From: Rhizobium sp. EC-SD404
Lineage (GTDB): Bacteria > Pseudomonadota > Alphaproteobacteria > Rhizobiales > Rhizobiaceae
Assembly: GCF_902498825.1 (NCBI RefSeq)
Contig: NZ_LR701459.1
Coordinates: 1,122,001-1,186,000, forward strand
DNA: 64,000 bases
Reading direction: 5' to 3'
Under the pieces are notes generated by a model. That model saw only the letters and a program-made list of their open reading frames with translations. It had not been told where the DNA came from and searched no databases. Every line of letters begins with the position of its first letter. Within the stretch, counting starts at the first letter, position 1. The position numbers were made by a program, and so were the translations under genes. Shown here piece after piece: positions 1 to 64,000 of the stretch.

Positions 1-1
1 T

Positions 2-709
2 GCGCCGATCGCCAAGCAGATCGTGACGCGCGCCAACCAATCGATCGGCGAGTTCGGCCCGATCTTCGAGGCGCTCGGCATGACGGGCGGCACGGATGTG
101 GAGAAGATCCAGGCCTCGATGGACGCCCGATGCGACGCGACGCCCCAGGCCGAGCGGCAACGTGAAGCGATTCGCCAGGCGATCGCCTTCAAGAAATACG
201 AGTTCGACGCACACGGCGTGGAGATGAACCAGCGCTACAAATCGAGTGCAACGGTGACGGAAGGCCAGATGGAACCGGCCTTCGAACTGGACGCCGAACT
301 GCACTACCAGCCGACGACATGGCCGGGTGCGCGCATTCCCCATTGCTGGATCTACGACCAGGCGGGCAAGAAGCACTCGACGCTTGATCTCACCGGCAAG
401 GGCCGCTTCACGATCCTCACCGGCATTTCCGGCGAGGGCTGGGCTGCCGCGGCGGCCAAGGCCGGCAAGGCGCTCGGCATCGATATAGCAACGGTCGTCA
501 TCGGTCCGCGCCGCACCTACATCGACCATGAGGGCGAGTGGGCGCGCGCCCGCGAAGTCGGCGACAGTGGTTGCGTTCTCGTGCGGCCCGACCAGCACGT
601 GGCTTGGCGGGCAGAGGAAATGGTAGCCGATCCGGCGGGCGAACTCACCCGGGTACTTTCGACCATCCTCGATCGCAACAGCGCGGCCGCCAGACAGGCA
701 GCGGAGTAA
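2..709 (+). CDS. FAD-dependent aromatic hydroxylase, C-terminal part (cut by window start)
   Basis: This reading frame is open to the left edge, so only about 235 C-terminal residues are visible. They match the tail of the phenol/2,4-dichlorophenol/resorcinol hydroxylase family: the end of the substrate-binding domain (including HYQPTTWPGARIPHCWI) followed by the thioredoxin-like C-terminal domain from LTGKGRFTIL onward. Such enzymes use NAD(P)H and O2 to hydroxylate phenols. The stop lies 5 bases before a hydroxyquinol-type dioxygenase, so the likely product is hydroxyquinol (for example from resorcinol); that substrate is an inference. The FAD-binding GxGxxG motif lies outside the window. 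Confidence 0.8.
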   Translation, partial: APIAKQIVTRANQSIGEFGPIFEALGMTGGTDVEKIQASMDARCDATPQAERQREAIRQAIAFKKYEFDAHGVEMNQRYKSSATVTEGQMEPAFELDAELHYQPTTWPGARIPHCWIYDQAGKKHSTLDLTGKGRFTILTGISGEGWAAAAAKAGKALGIDIATVVIGPRRTYIDHEGEWARAREVGDSGCVLVRPDQHVAWRAEEMVADPAGELTRVLSTILDRNSAAARQAAE

Positions 710-714
710 GTCTG

Positions 715-1584
715 ATGAGCGAAGAATTCGGTATCGACTATTTCACGGAAGGCCGATCCGAGGAGGTCGTCAACGCGCGCATGGCAGCGGACATCGATCC
801 GCGGCTCGCCACCGTCATGGCCTCTCTCGTCAAGCACCTGCACGCCTTTGCCAAGGATGTGGAACTGACGCAGCCAGAATGGGCGGCCGCGATCGACTTC
901 CTGACCCGGACGGGCCAGATGTGCGACGGCAATCGGCAGGAGTTCATCCTGCTCAGCGACGTGCTGGGCTTCTCGATGCTCGTCGACGCGATTAACCATC
1001 GCCGCCCCTCGGGCGCGACGGAAAACACGGTGCTTGGGCCGTTCCATGTGCCGGACGCCCCCCGCTATCCGATGGGGCACAATATCAGCCTTGATGGCGA
1101 GGGCGAGGGCTGCCTTTTCGAGGGCCGCGTTCTCGACCTCGACGGCAACCCCATCGAAGGTGCGACGATCGATGTCTGGTCGGACAATGCCGAGGGCTAT
1201 TACGACGTCCAGCAGCCGGACATTCAGCCCAAATGGAACAATCGCGGCATCTTCATTACCGGACCTGACGGCGCCTACAGCTTTCGTGGCATCCGCCCGG
1301 TGTCCTATCCGATCCCGGATGATGGCCCCGTCGGCCAGATGCTGACGGCTCTGGGGCGCCATCCGAACCGCCCTGCGCACATGCACTTCCTGGTGGGCGC
1401 GCCTGGCTACGCCACCATCGTGACGCACACCTTCGTGGACGGCGATCGCTGGCTGTCCTCCGACGCCGTCTTCGGCGTCAAAGCCTCTCTGATCGCAGCG
1501 ATCGAGAAGGGCAGGCCGGGCGACACCGACTGGCTCTCCCGCTTCGATTTCGTGATGAACAGGCTCGGATCGAGCACGGACTGA
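715..1584 (+). CDS. intradiol ring-cleavage dioxygenase, hydroxyquinol 1,2-dioxygenase type
   Basis: A 289-residue protein with the N-terminal helical domain of catechol/hydroxyquinol dioxygenases (residues 20-100) and the catalytic beta-sandwich. The four Fe(III) ligands can be placed: Tyr163 (in GYYDVQ), Tyr198 (in SYPIP), His222 and His224 (in RPAHMHF). It would cleave hydroxyquinol to maleylacetate, acting in the cytoplasm. The start at 715 was chosen over an upstream in-frame ATG because it follows the hydroxylase stop by 5 bases and begins at the family's usual N terminus. Family assignment is firm; preference for hydroxyquinol over catechol rests on the hydroxylase neighbour and overall resemblance. 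Confidence 0.85.
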   Translation: MSEEFGIDYFTEGRSEEVVNARMAADIDPRLATVMASLVKHLHAFAKDVELTQPEWAAAIDFLTRTGQMCDGNRQEFILLSDVLGFSMLVDAINHRRPSGATENTVLGPFHVPDAPRYPMGHNISLDGEGEGCLFEGRVLDLDGNPIEGATIDVWSDNAEGYYDVQQPDIQPKWNNRGIFITGPDGAYSFRGIRPVSYPIPDDGPVGQMLTALGRHPNRPAHMHFLVGAPGYATIVTHTFVDGDRWLSSDAVFGVKASLIAAIEKGRPGDTDWLSRFDFVMNRLGSSTD

Positions 1585-1676
1585 TCGTCGGCTCGAAACG
1601 TCGGACACTGGGCGAGCACTGGTCCCAAGAATGGTTCCGCCTATAGACCGCGACGAGGCTGCATTTCGAACATGTT

Positions 1677-1710
1677 AAAACGGCGAACCCATTGGCGAGC
1701 GCGCCGTTTT
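1677..1710. terminator. bidirectional intrinsic terminator between convergent genes
   Basis: The 9-base arms AAAACGGCG (1677-1685) and CGCCGTTTT (1702-1710) pair perfectly around a 16-base loop. A-run and T-run flanks lie on either side, so the structure can end transcription from the dioxygenase gene and from the converging SDR gene. Confidence 0.7.
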
Positions 1711-1763
1711 GCAGAGCCTATGCGCGAGCGAACGTTCCCGTCAGATCGCGCTAATTGGTGGCA

Positions 1764-2525
1764 TCAGAACTGAACGCCACGCGTCAGCGCGCCATCGATC
1801 ACGAGGTTGGTTCCGGTGATGAAGCTCGCGGCAGGGCTTGCGAGGAACACGGTGCCGTTGGCGATTTCCTGGGGCGTCGCCATCCGTCCGGTCGGGTTCA
1901 GCCCAAGCGCGGTCTTATAGAGCTCGGGATTGCCGGTCTCGATCTGCTGCCAGATGCCGCCTTCGAAATAAGTGTTGCCTGGAGATACTGAATTGGCGCG
2001 GATCATCTTGCCGGCCAGCTGATAGGCGAGCCCCTGCGTATAGTGGATGATCGCCGCTTTCATCGTGCCATAGGGGCCGGCGGCAAAATCGATTTCTCGG
2101 CCTGAGACGCTGGAAATCGTGACGATCGAAGCCTTGCCGCTGTTTTCGAGAAACGGCATCGCCGCGTCGACCAGATTGACCGTGCCCAGCATGTCCGTCT
2201 CGAACGACTTGCGCCAGCTTTCTTCATCCGGCCCGATGGAGAGCGCGCTGACATTGGCGATGACGATGTCGATCCCGCCGAATTCAGAGGCGACGGACGC
2301 GACGAAATCCCGAAGCGCAGGGCCGTCCGAAACGTCGACAGCTGAGCCGGTCGCACGAACGCCCTTGGCGGTCAGCGCCTGAACCGTGGGGCCGATGTCG
2401 CCGGCGCTGCGCGCGCAGATTGCGACGTCGGCGCCTTCGGAAGCCAGTGTTTCGGCAATCGCCCGGCCAATTCCCTTGGTGCCGCCGGTGACGATGGCGC
2501 GCAGCCCCTTCAAGCCCAGATCCAT
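1764..2525 (-). CDS. short-chain dehydrogenase/reductase (SDR, FabG-like)
   Basis: A 253-residue classical SDR. It has the NAD(P)-binding motif TGGTKGIG near residue 13, a conserved NVS-type segment, the catalytic Ser in TISSVSG, the Tyr-x3-Lys pair in PYGTMK, and the usual SPG motif after the active site. It would oxidise an alcohol or reduce a ketone in the cytoplasm; the substrate cannot be read from sequence. The start has a good Shine-Dalgarno (AAGGGAG). The gene converges on the hydroxyquinol dioxygenase and is divergent from the amide operon, so a role in aromatic or amide metabolism is only possible. Confidence 0.85.
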   Translation of the reverse strand: MDLGLKGLRAIVTGGTKGIGRAIAETLASEGADVAICARSAGDIGPTVQALTAKGVRATGSAVDVSDGPALRDFVASVASEFGGIDIVIANVSALSIGPDEESWRKSFETDMLGTVNLVDAAMPFLENSGKASIVTISSVSGREIDFAAGPYGTMKAAIIHYTQGLAYQLAGKMIRANSVSPGNTYFEGGIWQQIETGNPELYKTALGLNPTGRMATPQEIANGTVFLASPAASFITGTNLVIDGALTRGVQF

Positions 2526-2776
2526 GATGATCTCCCTTTAAAAATGTTCTGATTTTGACGGTTCGGTTCCGGCATCGAGAGCGCCGACGTGAGGCGCGGG
2601 CTCTGGTGCGGACGGCACAGCGTTGGGCCGATGACGGATGCAAGTCGCACCCGCAATGCGGGTAATGTCCGCGAAATCGCCGGTGGACGCAAGCGTCGTC
2701 TGGCGCGCATTTTCATTGCGAATCTTACGCTAGGGTTGCTTGACAAGATAAGGATGTTGCGAGAAGCTGAATATTA

Positions 2777-2807
2777 GGCGCAGAGCAAGGATGCTCAATT
2801 TTGCGCC
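2777..2807 (+). promoter_or_regulatory. candidate ANTAR-target hairpin in the amide-operon leader
   Basis: The outer arms GGCGCA (2777-2782) and TGCGCC (2802-2807) enclose the inner stem GAGC/GCTC (2783-2786 and 2793-2796). The inner stem closes a six-base loop, AAGGAT, with A at position 1 and G at position 4. That is the loop signature known for RNA targets of ANTAR antiterminators. It lies about 30 bases upstream of an intrinsic terminator and ahead of genes encoding AmiC- and AmiR-like proteins. A TTGACA-like -35 box occurs at 2740-2745 but no convincing -10 box follows. A second ANTAR hairpin could not be assigned with confidence. Confidence 0.5.
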
Positions 2808-2838
2808 AAAGATTTCACATCAGGACTATGGCGACGCC

Positions 2839-2875
2839 GCCCGCAGCACATGTGCTGACGGGCTGTTTTTGTTTT
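2839..2875 (+). terminator. intrinsic terminator in the leader upstream of amiC (attenuator)
   Basis: The stem GCCCGCAGCA (2839-2848) pairs with TGCTG-A-CGGGC (2853-2863), with one bulged A and a CATG loop. The T-rich tract TGTTTTTGTTTT (2864-2875) follows. The structure ends only 10 bases before the amiC start and there is no upstream gene on this strand for it to terminate. It is therefore best read as an attenuator that AmiR-type antitermination would overcome when amide is present. Confidence 0.65.
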
Positions 2876-2885
2876 GGGATTGCGA

Positions 2886-4088
2886 ATGACGGTTCCCACA
2901 TACCCGATCGGCATACTTGTTTCCACGACCGGTACCTATGGCACCGTCGGGCGCTCCATGCTGAACGGGGCGTTGCTCGCCTGCTCCGAAGTAAACGCCG
3001 ACGGCGCCATCCGGCTGGAGCCCGTGCACCGCGACCCCGCCGGGCAGCCGGCAGCCTATGCGGACGCGGCCCAAAGCATGATCGACGAAGGGATGCGCCA
3101 TATCGTCGGCTGTTACACCTCGTCGAGCCGCAAGGAGGTCATACCGCTCGTCGAGAAACACGATGCGCTGCTTTGGTATCCGACCCATTACGAAGGCTTC
3201 GAGAGTTCGACAAACGTGGTCTATACGGGTGCCGCGCCCAACCACCACATGTCTCCACTGGTCGACTACCTGATCGACAATCACGGCGCCCGCGCGTTCT
3301 GCGTCGGGTCGAACTACATCTGGGCCTGGGAAAGCAACCGCATCCTGCGCGACTGCATTCACGCCAAGGGCGGCGTGACGATTGCGGAGCGTTATCTGGC
3401 CGTCGGCGAATGCGATGTCGATCAGGTCATCGATATGATCTTCGACAGCGAACCGGACTTCGTGTTCAACACGCTCATCGGCGGTTCGGCCTACGCGTTC
3501 TTCGAGAAATTCCGTCGCGCCTGCGTCGAGCGCGGCATCGACCAGGCTGCTCGCTATCCGGTTGCCAGCTGCAATCTCTCCGAACCCGACCTGTCGGAAA
3601 TCGCCGTCGACTGCCGTGACGGACATCTGAGCTCGAGCGTCTACTTCGCTTCGCTCGAGAGCGCCGAAAACAGGCGCTTCGTCAACGACTATCACGCGCA
3701 GTTCCCGCAAGGACCGGCGATCTCCGCAGAAGGCGAGGCGGCCTATATCGCGACCCATCTTCTCGCCAAGGCACTCGCCATCGCCGGGTCGGAAGCGTGC
3801 GGCGATGTCTACGCCGCAGTTGCGGGTCTCGCCATGCAGGCGCCGCAGGGTCGGGTCGCGATCGATCGCGAAACGCATCACGCCTTCCTCACGCCGCGCC
3901 TCGGCCTGTCGCGTGCCGACGGCGCCTTCGACATCGTTGCCGAAGCGCGCGCGGCTGTCCGGCCGGACCCGTACATGGTCCGCGCGTCGCAGCCCCTGCA
4001 GCACGCTCCCGCCGTTTCATCTCAAGGACAAACCGCAAGGCCCAGCCAAAGGCCCAATTTGAGGCCCAATTTGAGGATTGTGCCATGA
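2886..4088 (+). CDS. amiC: AmiC-like amide sensor (periplasmic-binding-protein fold, no signal peptide)
   Basis: A 400-residue type I periplasmic-binding-protein fold related to AmiC of Pseudomonas aeruginosa and to urea/short-chain-amide binding proteins. It starts directly with the first beta strand (YPIGILVSTTGTYG) and lacks a signal peptide, as expected for a cytoplasmic amide sensor that sequesters AmiR. The start at ATG 2886 was preferred over the in-frame TTG at 2874 because it gives the family N terminus. The stop overlaps the AmiR-like gene (ATGA), suggesting translational coupling and complex formation. The last ~35 residues are low complexity and rich in Gln, Pro and Arg. Confidence 0.85.
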   Translation: MTVPTYPIGILVSTTGTYGTVGRSMLNGALLACSEVNADGAIRLEPVHRDPAGQPAAYADAAQSMIDEGMRHIVGCYTSSSRKEVIPLVEKHDALLWYPTHYEGFESSTNVVYTGAAPNHHMSPLVDYLIDNHGARAFCVGSNYIWAWESNRILRDCIHAKGGVTIAERYLAVGECDVDQVIDMIFDSEPDFVFNTLIGGSAYAFFEKFRRACVERGIDQAARYPVASCNLSEPDLSEIAVDCRDGHLSSSVYFASLESAENRRFVNDYHAQFPQGPAISAEGEAAYIATHLLAKALAIAGSEACGDVYAAVAGLAMQAPQGRVAIDRETHHAFLTPRLGLSRADGAFDIVAEARAAVRPDPYMVRASQPLQHAPAVSSQGQTARPSQRPNLRPNLRIVP

Positions 4089-4738
4089 CCGCCCCCCGCT
4101 TCGTGCAGAATTTCAGTCAATGCCGGGCGACCATCGTATCGCGCGATGCCCGCGCCCTCGACATGCTGGAGCGCACATTGATGAAGCTCGGCCTGGCGGT
4201 CGCCTATGCGGTGCTGGACGGCGACAAGGCCAGTCTCGGTGCCGAAACGCTTGAAGCAGGGCGGGACATTCTTTTCGTCGACGGCGATCTCGACAGTCCG
4301 CTCGATATTCCCGTCACCGCGGTCGGAGAAAACCCGATCGTGCCGGTCGTCGGCCTGATCGGCGTCGAGGCGCCGAGCCGCCTGCGGCAGCTCGTGCAGA
4401 TGGGCGCCAGCGCCTATCTCCGCAAGCCCGTCCATGGCGCGACGGTCTACTCCGCGCTGGTGCTCGGCGTGAATGCGTTCAACCGCAAGCAGACGCTCGA
4501 ACAGTGCCTGGAAACGCACGAAACGCGGCGGCGCCAGCGACGCTACGTCATCAAGGCCGTCATCGAGATCATGCGCTCCGACGATGTGGACGACGACGAA
4601 GCCTACGCACGGCTTCGCCGGATGAGCATGCGCAACCGCATGAGCGTGGAAGACTTCTGTGAACACTTCGTCCGGCTGCGGGCGATGGTGAACCCGCGCG
4701 ATTCAAGCCCCGACAGAAGGCGCGAGATCGCGACGTAA
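4085..4738 (+). CDS. amiR: AmiR-like ANTAR-domain transcription antiterminator
   Basis: A 217-residue protein with an N-terminal pseudo-receiver domain (about 1-130), a linking coiled coil and a C-terminal ANTAR RNA-binding domain (about 150-210, with the conserved three-helix pattern ending in VEDFCEHFVRLRAM). In the known ami system AmiR binds leader RNA and prevents termination; AmiC holds it inactive without amide. The start was set at the ATG overlapping the amiC stop because the longer upstream reading frame is out-of-frame amiC sequence. The leader 1.2 kb upstream carries matching RNA structures. Confidence 0.9.
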   Translation: MTAPRFVQNFSQCRATIVSRDARALDMLERTLMKLGLAVAYAVLDGDKASLGAETLEAGRDILFVDGDLDSPLDIPVTAVGENPIVPVVGLIGVEAPSRLRQLVQMGASAYLRKPVHGATVYSALVLGVNAFNRKQTLEQCLETHETRRRQRRYVIKAVIEIMRSDDVDDDEAYARLRRMSMRNRMSVEDFCEHFVRLRAMVNPRDSSPDRRREIAT

Positions 4739-4759
4739 AACCCCAAGAGGAGACTGCAT

Positions 4760-6016
4760 ATGAACGGAAGAATGAAAAACGTCGCATTCGCGGCGGCGGG
4801 TTCGCTCGCCCTGATTTCAGGGCAGTTGCCCACAGCGGCGCTGGCCCAGGAAGGCGAGCCGATCAAGGTCGGCGTGCTTGAGGATCAGTCGGGCGACTTC
4901 GCGGCCGCGACCATGGTCAAGGTCCACGCGATTGAGCTTGCCGCCGAAGAGATCAACGAGGCAGGCGGGATTGCCGGACGTCCGGTCGAGCTGGTCATCT
5001 ACGACACGCAGTCCGACAACACGCGCTACCAGGAATTCATGCGCCGCGTGCTCCAGCGCGACCAGGTCGACGTTGTGTTCGCCGGGTTCTCGTCCGCCTC
5101 GCGTGAGGCCTACCGGCCGATCGTCAACCAGTTCGACGGCTTCGCCTTCTACAACAACCAGTATGAAGGCGGTGTCTGCGACGCGAACATGGTGGTGACG
5201 GGCGCGGTGCCCGAGCAGCAATTCTCGACGCTCATTCCGTGGATGATGGAAGAGTTCGGCCCGAACGTCTACACGATCGCCGCAGACTACAATTTCGGTC
5301 AGATCTCCGCCGAATGGGTCCGCAATATCGTTGCCGAGAACGGCGGCACCATGGCGGGTGAAGAGTTCATCCCGCTCGGCGTCTCGCAGTTCTCCCAGAC
5401 GATTCAAAACATCCAGGCGGCCCAGCCGGACTTTGTCGTGACGCTGCTCGTCGGCACTGCGCAGGCCTCCTATTACGAACAGGCGGCATCGGCCGATCTG
5501 GCTCTGCCGATGGCGTCTTCGGTCAACGTCGGTCAGGGTTATGAGCACAAGCGCTTCACGCCGCCGTCGCTCGCCAACATGTTCGTGACGACCAACTACA
5601 TCGAAGAAGTCGATACGCCCGCAAGCGCCGATTTCCTCGAGCGGTTCCGCGCCAAGTTCCCGGACGAGCCTTACATCAACCAGGAAGCGGCCAACTCCTA
5701 CATCGCGCTCAATCTCTACAAGCAGATGGTGGAACGCGCCGAAGGATCGACCGACCGTGAAGAACTGCGCTCCGTGATCGCTGAAGGCGATGTCTGCTTC
5801 GACGGACCGTCCGGCAATGTCTGCATCGATCCGAAGAGCCAGCACATGTCCCACACGATCTATCTGGCCAAGGTCGAGGAGGATCACTCGATCTCCTTCC
5901 CGACCGTGTGGGAAGACATCAAGCCCTACTGGCTTGGCGAAGCCGGTTGCGACCTGACGGTCAGCGACCCGAGCGAGCAGTACACGCCGTCGAGCCCTCC
6001 GACTGCCGCCAACTGA
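4760..6016 (+). CDS. urea/short-chain-amide ABC transporter, periplasmic binding protein
   Basis: A 418-residue type I solute-binding protein of the UrtA/FmdD/AmiC family. A Sec signal peptide (basic MNGRMK start, then a hydrophobic stretch) is probably cleaved after ALA near residue 29. The mature part begins with PIKVGVLEDQSGDFA, typical of the family. It captures substrate in the periplasm for the following permease and ATPase subunits. A strong Shine-Dalgarno (AGAGGAG) precedes the start. The neighbouring amidase and AmiC/AmiR pair argue that short amides or formamide are carried, although urea cannot be excluded. Confidence 0.88.
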   Translation: MNGRMKNVAFAAAGSLALISGQLPTAALAQEGEPIKVGVLEDQSGDFAAATMVKVHAIELAAEEINEAGGIAGRPVELVIYDTQSDNTRYQEFMRRVLQRDQVDVVFAGFSSASREAYRPIVNQFDGFAFYNNQYEGGVCDANMVVTGAVPEQQFSTLIPWMMEEFGPNVYTIAADYNFGQISAEWVRNIVAENGGTMAGEEFIPLGVSQFSQTIQNIQAAQPDFVVTLLVGTAQASYYEQAASADLALPMASSVNVGQGYEHKRFTPPSLANMFVTTNYIEEVDTPASADFLERFRAKFPDEPYINQEAANSYIALNLYKQMVERAEGSTDREELRSVIAEGDVCFDGPSGNVCIDPKSQHMSHTIYLAKVEEDHSISFPTVWEDIKPYWLGEAGCDLTVSDPSEQYTPSSPPTAAN

Positions 6017-6027
6017 TCGCTTGAAAA

Positions 6028-6055
6028 GCGGCCCGGCATCCCATCGCCGGGCCGC
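6028..6055 (+). promoter_or_regulatory. strong intercistronic hairpin after the binding-protein gene
   Basis: A perfect 10-base stem, GCGGCCCGGC (6028-6037) with GCCGGGCCGC (6046-6055), has an 8-base loop and no T-run. Hairpins in this position commonly protect the 3' end of binding-protein mRNA and lower expression of downstream membrane subunits. That role is inferred here. Confidence 0.55.
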
Positions 6056-6090
6056 GACCTACCTCCAGCCCGTTTGGGACGTGTCAGTTC

Positions 6091-6963
6091 ATGGAATTTC
6101 TTAGTTCACTCTTTGCCGCCTTCTACCAGTTCGGCGACGCCTTCGCTTTTCTGGTGCTGTCGGCCTGCGGTCTCGCCATCATCTTCGGCATGATGGGCGT
6201 CATCAATCTCGCCCACGGCGAATTCATCATGTGCGGCGCCTACGTGACCGTGATGGCGACGCGCGCAGGCATTCCCTTGCCGCTCTCCATCCTTCTGGGC
6301 TCGCTCGTGGCCGGCATCATCGGCATGGCGCTGGAGCGCCTGGTGATCCGCCATCTCTACGGACGGCCGCTGGACACGATCGTCGCCACGTGGGGCGTCA
6401 GCCTGATCGCGACGCAAGGCACGCTCATCGTGCTCGGATCGACCATGCAGGGCGTCGGCACGCCGCTCGGCTCGTTCGTCGTCGGTAATCTGTCCTTCTC
6501 AACCTACCGCATCGTCCTCATTTTCGCGGCCCTTGCCGTGCTCGGCGGTCTTTATCTGCTGTTCAACAAGACGCGTTTCGGCATCCTCGCCCGCGCGACC
6601 ATTCAGGTGTCGCACATGGCGGAAGGCCTCGGCGTCAACACCCGTCATGTCTACGCGCTGACCTTCGGTCTCGGCGCGGCGCTGGCCGGACTGACCGGCG
6701 GGCTCTACGCGCCGACCATGACGATGGTGCCTACCATGGGGGCGACCTTCATCGTCGAAGCCTTCGTAACGGTGGTCGTCGGTGGCGCGGATGTCTTCCT
6801 CGGCACAGCCCCGGCCGCCGTCGTCCTTGCCGTCGTGAAGGCGGGCATGACGTCGTGGCAAGGCCAACTCTTCGGACAGATCGCGCTTCTCGTCGCAGTC
6901 ATCCTGGTCATCCGGCTGCTGCCACGCGGCATCTCCGGCTTCATTCTCAAGGAACGTGCCTGA
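6091..6963 (+). CDS. urea/amide-type ABC transporter permease 1 (LivH/UrtB family)
   Basis: A 290-residue integral membrane protein of the branched-chain-amino-acid permease family, with about eight hydrophobic helices. The conserved stretch IFGMMGVINLAHGEFIMCGAY lies near residues 29-50 and the cytoplasmic coupling region contains EGLGVN. It pairs with the next gene to form the inner-membrane channel. Its stop shares one base with the next start (TGATG), so the two are translationally coupled. The Shine-Dalgarno is weak and the gene lies 75 bases after the binding-protein gene, beyond the hairpin, consistent with lower synthesis than that protein. Confidence 0.88.
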   Translation: MEFLSSLFAAFYQFGDAFAFLVLSACGLAIIFGMMGVINLAHGEFIMCGAYVTVMATRAGIPLPLSILLGSLVAGIIGMALERLVIRHLYGRPLDTIVATWGVSLIATQGTLIVLGSTMQGVGTPLGSFVVGNLSFSTYRIVLIFAALAVLGGLYLLFNKTRFGILARATIQVSHMAEGLGVNTRHVYALTFGLGAALAGLTGGLYAPTMTMVPTMGATFIVEAFVTVVVGGADVFLGTAPAAVVLAVVKAGMTSWQGQLFGQIALLVAVILVIRLLPRGISGFILKERA

Positions 6964-8060
6964 TGACGCTCAGTGACGTGCAACCCCGGCGGCGCTCGCG
7001 CCTTGCCGCCGCATTCAGCCGGCTGGAAGGCCCGCAGACGATGGGGCGGGGTCCGGGCTTCTGGGCTGGCTTCCTGGTCGTGGTCGCCCTGGCATCCGCC
7101 TATCCGCTTTTCTCCGATGGGTACACCGTCGGCAACACGGTCTACTTCTTCACCTGGACCTTCATGGCCATGGGGCTCAGCCTGATCTGGGGATATGGCG
7201 GCGCTCTCTCTTTCGGGCAGACGGCATTCTTCGGACTGGCGGGCTACACCTACGGCGTACTGACCATCAATATCGGCGCCGAGTACGGCTTCACGCTCGT
7301 CGCGCTTCTGCTTGCGATGCTGGTTGCCGGTGCGCTGGCTGCGCTCATCGGGTACTTCCTGTTCTTCGGCCGCATCACCGGCGTCTTTCTAGGCATCGTG
7401 ACGCTGTCGATCACGCTCGTCTTCGAGCGATTCATGGCCCAGACGGCCGGCCCGCAATGGGCGATCGGCTCGGCGAGGCTCAACGGCTACAACGGCATGA
7501 GCGGGATGCCGCCGCTCACCATTCCATGGCCGTCCGGGGACATCGTGCTCTATCCGGACATCGCGCTTTACTACGTGGTGCTGGGGCTCGTCGTTCTCGT
7601 CTATCTCGGTCTGCGCATGCTGGTGAATTCGCGCTTCGGCAACGTGCTGGTGGCGATCCGCGAGAACCCCGAGCGGGCCGAAATGCTGGGCTATGACATT
7701 CGCAAATATCAGCTCGGCGCCTTCGTCATCGGCGCCATGCTCGCCGGCCTGTCCGGCGTGCTCTATACGGCCTGGGGCCAGTACATCACGCCATCCAGCA
7801 TGAGCATTACGGCGGCAGCACTTCCCATCGTCTGGGTCGCCGTCGGCGGCCGCTCCGACCTGACGGCAACGCTCGTCGGCACGCTTGTGGTGCTCGGCGG
7901 CTTCCAGGCGCTGACCATCTATGGCAGCCAGTATGCGTTGATCGTCATGGGCGCGCTCTTGGTCGCAACGGTGCTCGTCGCGCCGGAGGGCATCATCGCG
8001 GCCATCTCAAAGCTGCCGGCGCGACTGAGGGCGCGGTCTCAGAAAGGGGAGGCGGTCTGA
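6963..8060 (+). CDS. urea/amide-type ABC transporter permease 2 (LivM/UrtC family)
   Basis: A 365-residue LivM-family permease with about ten hydrophobic segments. It includes the family signature ALSFGQTAFFGLAGY and the coupling-helix region AIRENPERAEMLGYD. The start at 6963 was chosen because it overlaps the previous stop and gives the expected cytoplasmic N terminus; an upstream in-frame start would lie inside the previous gene. It forms the second half of the inner-membrane channel. The stop overlaps the next start by one base. Confidence 0.88.
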   Translation: MTLSDVQPRRRSRLAAAFSRLEGPQTMGRGPGFWAGFLVVVALASAYPLFSDGYTVGNTVYFFTWTFMAMGLSLIWGYGGALSFGQTAFFGLAGYTYGVLTINIGAEYGFTLVALLLAMLVAGALAALIGYFLFFGRITGVFLGIVTLSITLVFERFMAQTAGPQWAIGSARLNGYNGMSGMPPLTIPWPSGDIVLYPDIALYYVVLGLVVLVYLGLRMLVNSRFGNVLVAIRENPERAEMLGYDIRKYQLGAFVIGAMLAGLSGVLYTAWGQYITPSSMSITAAALPIVWVAVGGRSDLTATLVGTLVVLGGFQALTIYGSQYALIVMGALLVATVLVAPEGIIAAISKLPARLRARSQKGEAV

Positions 8061-8779
8061 TGGCGCTTCTCCGCACCAGCGGTCTCAACAAGCATTTCGG
8101 CGGGCTGCACGTCACCAACGACGTGAACTTCGATCTGCAGGCGGGCGAGATCCATTGCCTGATCGGCCCGAACGGGGCCGGTAAGAGCACGCTCTTCCGC
8201 CTGATCCTCGGCGAGCACCTACCCTCCAGCGGCACGATCCATTACGACGGCACCGACATCACGACGGCCAAGCCGTTTCAGCGCATCCGCAAGGGCATCA
8301 GCGTCAAGTTCCAGGTGCCCGGCATCTTCAAGGCGCTGAACGTGCGCCAGAACCTTGAAATCGCCCTTCAGCACCATCTCGAAGGCCATTCGCTCGGTGA
8401 GGAAATCGATCGTCTTCTCGAGTTCCTGAACCTGACCGACGCTGCCGATCAGCTTGCCGGCAATCTCAGCCACGGCCAGAAGCAGTGGCTCGAAATCGGC
8501 ATGGCGATCAGCCTCAAGCCGAAGCTTCTGCTGCTCGACGAACCGACCGCCGGCATGACGCCGGACGAGACCTTCGCGACAGGCGAGATGGTGCAAAGGC
8601 TGAATGCCGACGGCGTGACGGTTCTGGCCGTAGAGCACGACATGGCGTTCGTTAGGCAGATCGCGCAGCGCGTCACGGTCCTGCATTTCGGCCGTATCTT
8701 CGCTCAAGGCACGATTGACGAAATCGTAGCCGATGAGCGCGTCGCGGCGATCTATCTCGGCGAGGGCCACCATGACTGA
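8060..8779 (+). CDS. urea/amide-type ABC transporter ATPase 1 (LivG/UrtD family)
   Basis: A 239-residue ATP-binding subunit. The Walker A motif is GPNGAGKST, the signature is LSHGQKQWLEIG (His in place of the common second Gly, as in UrtD-type proteins), and Walker B is LLLLDEPTAGM. A His switch follows in AVEHDM. It energises import together with the next gene product at the cytoplasmic face of the permeases. The start shares a base with the previous stop, and its 3' end overlaps the next gene by 8 bases. Confidence 0.9.
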   Translation: MALLRTSGLNKHFGGLHVTNDVNFDLQAGEIHCLIGPNGAGKSTLFRLILGEHLPSSGTIHYDGTDITTAKPFQRIRKGISVKFQVPGIFKALNVRQNLEIALQHHLEGHSLGEEIDRLLEFLNLTDAADQLAGNLSHGQKQWLEIGMAISLKPKLLLLDEPTAGMTPDETFATGEMVQRLNADGVTVLAVEHDMAFVRQIAQRVTVLHFGRIFAQGTIDEIVADERVAAIYLGEGHHD

Positions 8780-9488
8780 CATTCTTCTGAAGACCGACGG
8801 CCTGTGGGCCGGATATGGCGGCAAGCCCGTTTTGCAGGGTGTCGACCTCGCCATCGGCAAAGGCGAGATCGTCGCCGTCATCGGCCGCAACGGTGTCGGC
8901 AAGTCGACGCTCATGAAGAGCCTGATCGGCCTCTTGCCGAGCTTCAAGGGCGGCATCACCTTCGGCGATACGGACATTCGGAAGCTGCCGGCGCACAAGC
9001 GGGCCCGCCTCGGCATCGGCTACGTGCCGCAGGGGCGGGATGTCTTCCCGCGCATGACGGTGGAGGAGAATTTGAAGGTCGGCGCGTCGATCGCGCCGGG
9101 CGCAAAGGTGGATCCGGCGATCTACGACGAGATCTACCAGTACTTCCCGATCCTCGCCGAACGCCGCAATCAGCGGGCGGGAACGCTTTCAGGGGGGCAG
9201 CAGCAGCAATTGGCGATCGGCCGGGTGCTTGTCGGGCGCCCGTCGCTGATCCTGCTCGACGAGCCGTCGGAAGGCATCCAGCCGTCCATCGTGCAGGATA
9301 TTGCGCGCATCGCCGTCGAACTCAATCGAACGACCGGCGTCGCCATCGCCTTCGTTGAACAGAACATCGACATGATCCGGGCCATGGCGCAGCGCTGCTA
9401 CGTCATGGACAAGGGCCGCATCACGGCCGAACTGACGCCTCAGATGCTGGATAGCCGCGAAACGGTGCGGCGCTATCTAGCGGTCTGA
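8772..9488 (+). CDS. urea/amide-type ABC transporter ATPase 2 (LivF/UrtE family)
   Basis: A 238-residue ATP-binding subunit with Walker A GRNGVGKST, a Q-loop in YVPQGRDVFP, signature LSGGQQQQLAIGR and Walker B LILLDEPSEGIQPS. The last motif, with SEGIQPS, is characteristic of UrtE-like members. The ATG at 8772 was preferred because an earlier in-frame ATG adds residues encoded within the previous ATPase gene. It forms the heterodimeric motor with the preceding subunit. The gene ends 39 bases before the amidase, completing a binding protein, permease, permease, ATPase, ATPase order. Confidence 0.9.
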   Translation: MTDILLKTDGLWAGYGGKPVLQGVDLAIGKGEIVAVIGRNGVGKSTLMKSLIGLLPSFKGGITFGDTDIRKLPAHKRARLGIGYVPQGRDVFPRMTVEENLKVGASIAPGAKVDPAIYDEIYQYFPILAERRNQRAGTLSGGQQQQLAIGRVLVGRPSLILLDEPSEGIQPSIVQDIARIAVELNRTTGVAIAFVEQNIDMIRAMAQRCYVMDKGRITAELTPQMLDSRETVRRYLAV

Positions 9489-9527
9489 ACGACGTGAACG
9501 AGAAAAGCAGTCTGAAGGAGGACGCCA

Positions 9528-10529
9528 ATGAGCTGGTTTGACGAGTCCATCATGGCACGGAAGGCCGTCGCCAAGGGTAAGCCCGGCGAGCACCACACCA
9601 TCACCGAGGCGGAGCAGGGCATCTATCACTATGTCTACGGCGCTTTCGTCGAGCCGAAGCTGCACGTCCAGCCGGGCGCCGTCATCTCCGCCGAAACGCA
9701 CGACGCGTTCGAAGGCAAGATCAAGCACGAGACCGACAAGCCGTCCGAAATTCTGAACTTCCCCTACCTCAATCCCCAGAACGGACCGATCTACGTCGAG
9801 GGCGCCGAAAAGGGCGATACGCTCGCCGTCTACATCAAGGAGATAAAGCCGCGTGGCGAGCAGCCCTCCGGCACGACCGTGCTGCTGCCGGAATTCGGTG
9901 GCCTGGTCGCGACGGGCGACACGGCCATGCTCAACCCGCCTCTGCCGGAGCGCGTGAAGAAGCTTCACGTCGATGCGGAAAAGGGCGTGAAGTGGAACGA
10001 CCGCATCACGCTGCCCTACGAGCCGTTCATCGGAACCATCGGCACATCGCCCGAGATCGAGGCGATCTCCTCGCTCGTGCCGGACTATTACGGGGGCAAC
10101 ATGGACTTGCCGGACGTCGCACCCGGTGCGGTCGTCTACCTGCCGGTCAACACCAAGGGCGCCTATCTCTATCTCGGTGACTGCCACGCAGCCCAGGGCG
10201 ACGGCGAATTGTGCGGCGTCGCGATCGAACACCCGACGGTCACGACGATCCAGGTCGACCTGATCAAGGGCTGGACGATCAAGACCCCGCGCCTCGAAAA
10301 CGAACAGTTCTACATGACCATCGGCTCGTCGCGCCCGCTAGAGGACGCCGCGCGTCAGGCCTACCGCGAGCTTACCCGTTGGCTCGCAGCGGATTTCGGC
10401 TTCGAGGAACTCGACGCCTATATGCTGCTGACCCAATGCGGCCGCATGCGCCTCGGCAACATGGTGGACCCCAAATACACGATGGGCGCCTCGATCCTCA
10501 AATCGATCGCAGGTCCCTACCAGGGCTAG
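9528..10529 (+). CDS. fmdA: formamidase/acetamidase (FmdA/AmdA family)
   Basis: A 333-residue member of the acetamidase/formamidase family, which hydrolyses short aliphatic amides to ammonia and the carboxylic acid in the cytoplasm. Typical features are the early AGDTL-like segment (here KGDTLAVYI), the central FIGTIG and the GDCHAAQGDGE motif near residue 220 that carries metal- or substrate-binding residues. The start follows a strong AAGGAGG. Its place after the ABC genes and the amiC/amiR pair resembles the fmd clusters of methylotrophs, so imported formamide or acetamide is the likely substrate and the pathway supplies nitrogen. Confidence 0.88.
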   Translation: MSWFDESIMARKAVAKGKPGEHHTITEAEQGIYHYVYGAFVEPKLHVQPGAVISAETHDAFEGKIKHETDKPSEILNFPYLNPQNGPIYVEGAEKGDTLAVYIKEIKPRGEQPSGTTVLLPEFGGLVATGDTAMLNPPLPERVKKLHVDAEKGVKWNDRITLPYEPFIGTIGTSPEIEAISSLVPDYYGGNMDLPDVAPGAVVYLPVNTKGAYLYLGDCHAAQGDGELCGVAIEHPTVTTIQVDLIKGWTIKTPRLENEQFYMTIGSSRPLEDAARQAYRELTRWLAADFGFEELDAYMLLTQCGRMRLGNMVDPKYTMGASILKSIAGPYQG

Positions 10530-10550
10530 ACAAAAGCCAGAAATGGCGAA

Positions 10551-10582
10551 CGGCCGGACCCGGTAGAGATCGGGTCCGGCCG
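10551..10582. terminator. strong hairpin between convergent fmdA and fasciclin genes
   Basis: A perfect 12-base stem, CGGCCGGACCCG (10551-10562) with CGGGTCCGGCCG (10571-10582), encloses an 8-base loop. There is no T-run on either side, so it is either a weak terminator or an mRNA 3'-end stabiliser for both convergent transcripts. Confidence 0.55.
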
Positions 10583-10607
10583 CTTGGCGTGTGCGTGCTT
10601 TGAACGA

Positions 10608-11078
10608 TTACATGCTTGGCATGATCACGGCGTCGATGACGTGGATAACGCCATTGTCGGCCGCGATGTCCGCCTGGGTAATATTGGCTTCATTGACTTT
10701 CGCGCCGCCTTCGAGCGTGAAGGTTACGTCGCTGCCCTCGACGGTCGCAGCCGTCATGCCTTCGGTCAGGTCGGACGAGGCGACGGCACCCGGCACGACG
10801 TGATAGGTCAGAATCGACACCAGCTGGTCTCGGTTCTCCTCGAGAAGCAGATCTTCGACCGTGCCTTCAGGCAGCGCTGCAAAGGCCTCGTCCGTTGGGG
10901 CGAAAACGGTGAATGGGCCTTCGCCCTTCAGGGTCTCGACCAAGCCGGCTGCTTCGACTGCGGCGATCAGCGTCGTGAATGTCCCGGCTTCGGCGGCAGT
11001 GTCCACGATGTCGGCGGCCAAGGTGGACGTCGTCATCGTGATGGCGGCTGCTCCGGCAATGAGAATGGTCTTCAGCAT
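10608..11078 (-). CDS. secreted fasciclin (FAS1) domain protein
   Basis: A 156-residue protein with a Sec signal peptide ([22 protein letters not shown]) and one FAS1 domain. The domain shows the family H1 motif [15 protein letters not shown] and the C-terminal [16 protein letters not shown]1 proteins are exported adhesion or matrix proteins; the function here is unknown. Two nearby in-frame ATGs exist (11114 and 11084). The start at 11078 was chosen because it sits 7 bases after GAGGA and begins directly at the signal peptide. The gene is convergent with fmdA and divergent from the GreA-like gene. Confidence 0.85.
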
Positions 11079-11328
11079 CGTCATGTCCTCGTCTGGGTTG
11101 GGAGCGATCGTCATGACCGTCTCCAGCCCTGGTTACGTGCTCCCCGTCGGCCCGGTTCAGGCCGATTCCGCCGACCGCCATCACGTCTCCGTCAGGCGAT
11201 TTTGATCCAGATCGACAAAAAAATGTCATCCGGAAGAACCGAACGCGGTAAACTATGATGGATTTCGTCAGTTGTGCGGATCAACTCTGGTATAGTCGCA
11301 ACCAAATTGAACCTCTCCAGGTGCTGGC

Positions 11329-11811
11329 ATGAGCGTCGCGTTCGTCAAGGAAGAAAGTGCCGAGGCCGCATCGGAGACCGTGCTGCCGGCTCGGCCTATT
11401 TCGGACCGAATCAATCTTGTGACCAATGAGGGTCTGAAGATGCTTGAGGACGCCTATTCGCAGGCGCATCAGGCTCTGGAAGCGGCCAACGCCCTCGACG
11501 ATATCAACGAGCGCCGACGCCAGTCGGCGGTTCCGGCGCGCGATGTGCGGTACTTTTCCGAGCGCCTCAGAACTGCGCAATTGACGGCGCCACCAACCAG
11601 CACCGATGCGGTGGCATTCGGCCACACGGTGACCTTCGAGCGCGATGACGGTCGCACCCAGACCTATCGCATCGTCGGCGAGGATGAAGCAGATCCGTCC
11701 AAAGGCTCGATTTCGCACGCATCGCCGGTTGCGATGGCGTTGTTCGGCAAGAGCGTCGGCGATGTGGTGCAACTGGGCAAGGATGAACTCGAGATAATCG
11801 CCATCGCCTAG
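11329..11811 (+). CDS. GreA/GreB-family transcription factor
   Basis: A 160-residue protein. Residues about 30-90 form the helical hairpin of GreA/GreB proteins (starting NLVTNEGLKMLEDAY), and about 95-160 the FKBP-like domain with the conserved ISHASPVAMALFGKSVGD segment. Gre factors enter the RNA polymerase secondary channel and stimulate transcript cleavage. The N terminus has about 25 extra residues before the coiled coil. Its position beside DUF427 and cold-shock genes, rather than carAB as is usual for greA, suggests an accessory paralogue acting under stress; this is inference. Confidence 0.78.
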   Translation: MSVAFVKEESAEAASETVLPARPISDRINLVTNEGLKMLEDAYSQAHQALEAANALDDINERRRQSAVPARDVRYFSERLRTAQLTAPPTSTDAVAFGHTVTFERDDGRTQTYRIVGEDEADPSKGSISHASPVAMALFGKSVGDVVQLGKDELEIIAIA

Positions 11812-11866
11812 GCGATATCAGACACGCCGGCATTGATGACGCTTCGCGGCGCCCGATATAGGCCAA

Positions 11867-12340
11867 ATGACCGATCTCCCGCGCGAAAACGTCCAGTCCT
11901 ATCCCCGTCCTCCGGCACTCCAGGCCGTGCCGCAGCGCATTATCATCCGCCTCGGCGGCGCTGTCGTTGCCGATACCAACCGTGCGATGCGCGTTCTGGA
12001 AACGCACCATGCGCCGACCTATTACATTCCGCCCGACGATGTGACGGCAACGCTGCGACCAGCGGCCGGCACGAGCTTCTGCGAGTGGAAGGGCGCTGCC
12101 CGTTATTTCGATGTGCTGGCGGGCGACAAGATCGCAACACGGGCGGCTTGGGCCTATGACCGTCCTACTGGTCGGTTCGAAGCCATCGCAGGATTTGCAG
12201 CCTTCTATGCCGGTCTGATGGATGAAGCCTGGGTCGGATCGGATCGCGTCGTGCCGCAGCCCGGCGATTTCTATGGAGGCTGGGTTACGTCGAACTTGGA
12301 AGGCCGAATCAAGGGCGCGCCCGGCACCACGCACTGGTAG
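11867..12340 (+). CDS. DUF427 domain protein
   Basis: A 157-residue protein matching DUF427, a small beta-rich domain of unknown biochemical role common in Hyphomicrobiales and actinobacteria. Recognisable parts are LGGAVVADTNRAMRVLET, the YYIPPDDV segment, the CEWKGAARYFDV motif and the C-terminal GGWVTSNLEGRIKGAPGT. It has no signal peptide or membrane segment and is probably cytoplasmic. The gene follows the GreA-like gene by 55 bases in the same direction and may be cotranscribed with it. Confidence 0.85.
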   Translation: MTDLPRENVQSYPRPPALQAVPQRIIIRLGGAVVADTNRAMRVLETHHAPTYYIPPDDVTATLRPAAGTSFCEWKGAARYFDVLAGDKIATRAAWAYDRPTGRFEAIAGFAAFYAGLMDEAWVGSDRVVPQPGDFYGGWVTSNLEGRIKGAPGTTHW

Positions 12341-12398
12341 GCCCTCGCGAAGCGATACAACCAGAATTTACAGAACTGGGTGCGTCGAAAACCAAAAG

Positions 12399-12427
12399 TT
12401 GACAAACGGCGCTTTGCCGTCTATTGT
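12399..12427 (+). promoter_or_regulatory. sigma-70-type promoter of the cold-shock gene
   Basis: TTGACA (12399-12404) and TATTGT (12422-12427) are separated by exactly 17 bases. The implied transcript starts about 135 bases before the cold-shock start codon, giving the long 5' untranslated leader typical of cspA-type mRNAs. Confidence 0.6.
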
Positions 12428-12568
12428 CAGGCCATCGATATTTGCTTGCCGAGCTTTGGTTATCGCGCGATTGGCACCGCGTTCTCAACGGATCTCCCTT
12501 TCAAAAATCGTTCTCATCCGCGCCGCACCTGCGTCGCGGTATCTCAATGCGCTATGAAAGGGTTCATC

Positions 12569-12778
12569 ATGACCACTGGCACAGTAAAATGGTTCAATTC
12601 CACCAAAGGCTTCGGCTTCATTCAGCCTGACGATGGCGGCCCGGACGCATTCGTCCACATCTCGGCTGTCGAGCGCGCTGGTATGCGCGAAATCGTTGAA
12701 GGCCAGAAGCTTGGCTACGACATGGAGCGCGACAACAAGTCGGGCAAGATGTCGGCTTGCAACCTGCAGGCTGCTTAA
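12569..12778 (+). CDS. cold-shock domain protein (CspA family)
   Basis: A 69-residue single cold-shock domain, the normal family length. RNP1 (KGFGFI) and RNP2 (AFVHIS) are both present after the opening TGTVKWFNSTKG. It binds single-stranded nucleic acid and melts RNA secondary structure in the cytoplasm. The start at 12569 gives the canonical N terminus; the upstream in-frame extension is the untranslated leader. An upstream promoter and a downstream terminator make it a single-gene transcript, probably regulated through its long leader. Confidence 0.93.
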   Translation: MTTGTVKWFNSTKGFGFIQPDDGGPDAFVHISAVERAGMREIVEGQKLGYDMERDNKSGKMSACNLQAA

Positions 12779-12843
12779 ATTCGGGGTCCGCTTTCCTTTG
12801 ACCACGGATGTACTGGCATTGTTGAGAGCATGATACCGACGAG

Positions 12844-12871
12844 GGTCAGGCAATTTGCCTGGCCTTTTTTT
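12844..12871 (+). terminator. intrinsic terminator of the cold-shock gene
   Basis: The stem GGTCAGGCA (12844-12852) pairs with TGCCTGGCC (12856-12864) around a three-base loop, including one G-T pair. Seven T residues (12865-12871) follow. Confidence 0.8.
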
Positions 12872-12909
12872 GTGCCGCTGATTGACCGCCATACGGGAAT
12901 TCGACGATC

Positions 12910-13134
12910 ATGACACAGACCTACAACAAGTCTCGCCAACAGGCGGAGATCGCCTTTGACAAGGCGCGTTCGCAATCGCTTGGTAAGACCCGCGTCGTGG
13001 AAGAGCTCGACACCGTCGTACAGGCACGCGAGCAGAAGACGGCACGACTGAAGAAGGCACGCTTGGAAAAAGAGATGCAGGATCTCGCTGCAAAGGCGAG
13101 TGAAACCTCCAAGAAGAGCGGCAAAAAGGCCTGA
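12910..13134 (+). CDS. small charged hypothetical protein
   Basis: A 74-residue, highly charged protein (many Lys, Glu, Arg, Gln) predicted to be almost entirely helical, with a lysine-rich tail. No domain is recognised. It lies between the cold-shock terminator and a similar lysine/glutamate-rich gene, and the two may be cotranscribed because the gap is 36 bases. A role in stress or nucleic-acid binding would be a guess. Confidence 0.6.
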   Translation: MTQTYNKSRQQAEIAFDKARSQSLGKTRVVEELDTVVQAREQKTARLKKARLEKEMQDLAAKASETSKKSGKKA

Positions 13135-13170
13135 AAGGCCGACAACGACACATTCGACGGAACAAAGATT

Positions 13171-13551
13171 TTGAAGAACAGCAGAAGCAATGATCTCGCC
13201 GACCGCCGCGAGGCTGCCAATAAGGCAAAGGCGGCCCTCCTCGAAGCACACCGCGCCATAAAGGCCGCCGCTGAGCCGAACCTGCAGGAAAAGCAGGCCG
13301 AGCGCCTTGCGATCGCCGAGGCGCGCGAAGAGCGCAAGGCTGAGCGCGAGCGCGTGAAGCGCGAGGAAAAGGAACGCATCGAAGCCGAGGCGGCGGCCCG
13401 TCAGGCCGAAGCAGAAGCGCTCGCCAACGCCGAAGTGGAAGCACGCGAAAAGGCCGAGAAGGACCGGATTTCTCGCGTTTTCGAAGACGAGGCTGCGCGC
13501 AAGGCCGAACGCGATCGGCGCTACGCGAACCGTAAGGCCCGTCAGCGCTAG
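13171..13551 (+). CDS. DUF6481-like charged coiled-coil protein
   Basis: A 126-residue protein, mostly one long Glu/Lys/Arg/Ala helix, ending in the basic AERDRRYANRKARQR. The pattern (short N terminus with DR, then KQAERLAIAEAREERKAER) resembles the alphaproteobacterial DUF6481 family. TTG is the best start because no ATG or GTG lies suitably upstream and the reading frame begins with the family-like N terminus; the Shine-Dalgarno is weak. The function is unknown. A strong terminator follows 26 bases after the stop. Confidence 0.65.
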   Translation: MKNSRSNDLADRREAANKAKAALLEAHRAIKAAAEPNLQEKQAERLAIAEAREERKAERERVKREEKERIEAEAAARQAEAEALANAEVEAREKAEKDRISRVFEDEAARKAERDRRYANRKARQR

Positions 13552-13577
13552 ATCCAACAAACTGACTGACATTGAAA

Positions 13578-13616
13578 GCACCCCGAGGCCGGTGAACGGC
13601 CTCGGGGTGCTTTTTT
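13578..13616 (+). terminator. strong intrinsic terminator
   Basis: A perfect 13-base stem (GCACCCCGAGGCC, 13578-13590, with its complement at 13598-13610) has a 7-base loop and is followed by six T residues. It ends the transcript of the DUF6481-like gene. Confidence 0.92.
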
Positions 13617-13735
13617 GTGTCTGGACCATGCCAAATGCTGCCTCGACCAACTCTCCGAAAATCGACGCCGATTCGGATGGCGGCCTTGCAAACCATCTGA
13701 AGACCAGCCACTTACCATCCAGAAGGATGTGAGAC

Positions 13736-14155
13736 ATGCCCAAGCGCGCCAGCAGTTCGAGTGAGAAATCCGGCGAGATGGAAAAGATCACCGTCAACCT
13801 GGGCTATGTCGACCTGGGCCGGATCGATCTGCTCGTACGGGAAGGCTTCTATTCCAACCGTGCCGACTTGATCCGCACCGCGATCCGCAATCAGATCGAG
13901 GTGCACCACAGCACCGTGGCGCAGACCATCGAGCGGCACACGCTGGAATTGGGTCTGCGCGTCTTCGACAAGGCTGCGCTCGAATCGGCAAAGGCCGAAG
14001 GGGAACGGCTTCATATCAAGGTCATCGGCCTGGTTCGCATCGCCGATGACGTCACCCCGGAACTCGCTTTGGCGACGATCGGATCGATAACGGTACTGGG
14101 TGCTCTTCAAGCCAGTGCCAAGCTCAAGGCCGCCTTGGCGGACCGTATCCGGTAG
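13736..14155 (+). CDS. ribbon-helix-helix (CopG-like) regulator
   Basis: A 139-residue protein. The N-terminal segment EKITVNLGYVDLGRIDLLVREGFYSNRADLIRTAIRNQI (described by position: about residues 15-55) has the beta-strand plus two-helix arrangement of ribbon-helix-helix DNA-binding proteins. The remainder, about 60-139, is a separate domain with an IKVIGLVRIADDV-type strand and no known match. It probably dimerises and binds DNA. The gene is 34 bases upstream of a PHA-depolymerase gene in the same direction, suggesting a local regulator of polyester metabolism. Confidence 0.7.
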   Translation: MPKRASSSSEKSGEMEKITVNLGYVDLGRIDLLVREGFYSNRADLIRTAIRNQIEVHHSTVAQTIERHTLELGLRVFDKAALESAKAEGERLHIKVIGLVRIADDVTPELALATIGSITVLGALQASAKLKAALADRIR

Positions 14156-14189
14156 GCGCGCGTCGCCACCGTGGAAAAAGGCCAGCACC

Positions 14190-15476
14190 ATGAACGAGAA
14201 TTTCGCCACGGCCATGCGCCAGGCAACAGAGCACACGCGGGCAGCCAATCTGACCGAAGCGACCCGCATCATTCAGGAAGCGCTCGCCGGTCGATCCAGC
14301 ATCCCAGCCAATGACGCGTCAAAGGCCGACATCGTGCCCGCAGCCACTCAAGGTGCACGCACGCCATTCAAGGCCGATCCGAACGCCGAAATCATCGAGC
14401 CTGTGGTTGGATCCAAGCCCAAGCCTGCGCAACCGACCACCGAGGCACCGTTCTCAGCAACACCGAGCGCAGCAAAGGCGTCCCGGATGAGAATGCCCCT
14501 TGCCGAGACACTGCGCGTCCTGCGCGACGGAAAAGCGGGTTTCAGTGCTCCTGATCTGTCCAGCGCATTTGCGCCGCTCGGACGCCAGGCGAAAGCCTCG
14601 GTGGAAATCCCGGTTGGTGCGGCTTTCGAGACGCGATCGTTTTCGTGTCAGGCGGGCACGCGGACCTACAAACTCTATCGTCCCGCTTCACTGTCCGGCG
14701 CACCAAACGGGATCATCGTCATGCTGCATGGCTGCAAGCAGGATCCAGATGATTTTGCCGTTGGCACCGGCATGAATGCTTTGGCGGAAGAGCACGGACT
14801 GATCGTGGTCTATCCCGGCCAGACATCCGGTCACAACGCGTCGTCCTGCTGGAACTGGTTCCGCCCGGGCGACCAGATGCGTGATCGAGGCGAACCAGCC
14901 ATCCTCGCAGGCCTGACGCAGGAAATCGCCAAGGAATTCGGGGTGGGTCGCGATCGCACCTTCGTCGCCGGCCTGTCGGCAGGTGGCGCAATGGCTGCCA
15001 TCATGGGGGAAATCTATCCCGATATCTTTGCGGCCATTGGTGTCCATTCCGGTCTTGCCTATGGTTCGGCGAATGACGTCGTGTCCGCCTTCGCCGCCAT
15101 GCGCGGTGATGCCGGCCGAACGCCGACGGTTTCCAGGAACTTCGCGTCGGCCACGCCGCCGGTGCGGACCATCGTCTTTCAAGGCCGCGCAGATCACACG
15201 GTTCATGCGTCCAACGCGGAGCGCATCATGACAATGGCGACGTCCCGGATGGAAAGCCATGTTCCAGAGGCCTCCAACGGTCGCTCCAGCGACGGCCGAA
15301 GCTTCGAGCGCAAGGTAGTGAAGGACGGAGCAGGGCGGATCGTAGCGGAATGCTGGATGATCGATGGCGCCGGACATGCGTGGTCCGGTGGGGACGCAAA
15401 GGGTTCCTATGCCGACCCGAAGGGCCCCGATGCGTCGCGCGAAATGACCCGGTTCTTTCTGGACTCGAAGAATTGA
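14190..15476 (+). CDS. PHB/PHA depolymerase-type esterase (extracellular type 1 catalytic domain, no signal peptide)
   Basis: A 428-residue protein. The first ~140 residues are helical and Ala/Pro-rich, and the rest is an esterase-PHB alpha/beta-hydrolase domain. The oxyanion-region strand IVMLHGCKQDPDDFA, the nucleophile box GLSAGGAM and a late catalytic His in IDGAGHAWSGGD are visible. Such enzymes hydrolyse short-chain polyhydroxyalkanoates or related esters. There is no signal peptide, so despite its fold class the protein may act on intracellular granules. The start at 14190 was chosen because the upstream in-frame region overlaps the regulator gene. Confidence 0.82.
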   Translation: MNENFATAMRQATEHTRAANLTEATRIIQEALAGRSSIPANDASKADIVPAATQGARTPFKADPNAEIIEPVVGSKPKPAQPTTEAPFSATPSAAKASRMRMPLAETLRVLRDGKAGFSAPDLSSAFAPLGRQAKASVEIPVGAAFETRSFSCQAGTRTYKLYRPASLSGAPNGIIVMLHGCKQDPDDFAVGTGMNALAEEHGLIVVYPGQTSGHNASSCWNWFRPGDQMRDRGEPAILAGLTQEIAKEFGVGRDRTFVAGLSAGGAMAAIMGEIYPDIFAAIGVHSGLAYGSANDVVSAFAAMRGDAGRTPTVSRNFASATPPVRTIVFQGRADHTVHASNAERIMTMATSRMESHVPEASNGRSSDGRSFERKVVKDGAGRIVAECWMIDGAGHAWSGGDAKGSYADPKGPDASREMTRFFLDSKN

Positions 15477-15815
15477 CCGAGGGCTTCCCTGCGCGGGTCG
15501 CCCATCCTCGCAAAACTGCCAGAATATCTCGTTGTTTAGCCCTTTCGAACGACCCTGCGCCTTGATTGAAACGCAATAGAGGCGCATGGTGAGGCTTCGC
15601 AGATTTGGCCACTTTGGCTTCCGCAGTGCCGACCTGGTCGGCCTGCCGATATCCTCCGAATTTTCGACAGCTTGAAGCGTGCCCTTCCGCCAGACGTCGA
15701 CATGTACGCCGTCGCGACGGAGGCCCTTCGAAACGCCGATATACCTTAAAGGCGATCGACAGGTCCGGCGCGAAAAACTTGGCAGTCACCGCAGCCAATG
15801 CGGAGAAACGGTTTA
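15477..15815. other. 339-base stretch with no recognised gene
   Basis: Reading frames on both strands here show no family resemblance, no good ribosome-binding site and mixed base composition. The last bases contain the GGAG Shine-Dalgarno of the next gene. Confidence 0.5.
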
Positions 15816-16076
15816 ATGACCACGCGCACGAGCCAGACTGTCTTTCGCTTCGAAGCGCCGTTCCGGCTGCCCGGTTTCGATGTCAGCCAGCCAGCCGGCG
15901 AATACCGTGTCGACTACGACGAGGAACTGCTTGAAGCGGGCTCCAGGCTCGCATGGCGGCGTGTCGGCGCATTCATCCATCTCCCTGCGATCGGGGCACA
16001 TGGGGCCACTCAACAGATGGTCCCGGTCGATCCGGCCGCCCTCGACGCAATGAAACAAAAGGACCAGCAACAATGA
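15816..16076 (+). CDS. small hypothetical protein
   Basis: An 86-residue acidic, probably soluble protein without recognised domain; it contains FRLPGFDVSQPAGEYRVDYDEE, a beta-rich-looking start. The ATG at 15816 follows a GGAG about 10 bases upstream and was preferred over an in-frame ATG at 15798. The stop overlaps the next gene start (ATGA), indicating coupling with a second small protein. The function is unknown. Confidence 0.65.
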   Translation: MTTRTSQTVFRFEAPFRLPGFDVSQPAGEYRVDYDEELLEAGSRLAWRRVGAFIHLPAIGAHGATQQMVPVDPAALDAMKQKDQQQ

Positions 16077-16369
16077 CAACTTCAACGATCGGGCGGCCGC
16101 ATGCCCGACAGGTGCGTGCCCAAGTCGCGGCGCACCGTTACGAGGTCGGCCAGGTCGTCCAGATCAAGAGCGGTCTGGCACGCACGCAGACGCCCGCAAC
16201 GACCTATCATGTCACCGCAACGCTCCCGCCACGCGGCAACGCCCTGCAGTACCGCATCCGCAATGATGAAGAGCGTCATGAGCGGGTTGTGACGCAGGAC
16301 GACATTGAGCCGGCAGGCGACCAGCAGACCCCATCAACGCTCATGGAGAGGACGTTCGGACATGGCTAA
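16073..16369 (+). CDS. small basic hypothetical protein
   Basis: A 98-residue protein with a likely SH3-like beta core (YEVGQVVQIKSG, YHVTATLPPRG, YRIRNDEERHERVVTQDDIEP). This pattern is widespread in small uncharacterised Hyphomicrobiales proteins. No catalytic motif is seen. The start overlaps the previous stop, and its 3' end overlaps the next small gene by 8 bases, so the three form a tight operon. Confidence 0.65.
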   Translation: MTTSTIGRPHARQVRAQVAAHRYEVGQVVQIKSGLARTQTPATTYHVTATLPPRGNALQYRIRNDEERHERVVTQDDIEPAGDQQTPSTLMERTFGHG

Positions 16370-16508
16370 GGGACAGAAGAAGAGCAACAAGGAAATCCGG
16401 AAGCCGAAGCAGGAGAAATCTGCTGCTGCGAAGACCGAAAGCACGTTCGGCAGCCAGATGAAGACTGCTTCCAGCGCCAATGCGACCGGCAACAAGTCGA
16501 AGAGCTAG
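16362..16508 (+). CDS. very small lysine-rich hypothetical protein
   Basis: A 48-residue basic protein beginning MAKGQKKSNKEIRKPKQEK, with a Ser/Ala/Lys-rich tail and probably disordered. Similar short Lys-rich proteins are common in rhizobia and have no assigned function. The start at 16362 lies inside the end of the previous gene and is preceded by GGAC-like purines. A terminator follows 29 bases after the stop. Confidence 0.6.
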   Translation: MAKGQKKSNKEIRKPKQEKSAAAKTESTFGSQMKTASSANATGNKSKS

Positions 16509-16537
16509 ATCGTTAGCGCTTGCCGCCCACACCAAAA

Positions 16538-16565
16538 AAGCCCGCTGCTGATGCCGCGGGCTTTT
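16538..16565 (+). terminator. intrinsic terminator
   Basis: The stem AAGCCCGC (16538-16545) pairs with GCGGGCTT (16556-16563) around a 10-base loop. It is preceded by an A-run and followed by T residues, and ends the operon of three small genes. Confidence 0.8.
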
Positions 16566-16733
16566 CGTTGCCCGGAGGGCAGCACCAGGATGAACGCCAC
16601 TTGCATCGCGGCGAGCTTTTCCAGCGCCTACCGCGACTGCGTTTCAGCCATCGGCTTCATCTGTTCAAGCGCCTGCGCGCATTGCATTGCACACGCGATC
16701 ACCGTAGGCAGAACGTCATAAGGAGACTACGAC

Positions 16734-16886
16734 ATGCCCAGAGCGCCCAATTACAATCACGAACGCCAGGAACGCGACCGCGCAAAGGCGAACAAGAAAG
16801 CGGAGAAGCTCGCTGCAAAGGCGGCCGCCAAGGAGCGGGGCAGCGACGAGGCTGCAACCGGTCCGGACGAGCAGTCCGAGGACTAG
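16734..16886 (+). CDS. very small charged hypothetical protein
   Basis: A 50-residue protein rich in Lys, Ala, Glu and Arg (MPRAPNYNHERQERDRAKAN at the start), predicted helical with an acidic tail. A clear AAGGAG Shine-Dalgarno lies 8 bases before the ATG, which supports expression despite the short length. Its stop overlaps the stop of the converging DUF982 gene by four bases. It resembles the other small Lys/Glu-rich proteins in this cluster; the function is unknown. Confidence 0.6.
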   Translation: MPRAPNYNHERQERDRAKANKKAEKLAAKAAAKERGSDEAATGPDEQSED

Positions 16887-17152
16887 CCTGAAACGGGCAT
16901 CGTTTTCGGATCGACGAAAACGCCTGCCTCGCGGGCCGCGGCGACGAATGCTCGGCGCGCGCCCATAGGCGGCTTGCCGCCATTCTCAACGTCTGAGCAG
17001 GCCTGGATCGCAGCCCGGTGCTTCTCGGTGCGCTTGCCGGGCCACTGGTTAAGCAGGAAATCGGACGTATCGCGGGCGGTTTTGAGCGTGAGCAAAGTGC
17101 CCGCCGCATCCACCTTGACGATGATGGGGGTGTCGAATTGATCTTTTTGCAT
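16883..17152 (-). CDS. DUF982 family protein
   Basis: An 89-residue protein with the DUF982 pattern: a beta strand FDTPIIVKV, then TLLTLKTARDTSDFLLNQWP, a central RTEKHRAAIQAC and a C-terminal ARRAFVAAAREAGVFV. DUF982 proteins are small, often multicopy and largely confined to Hyphomicrobiales, with unknown function. The ATG at 17152 gives the family N terminus; an in-frame start at 17179 is possible. The gene converges on and slightly overlaps the 50-residue gene. Confidence 0.8.
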   Translation of the reverse strand: MQKDQFDTPIIVKVDAAGTLLTLKTARDTSDFLLNQWPGKRTEKHRAAIQACSDVENGGKPPMGARRAFVAAAREAGVFVDPKTMPVSG

Positions 17153-17386
17153 TGCCGCTCTTACGGCAGTCCGAGCCAATAAGCGAGGAAATTGGGTGTT
17201 GCTGCGCGCGCTTGTCGCGCATAGTCCCGCGATCCTCCCGCCCTTTTGCCCGTCAGCGACATCACAAAATCGTGGCCGCGATGGCGCTGGACGTGATTGG
17301 TCCTAATTCCTCCAGAAACTACGTTTACTGAAAACATGAATGCGCTTCCTGGCTCATACAGCCGCCAGATCCGAAAGGAAGACCCC

Positions 17387-17884
17387 ATGAGCCGATTTCA
17401 GTTGAACCGCCGGTCGTTGATCGTTGCCGGTGCTGCGATGGGAGCAGCCTCGTCGCTCGGCATCGCTGGCCTTGCGGTCCCGGCGCGCGCGCAGGGTCTT
17501 GCCCCAACGCAGACAATGCGAGGCGGTGCCAACAATTACCTGCCCGGCGCTCCGGTCGTCGAACGTATCGGCGGCGGTGGGTTCTGGATGTCGGGCACCG
17601 TGCGTCGCGCCGGTGATGGCGCGCCGCTGGAGGGCATCCGGATCCAGATCTGGGCACACACCACCGAGGGCCGCGAGCGCGACCCGCATAGCCATGGCGC
17701 GACCCTCACGGGTGCTGACGGCACCTTCCGTCTGGAAATGCCGCAGATCGTGCCCGTTTTCGGCCAGCCGCACGGCCATCTGGCCTATGACGACGACGCG
17801 TTCGAAACCGTTTTTCTTCGCCCAGTCATGGGAAACGCGAGAGATACGAGTCTCAGCGCGGATTTCGTTCTCCAGCCGGCTTGA
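17387..17884 (+). CDS. Tat-exported intradiol-dioxygenase-like protein
   Basis: A 165-residue protein with a twin-arginine signal (NRRSLIVAGA near residues 7-16, cleavage near ARA|Q). The domain resembles the C-terminal beta-sandwich of intradiol dioxygenases (GTVRRAGDGAPLEGIRIQIW, GADGTFRLEM, and a PHGHLAYDDD segment with two His). The N-terminal helical domain of cytoplasmic dioxygenases is missing, and the usual Tyr iron ligands cannot be placed with confidence. Tat export implies folding with a cofactor before export. The stop overlaps the start of a membrane cytochrome-like gene (TTGA), suggesting a periplasmic/membrane pair. Confidence 0.72.
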   Translation: MSRFQLNRRSLIVAGAAMGAASSLGIAGLAVPARAQGLAPTQTMRGGANNYLPGAPVVERIGGGGFWMSGTVRRAGDGAPLEGIRIQIWAHTTEGRERDPHSHGATLTGADGTFRLEMPQIVPVFGQPHGHLAYDDDAFETVFLRPVMGNARDTSLSADFVLQPA

Positions 17885-18501
17885 TCCGGGTGGGTTCAGT
17901 GCGTGCCGTTCTGATCTGGCTTGGTGTCGCCTTCGCCGTGATCGTTCCTATCGCCGTCGCGGCAGCAAGTCCGCTGCTGCAATGGCGCGATCCGATCTAT
18001 ATCGCCGCCTGCTTTGCCGGGATCGTCGCGATTGCACTGGTGTTTGCGCAGCCATTGCTTGCGGGCGGGTATCTTCCCGGCTTGCCGATCCGCAAGGGCA
18101 GGCGGATCCACTCCGTTGTCGGCATGGTGCTTGTCGCCGCGGTTCTCGTCCACGTGGTCGGGCTTTGGATCACCAGCCCGCCGGATGTGGTCGACGCGCT
18201 TCTCTTCAGATCGCCGACCCCGTTCTCGGTCTGGGGCGTCATCGCCATGTGGGCAGTTTTCGCAGCCGCCATTCTGGCCGCCCTGCGCATCCGCCTTCGC
18301 CTGTCCCCAAGGCTCTGGCGGCTTGGGCATACGGGCCTGGCTGTGGTTACCGTGATCGGCAGCGTCGTCCACGCCGTGCTGATCGAGGGCACCATGGGAA
18401 CTGTTTCCAAGGCTCTGTTGTGTGCCCTTGTGCTGGGCGCCACCCTGAAGGTGGTTCTCGATCTCCGGACGTGGACCTTGCTTACCCGCGCGCGGCGGTG
18501 A
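17881..18501 (+). CDS. ferric-reductase-like transmembrane protein (four-His, likely di-haem)
   Basis: A 206-residue integral membrane protein with about six helices, similar to the ferric reductase-like transmembrane domain. Two helices each carry a His pair with 13 residues between them (HSVVGMVLVAAVLVH and HTGLAVVTVIGSVVH), the pattern of two stacked b-type haems. There is no FAD/NAD(P) domain, so electrons would come from the quinone pool or another partner and pass to a periplasmic protein. The TTG overlapping the previous stop is the likely start, with GTG at 17890 as alternative. Confidence 0.72.
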   Translation: MIRVGSVRAVLIWLGVAFAVIVPIAVAAASPLLQWRDPIYIAACFAGIVAIALVFAQPLLAGGYLPGLPIRKGRRIHSVVGMVLVAAVLVHVVGLWITSPPDVVDALLFRSPTPFSVWGVIAMWAVFAAAILAALRIRLRLSPRLWRLGHTGLAVVTVIGSVVHAVLIEGTMGTVSKALLCALVLGATLKVVLDLRTWTLLTRARR

Positions 18502-18538
18502 TTAATCGTCGGCTGTATGGTGCCGGGTGGGAAAATCG

Positions 18539-19981
18539 ATGGGCGAGATCCGTGTCTTTGGGCCACGCCTTCTGGCAGCAGTCGTGGGAGCGGTCCTCTG
18601 CCTTTTCGGTGTGTGGAACCTGGAATCCGCCCGGTCCGGCCTGACGATCGAAGCGCTCAACGTCGGAACGACGCCTGCCACAGTCTATCGTCGCAACGAT
18701 GTCGACGCGGCGCCGGCGATCGTGATTGCCCACGGATTTGCCGGATCGCGCCAACTCATGGAAGCCTACGCACTGACCTTGGCGCAGACGGGCTACGTCG
18801 CCGTTTCCTTTGATTTCGAAGGGCACGGCCGAAATCCGATACCGATGTCCGGCGACGTGACGCGGGTTGACGGCACGACGCAGCTCCTCATGGCGGAAGT
18901 CGGTCGGGTCGTCGATGCTGTGCTGGCGCTGCCTTCGGTTGATGGGCGTATCGCCTTGCTCGGGCATTCGATGGCGTCCGATATCATCGTGCGCAATGCC
19001 ATCGACGACCCGAGAATTGCCGCGACGGTGGCGATCTCGATGTTCTCCGAAGCGGTCACCGCGACCGAGCCGCGCAATCTGCTGATGATCTCCGGCGAAT
19101 GGGAATCGTTCCTGCGCGAGAATGCCCTCCTCAATGCGCGGCTGATCGACCCGCAGGCAGAGGAGGGCGAAACCATCGGCAATCCGGCCGGCGACGGCGG
19201 GCGCCGCACCGTTTTCGCACCGAATGTCGAACATGTCGGCGTGCTCTATTCGCCGACGGCGCAGCGCGAGGCGCGTGACTGGCTCGACGCGGTTTTTGCG
19301 CGCACCAGCACGGGGCCGATCGCCGCGACCGGGCCTTCGATCGTGCTGCTCCTGTCCGGGATCGTCATTCTGGCCTGGCCAATGTCGCGTTTGCTGCCAA
19401 GACAGGAAGCGCACCCGGCTGTTCTGCCGTGGCGTAAATTCGTCCTCGCCGTCGGTCTTCCCGCAGTCGTGACGCCGCTCCTGCTCACCCTCGTCGAGAC
19501 GGGTTTCCTGCCGGTGCTTGTGGCCGATTATCTCGCCGTGCATCTGTTTGTGTTCGGCCTGTTGTCGCTCGGACTGCTGGCGTGGAGCGGTGTTCGCCTG
19601 GGCCGGGTCGCGTGGTGGGTGGCTTTGGTGTTGGCGGCCTACGGGATCTTCGTCTTTGGCGGCGCGCTGGATCGCTACGTGGCCTCCTTCATGCCGAATA
19701 CGGCGCGCCTGCCGATCATCGCCGCCATTGCCGTCGGAACCGTGCCGTACATGGTCGCCGACAGTCTGGCGCTGAGCGGTGGTTATGCCCCGCTATGGCG
19801 TGTGCTGGTTGCACGTGGGGCTTTTCTGGCATCGCTCGCGGCAGCGGTGGCACTGGATTTCGAACGGCTGTTCTTCCTCCTCATCATCATACCCGTGATC
19901 GTCCTGTTCTTTGTCGTCTTCGGTCTGATGGGCGGGTGGGTGGGCCACACGCCGCCCATGGCGGACAGCCGCCCGCCGTGA
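18539..19981 (+). CDS. membrane-anchored alpha/beta hydrolase with multi-helix C-terminal domain
   Basis: A 480-residue protein. A first membrane helix near residues 8-28 leads to an alpha/beta-hydrolase domain (about 45-265) with a VIAHGFAGS oxyanion strand, FDFEGHGRN, the nucleophile box LGHSMASD and a late His in NVEHVGVLY. The rest (about 270-475) contains roughly seven hydrophobic helices. The hydrolase part probably faces the periplasm. The substrate is unknown. The ATG at 18539 was preferred over GTG 18527; both are possible. It follows the cytochrome-like gene by 37 bases and may share its operon. This is the last gene before the accessory island. Confidence 0.7.
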   Translation: MGEIRVFGPRLLAAVVGAVLCLFGVWNLESARSGLTIEALNVGTTPATVYRRNDVDAAPAIVIAHGFAGSRQLMEAYALTLAQTGYVAVSFDFEGHGRNPIPMSGDVTRVDGTTQLLMAEVGRVVDAVLALPSVDGRIALLGHSMASDIIVRNAIDDPRIAATVAISMFSEAVTATEPRNLLMISGEWESFLRENALLNARLIDPQAEEGETIGNPAGDGGRRTVFAPNVEHVGVLYSPTAQREARDWLDAVFARTSTGPIAATGPSIVLLLSGIVILAWPMSRLLPRQEAHPAVLPWRKFVLAVGLPAVVTPLLLTLVETGFLPVLVADYLAVHLFVFGLLSLGLLAWSGVRLGRVAWWVALVLAAYGIFVFGGALDRYVASFMPNTARLPIIAAIAVGTVPYMVADSLALSGGYAPLWRVLVARGAFLASLAAAVALDFERLFFLLIIIPVIVLFFVVFGLMGGWVGHTPPMADSRPP

Positions 19982-20355
19982 TCTACTTCACCAGCATCGA
20001 AACCGATCAGCAGGTGCAGGCAGTAGCTTAAGTCACGCCGAAATCTGTCCAGGGATCGGGGGGTAGCTCAAATTTCAATTGTTCCAGAGCCCGCATCAGA
20101 ACGTATCGCTAAAAAAACTAAATGCTCGTGGTTCAGTCTGCAGCGTCCTGCGAAGCAGACGAGAGGGGATATAAACACCTAGATATAGTTGTACCGGAGC
20201 TAACGGGATAAGCCTTAAAACGAGATCGAGCATAATTCGCGCCATACTAAAAATCTCGGAATTTGGAGACAGTCCTACGTTTAAACCAGCAATGTTCTCT
20301 CATGTTTGAAAGTGAAACTGGTGCGATTTCGGAATTATTCCTCTCAACTTCAATA
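19982..20355. other. AT-rich junction region without recognised gene (left edge of island)
   Basis: After the hydrolase stop the sequence becomes visibly richer in A and T, with stops in all frames and no recognisable protein. It marks the change from conserved chromosome to accessory DNA. No att-type repeat could be identified by eye. Confidence 0.45.
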
Positions 20356-20742
20356 TTAATCACATTTTGCTGCGGCTGTATCTTCGATATATTCCAGTGC
20401 GGCGTTGTAAATTGGAAAAATAAATGCAGTCCGATGGAGAGTTGGTCTCCTAACGTCGCCGATGTGCCGAGGCATGGCATCAGACAGAGTCGCTTTGTAA
20501 GCGAGATATATATCAAAGCAGCCGACGGACGATTGGATATCTAAAATCCAATTGCCCGGTTCCCAGGTTTCCCCGTAAAGGATGTAGTGCATTGGTTCAT
20601 GGTAATAAAATAATATATTATTCATAGCGGCATCAATATTGTCGTGCATTGAAATGATCGTGCCATCTTTGCGCGTGACGAGGTTGGTCAATTCAGTTTC
20701 CCGAGGGATATTCATCAAATCGTGAAAATCAATTATTCTCAT
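20356..20742 (-). CDS. hypothetical protein of foreign composition
   Basis: A 128-residue protein of AT-rich codon use, unlike its neighbours. The start MRIIDFHDLM at 20742 is supported by AAGGA seven bases upstream; the frame continues further upstream, but that part is the end of an IS element. Aromatic-rich, apparently globular segments (ILFYYHEPMHYILYG, WEPGNWILDI) are present, with no recognised domain or signal peptide. It lies just beyond the right end of an IS3-type remnant, so it may have been brought in by transfer. Confidence 0.55.
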   Translation of the reverse strand: MRIIDFHDLMNIPRETELTNLVTRKDGTIISMHDNIDAAMNNILFYYHEPMHYILYGETWEPGNWILDIQSSVGCFDIYLAYKATLSDAMPRHIGDVRRPTLHRTAFIFPIYNAALEYIEDTAAAKCD

Positions 20743-20944
20743 TTTTGTTCCTTTTAGGTACTTAAGTGTGCTGATACAAAAATCATTGCTTGCGTTTTCA
20801 TCGGCTGCAACTCTTTTCTTGCAGATTTCGAAATTTATGGAACATCGACGATCACGCTTCAATGTCAGGAAAGCGCCGCGCGCGGAAATGCTGAGGCGGC
20901 CATGTGGAGTAGACCCCGTTTCACCGGACAGTCGGCGGTTGGGT

Positions 20945-21495
20945 TTAGGCACTAAGACGCAGGAACTCGCGTGGTGAGCGGAACCTGAGCCCGGAGTGCG
21001 GGTGGACTCACAGTAGTCGTCGATCCAGTCGGGCAGCAAGGCCAGGATGGTATCGGCGTCTGGGAGGATGGCGGTCGAGGCGTAGTCTCTCTTCAGTGTT
21101 TGACGAAGGCCTCGGACATGCCGCTACTCTGCGGGCTTCGAACCGGAGTGAAGAGCAGATTGATGCCGAGGGCAGCGGCGACCTGCGCGGTCTGCCTGGC
21201 AATATAGGCGCTGCCATTGTCCGAGAGCCATTCCAGTCGGTGCGGGACCTTAAGGGTCTTGAAGCGGCGTTCCACCGCGGCAAGTCACAGACCATTTCAC
21301 CACAGATGCCGGCATTGGCCACGGCTGACCAGCGATGATCTCCCGGTCGCAGGCATCGATGACGAACACAATGCGGACCACCTCGCCATTGCGGGCACGG
21401 ATCTCCAGATGATCTGAGCACCAGCGGATGTTGGAACTCAGCGCAACGACGACGCCGTCGTGGGTGTGGGTATCCGAAAGGTCGCCGCGTGCCAA
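20945..21495 (-). pseudogene. decayed IS3-family (IS2-group) transposase OrfB
   Basis: Minus-strand fragments in several frames reconstruct the C-terminal half of an IS2-group integrase: GVVVALSSNIRWCSDHLEI, FVIDACDRE (first catalytic Asp), WLSDNGSAY (second Asp), SPQSSGMSEAFVK (Glu), then RDYASTAILPDADTIL and a final HPHSGLRFRSPREF. At least three frameshifts separate these pieces, and the N-terminal part and orfA are missing. A probable element end (TGGAGTAGACCCCGTTTCAC) begins at 20905. It cannot encode active transposase. Confidence 0.8.
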
Positions 21496-21569
21496 AACCG
21501 CCTCCTAAAAAGCAGTCGTGAATCACGCGTCTGCTGATTTGGGAGTCCACTTTGTCAACAGGGCCTAGG

Positions 21570-21867
21570 TGTTTGATCCAGGAGTTTGATGGTGCAATGT
21601 TTTCGATCGATGGAAGGAGGCACTATGGACCAGGTTCATGGGAGCGCCACGACGACAGAGGCGATCCGTCGAGCGATACAGCATAGTCAAGAGAGCCTGA
21701 GGGCGCTTTCGAAGCGCTACGGCATCAACCAGAACGGTTGCGAAGTGGAAGAAGCGGACCTCGGTCGCCGACGTGCCAACTGGGCCGAAAGACCCCAAGT
21801 CAACTGTGCTGTCGATCGAAGATGAGGCGATCATCGTCGCTTCGCAAGCACACGCTGCTTCCGCTGA
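21570..21867 (+). pseudogene. IS481-family transposase, 5' fragment (copy 1)
   Basis: An ATG at 21625, preceded by AAGGAGG, opens MDQVHGSATTTEAIRRAIQH, the N-terminal helix-turn-helix of a common IS481-type transposase. Frameshifts near 21733 and 21843 interrupt the continuation (VAKWKKRTSVADVPTGPKD, then RKHTLLPL). At about 21868 the homology switches abruptly to an IS1595-type transposase. The bases before the ATG match those before the second copy at 23.53 kb, so both retain the same element end. Confidence 0.75.
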
Positions 21868-22329
21868 TCCCGAAAGCCTACACAGCGACATCAGCCCGAT
21901 TCCTCGATCGTTTCGTCTCACCGGACGCCCGCATCGTGTCAGATGCAGACCCTGCGATCCGTAAGACCGCGAAACCCTTCAAAGGCTATGCCTCAGTCGT
22001 CCATGGGGACGATGTCTTCGCCCAGGGCGACGTCCATTCAAATACGGCCGAGAGCGTGATCTCGACGCTGAATCGGGCTCAGATCGGCGTATTCCATTGG
22101 CTAAATCGGGAGCATCAGCAACGGTATCGATGAGATTGTCTTTCGCCGAAATCAGAGGGAGCTGATCGTCAGACAGCTTGGCCGCGATGAGCCTGAGTCC
22201 GTCGAACTGAGATACCGTTCGTTCACATCGCAACTGCAGGACTTAATTGCTCGCGCTCTTGGTCGGCAGGTTAGTAGGTCTAAGATTGGCGGGATGGATT
22301 GGCCGCCGCCGATCGCCTTTTTTGATTGA
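21868..22329 (+). pseudogene. IS1595-family transposase, C-terminal fragment
   Basis: It begins in frame after the IS481 piece with IPKAYTATSARFLDRFV. The conserved C-terminal half of an IS1595-type DDE transposase follows: IVSDADPAIRKTA, SVVHGDDVFAQGDVHSNTAE, and HWLNREHQQRY. A one-base shift near 22131 moves the end (DEIVFRRNQRE to a stop at about 22329) into another frame. The N-terminal half, with the first catalytic residues, is absent. Confidence 0.75.
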
Positions 22330-22376
22330 CGTCGTGAAAATTTGCGATGACCATACTGTGATGATTGAGGACAAAC

Positions 22377-23216
22377 ATGTTTCAGATCGACCAATTACCT
22401 GTTTATGGGGACGTCACACATCTCTGCAGGGTCGCGCGTGGGCATCGCGACCATCTCATAGGCGACCCTCTCCTTGCCGGGGATGACATCGAGATCAAGA
22501 TTAGCTCGGACAAAGGGCCGTATATCGACGCAAACGCTAAGTTCCTGGCTTCCGAGCACGGCAGGAAGGCTGCGACAGCGATCGCCGAGGAACACGCATT
22601 ACTGAAGAATTTGTCGGATCACATCGTGGTCCGCTCCAACGAGATCGCAGACATGCGAAAATGTTGGACCGTCTCAATTCTTGCACGCGTCTCTACGGTG
22701 TCAGGACAGATTTTTGGTCGTGAATTCGCCGACCCGACGTCTATCATTCAATCGCTGTTCTTCTCGCTGGATACAGACGAGGATCATAGGATCGTGAGAT
22801 ATCCTGTTGCGATAACCGCCTACGACCAGGCGAATTGGCTCCCTCGGTACAAACTCGATACCAGCAAGGTCGAAATCTGCGAACGGGCGGCGATTGAGGT
22901 CGCCCAGGGTTTCGCCGACACAATCCGCAGCGACGCTGGCGATCATGGGACTATATTTGACGGAATTTTGTGGTCCCTGGATTCCGGTGACGTCGTAAGT
23001 CAATGGGTTAAGATGTCGCCGCCGGTGGGCAGAAGCGGAATGCCAACGTGGCGTTCTCCGCAGCCGCTCGACGTCGATATCGCCAGTCCTGGATTGGCAT
23101 GTCAGTCCAGTGATTGGATCTTCGGAATGGAGAGACTGGCAGGTCCTGCGGACAAGCATGTGTCTGATGAAGGTGGGCGGCATTGGTCAAGTTCGCCTTT
23201 AACAACACGCCATTGA
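22377..23216 (+). CDS. hypothetical protein in the island
   Basis: A 279-residue protein starting at ATG 22377, five bases after GAGGA; an in-frame ATG at 22365 is possible. No domain, signal peptide or membrane segment is recognised. A helical middle part (about 60-130) is followed by a SIIQSLFFSLDTDEDHRIVRYPVA segment. The C-terminal ~50 residues are low in predicted structure and could be read-through of a degraded end. It is flanked on both sides by IS fragments, so it may be cargo of the accessory region or the remnant of a larger gene. Confidence 0.45.
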   Translation: MFQIDQLPVYGDVTHLCRVARGHRDHLIGDPLLAGDDIEIKISSDKGPYIDANAKFLASEHGRKAATAIAEEHALLKNLSDHIVVRSNEIADMRKCWTVSILARVSTVSGQIFGREFADPTSIIQSLFFSLDTDEDHRIVRYPVAITAYDQANWLPRYKLDTSKVEICERAAIEVAQGFADTIRSDAGDHGTIFDGILWSLDSGDVVSQWVKMSPPVGRSGMPTWRSPQPLDVDIASPGLACQSSDWIFGMERLAGPADKHVSDEGGRHWSSSPLTTRH

Positions 23217-23527
23217 ACGACTACGATTGATGACTGGCTTTCATTGATACTTCGAGCTTTCCGCGCCGTTCTGCAATCCATCTTAACTCATCGAACGAAA
23301 CAGTGCTGCAAGTTGAGCGTCGAAGCTTACCGTGGTGCCTGCAGAACGGGTCGCGCGTGCTTTTCCTCAACGTTGGCATCAGGAAATTTCCTCCCACCGT
23401 CTGCAGATGTTTCTGTTTCATATTTGCTGAGGTAGCCGGAACCAGAGTGCCAGCGCAAATGAAATGCGGAACCACGCGGCGTTATTGTCTCTGGCGGCGT
23501 ACTACACTTGAAGACTGATCCCGATGT
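23217..23527. other. 311-base stretch, no recognised gene
   Basis: Short frames exist on both strands without family resemblance or ribosome-binding sites. It separates the orphan gene from the second IS481 remnant and is probably decayed DNA. Confidence 0.4.
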
Positions 23528-23825
23528 CTGGTCCCAGGCTTTGATGGTGCTCTGTTTTCCAGACTGAGAGGGACGCACTTAGGCCAGGTTCTACGTGGCA
23601 ACGCCACGGCTTCGACAGAAGACCGTACCGAAGTGGAAGAAGCGTTGCTCAGTCGGCGATCTGCCGACCGGAACGAAGGAGGCACTATCCGCTGTCTTGT
23701 TGCCGGAGAAGCAGGCGGTCCGCGTCGCTTTCCGGAAGTACACATTGCTGCCGCTGGACAACTGCGCCTACGCGCTCCAGCCGACTATCTCGCAGCTGAC
23801 ACCTTATCTCTGCCACGCAGCCTGA
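23528..23825 (+). pseudogene. IS481-family transposase, 5' fragment (copy 2)
   Basis: A diverged second copy of the element start at 21.57 kb: the shared pre-ATG region (TTTGATGGTGC), a lost start codon, then remnants equivalent to VPKWKKRCSVGDLPTGTKE and FRKYTLLPLDNCAYALQPTI. It extends further into the transposase than copy 1 but has frameshifts, and ends near 23825 just before an IS630-type piece. Confidence 0.7.
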
Positions 23826-23861
23826 CATAGAAGGTGTCGAAGCACCCAGTGGCCGCGTTTG

Positions 23862-24006
23862 GACGTATAAAAAAGACGCACACGCACTGTAGCAGGACCG
23901 TCCCGACATCCGGAAGCGGAGGCAGGCCTGGTTCGACGGCCAGCTCGCTCTCGATCCAACAAAGCTCGTCTTCATCGACGAGACGGGATTGTCGACGAAA
24001 ATGGTC
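23862..24006 (+). pseudogene. IS630-family transposase, internal fragment
   Basis: In one frame (with one stop near 23900) the sequence reads KKTHTAL, QDRPDIRKRRQAWFDGQLAL, then KLVFIDETGLSTKM. The FIDET motif contains the second catalytic Asp region of IS630 transposases. Homology stops at about 24006, exactly where a reverse-strand PIN-toxin remnant begins. Confidence 0.7.
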
Positions 24007-24009
24007 CTG

Positions 24010-24128
24010 TCGCCCCATTCTGCTTCGATCTCAGCGTCCAATGGAGACGAACAGGTTTTCGACAGCCAACTTCATCAGGATGTTTCGCTGCTCTTGGCCA
24101 AACAGAACGTTGGCGTTGGCTAGGACAA
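24010..24128 (-). pseudogene. PIN-domain toxin remnant (VapC-like), truncated
   Basis: Just downstream of the antitoxin-like gene, the minus strand reads VVLANANVLFGQEQRNILMK and LAVENLF, the N terminus of a PIN-domain RNase toxin. A frame change then gives DAEIEAEWGD. The first catalytic Asp, normally in LDANVL, is Asn here, and the domain is cut off at the IS630 fragment. It therefore cannot be a functional nuclease. Confidence 0.6.
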
Positions 24129-24139
24129 CAGGACAAGAT

Positions 24140-24577
24140 TCAGGGCTTGTGGGGAGCTTCAAAGTCTCCAATCTCGTCAAAGTTCTGGTAAATTTCGTTC
24201 ATCAGATCGTTCTGCTCTTCCTCTTTCGCCTTCAGCGCGATCACGTCTGCCAATGTGCTGCGCCGATGGGTGCCGACGTAGTGAAAGGGAAGACGCCCAT
24301 CCTCCATTCTTCGGACGACCATCGGCCGTGACACACCGAGTATCTTGCCTGCTTGGACAGGCGTCAGTTCAGTGCCGAGCGGACCATATGCAACCCCTCC
24401 CTTCTTTAATGCAGTCGACAAAAAGCGTGAAAAGACTAATGCTAATGGCGGATCAAGCGATACGGTCAGGGCGTCGCCCTGCTGACCTTCCTGCACGGTG
24501 AGCGCAGCCAAGGCCTTTTATGCGGCCTGCTTCATTCGATCATCAAAATCCTCGAAAACGATGTGTCGATTGCTCAT
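24140..24577 (-). pseudogene. antitoxin-like helix-turn-helix protein with an internal stop codon
   Basis: From an ATG at 24577 with a strong GGAGG Shine-Dalgarno, the frame reads MSNRHIVFEDFDDRMKQAA and then meets TAA (24518-24520). It continues unbroken for 125 more codons. The C-terminal part (ELTPVQAGKILGVSRPMVVR) is an excisionase/MerR-like DNA-binding domain found in antitoxins of PIN-toxin pairs. Restart at TTG 24511 would give a 123-residue protein retaining the DNA-binding part, so residual expression is possible. The partner toxin just downstream is truncated. Confidence 0.65.
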
Positions 24578-25297
24578 TGAATGGACCTCCTAACTGAAAT
24601 AAGTGAAACGGGTGAGAAAGCGAATGATGAAACACCGTCTTAGGCAAGGCGGGGTGGATCGAATTCAGAGCCGTAAAAGGGGCTTCTACCGGTGTTTGGA
24701 GGACAGGCCCGTCCGCAATAAGGCTTAGTGTTTTATAAGGGGGATGGGGTTGGATGCGCGCTCGCGATCACTGAATCTTCGCGCTCGCCAGCTTGAAGAT
24801 GTCCGGCGCAAATGAGACACCGATTGACCGGATGACGCCGATCAGGCCGAGCCTCGGGCGACGCTTTCCGAACCTTCCCACGATGTGGAACCCCTCTGAT
24901 AGAATCGAACTCCTGTGCGGGCTGAATCGCATTTCTCAGCTGCGGAATCGCGGATGTAGATCGTTGAATCGCCGAAGCGCGCATTGATCTGGTTTGTCAT
25001 TGCATCATCCGGATAGATCCTGCTCTGTATTCAAATGGCAATGCTTGTCGCTGCGATGCCAAAGGATCAAGGGCGGCAGCGCGCCGGGAGAAGCGTCGCA
25101 TCTTCTCAGGACAATGATCGATCGGCGTGGAGTCGTTGGCCTCCATGGCAATACTCAGCATTGCCGCGATAGATCGTAGGTTCTTCAACGCCGTTGGCCG
25201 GTGGATCAGCATCCCAAACCTTTGCGGCGGTTTTAATTAAGGGGCAGCTGTCACTGCGAGTAGAAGCTCTTTTTTAAGCCACCACGGCGCGCCGCGA
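24578..25297. other. 720-base stretch without recognised gene
   Basis: Several short frames exist on both strands (the longest about 80 codons) but none has family resemblance plus a ribosome-binding site. A minus-strand ATG at 24999 opens a roughly 50-codon frame of unknown reality. The right end borders the stop of the FtsH-like gene. No transposon end, tRNA or CRISPR repeat was seen. Confidence 0.45.
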
Positions 25298-27280
25298 TCA
25301 TGCTGCAGTCGCCGTCTGGGTCTCAGAGGCTTGGCCGACGTCATTCTGCTGCCCACTGACCCGTCTTTTGACCTCAGGCTCATTCATCGATCCAAAGCGG
25401 ATAAGATGGCTCGCAATTGCCTCGATCGCTTCTCTGTTGGCAGCGACTAGATCAGTTGCTTTATCGAGGCTTGATTGGAGGATGGTATCGACCCGCTTCT
25501 TCAGTGTTGGATCAGAACAACGAAGGCGGTCGAGCGCAGCCGGGTCTTGTGCGTCGTGATAGACCAGAGATGGTCCGAAACCCAAACTTGCTTCCATCAA
25601 TGTCGCGAGATCGGTGGCCATCTGCAAATCGCTGCCATGAAGTGCGCCCGCACCATCAGCGTGATCACCGAAATAAAGCGTCTCAGCTGCAATTCCCGCC
25701 ATCAGGATTGCGATTTCATCGAGGTAGTTGTCCCGTGAGCGGCGCTTCAGCGGCTGCGACTTGAGCGTCACATGGCCACCGAGCCGGGATTGATCGCGTC
25801 GGACAGTCCGGCTGATATGGACTGCTTCTACGCCACGCCCAAGCACTGACGCGACAACAGCATGTCCAGCTTCGTGAATGGCCATCACTTCGACCAGTTC
25901 ATCGGGCACGGCCACCTCCTCGGGAAGCTCTGACAAGAAGTCATCGAGCGCTACAGTCCGGCGCGCTTTCCTCGCATGTCTTCTTGCTCGTCGGCAGAGC
26001 GCTTCGATGTCAGCACCGGTCCAGCCATCAGTTGCGGCAGCGACCCTTTCAAGAATTTCAGCGTCCAATTGATCCGGCTGATGAACGCGCAAGATGGCCT
26101 GTCGAGCATCCTCATCGGGGAGTGGGATAGCGATTTGGCGATCAAGCCGCCCAGAGCGCAGAAGCGCCGGATCGATGCCATCGCTCATGTTGCAGGCACC
26201 AACGATGATGACACCTTCCCGATCATCCAAGCCGTCGATGCATTCGAGCAGCCCATTGACGACCTGAATCGAATAGCTCGCGTGCTGATCACCGAAACGG
26301 GCCCGATCGCCGATGGAATCGAATTCGTCGATGAATAGGATACTTGGCGCTTGTTTCCGGGCTTCCGCGAAGTCATGGCGCATCGCTTTGAGCAGCTCGC
26401 CCAAATGTCCGGCGGCTTGCCATCTTGCAACCGATGCCGCGATGAGTTGGGCATCACAAGTGGCTGCCAGTGCTGCTGCAAAAGTCGTTTTGCCGGTGCC
26501 GGGAGGGCCTGACAGGAGAACGCCGCGATCGACGTCAGCCCAGTCGAGCGTTCCCTCTTTCCACGCCGCAAGGTCTGCCGCCAAATCGAGCCCCCATGTT
26601 TTCGCGGGACCATAGCCAGCCAACTCTTCGAGCGTCATCGTGCGCGGCTGGCGCGAAGGCGGACGTTCGGTCGGTTGATCTTCTGCCAGATTATCTTCTG
26701 CGATCGCAGCTTCGACATCATTGATGATTTCGGTAACAGAACCACGCCTTCCGGTGGCGAGTGCAACAAGGTCCATCGGCAGCTGCGAGATGCGATCGAT
26801 TTCGGCGTTGTTTGCCGTGAGACCAAGACAAGCCTTGAGCGCTGCCCGCCAGTGCGCTGGGGTCGGCGGCTGCACCTGGAGCACCGCATCAAAGCCCAGT
26901 CGGGACTTATGTGGAATGATCTGCAAGTTGTCGGTCATCAGAATGTAGCGAGGTGTGTCGACGAGGCGCACAGGAAGTTCGCGAAACCATCTTGATGGTG
27001 TCTCCGCGTCGACGACATCGACGTCATAGTCGTAGAGGTTCTCAAGGTCGGGCTTGCACTCAAGCAGCACGCGGGTTGCTGCGTCAGTGAGCGTTCTCGG
27101 TTTGAGTGTCGGCGGCACAATCAGGATGTAGCGACCTGGTTGGCCCGAGCGGAACTCGCTCTCGTCGCGCAGAGCACGGACGATCATCGCGCGACGCAGA
27201 AACCTGGCGAGGCTCATGAAACTCTTTTGACCGGCTTGCGATGGAGAAACGCGGTGGGGGAGCATTCTGTAAGGCTTCAT
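25298..27280 (-). CDS. soluble FtsH-like AAA+ zinc metalloprotease
   Basis: A 660-residue protein. Residues 1-210 are a non-membrane N-terminal region unlike that of FtsH. Residues ~215-400 are an AAA+ module with Walker A GPPGTGKTT (258-266), Walker B SILFIDEF (313-320) and the second region of homology DPALLRSGRLDRQ (370-382) with Arg-finger residues. Residues ~460-630 form an M41-type peptidase with HEAGH (469-473) and a likely third zinc ligand, Asp551 in SDLQMATDLA. No transmembrane helix is present, so it should be a cytoplasmic unfoldase-protease. A strong GGAGG and an ATGA overlap couple it to the gene upstream. It is the last gene of a three-gene island operon and may degrade a conflict-related target; its function is unproven. 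Confidence 0.85.
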   Translation of the reverse strand: MKPYRMLPHRVSPSQAGQKSFMSLARFLRRAMIVRALRDESEFRSGQPGRYILIVPPTLKPRTLTDAATRVLLECKPDLENLYDYDVDVVDAETPSRWFRELPVRLVDTPRYILMTDNLQIIPHKSRLGFDAVLQVQPPTPAHWRAALKACLGLTANNAEIDRISQLPMDLVALATGRRGSVTEIINDVEAAIAEDNLAEDQPTERPPSRQPRTMTLEELAGYGPAKTWGLDLAADLAAWKEGTLDWADVDRGVLLSGPPGTGKTTFAAALAATCDAQLIAASVARWQAAGHLGELLKAMRHDFAEARKQAPSILFIDEFDSIGDRARFGDQHASYSIQVVNGLLECIDGLDDREGVIIVGACNMSDGIDPALLRSGRLDRQIAIPLPDEDARQAILRVHQPDQLDAEILERVAAATDGWTGADIEALCRRARRHARKARRTVALDDFLSELPEEVAVPDELVEVMAIHEAGHAVVASVLGRGVEAVHISRTVRRDQSRLGGHVTLKSQPLKRRSRDNYLDEIAILMAGIAAETLYFGDHADGAGALHGSDLQMATDLATLMEASLGFGPSLVYHDAQDPAALDRLRCSDPTLKKRVDTILQSSLDKATDLVAANREAIEAIASHLIRFGSMNEPEVKRRVSGQQNDVGQASETQTATAA

Positions 27281-27705
27281 AGTGCACCTCCGATTTCGCG
27301 TTCAGCCTTCGTCTTGAGATGGATGCGTCCATCGGAGCCTTGAATTTGTTGGAGCCCGCGACTGTGGATGTAGCCGAGAACCCGAAGTGCATTTTCATCT
27401 CCCGCCAGGCCCTGGCGGCCGAGTTCGGACAGGATCGCGCGCGGCACGCAGCCGGGATGAAACCTGCCTGCTCTGGCATGCCCCATGGCGAGACCGATCA
27501 AAGTGGTAGTGTCAGTAAGCCCATCAGTCAGGCGTGCAATTTGGTGAGCGCGCCGCGCCTGCTCACCGGTGTGGCCATCAATATCGGTGATCGGACGCTC
27601 TGACGCGGCGGATGAATGCGCCACAGATGTCGGTCCGGTCGGCGAGGTAAGGCGCGCATTGCGAATTCTTGCTGATTTCGAGGGCAGTTTGGTACGTTTT
27701 GACAT
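27277..27705 (-). CDS. small basic hypothetical protein, possible winged helix
   Basis: A 142-residue protein with a basic, disordered-looking first 45 residues. A helical domain follows, with PRAILSELGRQGLAGDENAL and VLGYIHSRGLQQIQGSDGRI, whose helix-helix-strand layout could be a winged helix. No family match is recognised. GGAG lies 8 bases before the ATG. The stop overlaps the FtsH-like start (ATGA), so the two are translationally coupled, and it could be an adaptor, substrate or DNA-binding partner of the protease. It lies 103 bases after the PD-(D/E)XK-like gene. Confidence 0.65.
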   Translation of the reverse strand: MSKRTKLPSKSARIRNARLTSPTGPTSVAHSSAASERPITDIDGHTGEQARRAHQIARLTDGLTDTTTLIGLAMGHARAGRFHPGCVPRAILSELGRQGLAGDENALRVLGYIHSRGLQQIQGSDGRIHLKTKAEREIGGAL

Positions 27706-27808
27706 GACAAAGCTCCGCTGCAGCCGCTGCTCTCTGGCGCGGCGCAGTTCTGGGAAAGATCATTGGAAGAATGAGGCGGGGGCGTAACTTACGTTCGGCT
27801 CGCGAACC

Positions 27809-28768
27809 TCAAGCGTTTGCGCTGGCTGCACGAAGCCGCGCAAGACCCACGGGCGCGATAGTCGCCCCTCGTAGGTGCGACGATATTCGTCTCGTGTCGT
27901 TGACGGCGCCATTCTCTTCTGCATCTGCCGCAGACAACGTTCCGATCGCTTCCGATGTCGATCCGCTCGCCGCTGAGGAGCTGACAAGGTTAAAGGTGCC
28001 CTCCGCCATCTCGCGCAGAAACGCATCGACTGCATCACGGTAAACCGCGCGGCACCGCTGCAAATCAGATGCCAGGCCGGGCGTACCGAGCAGCGCATCG
28101 AGATGGCAGAGACCGAAAATACCATCGCCATAAGACGCGCGACTGTCGGCAAGATCGACGATCGCAATCTCGGTGCGTGTCACCATCGTCCGTTGGTGTT
28201 CGGTGTAAAGGATCTGCGGCGCGACCAGTGCTGCAGCCAGCATTTTTGTTTTTAGGTGATTGAGCTGCCGGTTGCCGGAATAGGATGACAAGGATCGTTT
28301 GACATCGATGAGAATGGCGCGGCTCGTTTCCTTTTCGATCGCGATCAGATCTGGTCGGTAGTGTCGCGTCGCGCGTCGGTTTGGATCCACCGCCAGACTT
28401 GCGAGGTCAGCCCATTCGTTGAGCGCAAGCATACGTTCCGCGTCATCGAGCACCGGCAGCTCAATGCCTCGGTCCAGGAGCTTAAATCTCGGCTCTGTGG
28501 AGACGCGTTCACGCAACAGGTGTTCCAGCATGCGGCCTTCTGCTGCCGTGACCTGGGCGGCGGCAGCAATAAGACCAGCAGAGAGCCAGCAGGCATCGGT
28601 GCTCGCGGAATAGCAGGAGCGCAGTTGACGAACAGCTTCGTCAACAAAGAGCCGATGCTGAGGGTCGATTTTAGACGACGAGGAGGTCGGCGCTGGTCGG
28701 TGTGATTGCATATGGGGTTCGGGCGCGGCAAGGCGCACGTCATGGGAAAATGACATGATGAATTTCAT
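27809..28768 (-). CDS. PD-(D/E)XK nuclease-like protein
   Basis: A 319-residue protein of unknown family. The central part shows RPD (Pro139-Asp140), then fourteen residues later a hydrophobic strand leading into D155-V-K157 (AILIDVKRS), and after it a helix with RQLNHLKTKM. This is the spacing of a PD-(D/E)XK nuclease core, with Glu145 and Lys157 as possible helpers. Residues ~60-110 are helical, and the last ~70 are low complexity. It is the first gene of the operon with a small basic protein and the FtsH-like protease. The start codon is uncertain: ATG 28768 is used, with ATG 28756 as alternative. Nuclease activity is an inference. Confidence 0.6.
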   Translation of the reverse strand: MKFIMSFSHDVRLAAPEPHMQSHRPAPTSSSSKIDPQHRLFVDEAVRQLRSCYSASTDACWLSAGLIAAAAQVTAAEGRMLEHLLRERVSTEPRFKLLDRGIELPVLDDAERMLALNEWADLASLAVDPNRRATRHYRPDLIAIEKETSRAILIDVKRSLSSYSGNRQLNHLKTKMLAAALVAPQILYTEHQRTMVTRTEIAIVDLADSRASYGDGIFGLCHLDALLGTPGLASDLQRCRAVYRDAVDAFLREMAEGTFNLVSSSAASGSTSEAIGTLSAADAEENGAVNDTRRISSHLRGATIAPVGLARLRAASANA

Positions 28769-29827
28769 CCTGAAAAGATCGCATCAAGCGGAAGGCAGGC
28801 GCGGATCAAGCGACGTCAGACTCCACACAACGCAAGTTGTTGGCGGATTTGGCGCGAATGACCGGCAACCAAAAAACCGGATGCGGAGATTGAACTGATG
28901 GGAGCTTGTGTGTGGGAGTCCGCGATTACAGCGGATGACCGGATATACCGATAGGGCGTGCATCGGCATGGTACGCGGACGCTGTCCGCAAACCGATACT
29001 GCTCTCGGCACGCTCACGCAGTTCTAGGCAGGATGGGGGAATCTGAGTATGGGTGTTCATAGCCTGTTGGACCTTCACAAGAGGTTTGGCGGGTCAGGCC
29101 TTCGTTCGGTGTTGGCGCACCGGCGGAGGCCGTCTCTCTGATGAGAGATCGTTAGAATATTCACGCGCGCATTGAAATCAAGCGGAAAAAGCGCTCACTG
29201 TTTTGCTTTTGTTCTCATGGTTAACGGCGCTAACGCGTTCTGTTGCCCAAGAGCAGGTCTATCTGCTGAGCCGACTGGTTCGCTCCCTTCATTATGCGCT
29301 TCAACAACGGAGGCTGGTCCAGGCGACCGGGCTGTCCTCCTCATCCCGGTGCGCTGCGAGCCATCGTGGGTCAAGACTAGATGGGGGGGGGGCATGTGGC
29401 GCGCTGAACTCGGAACTCTTTCCCTTGCATGGTCTTCCGTCATTCTTCATCCAGGCTGCTCCGCCGTTCGATGCCTTGCATTGTTATGGCTGACGCCATC
29501 CTTCCGGATTCCGGTCTCAGGTGTCTGAGCGTGCGCTTCGGAGACAGGGAAGGACCCCAAAAGGATGCCCCGGATGGAAATGTCGTCGCCCTCCAGGGCC
29601 ATTTGGAGACTTGGACGCTTGCTACAAGATCTGGAACGCGGAGAATCTGCCTCACGGATCGCATGGGCAGCGGATGTTCAGAATTCCCGACATTGACCGC
29701 GCTTCCATGTTCAGTTTTCTGAACACACCTTCACCGCTTTCGGCCTAACTCACTGTAAAATAGATACTTTCAACTCTGGCATGCCGCTTGCTGCTCTGAT
29801 TGTCACGAGCAAAGAGGAACGCGTGCC
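28769..29827. other. 1.06-kb stretch without recognised gene (right edge of island)
   Basis: Frames of up to about 118 codons occur on both strands but show no family resemblance and lack ribosome-binding sites. The region should contain the promoter of the minus-strand protease operon and that of the plus-strand mrp operon, although no clear boxes were found. A run of ten G residues lies at 29383-29392. The AGAGGA before 29828 is the mrpA ribosome-binding site. Confidence 0.45.
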
Positions 29828-32146
29828 GTGACATTTGAGTGGAGCATATTGATCGCTTTGGCGGGCGCCGTGATCGCGCGACCGGTCTCGTCGGTACTGG
29901 GGCGTCATACGGGTTGGGCGATCAGTCTCATCCCGCTGTTCATTTTCGTGTCCATCTTCCTTCACGTCACTGAGGTGGCGGGCGGGGAGGTGTTGTTCGC
30001 GCAGCTTTCCTGGGTGCCTTCGCTTGGCGTCGAACTTGCCTTCCGACTGGACGGTTTCTCGCTGCTCTTTGCGTTGCTCATCACTGGCATAGGCACGCTG
30101 GTGACGATCTATGCAGGAGCCTATTTCGCCGAGAAGCCGAGCGCAGAGCTTGGCCGCTTCCTCAGCCTCATCATGTTGTTCATGACAGCGATGCTCGGCA
30201 CCGTTCTGTCCGACAACCTCATTGTCATGTTTGTCTTCTGGGAACTGACGAGCCTTGCGTCCTTTCTCCTGATCGGCTTCGACGGTCACAAGGAGGCCGC
30301 CCGCAAGTCCGCGCTTCAATCGCTGATCGTCACCGGTGGCGGCGGGCTTGTCCTCTTCGCGGGGATCGTCGTGATCGGCATGACGCTCGGTACATTCTCC
30401 TTCACCGAGGTGCTGGCACGTTCGGACGAGCTAATCGCAAGTCCCTGGGCGAGCACGATCGCGGTGCTGATCATGATCGGCGCTTTCACTAAAAGTGCCC
30501 AGTTTCCCTTCCATTTCTGGCTGCCCAATGCCATGGCCGCGCCCACACCTGCATCGGCGTATCTCCACTCCGCCACGATGGTGAAGCTCGGCGTCTTTCT
30601 CCTGGCGCGGTTCGATGGCGTCTTCGCCGATATGCCTGCTTTCGGGAACACGCTGGTCGTCGTCGGTTCCCTCACGATGATCGTTTCAGCGCTCCAGGCG
30701 CTGCGCGCGGAAGGCTTCAAGGCAGTGCTGGCGCAGTCCACCGTGGCGTCGCTCGGCATCCTCGTCATGTTGATCGGCCTCACCGGCGAAGTTGCTGCCG
30801 TGGCCACTGTGGGCTTCATCCTAACCCACGCTCTCTACAAGGCCGCACTTTTCTTCTGCGCCGGTACGGCGATACACGCGACGGGCGAGGCAAGCCTCGG
30901 TCGATTGGGGGGACTTGCTCGCTTCCTGCCGATCACCGCCGTTGCGGCCGTGCTAGCAAGCCTGTCCATGGCCGGTCTGCCGCCGTTCGTCGGCTTCATA
31001 TCGAAGGAATATCTGTTCGAGGCACAGCTCGCCAATGACTGGAACATCATTCCCATCGCAGTGGCGGTGCTCGTCAATGCGGTGATGGTCGGTGTGGCCG
31101 GTGTCGTTTCGATCCGACCGTTCTATTTCAAGCCGGAGCGGGTTTCGGAAGTCCACCACGGGGAGACGACCGGCTTGCTCGTCGGCCCGATGCTGCTTGC
31201 CACCGGCGGCATCCTGATCGGTCTCGTGCCCGCGCCGGCCGCGCAATGGCTGATCGGCCCGGCCGCTTCGGCCCTCTACGGGCAGCCGATCGACGTGTCG
31301 TTCTCGCTCTGGCACGGGCTGACCCCAATGCTTCTCCTGTCGGTTCTGGTCGTCTCCATCGGCGCGTTGATCGCCATCAAGTGGACCCAGATCCATACGG
31401 CGCTCAAGAGCTTCGATCATCTTTACGCCTGGCTCGGCGATCGGCTCTACCACGGTGCCCTCAACGGTGTTCTCGGCGCTGCGCGGATATCGACGCAGAC
31501 CCTGCAGAATGGCGACCAGCACCGCTACACAACGATCGTCATGCTGACCGTCATCGCCGGACTGGTCATTGCCTTCTTCGCGGCGCCAAGTGGAGATTTC
31601 CTGGCGGGCGAGGGCGATATCCGCATCTCAGTGGCGTTGGTTCTCCTTCTCACCGTCGTTGGCGCTTGTGCAACGATCGTCGTACGCTCGTTGATCGCAG
31701 GTCTCGTTTCCGTGGGTATCGTAGGGTTCGGTTCTGCGGTCATTTTCATGCTGAATGGCGCACCCGATCTTGCCCTGACGCAGGTCGCGGTCGAAACGCT
31801 GATCGTAATTCTCATGACGGCCGTTCTGCTGAGGCTACCCTCCCGTAGCCGCCACTCTCGCACCGTCTCTGAGCGTCGGCGCGACGGGACGATCGCCGCT
31901 GTCTTCGCAATGGTGATGTTCGTGGCGCTGGCATCCATTGGCGTTACGCCCATCGACCTCAGGCTATCCGACTATTTCGGGGAGACCAGCTACCTCGAAG
32001 GATATGGCCGAAACGTCGTCAACGTCATCCTCGTCGATTACCGCGCGATCGATACGCTCGGCGAAATCGCCGTCGTCGCACTAGCCACCATCGCAGCCTG
32101 GGGCCTGCTGCGCGGTGCTCTCAAACCTCTTCGCACAAAGGAGTAA
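29828..32146 (+). CDS. mrpA: Mrp cation/proton antiporter subunit A
   Basis: A 772-residue polytopic membrane protein. The first ~500 residues are the NuoL-like proton-translocating module, with conserved segments such as LTSLASFLLIGFDGHKEAARKS and PTPASAYLHSATMVK. The C-terminal ~170 carry the MbhD/DUF4040 part (FMLNGAPDLALTQVAVETLIV) and the MbhE part (NVILVDYRAIDTLGEIAVV). It is the largest subunit of the Na+(K+)/H+ antiporter. GTG is the start, after AGAGGA. Subunit B is a separate gene, not fused as in many proteobacterial operons. The gene begins a seven-gene operon for sodium and pH homeostasis. Confidence 0.92.
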   Translation: MTFEWSILIALAGAVIARPVSSVLGRHTGWAISLIPLFIFVSIFLHVTEVAGGEVLFAQLSWVPSLGVELAFRLDGFSLLFALLITGIGTLVTIYAGAYFAEKPSAELGRFLSLIMLFMTAMLGTVLSDNLIVMFVFWELTSLASFLLIGFDGHKEAARKSALQSLIVTGGGGLVLFAGIVVIGMTLGTFSFTEVLARSDELIASPWASTIAVLIMIGAFTKSAQFPFHFWLPNAMAAPTPASAYLHSATMVKLGVFLLARFDGVFADMPAFGNTLVVVGSLTMIVSALQALRAEGFKAVLAQSTVASLGILVMLIGLTGEVAAVATVGFILTHALYKAALFFCAGTAIHATGEASLGRLGGLARFLPITAVAAVLASLSMAGLPPFVGFISKEYLFEAQLANDWNIIPIAVAVLVNAVMVGVAGVVSIRPFYFKPERVSEVHHGETTGLLVGPMLLATGGILIGLVPAPAAQWLIGPAASALYGQPIDVSFSLWHGLTPMLLLSVLVVSIGALIAIKWTQIHTALKSFDHLYAWLGDRLYHGALNGVLGAARISTQTLQNGDQHRYTTIVMLTVIAGLVIAFFAAPSGDFLAGEGDIRISVALVLLLTVVGACATIVVRSLIAGLVSVGIVGFGSAVIFMLNGAPDLALTQVAVETLIVILMTAVLLRLPSRSRHSRTVSERRRDGTIAAVFAMVMFVALASIGVTPIDLRLSDYFGETSYLEGYGRNVVNVILVDYRAIDTLGEIAVVALATIAAWGLLRGALKPLRTKE

Positions 32147-32152
32147 GCGGCC

Positions 32153-32557
32153 ATGTCCGTCATTTTCTCAACGATGTCGCGTCTCTTCTTCGTGCTGATG
32201 CTGGTCGCCGCGGTTTACATGCTGTTTCGCGGTCACAACGAGCCCGGCGGAGGGTTCATCGGCGGGCTCTTTGCGGCGCTTGCCTTTGCACTTCTGGCGC
32301 TTGCAGACAGCGTGAAAGCCGCCCGCAAGGCACTCATCGTGCATCCGATGGTGCTGATCGGTTCGGGCCTCTTCCTGTCGTTTCTCAGCGGCCTGCCAGG
32401 CCTTTTGTCCGACCAGTCTTACCTCACCCATTGGTGGGCAGAACTCGGTTCGACGCATGTCGGCACCGCGACGGCGTTCGACATCGGCGTCTTCATGGTC
32501 GTCATTGGGGGCGTGCTGGCGCTGGTCTTTCGATTTTATGAAGGAGTGGAGCAGTGA
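32153..32557 (+). CDS. mrpB: Mrp antiporter subunit B
   Basis: A 134-residue MnhB-family membrane protein with four hydrophobic helices and the signature [15 protein letters not shown]. It is part of the inner-membrane Mrp complex. It lies 6 bases after mrpA and overlaps the mrpC start by 4 bases (ATGA or GTGA type), showing tight coupling. Confidence 0.92.
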
Positions 32558-32940
32558 GCCTGATCTACGCATTCGCCGTCGCCGCCCAGATGGGTGCCGG
32601 CGTCTATCTTCTCCTCTCGCGTCATGTGATGCGCATCCTCTTCGGCGTTGTTCTGCTGTCGACCGCCGCAAACCTGCTGATCTTCGTATCGGGCGGGCTG
32701 CAGTTCACGGCTCCCCCGGTTATCCAGCCGGGCAATCAGACGCTGGGCGAGGGTGCTGCCAATCCGCTGCCGCAGGCGTTGATCCTCACTGCGATCGTCA
32801 TCGGCTTCGCGCTGGTCGCCTTCGCTGCGGCTCTGGTGCTCAAGGCGTACCAGGCCCTCGGTTCAGTCTTCACTGACGAACAAAACGACGCCGAGGCGCT
32901 CGGTTCGCCTTTCACGAAAAAGGCAGCTGACCATGTTTGA
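32554..32940 (+). CDS. mrpC: Mrp antiporter subunit C
   Basis: A 128-residue protein related to NuoK, with three hydrophobic helices. It includes [19 protein letters not shown] and the loop leading to [17 protein letters not shown], a conserved MnhC/NuoK segment carrying the helix that lines the proton path. The start is GTG, overlapping the mrpB stop, and its 3' end overlaps mrpD by 8 bases. Confidence 0.92.
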
Positions 32941-34438
32941 GACGCTTCTTCTCTGGCCCGTAATCCTGCCGCTTGCGGGCGCAGCGCTCGCAGCTGCCCT
33001 TCATGCATTTCCCGCAGCTCAGCGGGTCGTCGCGCTGACCGCGATGGTGCTGACCTTCGGCGCCTCGCTGTTCCTCGTCGACGCGGTCATGTCGGGCCTC
33101 ATTCTCACCAAGGCTTTCGGCGGCTGGATGCCCCCATTCGGGATCGTCTTCGTCGCGGATCGCTTCAGCGCTGCGATGGTGGTGATCTCGAGCTTGCTGG
33201 CGCTCTGCGCGCTGGTTTTTTCGATGGGAGATCTCCGCAAGCGCCAGATACGCTCGGGCTTCTATCCGCTTTTCCTGGGGCTGATGATCGGCGTCAACGG
33301 CGCGTTCCTGACCGGCGACATCTTTAACCTATACGTGTGGTTCGAAGTCATGCTGATCGCGACGCTCGGTCTCATCACGCTGGACCGGACGCGGGCGCAG
33401 ATCGACGGCGCAATCAAATACGCCGTCCTCAACCTCTTTTCCACGATCCTGTTCCTGATGGCGGTCGGGCTGCTCTACGGGGCGACCGGCACGCTGAACA
33501 TGGCGGATCTGGCGGTGGTGCTGCCGCAGACCGAGCCATCGGCTGCGCTCACGCTTACGGCGATGATGTTCCTGCTGGCATTCGGCATCAAGGCCGGGTT
33601 CTTCCCGATGTTCTTCTGGCTGCCGGCGTCCTATCACACGGCGTCCATCATCGTTTCCGCGGTCTTTGCCGGATTGCTGACGAAGGTCGGCGTCTACGCG
33701 CTCTTCCGCGTCTTCACGCTGCTGTTCGAGGTGGATAACGGCACCTTGAAGCCGCTGATCGCGGTGATCGCCGCCGGAACCATGCTGTTCGGCGTCTTCG
33801 GCGCGGCAATTCAGTGGGACGTCCGCCGCATCCTGTCGTTCCATATCATCAGCCAGATCGGCTACATCATGCTGGGCCTTGCGGTCGCCACGCCGCTCGC
33901 GCTCGCCGGCGCCGTTTTCTACATAATCCACCACATCGTGGTGAAGGCGAACCTGTTCTTCGTCGCCGGCGCCATCCATCGCGCCACGGGATCGTTCGAC
34001 TTGCGCAAATCCGGCGGACTGATGAAGTCGTCGCCGCTGCTGGCGGTGCTCTTCGCCATCCCGGCGCTGTCCCTGGCGGGGATACCGCCATTGTCGGGCT
34101 TCTGGGCGAAGTTCATGGTCGTCGATGCGTCGTTCCAGGGCGAAGCCGCATGGCTGGCCGCCGTCGCGCTGTTCGTCGGCCTTCTGACGATCTTTTCGAT
34201 GAGCAAGATCTGGATCGAGGCCTTCTGGAAAGAACCGCCGCGCGCTGTGCGTGCCCGGCCGGTTCCGGTCGCGATGCTGGTCCCGATCGCGGCGCTTGGC
34301 ATCATCACGCTCGCCATCGGTTTCAATCCCGAGCCGCTCGTCGCATTCTCGAACCTTGCTGCGGAAAGCATGGGCGATCGTACGCAACTCATCGGGGCGT
34401 TCTTCGGTGGGGAGCACACGGCAGGAGTAGCGCCATGA
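32933..34438 (+). CDS. mrpD: Mrp antiporter subunit D
   Basis: A 501-residue NuoM/NuoN-like polytopic subunit with about 14 helices. The conserved Glu in NLYVWFEVMLIATLGL and Lys in AFGIKAGFFPMFFWLPASY are the residues needed for ion translocation in the family. It forms the second antiporter-like module of the complex beside MrpA. It overlaps mrpC by 8 bases and mrpE by 4. Confidence 0.93.
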   Translation: MFETLLLWPVILPLAGAALAAALHAFPAAQRVVALTAMVLTFGASLFLVDAVMSGLILTKAFGGWMPPFGIVFVADRFSAAMVVISSLLALCALVFSMGDLRKRQIRSGFYPLFLGLMIGVNGAFLTGDIFNLYVWFEVMLIATLGLITLDRTRAQIDGAIKYAVLNLFSTILFLMAVGLLYGATGTLNMADLAVVLPQTEPSAALTLTAMMFLLAFGIKAGFFPMFFWLPASYHTASIIVSAVFAGLLTKVGVYALFRVFTLLFEVDNGTLKPLIAVIAAGTMLFGVFGAAIQWDVRRILSFHIISQIGYIMLGLAVATPLALAGAVFYIIHHIVVKANLFFVAGAIHRATGSFDLRKSGGLMKSSPLLAVLFAIPALSLAGIPPLSGFWAKFMVVDASFQGEAAWLAAVALFVGLLTIFSMSKIWIEAFWKEPPRAVRARPVPVAMLVPIAALGIITLAIGFNPEPLVAFSNLAAESMGDRTQLIGAFFGGEHTAGVAP

Positions 34439-34770
34439 CCATTCTAAATCGTGGAGTCCAGACCGTCGTCCTTTCGGGCGTGTTCATCAAGGAACTGGTC
34501 ATGTCGTCCGTCGCCGTCGCGCAACAGGTGATCGGGGACAGCTCCGCGCTGAAACCGGCGATCCTCGCGGTCCCCGTTGGGCTACGCAGCCGGGCCGGCA
34601 TCACGACCCTCGCAAATTGCGTGAGCCTGACGCCCGGCACCACCTCGCTGCATGTCAGCGAGGATCTGTCCACGCTCTACGTCCACGTGCTCGATGCGCC
34701 GGACCCGGACGCGGTGGTGCAAAGTATCAAGGACACATTCGAGACGCGCATCAAGGAGATTGAAGGATGA
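34435..34770 (+). CDS. mrpE: Mrp antiporter subunit E, short form
   Basis: A 111-residue MnhE-family protein with the conserved C-terminal part: AILAVPVGLRSRAGITTLAN, SLTPGTTSLHVSED and TLYVHVLDAPDPD. Typical MrpE is about 160 residues and begins with two transmembrane helices; here only the third amphipathic segment (FIKELVMSSVAVAQQVI) remains before the soluble domain. The frame upstream of the ATG is out-of-frame mrpD sequence and encodes no membrane helix, so the short form seems genuine. The start overlaps the mrpD stop and the stop overlaps mrpF. Confidence 0.85.
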   Translation: MTILNRGVQTVVLSGVFIKELVMSSVAVAQQVIGDSSALKPAILAVPVGLRSRAGITTLANCVSLTPGTTSLHVSEDLSTLYVHVLDAPDPDAVVQSIKDTFETRIKEIEG

Positions 34771-35060
34771 TCGAGTTTCTGGACGGCATTCTGTCGACCT
34801 TCGCCGCCGTCATGATCGTGATCCTGATGGCGCCACTGACGCTGGCTGCCATCCGCATGATGACGGGCCCGGGCTATGCGGATCGCTTCGTCGCGCTCGA
34901 CATGCTGACGGGGATAGCCGTGGCGATCGCGGCGCTGACGATGATCGTGACCGGGCGCCGGGAGTTTCTCGATATCGCCTTCGGCATCGCGCTTATCGGC
35001 TTTCTCGCGACATGCTCGCTGTCGGCCCTGCTCGAGAAGAAAAAGGAGAATGAACAATGA
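34767..35060 (+). CDS. mrpF: Mrp antiporter subunit F
   Basis: A 97-residue MnhF-family protein with three helices and the motif GPGYADRFVALDMLTG between the first two. It is a small membrane subunit linking the antiporter modules. Both ends overlap neighbouring genes by four bases (ATGA). Confidence 0.92.
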   Translation: MIEFLDGILSTFAAVMIVILMAPLTLAAIRMMTGPGYADRFVALDMLTGIAVAIAALTMIVTGRREFLDIAFGIALIGFLATCSLSALLEKKKENEQ

Positions 35061-36289
35061 TCGCGCTCCTATCCATTCTTTTCAAGCTGGCAGGCGTCAT
35101 CTTCCTGTGCATTGCGGCACTGGGCGTCATGCGCCTGCCGGATCCATTCCAGCGCATGCATGCCGCCACCAAAGCGGGGACTCTCGGCGCCGGCCTCGTC
35201 ATCATTGGCAGCGTGATCGCCCATGGGGCGCTCGATGCGACCATCATGGGTCTCTTCACCGTCATATTCCTGCTGCTGACGGTGCCTGTCGCCGGCCATC
35301 TGCTCGGCCGGGCTGCCTACGTGTCCGGGGCTCGACTGGCGCTCAGCGGTGAAGACGCGCTCGATGGTGTTCTTGAGCGGTCCAGCCTGCCGCTCGACGA
35401 GCGCTTGGGCTGGCTCCCTACAAGCGTTGATACCCCGAAGACACCGGAACCGAAGAGCGTCGCGCCGCAGCGATCGCGCGCGTCGTTGCAGCGCCTCGAG
35501 GCGGTTCGATTTGCGGTGATCGATGGTAATGTCGATTTGGTCGCGCAACGTGCGTCCGCCGTCGCAAAGCAGAACGAGGCGAAGCTTTCCGCCCATGTGT
35601 TGATCGATGGCCATGCGATCGATACGGCGGAAGACCCCGCACAGATGCGACGGCTGATCCGCGATCGCGCGAGCAAGGCCGTCAACACGCTCAAAGGCTT
35701 CATCGGCGTCGATGCTGTGCTCAATTACAGCGAAGGCGATCCGGAACGGCTTCTCGCTTGCGACGGACTGGGCGAGGAACTTCTTGTTTTGCCGTGTGAA
35801 GGCTGGTTCCATCACCAGGTCGAAGGGCGTCGCAGCCTGACCACGTGGGAGCCGGACGGTCTGTTGCGGCTGCCTGCCGTTCACCGTGGGCCCGTGCTTT
35901 TTGCCGGCAAGCATCCCGCACAGGGGTCTGCGAAAATCGTGGTGCGCGACTGCGGGGAGAGCCATCTGCCGGCATTGGTGGAGTGGGCGCTGATGGCGCA
36001 GTTGTGGCCCGTGGACAGCCTCGTGCATGTCGCGGATCGCGGCGCCGACACGAGCGCCGTCGAAGACATCGCCAGGAACTTCCGTGTCGGTTACAGGCTT
36101 GTCGAAGCCACGGCCGAGGGGTGCGCGGTACCGGATGACCTCGGTGATGCAGACGCCGTTATCCTCGGCGCGACGCCCAGGCCGCTGCGCACCAACTGGT
36201 TCGGTGCGCATTGGCGGTCGCGCATCGCACCCGACATGGGCGGCGACGTTCTCATCATGGAAGCGCCGGAGGGCGGCGCCTCTGCCTGA
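35057..36289 (+). CDS. mrpG: Mrp antiporter subunit G fused to a universal-stress-like domain
   Basis: A 410-residue protein. Residues 1-95 are MrpG, with three helices and GVMRLPDPFQRMHAATKAGT, which is the full length of most family members (100-130). A linker (95-150) rich in Pro and Ser follows, then about 260 soluble residues that look like two universal-stress-protein-type halves. The second half ends in ADAVILGATPRPLRTNWF and a final VLIME strand, like the USP nucleotide-binding glycine region. The reading frame is continuous with high-GC codon use, so a frameshift artefact is unlikely. The extension probably faces the cytoplasm and could sense nucleotides; that is inference. Confidence 0.85.
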   Translation: MIALLSILFKLAGVIFLCIAALGVMRLPDPFQRMHAATKAGTLGAGLVIIGSVIAHGALDATIMGLFTVIFLLLTVPVAGHLLGRAAYVSGARLALSGEDALDGVLERSSLPLDERLGWLPTSVDTPKTPEPKSVAPQRSRASLQRLEAVRFAVIDGNVDLVAQRASAVAKQNEAKLSAHVLIDGHAIDTAEDPAQMRRLIRDRASKAVNTLKGFIGVDAVLNYSEGDPERLLACDGLGEELLVLPCEGWFHHQVEGRRSLTTWEPDGLLRLPAVHRGPVLFAGKHPAQGSAKIVVRDCGESHLPALVEWALMAQLWPVDSLVHVADRGADTSAVEDIARNFRVGYRLVEATAEGCAVPDDLGDADAVILGATPRPLRTNWFGAHWRSRIAPDMGGDVLIMEAPEGGASA

Positions 36290-36317
36290 GTCTGGTGCAG
36301 CAGCGGCAAGGTGATGT

Positions 36318-37772
36318 ATGGCTGGCTCCATGCAGTCGCGACTTCGCCAGACCTTGCCGCTGACCCTGGCTTTGCCGCTGTTCGTGGCGGTCGCGATTTT
36401 CGTCGTCGCGGTGGGCACGACGCAACTCGGCGTGAGGCTGCTTCAGTCCAACAGTGAATCGGCATTGCGCGATCAGGCAGTCGTGTTTCTTGACGCGCTG
36501 GCGGGCAACATCGCAGCGGAAACGAACGACACGCCCGAAGCGGTGCGCCAACAGCTTGAGGCAGCCCTGACGTATCGGACGGCGCTTCTCGAAGAAGCCA
36601 TGGCGGCGCGCTGGAGGGATGTGTCCGGCACCACGCAGACCATGGTTCTCGGCGAAGCGCATCGACCGCTTCTGGTCGCAGCTCTGGATGACGCGGCAAC
36701 GCTTGGCGCCGGGGAGACCGCATTCAGCGAGTTTCCCGATCGCGGTCTGCTGCTCGTTCTCAGAACCTATGCGTTGGATGATCGCATTCTGTTCCTGGCC
36801 GCTACCTTCGACACGACGCCCGTCAAGGAGACGGCCGACACCGCTTCGGGCGTCGCTCTCGGGATCGATTTTCTGGTGGCGATCATCGCGGCCATCGCGG
36901 TATACGCGATCACCCGGCGCGCGCTCGCCCCGCTCGACACATTCATCAACCGACTGGCCGATCAGGACGCGCTGACGACCGCGCTGACCTCGTGGCGCCA
37001 GGGAGACGAGTTGCGCCAGCTGGAAGCGGCTTTGGCGCTGCGCGAGCGATCGGAAGCCGAACGCATGAAACTGCTCGAACAAATGGCGCAGCAGGAGCGC
37101 GATGCGTTGCTCGCGCGCATGGCGGCCGGCATCGCCCACGAGGTACGCAATCCGCTCGCAGGCCTGAAGAACGGCATCTCGACATTGAAGCGCTATGGTG
37201 AGCGTGCCGACGTCCGCGAGCAGACGCTCGACCTCCTCGAAAAGGGTCTCGACAGCATCGGTCGTGTCGTCGACGTGACCCTTTCGACTTATCGGCGACG
37301 GTCGGGCACAAGCCGCCTCTTCGCGCGCGATATCCGCGACCTCGATCTTCTCATTCAGCCCGAGGCAAGGCGCTTCGGCGTCCAGCTTCGGTGGGTGCTC
37401 GACGAAGCGGTGGCGATCGATGTCGATGGCGACGCATTGCGGCAAATCCTTATCAATTTGCTGCTCAATGCCGTGCGCGCGTCGCCCGCTGATGGAACCG
37501 TCACCGTAACGCTCGCGCGTGACATGCGGGAGAACACGGTTTCGATCGAAATCCAGGATGAAGGCCAGGGCATGCCGCCTGAAATGGTCGCCGCGATCAT
37601 CTCGGGCCAGTTGGAAGCGATCCCGGCCGAGCGCGGCATCGGCATTTGGGTCATTGCCAATCTGGTCGAGCAGATCGGTGCCAGCCTTTCCATCCGCAGC
37701 GAGGATGGCGCCGGGACGATGGTGAGGATAACGCTTGCCGCACCATCCGCTCCAGCGGCAACCAACGGGTGA
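36318..37772 (+). CDS. sensor histidine kinase (NtrB-like)
   Basis: A 484-residue two-helix membrane kinase. Membrane segments lie near 14-36 and 182-200, with an about 145-residue periplasmic sensor between them. A HAMP-like linker follows, then the dimerisation/phosphoacceptor region with His274 in GIAHEVRNPLAGL, and the ATPase domain with N box NLLLNAVRASP, G1 DEGQGMP and a G2-like GIGIWVIANLV. It starts 29 bases after mrpG and ends 4 bases before its partner response regulator, so it may be transcribed with the antiporter and sense sodium, pH or envelope state. Confidence 0.88.
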   Translation: MAGSMQSRLRQTLPLTLALPLFVAVAIFVVAVGTTQLGVRLLQSNSESALRDQAVVFLDALAGNIAAETNDTPEAVRQQLEAALTYRTALLEEAMAARWRDVSGTTQTMVLGEAHRPLLVAALDDAATLGAGETAFSEFPDRGLLLVLRTYALDDRILFLAATFDTTPVKETADTASGVALGIDFLVAIIAAIAVYAITRRALAPLDTFINRLADQDALTTALTSWRQGDELRQLEAALALRERSEAERMKLLEQMAQQERDALLARMAAGIAHEVRNPLAGLKNGISTLKRYGERADVREQTLDLLEKGLDSIGRVVDVTLSTYRRRSGTSRLFARDIRDLDLLIQPEARRFGVQLRWVLDEAVAIDVDGDALRQILINLLLNAVRASPADGTVTVTLARDMRENTVSIEIQDEGQGMPPEMVAAIISGQLEAIPAERGIGIWVIANLVEQIGASLSIRSEDGAGTMVRITLAAPSAPAATNG

Positions 37773-37776
37773 CTTG

Positions 37777-39102
<1,326 letters not shown>

Positions 39103-39227
39103 CGTTCGCGTGTAAGACTGGCTACCCTTGCGGGAAACGCTATCTTCATTGCACCGCGCCTTAATTCCAGGATCATGTATTCCATCATGCATTTTGAACC
39201 CGCCTGTGCTCATCGAGTGGCTTTTTC

Positions 39228-40685
39228 GTGAACGAACGATCCGTGCCTGAGGGCGTCAAATTCGGCACCAGCGGCGTTCGGGGCCCGGCCGATCGGCTGC
39301 TGAGCGGCGACGCCGGCATCTATACAAGTGCCTTTATCGAGCATCTCCTTCGCTCCGGCCTGGTCGGAGAGGGCGGTTCGATCGCCATCGGCGAGGATCT
39401 GCGGCCAAGCTCGCCCGCCATCGGCGAGGCGGTGTGCGCAGCGATCCTGCGAGCTGGTTTGAAGCCCGTGCGCTGCGGCGTCGTGCCGACGCCCGCTCTG
39501 GCGTGCTTCGCCATGTGGCGCGATATGGCGGCGATCATGGTCACGGGATCGCACATTCCAGCGGACCGCAACGGCCTGAAATTCTATCGACCGGACGGCG
39601 AAATCGACAAGCAGGACGAAGCTGCGATCGTGCACCTCGTCGCCAAGCACGCTGCTCTTGCCGTGACACCGCAGGCTTGGGGGCGTGTCGCTGCGGCCGA
39701 GGCCGACGCGCTTGCGCCCTATCGCGAACGGTACCGCGGCTTACTCCCGAGCACGGCACTTTCCGGCCGCCGCATCGGCATTTGGGAGCAATCCTCCGTC
39801 GCGCGGTCGCTGCTCGCCGAGATCGTCTCCTCGTCCGGTGGCGAGCCTGTGCTGCTCGGTCGCTCCGCGCAGTTCGTACCTGTCGACACGGAGGCGTTGA
39901 GCCCGGCCGACGCGGCTCGGATTGCGTCCTGGATTGAGAGCGAGCGGCTCGATCTCATGATCTCGACCGATGCGGATGCCGATCGGCCGCTCGTCATCGA
40001 CGAAAAGGGGCGGCAGGTGCGCGGAGATGCGCTTGGCCTGATCGCAGCGAAGATCCTCGATGCCGGTGCGGTCGTGACGCCCGTGACGTCGAGTTCCGGC
40101 ATCGAAGCAGGCCTCGCGGCGCCTGTGCTGCGCACCAGGGTCGGCTCGCCATTCGTGATTGCCGGCATGTCAGACGCCGTCTCCGCCGGCCACCGAAACA
40201 TCGTCGGCTTCGAGGCCAATGGCGGATTTTTGACCGGCAGCGACATCACATATTCAGGCCATGTGCTGAGGGCCTTGCCGACGCGCGATGCGTTTTTGCC
40301 GATTCTGTGCCTGTTTATCGCCTTGGACCAGACCGGCGCTGCAGCCTCGGAAGTCATCTCGGGGCTTGGCCTGCCGGCGGCGCTCAGCGATCGGCTGCAG
40401 GATTATCCGGTCGCCAAGGGGCAGGCGCTCATGCGCCGGCTGGTGGAGGATGAGGCGTTCTCCGGACAGTTTCTCGATGGTCTTGGTCCCGTCGAAGGGA
40501 GAGACACGACCGACGGCGCGAAGTTTTTCCTGCGAGGCGGAGCGATCCTGCATTTTCGGCCTTCGGGTAACGCTCCCGAAATGCGTTGCTATGCGGAAGC
40601 GTCGAGCCGCGATGCCGCGGAGGTACTCCTCGCCGAAGGACTGCAGCGCCTGCAGGCGTTCGATTCCGCGGGAGGGGAGAACTGA
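39228..40685 (+). CDS. phosphomannomutase/phosphoglucomutase
   Basis: A 485-residue alpha-D-phosphohexomutase. It opens with [14 protein letters not shown], has the phosphoserine loop [11 protein letters not shown] (Ser108), the metal-binding loop DADADRP, the sugar-binding FEANGG and the C-terminal phosphate-binding [12 protein letters not shown]. It interconverts hexose 6- and 1-phosphates, most likely mannose 6-phosphate to mannose 1-phosphate because the next gene uses that product. The start is GTG. The stop shares one base with the next start (TGATG). Confidence 0.87.
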
Positions 40686-42115
40686 TGTCTGTATCGGCTC
40701 CGCTCATTCCAGTGCTTCTGGCCGGTGGTTCAGGCTCGCGTCTCTGGCCGCTGTCGCGTCAGCTCAATCCGAAACAGTTCCTGCCGCTCACCAGCGATCG
40801 CACCATGCTGCAGGAAACGGCGCTGAGGCTCACCGGCATGGCGGCCGATCCGATCCTCATCTGCAACGAGGAGCACCGCTTCCTGGCCGCCGAACAGTTG
40901 CGCGGCATCGGTGCGAGGGCGCAGTCGATCGTGCTCGAGCCGGTCGGTCGGAACACGGCACCGGCAATCGCTGTAGCGGCGCTGAAGGCGCTCCAGGTGC
41001 ATGAGGATCCGCTTCTCATCGTTCTGGCTGCGGATCATCTGATCCAGAATGTCGCCGCCTTCCGACAGGCGGTCGAAAGGGCGCTGCCGCTGGCGCAGGC
41101 AGGCCGGCTGGTCACCTTCGGCATCGTGCCGGATCGTCCCGAGACCGGCTACGGCTATATCCAGCAGGGCACTCCGCTTGGCGAGGTCGGCTTCGAGGTC
41201 GCCCTTTTCGTCGAGAAACCGGATCGGACGACCGCTGAGGGATACATCGCTTCAGGGGATCATTTGTGGAACAGCGGCATGTTCCTGTTCCAGGCAAGTG
41301 ATTATCTCGATGAGCTGGAGCGTCATGCGCCGGAGATCGTCGCGGCGTGCCGCCAGGCGCTCGACGGGGCCGTTGCGGACCTCGATTTCCTGCGCCTGGA
41401 CCGGGCTGCATTCGAGGCGTGCCCCGCGGTCTCCATCGACTATGCCGTGATGGAAAAGACGACGCGGGCGGCGGTGGTGCCGCTCGAGGCAGGATGGAGC
41501 GATATCGGATCCTGGTCCGCGCTCTTCGATATTCGCGCCAAGGACGATGACGGCAACGCCTTTCGCGGCGACGTGATCGCCACGGGAAGTTCCCGCAGCT
41601 TCGTGGAGGCTGACCACCGGCTGGTCGCCCTTGTCGGCACGACCGATCTCGTCGTGATCGAAACGAAGGACGCGGTTCTCGTTGCGCACAAGGACCGGGT
41701 TCAGGACGTGCGCCACATCGTCGATGCCATCAAGGCCGACGGGCGGCACGAGCATCTGAACCATCGCGAACTCTACCGTCCCTGGGGCGCGATCGACACG
41801 GTGGACCAGGGCGGGCGCGATGTCGTGAAGCGTATTACGGTCAAGCCGGGCGCGGCGATGTCGACGCAGATGCATCACCACCGCGCCGAGCACTGGATCG
41901 TCGTGAAGGGCACGGCGAAAGTGACGATCGGTGACCGGGTCGTGGTGCTGTCGGAAAATCAGTCCACCTACATTCCGGTGGGCGAGGTCCATCGGCTCGA
42001 GAACCCCGGGCTGATCCCGCTCGAAATCATCGAGATCCAGACCGGCAGCTATCTTGGGGAAGACGACATCGTTCGCTTCGCGCCGCCGAAGCTACTCGGA
42101 GACGACGATCGTTAG
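40685..42115 (+). CDS. manC: mannose-1-phosphate guanylyltransferase/mannose-6-phosphate isomerase
   Basis: A 476-residue type II PMI/GMP. The N-terminal nucleotidyltransferase has [20 protein letters not shown] and VEKPDR, and the C-terminal cupin isomerase has [12 protein letters not shown] and the metal-binding [14 protein letters not shown]. It makes GDP-mannose for polysaccharides. The upstream extension of the frame lies in the mutase gene, so ATG 40685, overlapping the previous stop, is the start. With the mutase it forms a two-gene GDP-mannose unit. Confidence 0.92.
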
Positions 42116-42127
42116 GCCAACGATCTG

Positions 42128-43741
42128 TCACGCAGAACGGCTGAACCTCGTCTGGTCGACCGCCGCCGCCATCAGCGCCTGGGTATAGGCTTCCCGCGGA
42201 TGGTCGAAGATCGCGGCCGTCGCGCCTTCCTCGACGATTCTTCCCTCCTTCATCACGATGATGTGGTCGGCCATGGCCCGCACCACCGCCAGATCATGGC
42301 TGATGAAGAGATAGGCGAGGTCGTGCGCCTTCTGCAGATCGCGTAGGAGATCGACGATCTGTTTCTGCACCGAGCGGTCGAGTGCCGAGGTCGGCTCGTC
42401 GAGCACGACGATCTTCGGCTTGAGGATCATGGCACGGGCAATCGCGATGCGCTGGCGCTGACCGCCGGAGAATTCGTGCGGGTAGCGGTTGCGCATCAGA
42501 GGATCCAGCCCGACCTCGGCCAGGGCCTCGATCGCACGCGCATCGCGTTCGCGTCGCGTCAAATGCGGCTCGTGCACCAGAAGGCCCTCCGTCACGATCT
42601 GGCCCACCGTCATACGGGGGGACAGCGAGCCGAACGGATCCTGGAAGACGAGCTGCATTTCATGGCGCAACGGCCGCATGGCTTCGCGGTCAGCATGGGA
42701 AATGTCTTTTCCCTCGAAACGCACTTCGCCCTTGGATGGCGCGAGCCTCAGGAGCGCTCGCCCGAGCGTGGATTTGCCGGACCCCGATTCGCCGACGATC
42801 CCGATCGTCTGGCCTTGCCGCAGCTGCAGCGAAATGCGGTCGACCGCCTTCAGGTCGACGGCCGCACCCTTCATGAAGCCGCCGCCGACGCGGAAGGTGA
42901 CGGCAACATCGCGGCCTTCGAGCAGGACCGGCGCCGTCGGTGGCGGAGGTGCCTTGATGCCGGTCGGCTCGGCCGCCAGCAGCATTTGCGTGTAAGGGTG
43001 GGCAGGGGCAGTGAACAACATCTCGGCATCGTTCGTCTCGACCACCTCGCCCTTCTGCATGACGTAGACGCGGTCTGCGAAGCGCCGGACGATGCCGAGG
43101 TCGTGGGTGATGAAGACGATTGCCATGCCGAGGCGCTTCTGCAGATCGGCAAGAAGCTCGAGGATCTGCGCCTGGATCGTCACGTCGAGTGCCGTCGTCG
43201 GTTCATCGGCAATCAGGATGTCAGGGTCGTTGGCGAGCGCCATGGCGATCATCACGCGCTGGCGCTGCCCCCCCGACAGTTCGTGCGGGTAGGCATCGAT
43301 CCGTCGTTCCGGGTCGGGCAGACCGACGAGTTTCAACAGCTCAATGATGCGGGGCCGCACCTCGCGTCGCTTGAGCTTGCCGTGATGGATGATGGGCTCC
43401 GACAGCTGCCGGCCGATCTTGTAGAGCGGATCAAGCGAGGTCATCGGCTCCTGGAAGATCATGGTGATCTTCTCGCCGCGGATGCGGTTCAGCGCCCGGT
43501 CGGAGAGGCCGATGATTTCCTTTCCGCGGTATTGCGCCGAGCCCTTCGCCCGGCCGTTGCCGGCGAGCAGGCCCATGATCGCCATCATGGTCTGGCTCTT
43601 GCCGGAGCCGGATTCGCCGACGATCGCCACGGTTTCACCCGGCATCACGTCGAGGTCGACGCCTTTGACGGCGTAGACCGGGCCATCATTGGTGCCGAAT
43701 TCGACCTTCAGATCGCGCACTTTGAGGATCGGGTCGCTCAT
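42128..43741 (-). CDS. oligopeptide ABC transporter, fused double ATPase (OppD-OppF/YejF type)
   Basis: A 537-residue protein with two complete ATPase halves. The first has Walker [11 protein letters not shown] and signature LSGGQRQR with [11 protein letters not shown]; the second has [18 protein letters not shown] and [11 protein letters not shown]. It powers import of peptides by the permeases encoded just upstream. The ATG at 43741 was chosen since an earlier in-frame ATG lies inside the permease gene. It is the last gene of the minus-strand opp operon and converges on manC with only 12 bases between the stops. Confidence 0.92.
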
Positions 43742-43742
43742 C

Positions 43743-44873
43743 TCATCGGTCCTTCGGATCGAGCGCATCGCGCAGGCCATCGCCGAGGAAGTTCAGCGCG
43801 AACAGGATGATCGTCAGCGTCACCGCCGGATAGATCAGGAGCCAGCTCGCGCCGCGCATGTTCGCCGCGCCATCGGAGATCAGAAGCCCGAGGCTCGTCA
43901 GCGGCGGCTGGACGCCGAGGCCGAGGAAGGAGAGCAGGCTTTCCAGCAGGATCGCCTTCGGCACCAGAAGCGTGACGAAGACGATCACCGGGCCAAGCGT
44001 GTTCGGGATCACGTGCCGTCGCAGGATGCCCCAACTTGTGACCCCCATGGCCTGGGCGGCTTCCACATATTCCTGCCGCTTGATGGTGAGCGTCTGCCCA
44101 CGCACGATCCGCGCCATGTCCAGCCATTCGGTGCAGCCGATGGCGATGAAGATCAGCACGAAACTTCGGCCGAAGAAGACCACCAGCAGAATGACGAAGA
44201 AGATGAAGGGCAGCGAATAAAGGATATCCACGAAGCGCATCATGACGTTGTCGACGCGGCCGCCAAGATAGCCGGCGACAGCGCCGTAGGTGACGCCCAG
44301 CACAAGCGCCATCAGTGAGGCGAGAAGCCCGATCGCAAGCGAGATGCGGATGCCGATCATCGTGCGGGTCAGCACGTCCCGGCCATTGGCATCGGTGCCG
44401 AAGATGAAGCGCAGCCGCTGCACGTCCGCCACCATCTCGGCACTCAGGCCGTCGGCGCTGAGGTTTTCGATGCGTGCATTGGAGAACAGGTCGGAGCGGT
44501 CGACATAGCGGGTGATGCGGTCGTCGATGGGCTCGTCGTTCGAAATCAGCGCCCGTGCGGTCTGGCCCTCGATCGTGATTTCGCCGATCGTAACACGGCC
44601 GCGTTCGATCGCGCTTTCGAGGGCTGGCGTGATGTTTTCGGCGCGGGGATAAGCCTCGAAGCTGGCCGGCGCGCGGACGAATTGCGGGTAGATGCGGTCA
44701 TAGGGGTGTGGCGAAAGCATCGGCCCGAAAATACCCGTGAGGGCGAGGGCGATGAGCACGATCATCGAGACGACGGCAGCCTTGTTGCGGCGCAGGCGAA
44801 GCCAGGCATCCTGGCCGAGCGAGCGGCTCTGGCGATAGTCGAGTTCGGAATGGGCTGAGATTGTTTCGGTCAT
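43743..44873 (-). CDS. oligopeptide ABC transporter permease (OppC family)
   Basis: A 376-residue permease. A first membrane helix (about 25-50) precedes a periplasmic insert of about 130 residues, longer than in common OppC. The permease core with ISLAIGLLASLMALVLGVTYG and the EAA coupling loop EAAQAMGVTSWGILRRHVIPN follows. The first TIGR-like residues QDAWLRLRRNKAA are typical of OppC. The start at 44873 gives the family N terminus; the longer frame reading upstream is antisense or out of frame with oppB. The stop is 1 base before the ATPase start. Confidence 0.9.
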   Translation of the reverse strand: MTETISAHSELDYRQSRSLGQDAWLRLRRNKAAVVSMIVLIALALTGIFGPMLSPHPYDRIYPQFVRAPASFEAYPRAENITPALESAIERGRVTIGEITIEGQTARALISNDEPIDDRITRYVDRSDLFSNARIENLSADGLSAEMVADVQRLRFIFGTDANGRDVLTRTMIGIRISLAIGLLASLMALVLGVTYGAVAGYLGGRVDNVMMRFVDILYSLPFIFFVILLVVFFGRSFVLIFIAIGCTEWLDMARIVRGQTLTIKRQEYVEAAQAMGVTSWGILRRHVIPNTLGPVIVFVTLLVPKAILLESLLSFLGLGVQPPLTSLGLLISDGAANMRGASWLLIYPAVTLTIILFALNFLGDGLRDALDPKDR

Positions 44874-44884
44874 CGCGATGGGCC

Positions 44885-45808
44885 TCAATCGTAACGCACG
44901 CGCGGGTCGAGCCACGCATAGAGGATGTCGACGATCAGATTGAAGATCACGACGAACACGGCGATGACGATCACCGTGCCCATGACGAGCGTATAGTCTC
45001 GTCCGAGCGCGCCCTGGACGAAATAGCGTCCGATGCCGGGTATCCCGAAGATGGTTTCGACGACGACGGAGCCGGTCAGCAGCGCAGCCGCCGTCGGACC
45101 GAGATAGGAAACGACGGGCAGCATGGAGGCACGCAGCGCATGGGTGACGACCACGACGCGGGTGGGAAGGCCATAGGCGCGGGCGGTGCGCACATGGTTC
45201 GATCGCAGCGCCTCGATGGTGGCGCCACGCGTCAGCCGGGCGATGATCGCGATTTGAGGCAGGGCGAGCGTCGCTACGGGCAGGACGAGATAGCGAAACT
45301 GCCCGCCGCCCCACCCGCCGGCCGGCAACCAGCCGAGCATGACGCCGAAGAACAGCGACAGGACTGGCGCGATCACGAAGGGCGGTATGGTGATGCCGAG
45401 CGTCGCGGTGCCGACCACCATATAGTCGATCCAGGTGTTCTGCCGCAGCGCCGCGAGCGCGCCGAGAGCCGTGCCGACGACGAGGGCAAGCGACAGCGCC
45501 ATGGCTCCGAGCTGGATCGAGACGGGCAGGCCGGTGCGGAACAGATCCATGACCGTGAAGTCACGCCGGGTGAAGCTTGGTCCGAGATCGCCCTGCGCCA
45601 GATTGCCGAGATAGAGCAGATATTGCTGCCATAGCGGCTTATCGAGATTGTAGGCGCGGTTGATGTTTTCCATGATCAGCGGATCGAGCGGGCGTTCGAG
45701 ATCGAACGGACCGCCCGGTGCGATGCGGATCATGAAAAAGGCAAGCGTGACGATGATGAACACCGTCGGTATGGCGCTCAACAGGCGCCGCAGCACATAG
45801 CCGACCAT
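44885..45808 (-). CDS. oligopeptide ABC transporter permease (OppB family)
   Basis: A 307-residue permease starting with the family hallmark VLRRLLSAIPTVFIIVTLAFFMIRIAPGGPF. It has six helices and the EAA loop ARAYGLPTRVVVVTHALR with the following PVVSYLG. It forms the membrane channel with the OppC-like subunit, whose gene starts 11 bases downstream. Confidence 0.92.
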   Translation of the reverse strand: MVGYVLRRLLSAIPTVFIIVTLAFFMIRIAPGGPFDLERPLDPLIMENINRAYNLDKPLWQQYLLYLGNLAQGDLGPSFTRRDFTVMDLFRTGLPVSIQLGAMALSLALVVGTALGALAALRQNTWIDYMVVGTATLGITIPPFVIAPVLSLFFGVMLGWLPAGGWGGGQFRYLVLPVATLALPQIAIIARLTRGATIEALRSNHVRTARAYGLPTRVVVVTHALRASMLPVVSYLGPTAAALLTGSVVVETIFGIPGIGRYFVQGALGRDYTLVMGTVIVIAVFVVIFNLIVDILYAWLDPRVRYD

Positions 45809-45869
45809 TTAGGGTTTCCTGACGACGCCCACAGGCGAAGAGTGGCGCTTAGGCGCTCAGATCGAATGC

Positions 45870-45911
45870 TCCCGGCGATGGAAGCCAATGACTGGCCACG
45901 CGTCGCCGGGA
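45870..45911 (-). promoter_or_regulatory. intercistronic inverted repeat after the binding-protein gene
   Basis: The 9-base arms TCCCGGCGA (45870-45878) and TCGCCGGGA (45903-45911) pair around a loop that can form a further GCCA/TGGC stem. There is no T-run. On the minus strand it lies between the binding-protein gene and the permease genes, as at 6028 in the amide operon, and may set the ratio of the subunits. Confidence 0.5.
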
Positions 45912-45924
45912 ACGGGCTGAAAGC

Positions 45925-47523
45925 CTATTGGGTGATGGACATCCAACGGCTGCCGTGGACGTTCATGACGTTGTCTTCCCAACCGACGAGGTTGTCGGAA
46001 ACCAGCGCATTGGCCGTATAATAAAGGATCGGAATGATCGGCACTTCCTGGAGCAGAAGCGTTTCCGCCTCCTTCAGGATTTCGGCGCGCGTATCGACAT
46101 CGGTTTCCACGGATGCCTGATCCATCAGTTCGTCATAGTCCTCGCTGACCCAGCGCGAATAATTGAAGCCGAGATTGTCGCTCTCGTGCAGGAAGAGGAA
46201 GTTTTGCGGGTCGGAATAGTCGCCGATCCAGCCGGCGCGAGCGATGTCGAAGTCGCCGTCTTCGCGCAGATAATTGAAGTAGGTGGCGCCTTCCATTTCG
46301 ACAGTCGTTGCCTGGATGCCGATATTGCCCAGCATGTCGGCGATGGCGGTCATGGTGTTCGCGTTGTTTTCCGACGTGTTGTAGAGCAGCTCGACGGATA
46401 GCTCGTTCTCGCCGTAGCCGGCTTCTTCCAGAAGCGCGATCGCGGCATCCTCGCGGTCCAGCATGTCGTCGTTGGCATAGGGCATCTCTGCCGGCTCGCC
46501 GTAATTGCCGATGCCCTGCGGCACGTAGGAGTGCGTCGGGATCATAGCGCCCTGCCAGATCTCCTCGGCAAGGAACTCACGGTCGATCGCCATGGACATC
46601 GCCTGGCGGACGCGTGAATCGGACAGACCTTCCTTGGTCGTCTTCACCGGCAGGTAGTAGGTGCCGAGATAGGGGACGATTCGCAGCGAGTCGCCGAGAT
46701 TGGCTTCCATATAGTCCATCTGCTCGAGAGGAACGTCGGAGCAGGACTGCACTTCGCCGGCCTCGAAGCGGCGCAGGCAGGTCGCGCGCTCTTCGAAGGG
46801 GATGTAGTTCACGACGTCGATGGCGACGTTGTCCGCATCATGGAACTCGGAGTTCTTGCGCAGCACGATCTGGTCGTTCGGCGTGAAGCTTTCCAGCATA
46901 TAGGCGCCGTTGGTCACCAGATTGTCGGGGCTGGTGTAGTCCGAGCCGTGCTCCTCCACCGACGCCTGGTGCAACGGCAGGCCGGTCTGGTGGGTCAGAA
47001 GCTCAAGGAAATAGGGAGCTGGCGTCTTCAGCGTGATTTCCAGCGTGCGATCATCGATGGCGCGGGCTGCGATGTCCTCGAGCGCGCCATCGGCAGTGTT
47101 GGCCTCTTCAGCGCCTTCGATCACATAGAGCATGTTGGCGTAAGGTGCCGCCGTTGCCGGATCCTGGATGCGGCGGTAGGCGAAGACGAAGTCGTTCGCG
47201 GTCACCGGATCGCCGTTCGACCAGCGTGCATCTTCGCGCAGATGGAACGTGTAGGTCATGCCATCTTCGGATATGTCCCACCTCTCGGCCACGCCCGGCA
47301 CCACTTCGGCCTCAGCGCTTTGCACCACGAGCCCTTCGTAGAGATCGCGCATGATGTGGCCTTCCGCCACCGTCGACGTGAGATGGTGATCCAGCGTCGA
47401 AGGGTCAGTGTCGTTGCCGCGATTATAGACCACCTCTGCATCCTGTGCGGACGCGCCTGTCGGGAGGGCGGAGATGGCCAGCGCGGAGGCCAGCATCGTC
47501 GAAGTGAAAAGGCTCTTGAGCAT
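45925..47523 (-). CDS. oligopeptide-binding protein (OppA family)
   Basis: A 532-residue family 5 solute-binding protein. A Sec signal peptide (MLKSLFTSTMLASALAISAL, probable cleavage after GASAQ near residue 26) precedes VVYNRGNDTDPSTLDHH and the family motif WSNGDPVTANDFVFAYRR. It delivers peptides to the permease encoded downstream. Start 47523 was chosen because it places the signal peptide at the N terminus; a 5' extension to 47577 adds a charged segment that does not fit. It is the first gene of the opp operon, separated by about 115 bases from the permeases. Confidence 0.92.
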   Translation of the reverse strand: MLKSLFTSTMLASALAISALPTGASAQDAEVVYNRGNDTDPSTLDHHLTSTVAEGHIMRDLYEGLVVQSAEAEVVPGVAERWDISEDGMTYTFHLREDARWSNGDPVTANDFVFAYRRIQDPATAAPYANMLYVIEGAEEANTADGALEDIAARAIDDRTLEITLKTPAPYFLELLTHQTGLPLHQASVEEHGSDYTSPDNLVTNGAYMLESFTPNDQIVLRKNSEFHDADNVAIDVVNYIPFEERATCLRRFEAGEVQSCSDVPLEQMDYMEANLGDSLRIVPYLGTYYLPVKTTKEGLSDSRVRQAMSMAIDREFLAEEIWQGAMIPTHSYVPQGIGNYGEPAEMPYANDDMLDREDAAIALLEEAGYGENELSVELLYNTSENNANTMTAIADMLGNIGIQATTVEMEGATYFNYLREDGDFDIARAGWIGDYSDPQNFLFLHESDNLGFNYSRWVSEDYDELMDQASVETDVDTRAEILKEAETLLLQEVPIIPILYYTANALVSDNLVGWEDNVMNVHGSRWMSITQ

Positions 47524-47766
47524 CGATCGGTGTTCCCTGTTCTCTTGTTCTTCGATTGCCCCTGCATCTGCGTGCAATCACGCCTTCTGCATCCCCCACC
47601 TGCGAAGGTGTTGTAATAAAATTTCGGAGTCAAGCTGAAGCGAACCGGCCGCGCCCCCATTCAAAGGGCTTTGAATGGATCGAACGTTTGGCGCCGAATT
47701 AGAATCGTAAAATTGCGCAGCCCTAGAAGTCGCGGCAACGATCACCGCATTGCCGCGTGGCAGGCA

Positions 47767-48300
47767 TCAACCGATGGGTGCTGGCTCGGCGCAGACGATT
47801 GGGATCAGCGGGTGATCGTTTTCGAGATCGACCCAGTTGACGTTCTGCGGCATCCCGCTGTCGTCGAATTCGGTTGAATCCGTGAGGTCAGCCCGCCGCG
47901 TATCGCCGCAATCGAAAATCTGGCGTGCCTGCAAGGTCGGCTGATAGCGCTGGACGAAGATGATGTCGGCCATGACGTAGCCCGGCAGCGCTTCGTTGCG
48001 CTGGATCGATGCCCGATCGACTGCCGTGAAACGGTTGATGCGCGGCTTAACCAGCGTCCAAGGCTGGAGGGCCCCGCTATAGGTGAAACTCTCGACGACG
48101 GCGACGCGCTCGGGCAGTTCCGCAACGGTACGACCATACCATGAATAGTCGTTCCAGAGGACGAAGACGAGGAGCGATATACCGCCTACGATCGGCATCA
48201 ACCCGCGGGGCACCGGCCTCTTGGCAAGGCGATACGGCAGGGAAGCGATCGCCCCGGCGCTGACGGCCACCAGAAGGCCCCCGATCAAGATAAAAAACAT
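47767..48300 (-). CDS. small membrane-associated hypothetical protein
   Basis: A 177-residue protein with two N-terminal hydrophobic segments (residues ~2-22 and 35-50) and a soluble C-terminal domain of about 120 residues, probably periplasmic. No family is recognised; WNDYSWYGRTVAELPERVAVVES is a distinctive region, and it has a single Cys in FDCGD near residue 130. It lies alone between the opp operon and the terminator of the symporter gene on the same strand. Confidence 0.6.
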   Translation of the reverse strand: MFFILIGGLLVAVSAGAIASLPYRLAKRPVPRGLMPIVGGISLLVFVLWNDYSWYGRTVAELPERVAVVESFTYSGALQPWTLVKPRINRFTAVDRASIQRNEALPGYVMADIIFVQRYQPTLQARQIFDCGDTRRADLTDSTEFDDSGMPQNVNWVDLENDHPLIPIVCAEPAPIG

Positions 48301-48456
48301 CGTCTCTTCCCGCCAGGATCGCGTCGGTGCTCCCCCAAGCCCGTGCGTGATCCACCCCGTTCATCGCGCGGACGAAGCGTCCCACGCCGCAGCGTATTCC
48401 AAAGCCCTCATCGCCCGAATCATGTTTCGGATCAACCGATCGTGGGCCAGAAGATG

Positions 48457-48492
48457 AAAAGACCCCGCAAACAGAGGCTTGCGGGGTCTTTT
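48457..48492. terminator. bidirectional intrinsic terminator
   Basis: A perfect 14-base stem, AAAAGACCCCGCAA (48457-48470) with TTGCGGGGTCTTTT (48479-48492), encloses an 8-base loop. The A- and T-rich ends serve both strands. It lies 51 bases past the symporter stop. Confidence 0.88.
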
Positions 48493-48543
48493 CCTGGTGA
48501 TATTCGACCGTTCCCGACGTGGATTGCCGGGGCGTTCTTTTGC

Positions 48544-50319
48544 TTAGTGATCCAGCGCGGTGCTGGCGCCACGCGGCGTGCGAACGCTTTCGACGAGATC
48601 CTGGATTTCGCGCGGCGGTGCTTCGGTCGCATTGGACACGAAGTAGGCGACGCCGAAGTTCAGGATGGCACCGATCGTACCGAAGGATGCCGGCGAGATG
48701 CCGAAGATCCAGCCAGCCGGGTTGTCCGGCAGGATGTTGGTTTCCGGAATGAACAGGAAGCCTTTGTACGCGAAGACGTAGGCGCAGGTCGTGATCAGAC
48801 CGACGAGCATGCCCGCAATCGCACCCGACGAGTTGATGCGCTTGGAGAAGATGCCCATCATCAGTGCCGGGAAGATCGTCGCCGCAGCAAGGCCGAAGGC
48901 AAGAGCCACGGTCTGGGCTGCGAAGCCGGGCGGGTTGAGCCCGAGCCAGGTAGCAAGCGCAATGGCACCGGCCATGGCGACACGCGCGGCCAGCAGCTCG
49001 CCCTTTTCAGAGATGTTCGGGTTGAACACGCTCTTGATCAGATCGTGCGAGATCGCGGATGCGATGGCGAGCAGCAGACCTGCTGCAGTGGACAGAGCGG
49101 CTGCGAGACCGCCGGCAGCGACAAGCGCGATTACCCAGCCCGGAAGGTTTGCGATTTCCGGATTGGCGAGAACCATGATGTCGTTGTTGACGGTGAGTTC
49201 GTTGCCCTGCCAGCCGCGAGCCGTTGCCGTTTCTTCGTAGCCTGCATTGGTGCCGTTGTAGAACTGGATGCGGCCGTCACCATTCAGGTCGTTGAAGGTG
49301 AGAAGACCAGTGGTTTCCCAGTTGCGCATCCACTCTGGACGATCCTCATAGACCAGTGCGGTCTCTTCCACGGCGCCGTTGCCGGGATAGATCGTCTCGA
49401 TCAGGTTGAGGCGCGCCATTGCGCCGACGGCCGGAGCCGTGAGGTACAGGATGGCGATGAAGACCAGCGCCCATCCGGCAGACCAGCGTGCGTCGGAAAC
49501 CTTCGGCACGGTGAAGAAGCGGATGATGACGTGCGGCAGGCCGGCGGTACCGATCATCAGGGACATGGTGAACAGGACGATGTTCAGCATGGAGTCCGTC
49601 GAACCGGTGTACTGGTTGAAGCCGAGATCGGTGACGATCTGGTCAAGCGTCGTGAGAAGCGGCTGGCCCGATGCCGTGTGCTCGGAGAAGAGACCGAACA
49701 TCGGAAGCGGATTGCCCGTCAGCTGCAGCGAGATGAAGATCGCCGGGATCGTGTAGGCGAGAATGAGCACGATGTACTGGGCGACCTGCGTGTAGGTGAT
49801 GCCCTTCATGCCGCCGAAGACCGCATAGAGGAACACGATCGCCGAGCCGATCAGAAGACCGGTCGTGGTATCGGTTTCCAGGAAGCGGGCAAAGGTGACG
49901 CCGACGCCGGTCATCTGTCCGATAACGTAGGTGACCGAGACGACGATGAGGCAGATGACGGCGACGATGCGCGCGGTGCGCGAATAGAAGCGGTCGCCGA
50001 TGAATTCCGGCACCGTGAACTTGCCGAACTTGCGCAGATATGGCGCAAGCAGCATGGCCAGGAGCACGTAGCCGCCGGTCCAGCCCATGAGATAGGTCGA
50101 GTTGTCATAGCCGACCGAAGCGATGAGGCCTGCCATCGAGATGAACGACGCAGCCGACATCCAGTCCGCGGCAGTCGCCATCCCGTTCATCACCGGGTGA
50201 ACGCCGCGGTTTGCGGCGTAGAATTCGCCGGTCGTTGCGGCGCGTGAATAGATCGCGATGCCGATATAGAGCGCGAAGCTCAGGCCGACGACGATCAGAT
50301 TGAGTGTATATTGATCCAT
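48544..50319 (-). CDS. sodium:solute symporter, VC_2705 subfamily
   Basis: A 591-residue SSS-family transporter with about 13 helices and the early motif GMATAADWMSAASFISMAG (residues ~46-64). It resembles acetate/ActP-like permeases; VC_2705 members are paired with a DUF4212 protein, present here just upstream. A hydrophilic loop near residues 325-375 includes DLNGDGRIQFYN (344-355), an EF-hand-like calcium-binding sequence. The substrate is probably a small monocarboxylate, unproven. The terminator follows. Confidence 0.88.
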   Translation of the reverse strand: MDQYTLNLIVVGLSFALYIGIAIYSRAATTGEFYAANRGVHPVMNGMATAADWMSAASFISMAGLIASVGYDNSTYLMGWTGGYVLLAMLLAPYLRKFGKFTVPEFIGDRFYSRTARIVAVICLIVVSVTYVIGQMTGVGVTFARFLETDTTTGLLIGSAIVFLYAVFGGMKGITYTQVAQYIVLILAYTIPAIFISLQLTGNPLPMFGLFSEHTASGQPLLTTLDQIVTDLGFNQYTGSTDSMLNIVLFTMSLMIGTAGLPHVIIRFFTVPKVSDARWSAGWALVFIAILYLTAPAVGAMARLNLIETIYPGNGAVEETALVYEDRPEWMRNWETTGLLTFNDLNGDGRIQFYNGTNAGYEETATARGWQGNELTVNNDIMVLANPEIANLPGWVIALVAAGGLAAALSTAAGLLLAIASAISHDLIKSVFNPNISEKGELLAARVAMAGAIALATWLGLNPPGFAAQTVALAFGLAAATIFPALMMGIFSKRINSSGAIAGMLVGLITTCAYVFAYKGFLFIPETNILPDNPAGWIFGISPASFGTIGAILNFGVAYFVSNATEAPPREIQDLVESVRTPRGASTALDH

Positions 50320-50340
50320 GTTACCCCTCCCTATCGCGGT

Positions 50341-50604
50341 CTATTGTTCGTCGACGTCGAATTCCCGGTCGAGCTTGTTCATGCGCCAGGCATAGAAGAA
50401 GATCAGAACGAGAAAGACGAGGATGGAGCCCTGCTGGGCGAACCAGAAACCGAGATCAGTGCCACCGACGGGAATGCCGGAGAGCAGAGGGCGCAGAATG
50501 ATGCCGAAACCGAACGAGACCAGCGCCCAGATAACGAGCGAGATCTTGATGATCCGGAGATTGGCCTGCCAATAGGCATCGGCCTGTGCGGACTTGGGAT
50601 CCAA
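50341..50604 (-). CDS. DUF4212 small subunit of the sodium/solute symporter
   Basis: An 87-residue protein with two membrane helices (ISLVIWALVSFGFGIILRPLL and ILVFLVLIFFYAWRMNKLD) and the DUF4212 pattern YWQANLRI at the start. It is the usual partner of VC_2705-type symporters. TTG at 50604 is the likely start: it lies 8 bases after GGGAGG, whereas the upstream ATG at 50646 lacks a ribosome-binding site. The gap to the symporter is 21 bases. Confidence 0.82.
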   Translation of the reverse strand: MDPKSAQADAYWQANLRIIKISLVIWALVSFGFGIILRPLLSGIPVGGTDLGFWFAQQGSILVFLVLIFFYAWRMNKLDREFDVDEQ

Positions 50605-50822
50605 AACGATTACCTCCCATTTCGAGCCGTGGCGCGGCCACGGCAAACCCCTGCGGCAAGCCTATGCCACCGCAAACGGACCCTACTGCCGTGCCGGAAA
50701 TGCAACCAGTTAGCCGTTCGGATTATAAACGAATGGCGAATACGACCGAGAGCGGGCGTTTTGCTCTTTCGGGTTGGAGCGCTTAGGATGCACTCCGGTT
50801 GGGGCTAGAGGAGAAATCGACA

Positions 50823-52577
50823 ATGATCCCAAGGTCTTGGGCTGTGTCCACCATTGCCTTCGTCGCTGCGGTGGGCGGCGAAGCGCTCGCGCAGGAGGCG
50901 CGCCCTGCGCCCGAGCAGGCAACGGGTCGGATCCAACAATCAGCTGTTTACGCACAGGATTTCATGGTCGCCGCCGCACATCCTGCCGCCAGCGAAGCCG
51001 GATTGGCGGTTTTGGAAGCGGGCGGCAACGCAATCGACGCCATGGTCGCCGTGCAGATGATGCTCAATCTCGTCGAGCCGCAGAGCTCCGGGATCGGCGG
51101 TGGGGCCTTCCTCGTCTATTTTGACGCCGAGACCGGGGCGGTTCGCACATTCGACGGGCGCGAGACGGCTCCGAAGGTTGCGGGCCCCAACCTCTTCCTC
51201 GGGCTCGATGGGGAACCGATGGAGTTCTTCGATGCGGTGGTCGGCGGGCGATCGGTCGGTACGCCCGGTACGCTGAAGCTGATGGAAGCGACACACGCGC
51301 TTCACGGCACCATGCCTTTTGCGGAATTGCTTCAGCCGGCCATCGACCTGGCCGAAGAAGGGTTCGAAGTCGGTCCGCGCCTTGCCGGGCAACTCACCGG
51401 CGATGGTGCCGCGCGGCTCCATACATTCGAGACGGCCCGCGACTACTTCTTTCCCGGAGGCACGGCACTTCAGGCCGGCGATATGGTTCGCAATCCGGAA
51501 TTCGCCGAGACGTTGCGGCGCGTGGCCGAGGAAGGGACCGACGTCTTCTATGGCGGCGAGATCGGGCAAGCGATCGTCGAGACGGTGCGCACCGCGCCCG
51601 GTCGTCCCGGGCTGCTGTCGATCGAAGACCTTGAAGCTTACGAGATCGTGGAGCGCGCGCCGGTGTGCCATCCCTACCGCGTCTACGAGGTTTGTGGCAT
51701 GGGCCCGCCGAGTTCGGGGGCAACCACCGTTGGCCAGATCCTTGGGCTCCTCGAACATTTCGATATGGCCTCGCTCGGGCCCGGCGACCCGGATGCCTGG
51801 CATCTCTTCACAGAGGCAAGCAAGCTCGCCTTTGCCGACCGCGCGATGTTCCTGGCCGATGCCGACTTCGTCGACGTGCCCGTCGACGGTCTGCTTGACC
51901 CGGCCTATCTGACGGCGCGGGCCCAATCGATCTCGCTCGATGAAACCGCCGCGGCACCTGTCGCCCATGGCAATCCGCCTTGGCGCGCATCGCGCAGCCA
52001 GGCACCCGACACGTCGCCCGGACGCGCCGGCACCAGCCATGTCTCGATCGTCGACGCTAGAGGCAACGCGGTATCTCTGACGACCACCATCGAAGGCGGG
52101 TTCGGCTCCCAGCTGATGGTCGGCGGATTTCTTCTCAACAATGAGCTTACCGATTTCTCCCTCTCGCCGCGTGACGATGCAGGCCGGCCGATCGCGAACC
52201 GCGTGGAAGGCGGGAAGCGGCCGCGCAGCTCCATGGCGCCGACCATCGTGCTCGAGGATGGTGACCTTGAACTGGTGATCGGCTCGCCTGGCGGCGTCTC
52301 GATCATCGGCTATGTTGCGCAGGCGCTGGTGGCGACGCTCGATTGGGACATGGACCTGCAGGCCGCCATCGATCTCGGCCACATCTTCAATGCGAACGGG
52401 AGGACGACGCTGGAAGAGAGCACCGACGCAGAGCGCTTTGCCGACGAGCTTACCGCCCGCGGCCATGAGGTGCGTATTGCGGAAATGAACAGCGGCCTGC
52501 ATGCGATCCGCGTCGACGATGGCGGCTTTGTCGGTGCGGCCGATCCAAGGCGCGAAGGTCTCGTTCTGGGACGATAG
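50823..52577 (+). CDS. ggt: gamma-glutamyltransferase (Ntn hydrolase)
   Basis: A 584-residue proenzyme with a Sec signal peptide (MIPRSWAVSTIAFVAAVGG, cleavage near ALA|Q). The large-subunit motif GGNAIDAMVAVQMMLNLVEP and GGGAFLVYFD are present. The autocatalytic site is the Thr in GTSHVSIVDARGN, and SLTTTIEGGFGS and RPRSSMAPTIV match the small subunit. It hydrolyses or transfers gamma-glutamyl groups of glutathione in the periplasm. ATG 50823 follows GGAG; an ATG at 50799 lacks one. Confidence 0.92.
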   Translation: MIPRSWAVSTIAFVAAVGGEALAQEARPAPEQATGRIQQSAVYAQDFMVAAAHPAASEAGLAVLEAGGNAIDAMVAVQMMLNLVEPQSSGIGGGAFLVYFDAETGAVRTFDGRETAPKVAGPNLFLGLDGEPMEFFDAVVGGRSVGTPGTLKLMEATHALHGTMPFAELLQPAIDLAEEGFEVGPRLAGQLTGDGAARLHTFETARDYFFPGGTALQAGDMVRNPEFAETLRRVAEEGTDVFYGGEIGQAIVETVRTAPGRPGLLSIEDLEAYEIVERAPVCHPYRVYEVCGMGPPSSGATTVGQILGLLEHFDMASLGPGDPDAWHLFTEASKLAFADRAMFLADADFVDVPVDGLLDPAYLTARAQSISLDETAAAPVAHGNPPWRASRSQAPDTSPGRAGTSHVSIVDARGNAVSLTTTIEGGFGSQLMVGGFLLNNELTDFSLSPRDDAGRPIANRVEGGKRPRSSMAPTIVLEDGDLELVIGSPGGVSIIGYVAQALVATLDWDMDLQAAIDLGHIFNANGRTTLEESTDAERFADELTARGHEVRIAEMNSGLHAIRVDDGGFVGAADPRREGLVLGR

Positions 52578-52635
52578 ACAAATCCGGGTGGTCGTTTAGA
52601 GGTTCCTTTTCGAACGACCGACGAGAGGACGCACA

Positions 52636-54477
52636 ATGGCAGTCGAGGGATCCGGATCCGATCTGGCGCAAGTCGTCGTGCTGCTCAGCGCCGGCGTGCT
52701 GGCCGTGCCGATCTTCAAGCGCCTTGGCCTCGGCTCGGTGCTCGGCTATTTCACGGCGGGCCTCATCATCGGGCCGTTCGGGTTCGGTTTCTTCTCCGAT
52801 CCGGAGGCGATCCTGCACATCGCCGAACTCGGCGTCGTCATGTTCCTCTTCGTCATAGGGCTGGAGATGCAGCCCTCGCGGCTCTGGAACCTCAGGCGCG
52901 AGATATTCGGTCTCGGCCTGTCGCAGGTGTTCTTCTGCGCGTTCCTGCTGACGCTGATCGGGATCTATCTTCTCGACCTGTCGCCGGTCATCGCTTTTGT
53001 CGCGGCCTCCGGTTTTGTCCTGTCGTCGACGGCCGTCGTCATGCAGATGCTCGACGAACGGGGCGAGACCTCCACGACGGAAGGGCAGCAGGCGGTGTCG
53101 ATCCTGCTTCTTGAAGACCTGATGATCGTGCCGCTGCTCGCCATCGTCACCTTCCTTGCACCCGGCGAAAGCGCCACAGCGACCGAACGGCTTGTCGACA
53201 TCGCGATCGCGATCGGCGCGGTTGCTGCCCTCATCCTCGCCGGACGTTTCCTGCTCAATCCGTTCTTCAGCATCCTCGCGGCGGCGCGGGCGCGCGAGGT
53301 GATGACGGCCGCAGCACTTCTGGTGGTGCTCGGGTCGGCACTGCTCATGGATGTTGGCGGCTTGTCCATGGCGATGGGCGCGTTCCTGGCAGGCGTGCTC
53401 CTATCGGAATCGACCTTCCGACATCAGCTGGAGGCAGATGTCGAACCTTTCCGCGGCATCCTGCTCGGTCTCTTTTTTCTCGCGGTCGGCATGTCGCTCG
53501 ATCTCTCGGTCATCGGTGACGAGTGGCAGATGATCCTGCTCGCCGTTGCGGCCTTCATGGTCACGAAGTCGATCGGCATCTACGTCATCGCGCGGATCTT
53601 CGGCACGGCCAATCACGCGGCGATCACCCGCGTGGCACTCTTCGCGCAGGGCGGCGAGTTCGCCTTCGTCCTTTATGCGGCAGCGCTTGCCGGCGGCATC
53701 TTTGACGCACGCACCAATGCGATATTCTCCGCAGTGATCATTCTTTCCATGGCGCTGACGCCGTTGATCGGGATAACGCTGCAACGCCTGATGCCGCGCG
53801 CGCCGACCGATCTCGACGGTATCGACAAGGCCGATGGGCTTGAAGGGAACGTGTTGATGATCGGCTTCGGCCGGTTCGCGCAGGTGGCGAGCCAAGGCCT
53901 GCTCGCGCGAGGCTTCGATGTGTCGATCATCGAAAACGACGTGGAGATGATCCGGGCCGCAGCCGATTTCGGCTTCAAGGTCTACTATGGCGACGGGACG
54001 CGGCTCGATACGCTGCATGCATCGGGCGCTCGCGAGGCGGAAGCGATTCTCGTGTGCGTCGACGATCGTGCTGCCGCCGACCGGATCGTGGAACTGGTCA
54101 AGCACGAGTTTCCATTGGCCAAGCTCTTCGTGCGTGCCTTCGATCGTGGCCACGCGCTCGATCTCATCGCCAAGGGCGTCGATTACCAGATCCGCGAGAC
54201 CTTCGAATCCGCGATGCGCTTCGGTGAGGCCGCGATGATCGAGCTTGGCGTGTCGATCGAGGATGCGCAGGCGATCAGCGCGGATGTGCGCCGGCGAGAC
54301 GAGGCGCGGTTCGAGCTACAGATCGTCGGCGATATCTATTCCGGCAGCGATCTCATGCGCGGCAACATGCCGAAGCCGACGCCGCTCACGACGCCGAGGC
54401 GGGCCGGCAAGGTCTATGGCGCCGATACGCTCAACGAACCCGCCGGTCCCGATCGGGAGAACGAGCGGATCGAATAG
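52636..54477 (+). CDS. CPA2 cation:proton antiporter with RCK domain (KefB/KefC-like)
   Basis: A 613-residue protein. Residues 1-~385 hold about 12 helices with LGYFTAGLIIGPFGFG, FLFVIGLEMQPSRLW and the ion-path segment SLSMAMGAFLAGVLLSES. Residues ~405-530 form a TrkA-N/RCK nucleotide-binding domain (VLMIGFGRFAQVASQGLLARG, then an acidic binding residue in IENDVEM). It probably performs glutathione-gated K+/H+ exchange. The adjacent gamma-glutamyltransferase, which consumes glutathione, is notable. The start has GAGAGGA upstream. Confidence 0.9.
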   Translation: MAVEGSGSDLAQVVVLLSAGVLAVPIFKRLGLGSVLGYFTAGLIIGPFGFGFFSDPEAILHIAELGVVMFLFVIGLEMQPSRLWNLRREIFGLGLSQVFFCAFLLTLIGIYLLDLSPVIAFVAASGFVLSSTAVVMQMLDERGETSTTEGQQAVSILLLEDLMIVPLLAIVTFLAPGESATATERLVDIAIAIGAVAALILAGRFLLNPFFSILAAARAREVMTAAALLVVLGSALLMDVGGLSMAMGAFLAGVLLSESTFRHQLEADVEPFRGILLGLFFLAVGMSLDLSVIGDEWQMILLAVAAFMVTKSIGIYVIARIFGTANHAAITRVALFAQGGEFAFVLYAAALAGGIFDARTNAIFSAVIILSMALTPLIGITLQRLMPRAPTDLDGIDKADGLEGNVLMIGFGRFAQVASQGLLARGFDVSIIENDVEMIRAAADFGFKVYYGDGTRLDTLHASGAREAEAILVCVDDRAAADRIVELVKHEFPLAKLFVRAFDRGHALDLIAKGVDYQIRETFESAMRFGEAAMIELGVSIEDAQAISADVRRRDEARFELQIVGDIYSGSDLMRGNMPKPTPLTTPRRAGKVYGADTLNEPAGPDRENERIE

Positions 54478-54480
54478 AGT

Positions 54481-55359
54481 TCAGCTTTTGGCGCGGCCGA
54501 TCAGCTCGAGATAGAGCGCTGCGTGATCGAGATCGGGTTCGTTCATCGCATGGACCAGCGTCTCGTAGCGTTCGCGAATGCTGTGTGCGAGCGGCAGCTC
54601 GATGGCGAGCGCATCGGCTTCCTTCACAATGTTGTTCATATCCTTCAGCTGGATCGAGGATTTCGCGCCGGGCGTGAAATCGCGGCTGTCCATGCGCCAG
54701 CCATGGAGCTGCAGGATCGCGGAATCGGCAAAGCCTCCCTTCAGCGCGTCGCGAAACGCCTCCGCGTTGCCGCCGCCTGACTGAACGAGCAACGTCGCTT
54801 CAGCCACGGCACCGATCGTGATGCCGACGATCGCCTGATTGGCGAGCTTCGCCAACTGTCCCGTGCCGGATGCGCCGACGCGGACCGGACGTCCCAGTGC
54901 TTTGAGGACCGGGGCGGCATCATCGAATGTTTCTTCCTCGCCGCCGGCCATGATGGCGAGCGTTGCGGCTTCGGCGCCCTTGGTGCCGCCGCTGACCGGG
55001 GCATCGAGGTGACGAAGGCCCATCGCCTGAAGTTTTGCTGCATGGTCGCGGGCTTCCGCCGGGGTGATCGAGCTCATGTCGATGAAGATCGCACCACTTT
55101 TCATGGCGGCCGCCACGCCCTGCGCGAACAAAAGATCCGCGACGGCCTCGCCATTGCTGACGATGGTGACGACGATGTCGGCTTCTTTCACCGCGTCGGC
55201 GGCGCTTGCGGCAATATCGGCACCGAGCTTGCCAAGTGGCTCGGCTTTCTCCTTGCTGCGGTTCCAGACCGTCAGGCGGTGGCCGGCCTTCAGGAGGTTG
55301 GTGGCCATGGGCGCACCCATGAGGCCGGTGCCCAGGAAGGCGATGTGTCGCGATGTCAT
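54481..55359 (-). CDS. beta-hydroxyacid dehydrogenase (3-hydroxyisobutyrate/tartronate semialdehyde reductase family)
   Basis: A 292-residue NAD(P)-dependent oxidoreductase. It has the Rossmann motif LGTGLMGAPMATNLLK, the substrate motif DAPVSGGTKGAEAATL and the catalytic Lys in LAKLANQAIVG (about residue 170). Arg in VWNRSKEKA suggests NADP preference. It oxidises a short 3-hydroxy acid or reduces a semialdehyde; the actual substrate is not readable. The gene ends 3 bases after the Kef-like stop, facing it. Confidence 0.87.
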   Translation of the reverse strand: MTSRHIAFLGTGLMGAPMATNLLKAGHRLTVWNRSKEKAEPLGKLGADIAASAADAVKEADIVVTIVSNGEAVADLLFAQGVAAAMKSGAIFIDMSSITPAEARDHAAKLQAMGLRHLDAPVSGGTKGAEAATLAIMAGGEEETFDDAAPVLKALGRPVRVGASGTGQLAKLANQAIVGITIGAVAEATLLVQSGGGNAEAFRDALKGGFADSAILQLHGWRMDSRDFTPGAKSSIQLKDMNNIVKEADALAIELPLAHSIRERYETLVHAMNEPDLDHAALYLELIGRAKS

Positions 55360-55381
55360 GGTGAGATGCCTCGAAAGCTCG

Positions 55382-56221
55382 TCAGAAGGAATGGAGAAGT
55401 GCCTGCGTCAAGGCGCTGTCGCGCAAAGCCAGGCCGTCGATGACATCGAAATGGTGCGTGCCTTCATCGACGTGGAGCTTGGTCTCGACGCCGAAACCGT
55501 CCCAGAGTTCGGGAAGGATGCGGCTCTGGCGCAGAAATTCCGGCCGTTCCTTGGCGCCGACCCAGGCAAGAAGCCGGGTTCCGGGAAGGGGGCGCAGAAG
55601 TGCCGGGCTTTCACGGTAGGCCTCGTCTTCATCTATGGCGAGGATCGCGTTCATCTCCGTCAGCATCAGCGGGCGAAGATCGTGTACGCCCGAGATCGAA
55701 ACCACGTGTTCCACGCGCTCAACGAGCGGGGCGGCAAGCGGCGAATTCTCCGAGACCATGCGCGAGACGAGATGGCCGCCGGCCGAATGTCCTGCGAGCC
55801 GGATCGGACCGGCGATCGTTTTGCTTGCCGTACCGATTGCCGCGGCGACCTCGCGGCCGATCCGGGTCAAACGCGCGTCGGGTGCCAGCGTGTAGGAGGG
55901 CAGCGCCACCGCGAAGCCGTGATCCACCGCGCCGCGTGCCAGGTGCGACCAGAAGGATTTATCGAAAGCCTTCCAATAGCCGCCATGGACGAAGACGACG
56001 AGGCCCTTGGGTGCACCGACCGGCAGGAACAGGTCCAGAAGGTTGCGCGGTTGCGGGCCGTAAGGAACGTCGATCTGCGCGCGACCGTCCTTCGAAAGCT
56101 CTGCGCGGAAGGCCGCCGCCTCGGCCGCCCAGCGATCGGGATAGGCTTCGGCGCCGTCGATATAGGCACCGTTCGTATAAGCGTCGTCCCAATTTGTGAT
56201 GGGGTAATTCGGTCTCGTCAT
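55382..56221 (-). CDS. alpha/beta hydrolase, kynurenine-formamidase-like
   Basis: A 279-residue cytoplasmic alpha/beta hydrolase. The oxyanion motif HGGYWKAFDKS, the nucleophile box GHSAGGHLVS and a C-terminal His in GTHHFDVID are present, similar to the arylformamidase branch that hydrolyses N-formylkynurenine. No other tryptophan-degradation genes are visible, so the substrate is uncertain. The start at 56221 overlaps the Nnr stop (ATGA), giving translational coupling. Confidence 0.78.
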   Translation of the reverse strand: MTRPNYPITNWDDAYTNGAYIDGAEAYPDRWAAEAAAFRAELSKDGRAQIDVPYGPQPRNLLDLFLPVGAPKGLVVFVHGGYWKAFDKSFWSHLARGAVDHGFAVALPSYTLAPDARLTRIGREVAAAIGTASKTIAGPIRLAGHSAGGHLVSRMVSENSPLAAPLVERVEHVVSISGVHDLRPLMLTEMNAILAIDEDEAYRESPALLRPLPGTRLLAWVGAKERPEFLRQSRILPELWDGFGVETKLHVDEGTHHFDVIDGLALRDSALTQALLHSF

Positions 56222-57738
56222 GTCGTCCTCCCGGGATCGGCCGTTGCGGCGTGATCCTCGATCAGAGCGCCTATCGCCTGATGCAGGGCCTTGTCCAGAT
56301 CGTCCGCCGTCAGTCCCGGTCCTGCGACTTGCCCCGCACGCCCGTGAAGCCATGCGGCAGCACATGCGGCTTCGAACGGGGCCATGCGCTGCGCGAGCAG
56401 TCCGCCGATGATGCCGGCGAGCGTATCGCCGGAACCGGCGGTGGCGAGCCAGGGCGGCGCGTTTGTGTTCACTGCTGCCCGGCCCTCGGGCTCTGCGATG
56501 ACCGTGTCACCGCCTTTCAGCAGAACGGTCGCGCCGCTCAAGGCAGCAGCCCGCTCGGCGCGTTCGATTTTCGAAAGGCTTTCGTCTGTTGCCAGATTGG
56601 GGAAGAGGCGCGCGAATTCGCCGGAATGGGGCGTCATGACGACCGGCGCGCGGCGATCGCGGATGCGTGCGAAAAGCGCCTGCGGATCGTCCTTGAAGAC
56701 TGTCAGGGCGTCGGCATCCAGAACGAGGGCGGCGCCGCTTTGCAATGCCGCCAGCACCAGGTTGCGGCTGGCGTCGTCTACACCGAGGCCCGGACCGATG
56801 ACAACCACATTCAGGCGCTCGTCTTCCAGCAAGGTTTTCAGATCGGCAGGGCCGTCGCAGCGGGCGAGCATGATTGCGGTCAGGTGCGCGGCATTCACCA
56901 GAAGCGCGCTGCCCGGCGAAGCCACCGTCACCAAGCCGGCGCCGGCGCGCAGGCAAGCGGTTGCCGCAAGACGCGCGGCACCGGTGCGGGTGGGGCCGCC
57001 GGACACGACGATGGAGTGGCCGCGCCCGTACTTGTGACCTTCCGCCGTTGGAACCGGATAGGCGGTGGCCCAAAGCCCCGTGGTATTCTCGAAGCGCCCG
57101 ATGCCGAGGGTTTGCAATGCCGCGTCCTTGATCCCGATCTGCGCCACGCGGATTTCGCCGCAATGTGCACGGCCCGGAAAGAGAACGTGGCCAAACTTCT
57201 TCCGGAAGAAGGTGACGGTCCGCGCGGCGTTGATCGCAGTCCCCCGTACCTTGCCGTTCGTCCCATCGATTCCGCTCGGCAGATCGACGGCCAGCCCGGG
57301 GATACCGGCTCGGTTGACGGCATCGATCAGCTCGGCAGCCTGCCCTTCGATCGCGCGATCGAGACCGGCACCGAAGAGCGCATCGATCACGAGCCCGAAA
57401 CGGGTGAGGTCGGCCGGCAAAGCCGCGGACGTATCGCCCTGCCAATCGGAGAAAGCCAGTGCCGCATCGCCGCGAAGCCGCTCGCGATTGCCGACGAGGA
57501 TAACAGTCACAGGAAGCCCCTGCAGACGCAGCGCTTCGGCTGCCACGAAGCCGTCGCCGCCATTGTTGCCGATGCCGGCAAGGACGAGCACACCGCGTTG
57601 CGCCGACGGAAAGAGCAGCGCTTCCTTCGCCACGGCTTGCCCTGCCACGCGCACGAGATCGATGCCGGGCGTGCCCGCCTCGATCGTCAGGCGGTCGGCT
57701 TCGCCCATTTCGCTCGGTGTCAGAAGTTCATGCATCAC
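56218..57738 (-). CDS. nnr: bifunctional NAD(P)HX epimerase/dehydratase (NAD(P)H-hydrate repair)
   Basis: A 506-residue fusion. Residues 1-~215 are the YjeF N-terminal epimerase, with GIGNNGGDGFVAAEAL and DALFGAGLDR. Residues ~225-490 are the ADP-dependent dehydratase with GPGLG, NTNAPPWLATAGSGDTLAGI and an ATP/ADP-binding glycine region. It repairs hydrated NADH and NADPH in the cytoplasm. Two ATGs stand side by side at the start. Its stop overlaps the alpha/beta-hydrolase start. Confidence 0.92.
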   Translation of the reverse strand: MMHELLTPSEMGEADRLTIEAGTPGIDLVRVAGQAVAKEALLFPSAQRGVLVLAGIGNNGGDGFVAAEALRLQGLPVTVILVGNRERLRGDAALAFSDWQGDTSAALPADLTRFGLVIDALFGAGLDRAIEGQAAELIDAVNRAGIPGLAVDLPSGIDGTNGKVRGTAINAARTVTFFRKKFGHVLFPGRAHCGEIRVAQIGIKDAALQTLGIGRFENTTGLWATAYPVPTAEGHKYGRGHSIVVSGGPTRTGAARLAATACLRAGAGLVTVASPGSALLVNAAHLTAIMLARCDGPADLKTLLEDERLNVVVIGPGLGVDDASRNLVLAALQSGAALVLDADALTVFKDDPQALFARIRDRRAPVVMTPHSGEFARLFPNLATDESLSKIERAERAAALSGATVLLKGGDTVIAEPEGRAAVNTNAPPWLATAGSGDTLAGIIGGLLAQRMAPFEAACAAAWLHGRAGQVAGPGLTADDLDKALHQAIGALIEDHAATADPGRTT

Positions 57739-57784
57739 AATTCAGGGTCGTGTCATTTGTGCGCAGCACAAAATCTGGTAGCTC

Positions 57785-58588
57785 ATGAAAATGATCATCT
57801 TTTCCGATCTCGACGGGACGCTGCTCGATCACGCGACCTACTCCTTCGACGCAGCCCGGCCTGCGCTCGATGTCATCAAGGCTAACGGCATCCCACTCAT
57901 CTTCGCAACCAGCAAGACAGCTGCGGAAATCGCGCCGCTGAGGGAAGCCACCGGCATTGACCTGCCTGCGATCGTCGAGAATGGCGCTGGTATCGCCTGG
58001 CCGGGCTATGCCGACGGGCAGGACGATGCCTACCGGCAGATCCGCGCGGCGCTGGACAAGGTGCCGACGCCGCTTCGCGCATTCTATCGCAGCTTCGGCG
58101 ACATGAACGATGCCGAGGTGGCAGAGCGCACGGGCCTTTCGCTCGATGCAGCCGTCTTGGCCCGTCGTCGCCATTTTTCCGAGCCGGGACTGTTTTCGGG
58201 CAGTGCCGATGCGCTCACCGCGTTTCTGGATGCGCTACGTGACGAAGGCTTATCCGCGGTGCAGGGCGGACGATTTCTCACGATCTCGGCCGGCGCGAGC
58301 AAGGCCGATCGCATGGCGGAGATCATCGCCTGGCACGAAGCTGAAACAGGGCGAGCAGGCGGGCCGACGCTCGCGCTCGGCGATGCCGCCAACGACATCG
58401 CAATGCTCGAGGCAGCCGATTTCGGCGTGGTCGTGGCAAACAAGGCCCACCCGCCCCTTGCGCCGTTGGCAGGCGAGCATGCAGGTCGGATCAGCCGTAC
58501 CGAAAAAGAAGGTCCGGCCGGATGGAACGAGGCGGTGCTCTCGTTCATTCGGCGCGTCGGAACGATCGAGAAGGGGACAGACAATTGA
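57785..58588 (+). CDS. mannosyl/glucosyl-3-phosphoglycerate phosphatase (HAD-IIB, MpgP family)
   Basis: A 267-residue HAD phosphatase: DxD motif FSDLDGTLLDH (Asp8, Asp10), Thr in FATSKT, a cap domain of about 110 residues, and the third motif GDAANDIAML. The cap includes RRRHFSEPGLF, as in mannosyl-3-phosphoglycerate phosphatases. It would dephosphorylate the product of the next gene to glucosylglycerate or mannosylglycerate, a compatible solute. The stop overlaps the next start (TTGA). Confidence 0.82.
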   Translation: MKMIIFSDLDGTLLDHATYSFDAARPALDVIKANGIPLIFATSKTAAEIAPLREATGIDLPAIVENGAGIAWPGYADGQDDAYRQIRAALDKVPTPLRAFYRSFGDMNDAEVAERTGLSLDAAVLARRRHFSEPGLFSGSADALTAFLDALRDEGLSAVQGGRFLTISAGASKADRMAEIIAWHEAETGRAGGPTLALGDAANDIAMLEAADFGVVVANKAHPPLAPLAGEHAGRISRTEKEGPAGWNEAVLSFIRRVGTIEKGTDN

Positions 58589-59802
58589 CCGATTTCCACC
58601 AGACAGGCGCGATAGCGACCTTGCACAATCTCACGCGCCGGCCGGTCGAGGAGATGGAGCGCGAACTCGTCGCCTTCAGCGAGAACCGGCCGATCTCGTT
58701 GATTTTGCCCTCGCTCTACTCAGAGCTCGAAGGCGAGGCGCTGCCGCTCATTCTCGACCACCTGACGAAGGTGCCCTATCTGAAGGAAATCATCATCGGC
58801 CTCGATCGGGCGAGCGAAGCGGAGTTCCACAAGGCTAAGGAGTTCTTCGGCCGCCTGCCGCAGCACCATCGCATTCTCTGGAACGATGGGCCGCGACTGA
58901 CGGCGATCCATGACAAGCTGATGGAATACGGCGTTGCGCCGACCGAGTTGGGCAAGGGCCGCAACGTCTGGTACTGCATGGGCTACGCGCTGGCGTCCGG
59001 ACGATCGGATGTGGTGGCGTTGCACGATTGCGACATTGTCACCTATCACCGCGAGCTGCTGGCGCGCCTGGTCTATCCCGTCGCCAATCCGCGCTTCGGC
59101 TATGTGTTTGCCAAGGGTTTCTATTCGCGCATCGCGGACGGCAAGCTCAACGGGCGCGTTTCGCGCCTGCTGGTCGGGCCACTGCTCGATGCGCTGGAAA
59201 AGACGATCGGCCCGCAGCACTACATCGATTATCTTGCCGCCTTCCGGTATCCGCTCTCCGGCGAATTCGCGATGCGCATGGCGACCATTCCGGATATTCG
59301 CATTCCCACGGACTGGGGTCTGGAAATCGGCGTTCTCTCCGAGATGCGCCGCAATGCCAGCCAGCGCTCGATCTGTCAGGTCGATATCGCCGACGTCTAC
59401 GATCACAAGCACCAGGACCTGTCGCAGGACGACGCGGAAAAAGGCCTGTCGCGCATGTCGATCGACATCACCAAGGCGGTGTTCCGCAAGCTTGCGACGG
59501 AAGGCGTAACCTTCACTTCCGGCACGTTCCGCTCGGTCAAGGCCACCTATTACAGGGCGGCGCTCGACATGATCGAGAGCTATAACGCCGACGCGGTGAT
59601 GAACGGTCTGCGGCTCGATCGCCACCGCGAGGAACAGGCCGTCGAGCTTTTTGCCGGCAACATCATGAAGGCCGGCGAGATGTTCCTTGAAAACCCGATG
59701 GAGACGCCGGTCATACCCAATTGGCGCCGCGTGAACTCTGCCGCTCCGGGTATCCTGGACGATCTGCGCAACGCGGTCGAAGCCGACAACCGCAACGATT
59801 GA
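58585..59802 (+). CDS. gpgS: glucosyl-3-phosphoglycerate synthase-like glycosyltransferase (GT81)
   Basis: A 405-residue GT-A glycosyltransferase with LILPSLYSELEG near the N terminus, the metal-binding DxD-like motif LHDCDIV, GYVFAKGFYSRI and the acceptor region RYPLSGEFAMRM with PTDWGLEIG. These match GpgS-type enzymes, which transfer glucose from a nucleotide sugar to 3-phosphoglycerate. TTG 58585 is the probable start because it overlaps the phosphatase stop and follows AAGGGGA; the upstream frame lies in the phosphatase gene. Mannosyl specificity cannot be excluded. Confidence 0.83.
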   Translation: MTDFHQTGAIATLHNLTRRPVEEMERELVAFSENRPISLILPSLYSELEGEALPLILDHLTKVPYLKEIIIGLDRASEAEFHKAKEFFGRLPQHHRILWNDGPRLTAIHDKLMEYGVAPTELGKGRNVWYCMGYALASGRSDVVALHDCDIVTYHRELLARLVYPVANPRFGYVFAKGFYSRIADGKLNGRVSRLLVGPLLDALEKTIGPQHYIDYLAAFRYPLSGEFAMRMATIPDIRIPTDWGLEIGVLSEMRRNASQRSICQVDIADVYDHKHQDLSQDDAEKGLSRMSIDITKAVFRKLATEGVTFTSGTFRSVKATYYRAALDMIESYNADAVMNGLRLDRHREEQAVELFAGNIMKAGEMFLENPMETPVIPNWRRVNSAAPGILDDLRNAVEADNRND

Positions 59803-59805
59803 TGA

Positions 59806-61557
59806 TCATCCCGCCTTGTTGGCGAGCCAGACGCACTGATAGGGCTGAAGTTCGAGGGCACTGCCGATTTCGGCATCGATCTCCTCGCCATTCAGGAGAT
59901 CGGTCCACGTCTCGCCCCTGATCAGGTTCAGGCTAACAAGCGGCAGCGTGATCAAGCGATCCGTCACGTTGTGGATGGCAAAGATCGACTGCTCGCGGTC
60001 GATGCTCTGGCGCCAGACGCCGAACAGGCCTTCGCCCAGTTGCAGCGTGAACTGCGTTGCGTTCGGGTGAAACGCCTTCTGGGCGATGCGAATTTCGACT
60101 TGGCGCTTCAACTCGCCAAGCACGATTGCCTGCTCGCTTCCGGGGTTCGATAGTCGCTCGGTCAGCGCATCGTAGTCCCATTGGTGGCGATTGAGCGACC
60201 GGTTGTGGCCGGTACTGGCGCGCCGGTCGTGGTCGTTCGGGGTCGCGAGAAGGCTGTGGATGTAGAAGGCGGGAATGCCTTCGAGCGCCATCATGATCGT
60301 CTGCGAGCACAGGAAGCGCACGCGGCGCCACTCGTCCGGTGTGCCGTCGATCTTGCCCTGGAAAGCATCGAAGAGCGCGATGTTCATTTCGTAGGGCCGG
60401 TAGGTGCCGTCCGGCATGGCTCGCAGGGATACCGCGCCGCCGAAGGCTTCCACGGCGTCGATCATCTTCGCGATCTCCTCGTCCGGCAGAAGGCCTTCGG
60501 CCGGTCTGAGGCCGATGCCGTCATGGGACGCGACGAAGTTGAAATAGAAGCAGCCGGCGGGCGCCGGAGGCATCGTCATCTGCCAGCGGTTGAGCGCGGT
60601 CGCATCGCCGGACAGCAGCGCGTGGACGACCAGCGGCGGGAACGAGAAATTGTAGACCGCATGGGCCTCGTTGCGGTTTCCGAAATAGGAGAGGTTCTCC
60701 ATGTTCGGAACGTTGGTTTCCGTGATCAGAAGCAGCGGCACTTCGGCGTAATCGGCCAGCGTGCGCATCAACCGGACGATTTCGTGCGTCTGCGGCAGGT
60801 GGATGCAGTTGGTGCCGATTTCCTTCCAGACGAAGGCGACGGCGTCCAGCCGGATGGTGCGCACGCCGCGATCGATGTGGAAGCGCATGATGCGCAGGAA
60901 CTCGATCAGCATTTCCGGATTGGCGAAGTTCAGATCGACCTGGTCTTCGGAGAAGGTGCACCAGACGTGCCGCTCGCCATTTGCGGTCTCCACCTTCCGC
61001 AGCAGCGGATGCGGACGCGGGCGCACGACGGCGGAGAGATCGATCGCGGGGTCGACCTCGACGAAGAATTCGTTGCCGGGGCTCTCGCCGCGCAGATACT
61101 GCTTGAACCAGAGTGACGCCGAGGAGACGTGGTTTAGGACCAGATCAGCCATCATCCGGTAGCGCCGGCCGAGCCGCTGCAAATGCTTCCAGTCGCCGAC
61201 GTCCGGATTGACGCTGTAATAGTCGACGACGGCGAACCCGTCATCCGATGTGTAAGGAAAGAACGGCAGGACGTGGACGCTGTTCACGCTGCCGTCGAGA
61301 TGCGTGTCGAGGAAATCCTGCAGCAGCGCCACGGGGGCGGTCTTGCCGTCTATCAGCGAATTGCCATAGGTGATCAGAACGGTGTCGCGCTGGCTCCAGG
61401 GCGGCTGGTTGGTCAGGCGGCCTTTGTTGCGCGGCCTGGCCTTGCCGCCTTCGGGCCAGAAGGCCGCAATCATCGCATCAGTCAGAGCAACGCTGTCGTG
61501 CTCGGGATAGATGAAGGCGAGATGACTTTCCAGGCGCGAACGAAGAAATGAGGGCAT
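59806..61557 (-). CDS. GH13 sucrose-phosphorylase-like enzyme, probable glucosylglycerate phosphorylase
   Basis: A 583-residue GH13 subfamily 18-type enzyme. The beta-3 motif is DLVLNHVS, the nucleophile is Asp in TIRLDAVAFVWKE, the acid/base is Glu in LLLITETNVPN, and a third acid lies in NFVASHDGIG. Members phosphorolyse sucrose, sucrose 6'-phosphate or glucosylglycerate. Facing the synthase and phosphatase genes, glucosylglycerate is the best guess, yielding glucose 1-phosphate and glycerate. The stop lies 3 bases from the convergent synthase stop. Confidence 0.83.
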   Translation of the reverse strand: MPSFLRSRLESHLAFIYPEHDSVALTDAMIAAFWPEGGKARPRNKGRLTNQPPWSQRDTVLITYGNSLIDGKTAPVALLQDFLDTHLDGSVNSVHVLPFFPYTSDDGFAVVDYYSVNPDVGDWKHLQRLGRRYRMMADLVLNHVSSASLWFKQYLRGESPGNEFFVEVDPAIDLSAVVRPRPHPLLRKVETANGERHVWCTFSEDQVDLNFANPEMLIEFLRIMRFHIDRGVRTIRLDAVAFVWKEIGTNCIHLPQTHEIVRLMRTLADYAEVPLLLITETNVPNMENLSYFGNRNEAHAVYNFSFPPLVVHALLSGDATALNRWQMTMPPAPAGCFYFNFVASHDGIGLRPAEGLLPDEEIAKMIDAVEAFGGAVSLRAMPDGTYRPYEMNIALFDAFQGKIDGTPDEWRRVRFLCSQTIMMALEGIPAFYIHSLLATPNDHDRRASTGHNRSLNRHQWDYDALTERLSNPGSEQAIVLGELKRQVEIRIAQKAFHPNATQFTLQLGEGLFGVWRQSIDREQSIFAIHNVTDRLITLPLVSLNLIRGETWTDLLNGEEIDAEIGSALELQPYQCVWLANKAG

Positions 61558-61614
61558 CGATCAAGCTTACCGCGCTGCAACAACAAAACTCAATGGGTTA
61601 AGCAGGAACGTGGC

Positions 61615-62808
61615 TCAAGTGCGGCGGGGAGCCCTGTGGCGGGTCGCGAGATACACGCAGATGCCGCCGGCGGAGACGGCTGCGAGAATGATCACGAGCA
61701 CGGTGTCGTAGCCGCCGAATTCCCAGACGAGCGATCCGAAGAACGGCGCGACGGCAACCCCGAGCAGGTATGGAACTGCCATCGCGCCTGCAACCGCGCC
61801 GAAATTCGCCGCACCCATCGTGTCGCGCGTGATCGCCGGCTTTGCGATGCTCATGACGCCGAAGGATGCTCCGTGGAGCAGGACGAAGCCGGCGATAAGC
61901 AGCGGGAAACCGGCCGCGCCGATCAGGGCGAGCGTCGCGAAAGTGATGCCGACGAAACAGGTCAGCACGATCGCCCGCGTTGACACGCGGCTTGGCGTCA
62001 TCATCATCACGATGCGGCCGACGACCTGCATCGGGCCGATCATCGACGCGGCGAAGACTGCGCTTGCCGCATCGAAACCGCGCTCGCGCAAAAGCGGCAG
62101 GATGTGGTTGAGGATCACGCCGTGATTGACGGCGAGCAAGGTGAACCCGGCGGCGAGCAGCCAGAACGGCACCGAATGCAGATGCACGTTGCTTGGATCG
62201 GACCTGGGAAGGGCGTGCATCTCTAAATTCGATCGAAATCCATGCTCGAAATGCCGCGCCCCCCACCACATCAGCGGTGCAGCGAAGGCGATGATCAACG
62301 CCGCGTAGGTCAGGGAGGCTGCCCGCCAGGATGACAGCTCCGACACATAGTGGCCAAGCGGAAAGGACAGCGTGCCTGCAAAACCGGCGAACAGCGTGAC
62401 GAGGGTGATGGCGCGCGTCGCAGTCCTGCCGATCGCTCGGGTCATGAAGGCGAAGGTCGGTTCATAGAGCGAGCCGCCCATGGCGATGCCGATCAGTGCC
62501 CACACAAGATAAAACTGCCAAAGCGTCTGAACCTGCGACAGGATGAGCATCATCAGGCCGCCGAGAAGTATGTTGCTGGTCAGGACATGAGGCCCCAGGC
62601 CACGATCGATCAGCCGCCCGAAGAGTGGCGAAACGAGCGCGGAGGCAACGATCGCGACCGTCAAGGCGCCGGTGATCGCTGGTTTCGACCAACTGAATTC
62701 TGCTTCAAAACGCACGAAAAGCGCTGGAAACGCATAGAATGTGCCGCACCAGATCAATGTTTCGGCGATGGCGATGGCGGCGATCGCCCATTTGTCAGTG
62801 CGGTGCAT
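61615..62808 (-). CDS. major facilitator superfamily transporter
   Basis: A 397-residue 12-helix MFS protein. The loop 2-3 motif is GRLIDRGLGPHVL, and the helix-4 region has LVWALIGIAMGGSLYEPTFAF. It starts WAIAAIAIAETLIWCGTFYAFPALF. The substrate is unknown. ATG 62808 gives the family N terminus; the longer upstream frame overlaps the antiporter gene. It lies 19 bases after the CPA1 antiporter on the same strand, so the two are probably cotranscribed. Confidence 0.85.
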   Translation of the reverse strand: MHRTDKWAIAAIAIAETLIWCGTFYAFPALFVRFEAEFSWSKPAITGALTVAIVASALVSPLFGRLIDRGLGPHVLTSNILLGGLMMLILSQVQTLWQFYLVWALIGIAMGGSLYEPTFAFMTRAIGRTATRAITLVTLFAGFAGTLSFPLGHYVSELSSWRAASLTYAALIIAFAAPLMWWGARHFEHGFRSNLEMHALPRSDPSNVHLHSVPFWLLAAGFTLLAVNHGVILNHILPLLRERGFDAASAVFAASMIGPMQVVGRIVMMMTPSRVSTRAIVLTCFVGITFATLALIGAAGFPLLIAGFVLLHGASFGVMSIAKPAITRDTMGAANFGAVAGAMAVPYLLGVAVAPFFGSLVWEFGGYDTVLVIILAAVSAGGICVYLATRHRAPRRT

Positions 62809-62827
62809 GTTGTATCCGTCTCGCCCT

Positions 62828-64000
62828 TCAGGTGGGCGTGTCGGTATAACGCTTGACGACAATGCCCGCCGTGAAACCATGCACAATCGATGACAGCACG
62901 ATGACAAGAGCCGTCGCCGCCCACAGTTTTTCAATGTCAACGAACGACGCGTGCCCGGCGGCGAAGGCCATGTAATAGATCGAGCCGACCCCGCGAACGC
63001 CGAAAAAGGCGACATCGTTGCGCGCCTGTCCGCGCAGCGATGTGCCAATGAGCGACAGCCAGGCGATGACCGGGCGGATCACGAAGATCAGAAGAGCGGC
63101 AAGTGTTGCGAGCCGCCAGTCGATGAAGGGCAGGAGATCGAGGAATACGCCGCCAAGCATGAAGAGCATGACCGCGGTCAGCGCATATTCCAGCGGCTCG
63201 ATGAAGTCGTGGAGCTTGCGGTGATAGACGTTTTCCGGCTCGTAGCGGCGGATCGTCAGGCCGGCAACGAAGACTGCGACGAAGCCGTAACCTTCCACCA
63301 GCTCCGTCGTGCCGTAACACAGGATCACGGCCGCAAAGGCGATGACGCCGGCGCCGGACTTGGCGATCGGATTGTGGCTCGGGATGGAGAAGACGATGCG
63401 CGAAAGAATGAAGCCGGTGACGAAGCCGCCGGCGATGCCCATTGCGATGCGGTAGACGACATCGCGCAGCAGCCATTCGAGCCCCCATTGGGTGGGTTCG
63501 AAGCCTTGTGCCGCTACGATGATCGCTAGATAGACGAAGGGAAAGGCGAGCCCGTCATTGAGGCCAGCTTCGGTCGTCAGCGCCAGGCGCACTGGATGCT
63601 CGTTGCCGCGCTGCGGTGGGCCGACCTGAAGATCGCCCGCAAGGACGGGGTCGGTCGGCGACAACGCGGCACCAAGCAGGATCGCGCCTGCGATCGACAG
63701 GCCGGCGAAGGCCCAGCCGGTAAAGGCGACGGCCGCGATCGTCAGCGGCATGGCGATGAGAAGCAGTCTCATGGTCGGCGCGAGAAGCTGGCGATTGAAA
63801 CGGGTATCGATCCGGATGCCGGCCCCGAACAGCGCGACGATGACGGCAAACTCGCTGGCTATTTCCCAGAGATAGCCTTCGTTGATCGGATGAAGAATGT
63901 CCGGCATGCCGGGAATGAACGTGTAGGCGACCACTCCGGACGCGATGAGCAGCGCCGACGCGGCCGGCTCCCAACCGGGAATGAACCTTGGAAACCAGTA
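62828..64000 (-). CDS. CPA1 cation:proton antiporter (NhaP-like), N terminus outside window
   Basis: The frame is open through the right edge, so at least 390 residues are visible and the true start lies beyond 64000. The conserved CPA1 helix LLGAALSPTDPVLAGD and the ion-binding TTEAGLNDGLAFPFVYL are present, with about ten further helices and a short hydrophilic end. It exchanges Na+ or K+ for H+ in the inner membrane. Another in-frame start (GTG at 63934) exists inside the window but would remove a first helix. Confidence 0.88.
   Translation of the reverse strand, partial: YWFPRFIPGWEPAASALLIASGVVAYTFIPGMPDILHPINEGYLWEIASEFAVIVALFGAGIRIDTRFNRQLLAPTMRLLLIAMPLTIAAVAFTGWAFAGLSIAGAILLGAALSPTDPVLAGDLQVGPPQRGNEHPVRLALTTEAGLNDGLAFPFVYLAIIVAAQGFEPTQWGLEWLLRDVVYRIAMGIAGGFVTGFILSRIVFSIPSHNPIAKSGAGVIAFAAVILCYGTTELVEGYGFVAVFVAGLTIRRYEPENVYHRKLHDFIEPLEYALTAVMLFMLGGVFLDLLPFIDWRLATLAALLIFVIRPVIAWLSLIGTSLRGQARNDVAFFGVRGVGSIYYMAFAAGHASFVDIEKLWAATALVIVLSSIVHGFTAGIVVKRYTDTPT

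Follow-up and report, generated by a model that had tools for sequence, protein, structure and literature searches.

In IetAS, an AAA ATPase is accompanied by a serine protease of the S8 family. An FtsH-like domain is reported in IetA in the available part of PMC10924106. The available part of PMC12799240 describes antiviral pairs of a nuclease and a protease (HamM with protease-HamA, AVAST and a caspase–nuclease pair) as well as a gated pro-nuclease that is activated by proteolysis. The locus studied here likewise associates a predicted nuclease with a protease, and it probably represents a bacterial immune system that has yet to be described, the defence role being deduced from its location. 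We see an even chance that it is a mobile module borne on defence islands, in which the nuclease is gated by a dedicated ATP-dependent protease and acts in defence.

The window (the whole stretch of 64,000 nucleotides that was analysed) contains the three minus-strand open reading frames exactly where the initial annotation had placed them. Gene 1 (27809..28768, 319 aa) encodes a predicted PD-(D/E)XK-fold nuclease, assigned from alignment and predicted structure; gene 2 (27277..27705, 142 aa) encodes a small helical protein and lies between the nuclease and ATPase genes; gene 3 (25298..27280, 660 aa) encodes a fused AAA+–M41 ATP-dependent zinc protease that lacks a membrane helix. The overlap of genes 2 and 3 at ATGA is as already described. 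An alternative start of gene 1 at 28756 (MSFSHDV...) is possible, because the relative P0008 begins there, with AGGA upstream. The accessory-island setting, which had also been claimed, is visible in the G+C content, which is 0.52–0.59 at the trio compared with mostly 0.61–0.65 across the remaining window. The same genome carries a second copy of the trio (C18:3272308-3275736), adjoining an integrase and ppx/rlmE, with gene 1 71% identical and gene 3 73% identical to those of the window. Because this second copy exists, the association of the three genes is far beyond chance. That the three genes form a conserved operon is confirmed.

Gene 1 was found in 53 of 297 genomes in a family-wide search. 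A genome scan returned 113 matching stretches, from which 79 distinct loci were kept; judging by their titles, they belong mostly to rhizobia, and also to Aurantimonas, Fulvimarina, Aquamicrobium, a Devosia bin and Nitrobacter. In most relatives two genes correspond to gene 3, namely 3a, which ends after the AAA large subdomain, and 3b, which encodes the AAA lid and then M41. Both lie directly downstream of gene 1 in 66 of the 69 loci having 4.3 kb of downstream sequence, the exceptions being L128, which is truncated, L132, where the order is reversed, and L139, which has only gene 1; the trio is thus conserved across genomes, and a lack of such conservation would have spoken against the initial reading. 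Starting from the long ATPase, gene 1 lies within 12 kb at 50 of 59 matching places (50 of 61 if two borderline rows are counted). Starting from gene 1, with three candidates per genome scored, a long-ATPase match lies within 6 kb at 50 of 76 places and any match of that ATPase is present, among the matches listed, at 61 of 76. The nine long-ATPase places without gene 1 amount to eight stretches: L194 and L195 lie where their contigs begin, the three loci L191, L192 and L193 contain gene 2 and no gene 1 match, L189 encodes a diverged gene 1 that has lost the catalytic DxK motif, and in L188 and L190 the place of gene 1 is taken by a small protein together with a second AAA protein (L190 matches DUF6634 and AAA). 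Among 20 loci around relatives of this second AAA protein, six have a lid–M41 gene beside it (L200, L202, L204 and L206–L208), so that the gene for lid and protease also occurs repeatedly with partners of another kind.

The nuclease-like PD...DVK spacing first noticed in gene 1 corresponds to strictly conserved positions. P139-D140 (second catalytic motif; 28349..28354, minus strand) and D155-V-K157 (third catalytic motif, (D/E)xK; 28298..28306, minus strand) were located by alignment, and E77, E82, P139-D140 and D155-x-K157 do not vary in any of the 43 aligned rows, window included. A separate alignment of 28 rows shows a swap of D to E at the (D/E)xK motif in L052 alone. The predicted structure, with pLDDT values above 90 in the core and below 50 in the linker before the tail, presents the alpha-beta-beta-beta-alpha-beta core of the PD-(D/E)XK superfamily, which the initial annotation would lead one to expect. 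Structure comparison indicates that this core is similar to nucleases of the PD-(D/E)XK class (McrC, Shedu SduA, Hachiman HamA and Card1, which we take to be members of this fold class). By its fold and catalytic residues, gene 1 would be a metal-dependent PD-(D/E)XK DNA nuclease. Its C-terminus, beyond a variable linker, carries a short motif, VGLA (residues 307–310; 27839..27850, minus strand), with the consensus [VIF]G[FLIY]A, which falls within the last 25 residues in 99 of the 101 rows longer than 290 aa. It is possible that this motif is a protease tag or a docking tail. AAA+ proteases commonly engage flexible ends, and for this reason the conserved tail is the best handle on the mechanism.

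Gene 3 comprises, all on the minus strand, an AAA large subdomain (residues 254–387, 26120..26521; PF00004, 109 bits), an AAA lid (residues 410–448, 25937..26053; PF17862, AAA_lid_3, 37.8 bits) and an M41 protease domain (residues 464–638, 25367..25891; PF01434, 62.4 bits), with scores that all exceed the Pfam cut-offs. The motifs listed for this protein in the initial annotation are all found, namely Walker A (258–265), Walker B (314–321), the Arg-finger region (375–381), HEAGH (residues 469–473, 25862-25876, minus strand) and the third-ligand region (549–556), which we take to have their usual roles. The claimed lack of a membrane helix is also borne out: hydropathy detects none in gene 3 of the window, where the best 19-residue value is 1.54 compared with 2.25 for the genome's own FtsH. 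In the family, the value exceeds 1.8 in 11 of 94 rows, and the lack of a membrane helix applies to the window protein. Walker A is exact in 88 of 102 family rows, some of which are truncated. HE[AS]GH is present in 87 of 97 rows and HExxH, after inspection of the other ten, in 95 of 97; the two rows without it are one locus sampled twice. Judging from sequence conservation, the preservation of the three active sites suggests that all three activities, nuclease, ATPase and protease, are in use.

We may wonder whether gene 3 is simply a housekeeping FtsH paralogue with incidental neighbours. The FtsH family is indeed its best NCBIfam match (203.5 bits), but this score is far below the cut-off of 600, no membrane helix is seen in the window protein and the window genome encodes FtsH separately, in a frame that begins with a hydrophobic N-terminal stretch. 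Together with the conservation of the trio in the 66 of 69 loci and the proximity of gene 1 at the 50 of 59 long-ATPase places, this makes the idea scarcely credible, and the FtsH-like gene is not the stand-alone homologue that would have spoken against the initial interpretation.

The window protein has the fused form, while most relatives have an unusual, split AAA+ motor. Among the 67 loci with both ATPase and protease parts, the two are split in 62 and fused in five, in a scan whose patterns were drawn from a closer subset and which under-samples distant forms. In the L058 pair, Pfam recognizes AAA without a lid in 3a, and AAA_lid_3 (29.8 bits) and M41 (47 bits) in 3b. On an AAA tree of 40 rows, from which L104 and L132 were left out, two fused groups are nested among the split loci, one made up of the window's genus and the other of L048 and the Aurantimonas loci; the fused label requires two changes on this tree. 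In L048 the fused protein retains a long linker where the split occurs in other loci. We put forward, as a speculative proposal that we ourselves regard with some doubt, that these proteins constitute a new class of ATP-dependent immune protease. Its AAA+ motor would be divided between two chains, one with the large subdomain and the N-terminal part and the other with the lid and the zinc protease, which could come together only upon sensing a trigger and then process the nuclease via its C-terminal tag; fusions of the window type would be locked-together variants. The N-terminal part, which is roughly 400–470 residues long and precedes the large ATPase subdomain, may be a sensor.

Gene 2 was found by BLAST in 62 of 69 loci, at the same position in relatives and with a conserved core of about 60 residues. 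Pfam gave nothing above its cut-off for gene 2, nor for gene 1. The possible winged helix that had been read into gene 2 is unsupported: its model, of low confidence (pLDDT 66.8), consists of four helices and no strands. A fold search with this model gave no informative match. Our guess is that gene 2 is an adaptor.

On the mobile islands that carry it, the module is accompanied by recombinases and by genes of BREX, restriction or other defence systems. Among 83 loci, a tyrosine integrase is present in 34 and a second one in six, serine recombinases in 21, and any labelled recombinase in 61. One alternative is that the module works for the mobile element itself and controls how the integrative island excises, transfers or is maintained, much as XisH, the fdxN excision factor, is said to do beside the serine recombinase XisF. 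Against this, the carriers of the module are unrelated (tyrosine integrase, tandem serine recombinases and repABC plasmids), gene 1 lies within 12 kb at only 10 and within 30 kb at 13 of the 29 strong integrase places, and six integrase loci without gene 1 hold other cargo. We consider element control an unlikely explanation. In two of these six loci, L144 and L146, defence-like genes were recognized by eye.

The upstream neighbours point to defence. Among 20 large upstream proteins, taken from ten loci picked for large ORFs, 15 match PADLOC models (E ≤ 1e-10), with at least one in each of the ten loci, and the systems recognized upstream of the module include type III RM, BREX, Olokun, type IIG RM, and DISARM- or Dpd-like genes, among others. 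At E ≤ 1e-50, 70 PADLOC families (families being counted here, not matching proteins) were found among 69 module neighbours from 35 loci, compared with one among 66 random-locus proteins, a comparison that shows the islands to be rich in defence genes, not to exceed other islands, the control being mostly chromosomal. Each of the first 35 of 50 de-duplicated loci contributed at most two of its largest ORFs (≤1500 aa) to the test set, from which the module, labelled recombinases, the regulator-like gene described below and flank genes were excluded; for the control set, the proteins were drawn from 33 of 38 stretches chosen at random within the same bacterial family, and nothing was excluded. 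The co-location with known defence genes that was to be looked for is thus found, and the initial idea of a conflict system is upheld as to location, though only partly supported overall.

Another frequent neighbour is a regulator-like gene of about 400 aa, present in the stretch of 62 of the 83 loci. It raises the question of regulatory proteolysis, in which the AAA+ protease would degrade this neighbouring regulator and thereby turn on island genes, the nuclease serving in recombination or repair. Indeed, 54 of the 62 regulator-like genes are on the same strand and within 1.5 kb upstream of gene 1, and 37 of 49 places matching the regulator-like gene are near gene 1. On the other hand, the window genome (G000) gave no match to this gene despite its two trio copies, and the gene's being a regulator is itself a guess, its DUF3102 match being weak (17.2 bits against 24.4). 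We regard this reading as quite improbable.

Returning to the gated nuclease, the gene 1 product would be the likely effector, and gene 3 would form an AAA+ zinc protease that is probably a soluble ring. The client of the protease would most likely be the nuclease itself, or gene 2 bound to the nuclease. The protease could take hold of the flexible C-terminal tail of the gene 1 protein, which carries the conserved motif, and thereby set the timing of nuclease activity, and upon infection the nuclease would be freed or processed and would cut invading, or all, DNA. The gate could work in either direction, by trimming to activate or by degrading to restrain; a degradative brake is the main alternative to a protease-activated nuclease. 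Continuous degradation could also stabilize the element in the manner of a toxin–antitoxin pair, the protease (with gene 2) constantly removing a toxic nuclease that loss of the element would set free. The single operon with the nuclease first and the protease last, the conserved tail of gene 1, which could be a degron, and the mobile and plasmid locations all fit this explanation. However, in seven relatives the nuclease is full-length and the ATPase or protease is damaged, dead or missing, which a strict antitoxin role should forbid, barring assembly errors or silent genes, and we hold this explanation to be rather improbable.

If the gating by proteolysis is true, an AAA+ zinc protease would join the proteases that control immune nucleases, and energy-driven proteolysis would be shown to act as an immune switch. 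The divided AAA+ module offers a test of motor function with the two subdomains on separate chains. The module occurs in many rhizobia and their relatives, where phage resistance matters for inoculants, and it is a marker of mobile islands rich in defence genes.

We found no description of the module in the open-access literature, a scope outside which most subscription papers fall, and with PADLOC-DB dating from 2023 a newer description could exist; a term search within the available part of PMC12839542 gave zero matches. In the 2023 PADLOC library, genes 1 and 2 have no match (E ≤ 1), gene 3 matches via its AAA domain only, except for one match at E 0.13, and no listed system fits. The fdxN element excision controlling factor (PDB entry 2okf) differs in that the partners of the module are other ones and the module is not bound to one recombinase. 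Gene 1 shares its fold class and catalytic motif with McrC, Shedu SduA, Hachiman HamA and Card1, but its partners are different and its profile has no sequence match among solved structures (E ≤ 1). FtsH shares with gene 3 the AAA and M41 domains, HEAGH and the third ligand, whereas gene 3 has no membrane helix (in the window protein), scores far below the FtsH cut-off, belongs to a nuclease operon and is usually split within its AAA+ module. IetAS is alike in combining an AAA ATPase with a protease, and PADLOC IetA models match the AAA domain of gene 3 (95 bits); here, however, an M41 protease is within or beside the ATPase and a PD-(D/E)XK nuclease is added. At the curated level, gene 3 is rejected as an IetA (96.2 bits against the NCBIfam value of 510). 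A tblastn search of the window and 108 loci with one S8 protease query (E ≤ 1e-5) matched L041, the source of the query, and neither the window nor any of the other 107 loci. Finally, the pairs in the available part of PMC12799240 resemble the module in that a nuclease and its dedicated protease occur together in a setting of defence. In the module, the two genes are linked in 66 of 69 loci. Theirs are a metallo-beta-lactamase nuclease and a trypsin- or caspase-like protease, whereas the module has a predicted PD-(D/E)XK nuclease, an AAA+ M41 zinc protease and a third small protein. Among studied systems, the protease-activated pro-nuclease of that work comes nearest in its logic.

The lid-protease chain, 3b, which in most relatives is encoded apart from the AAA large subdomain, 3a, recurs with swapped partners. 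A small protein and an AAA protein of about 512 residues stand together with 3a–3b in a sister arrangement at two loci (L188 and L190), the small protein of L190 being of the DUF6634 type, and the gene for the ~512-residue AAA protein adjoins a lid-M41 gene in six of 20 loci (L200, L202, L204 and L206–L208). At a Ferirhizobium locus, YEAGH replaces the HEAGH motif of the M41 zinc site in the 3b protein (L073, 11197–11985, the same locus as L057, 6136–6924), and this protease is predicted from its sequence to lack the zinc site; the nuclease encoded beside it is full-length.

The gene for a DUF429-like protein (L112, 14375–15310, and relatives; 18.8 bits, below the cut-off) follows 3b with a gap of no more than 60 bases in 20 of 24 cases, and this protein may be an additional member of the operon. 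The gene for a regulator-like protein of about 400 residues (L113, 8605–9807, and relatives) lies near gene 1, the nuclease gene, in 37 of 49 places, mostly immediately upstream of it; a DUF3102 match in L136 is weak and below the cut-off.

Downstream of the operon, the window encodes a small HTH protein (24140–24511) that matches an excisionase-type domain at 30 bits and the PADLOC profile mad1 at 28.3 bits. The stretch at 20356–24500 is low in G+C and includes ORFs at 20356–21039 and 22365–23216, neither of which gave a match in a Pfam search, and a possible transposase remnant recognised by eye (21738–22133).

The integrase-bearing islands look to use ppx–rlmE as a recurrent insertion site: the PPX label is present in 12 of 83 loci, and L071, L122, L091 and L043, among others, exemplify this case. 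One IMG/VR ‘viral’ contig (L063) has the whole module and an integrase on board; its appearance is that of an integrative island, not of a phage.

Finally, on rhizobial plasmids, metallophosphoesterase genes adjoin AAA proteins matching gene 3 (L041, 10142–12728; L042, 9347–14431). L041 additionally has genes for a paired S8 peptidase and ATPase, together with one that is KwaB-like. These AAA/metallophosphoesterase loci possibly represent another defence module.
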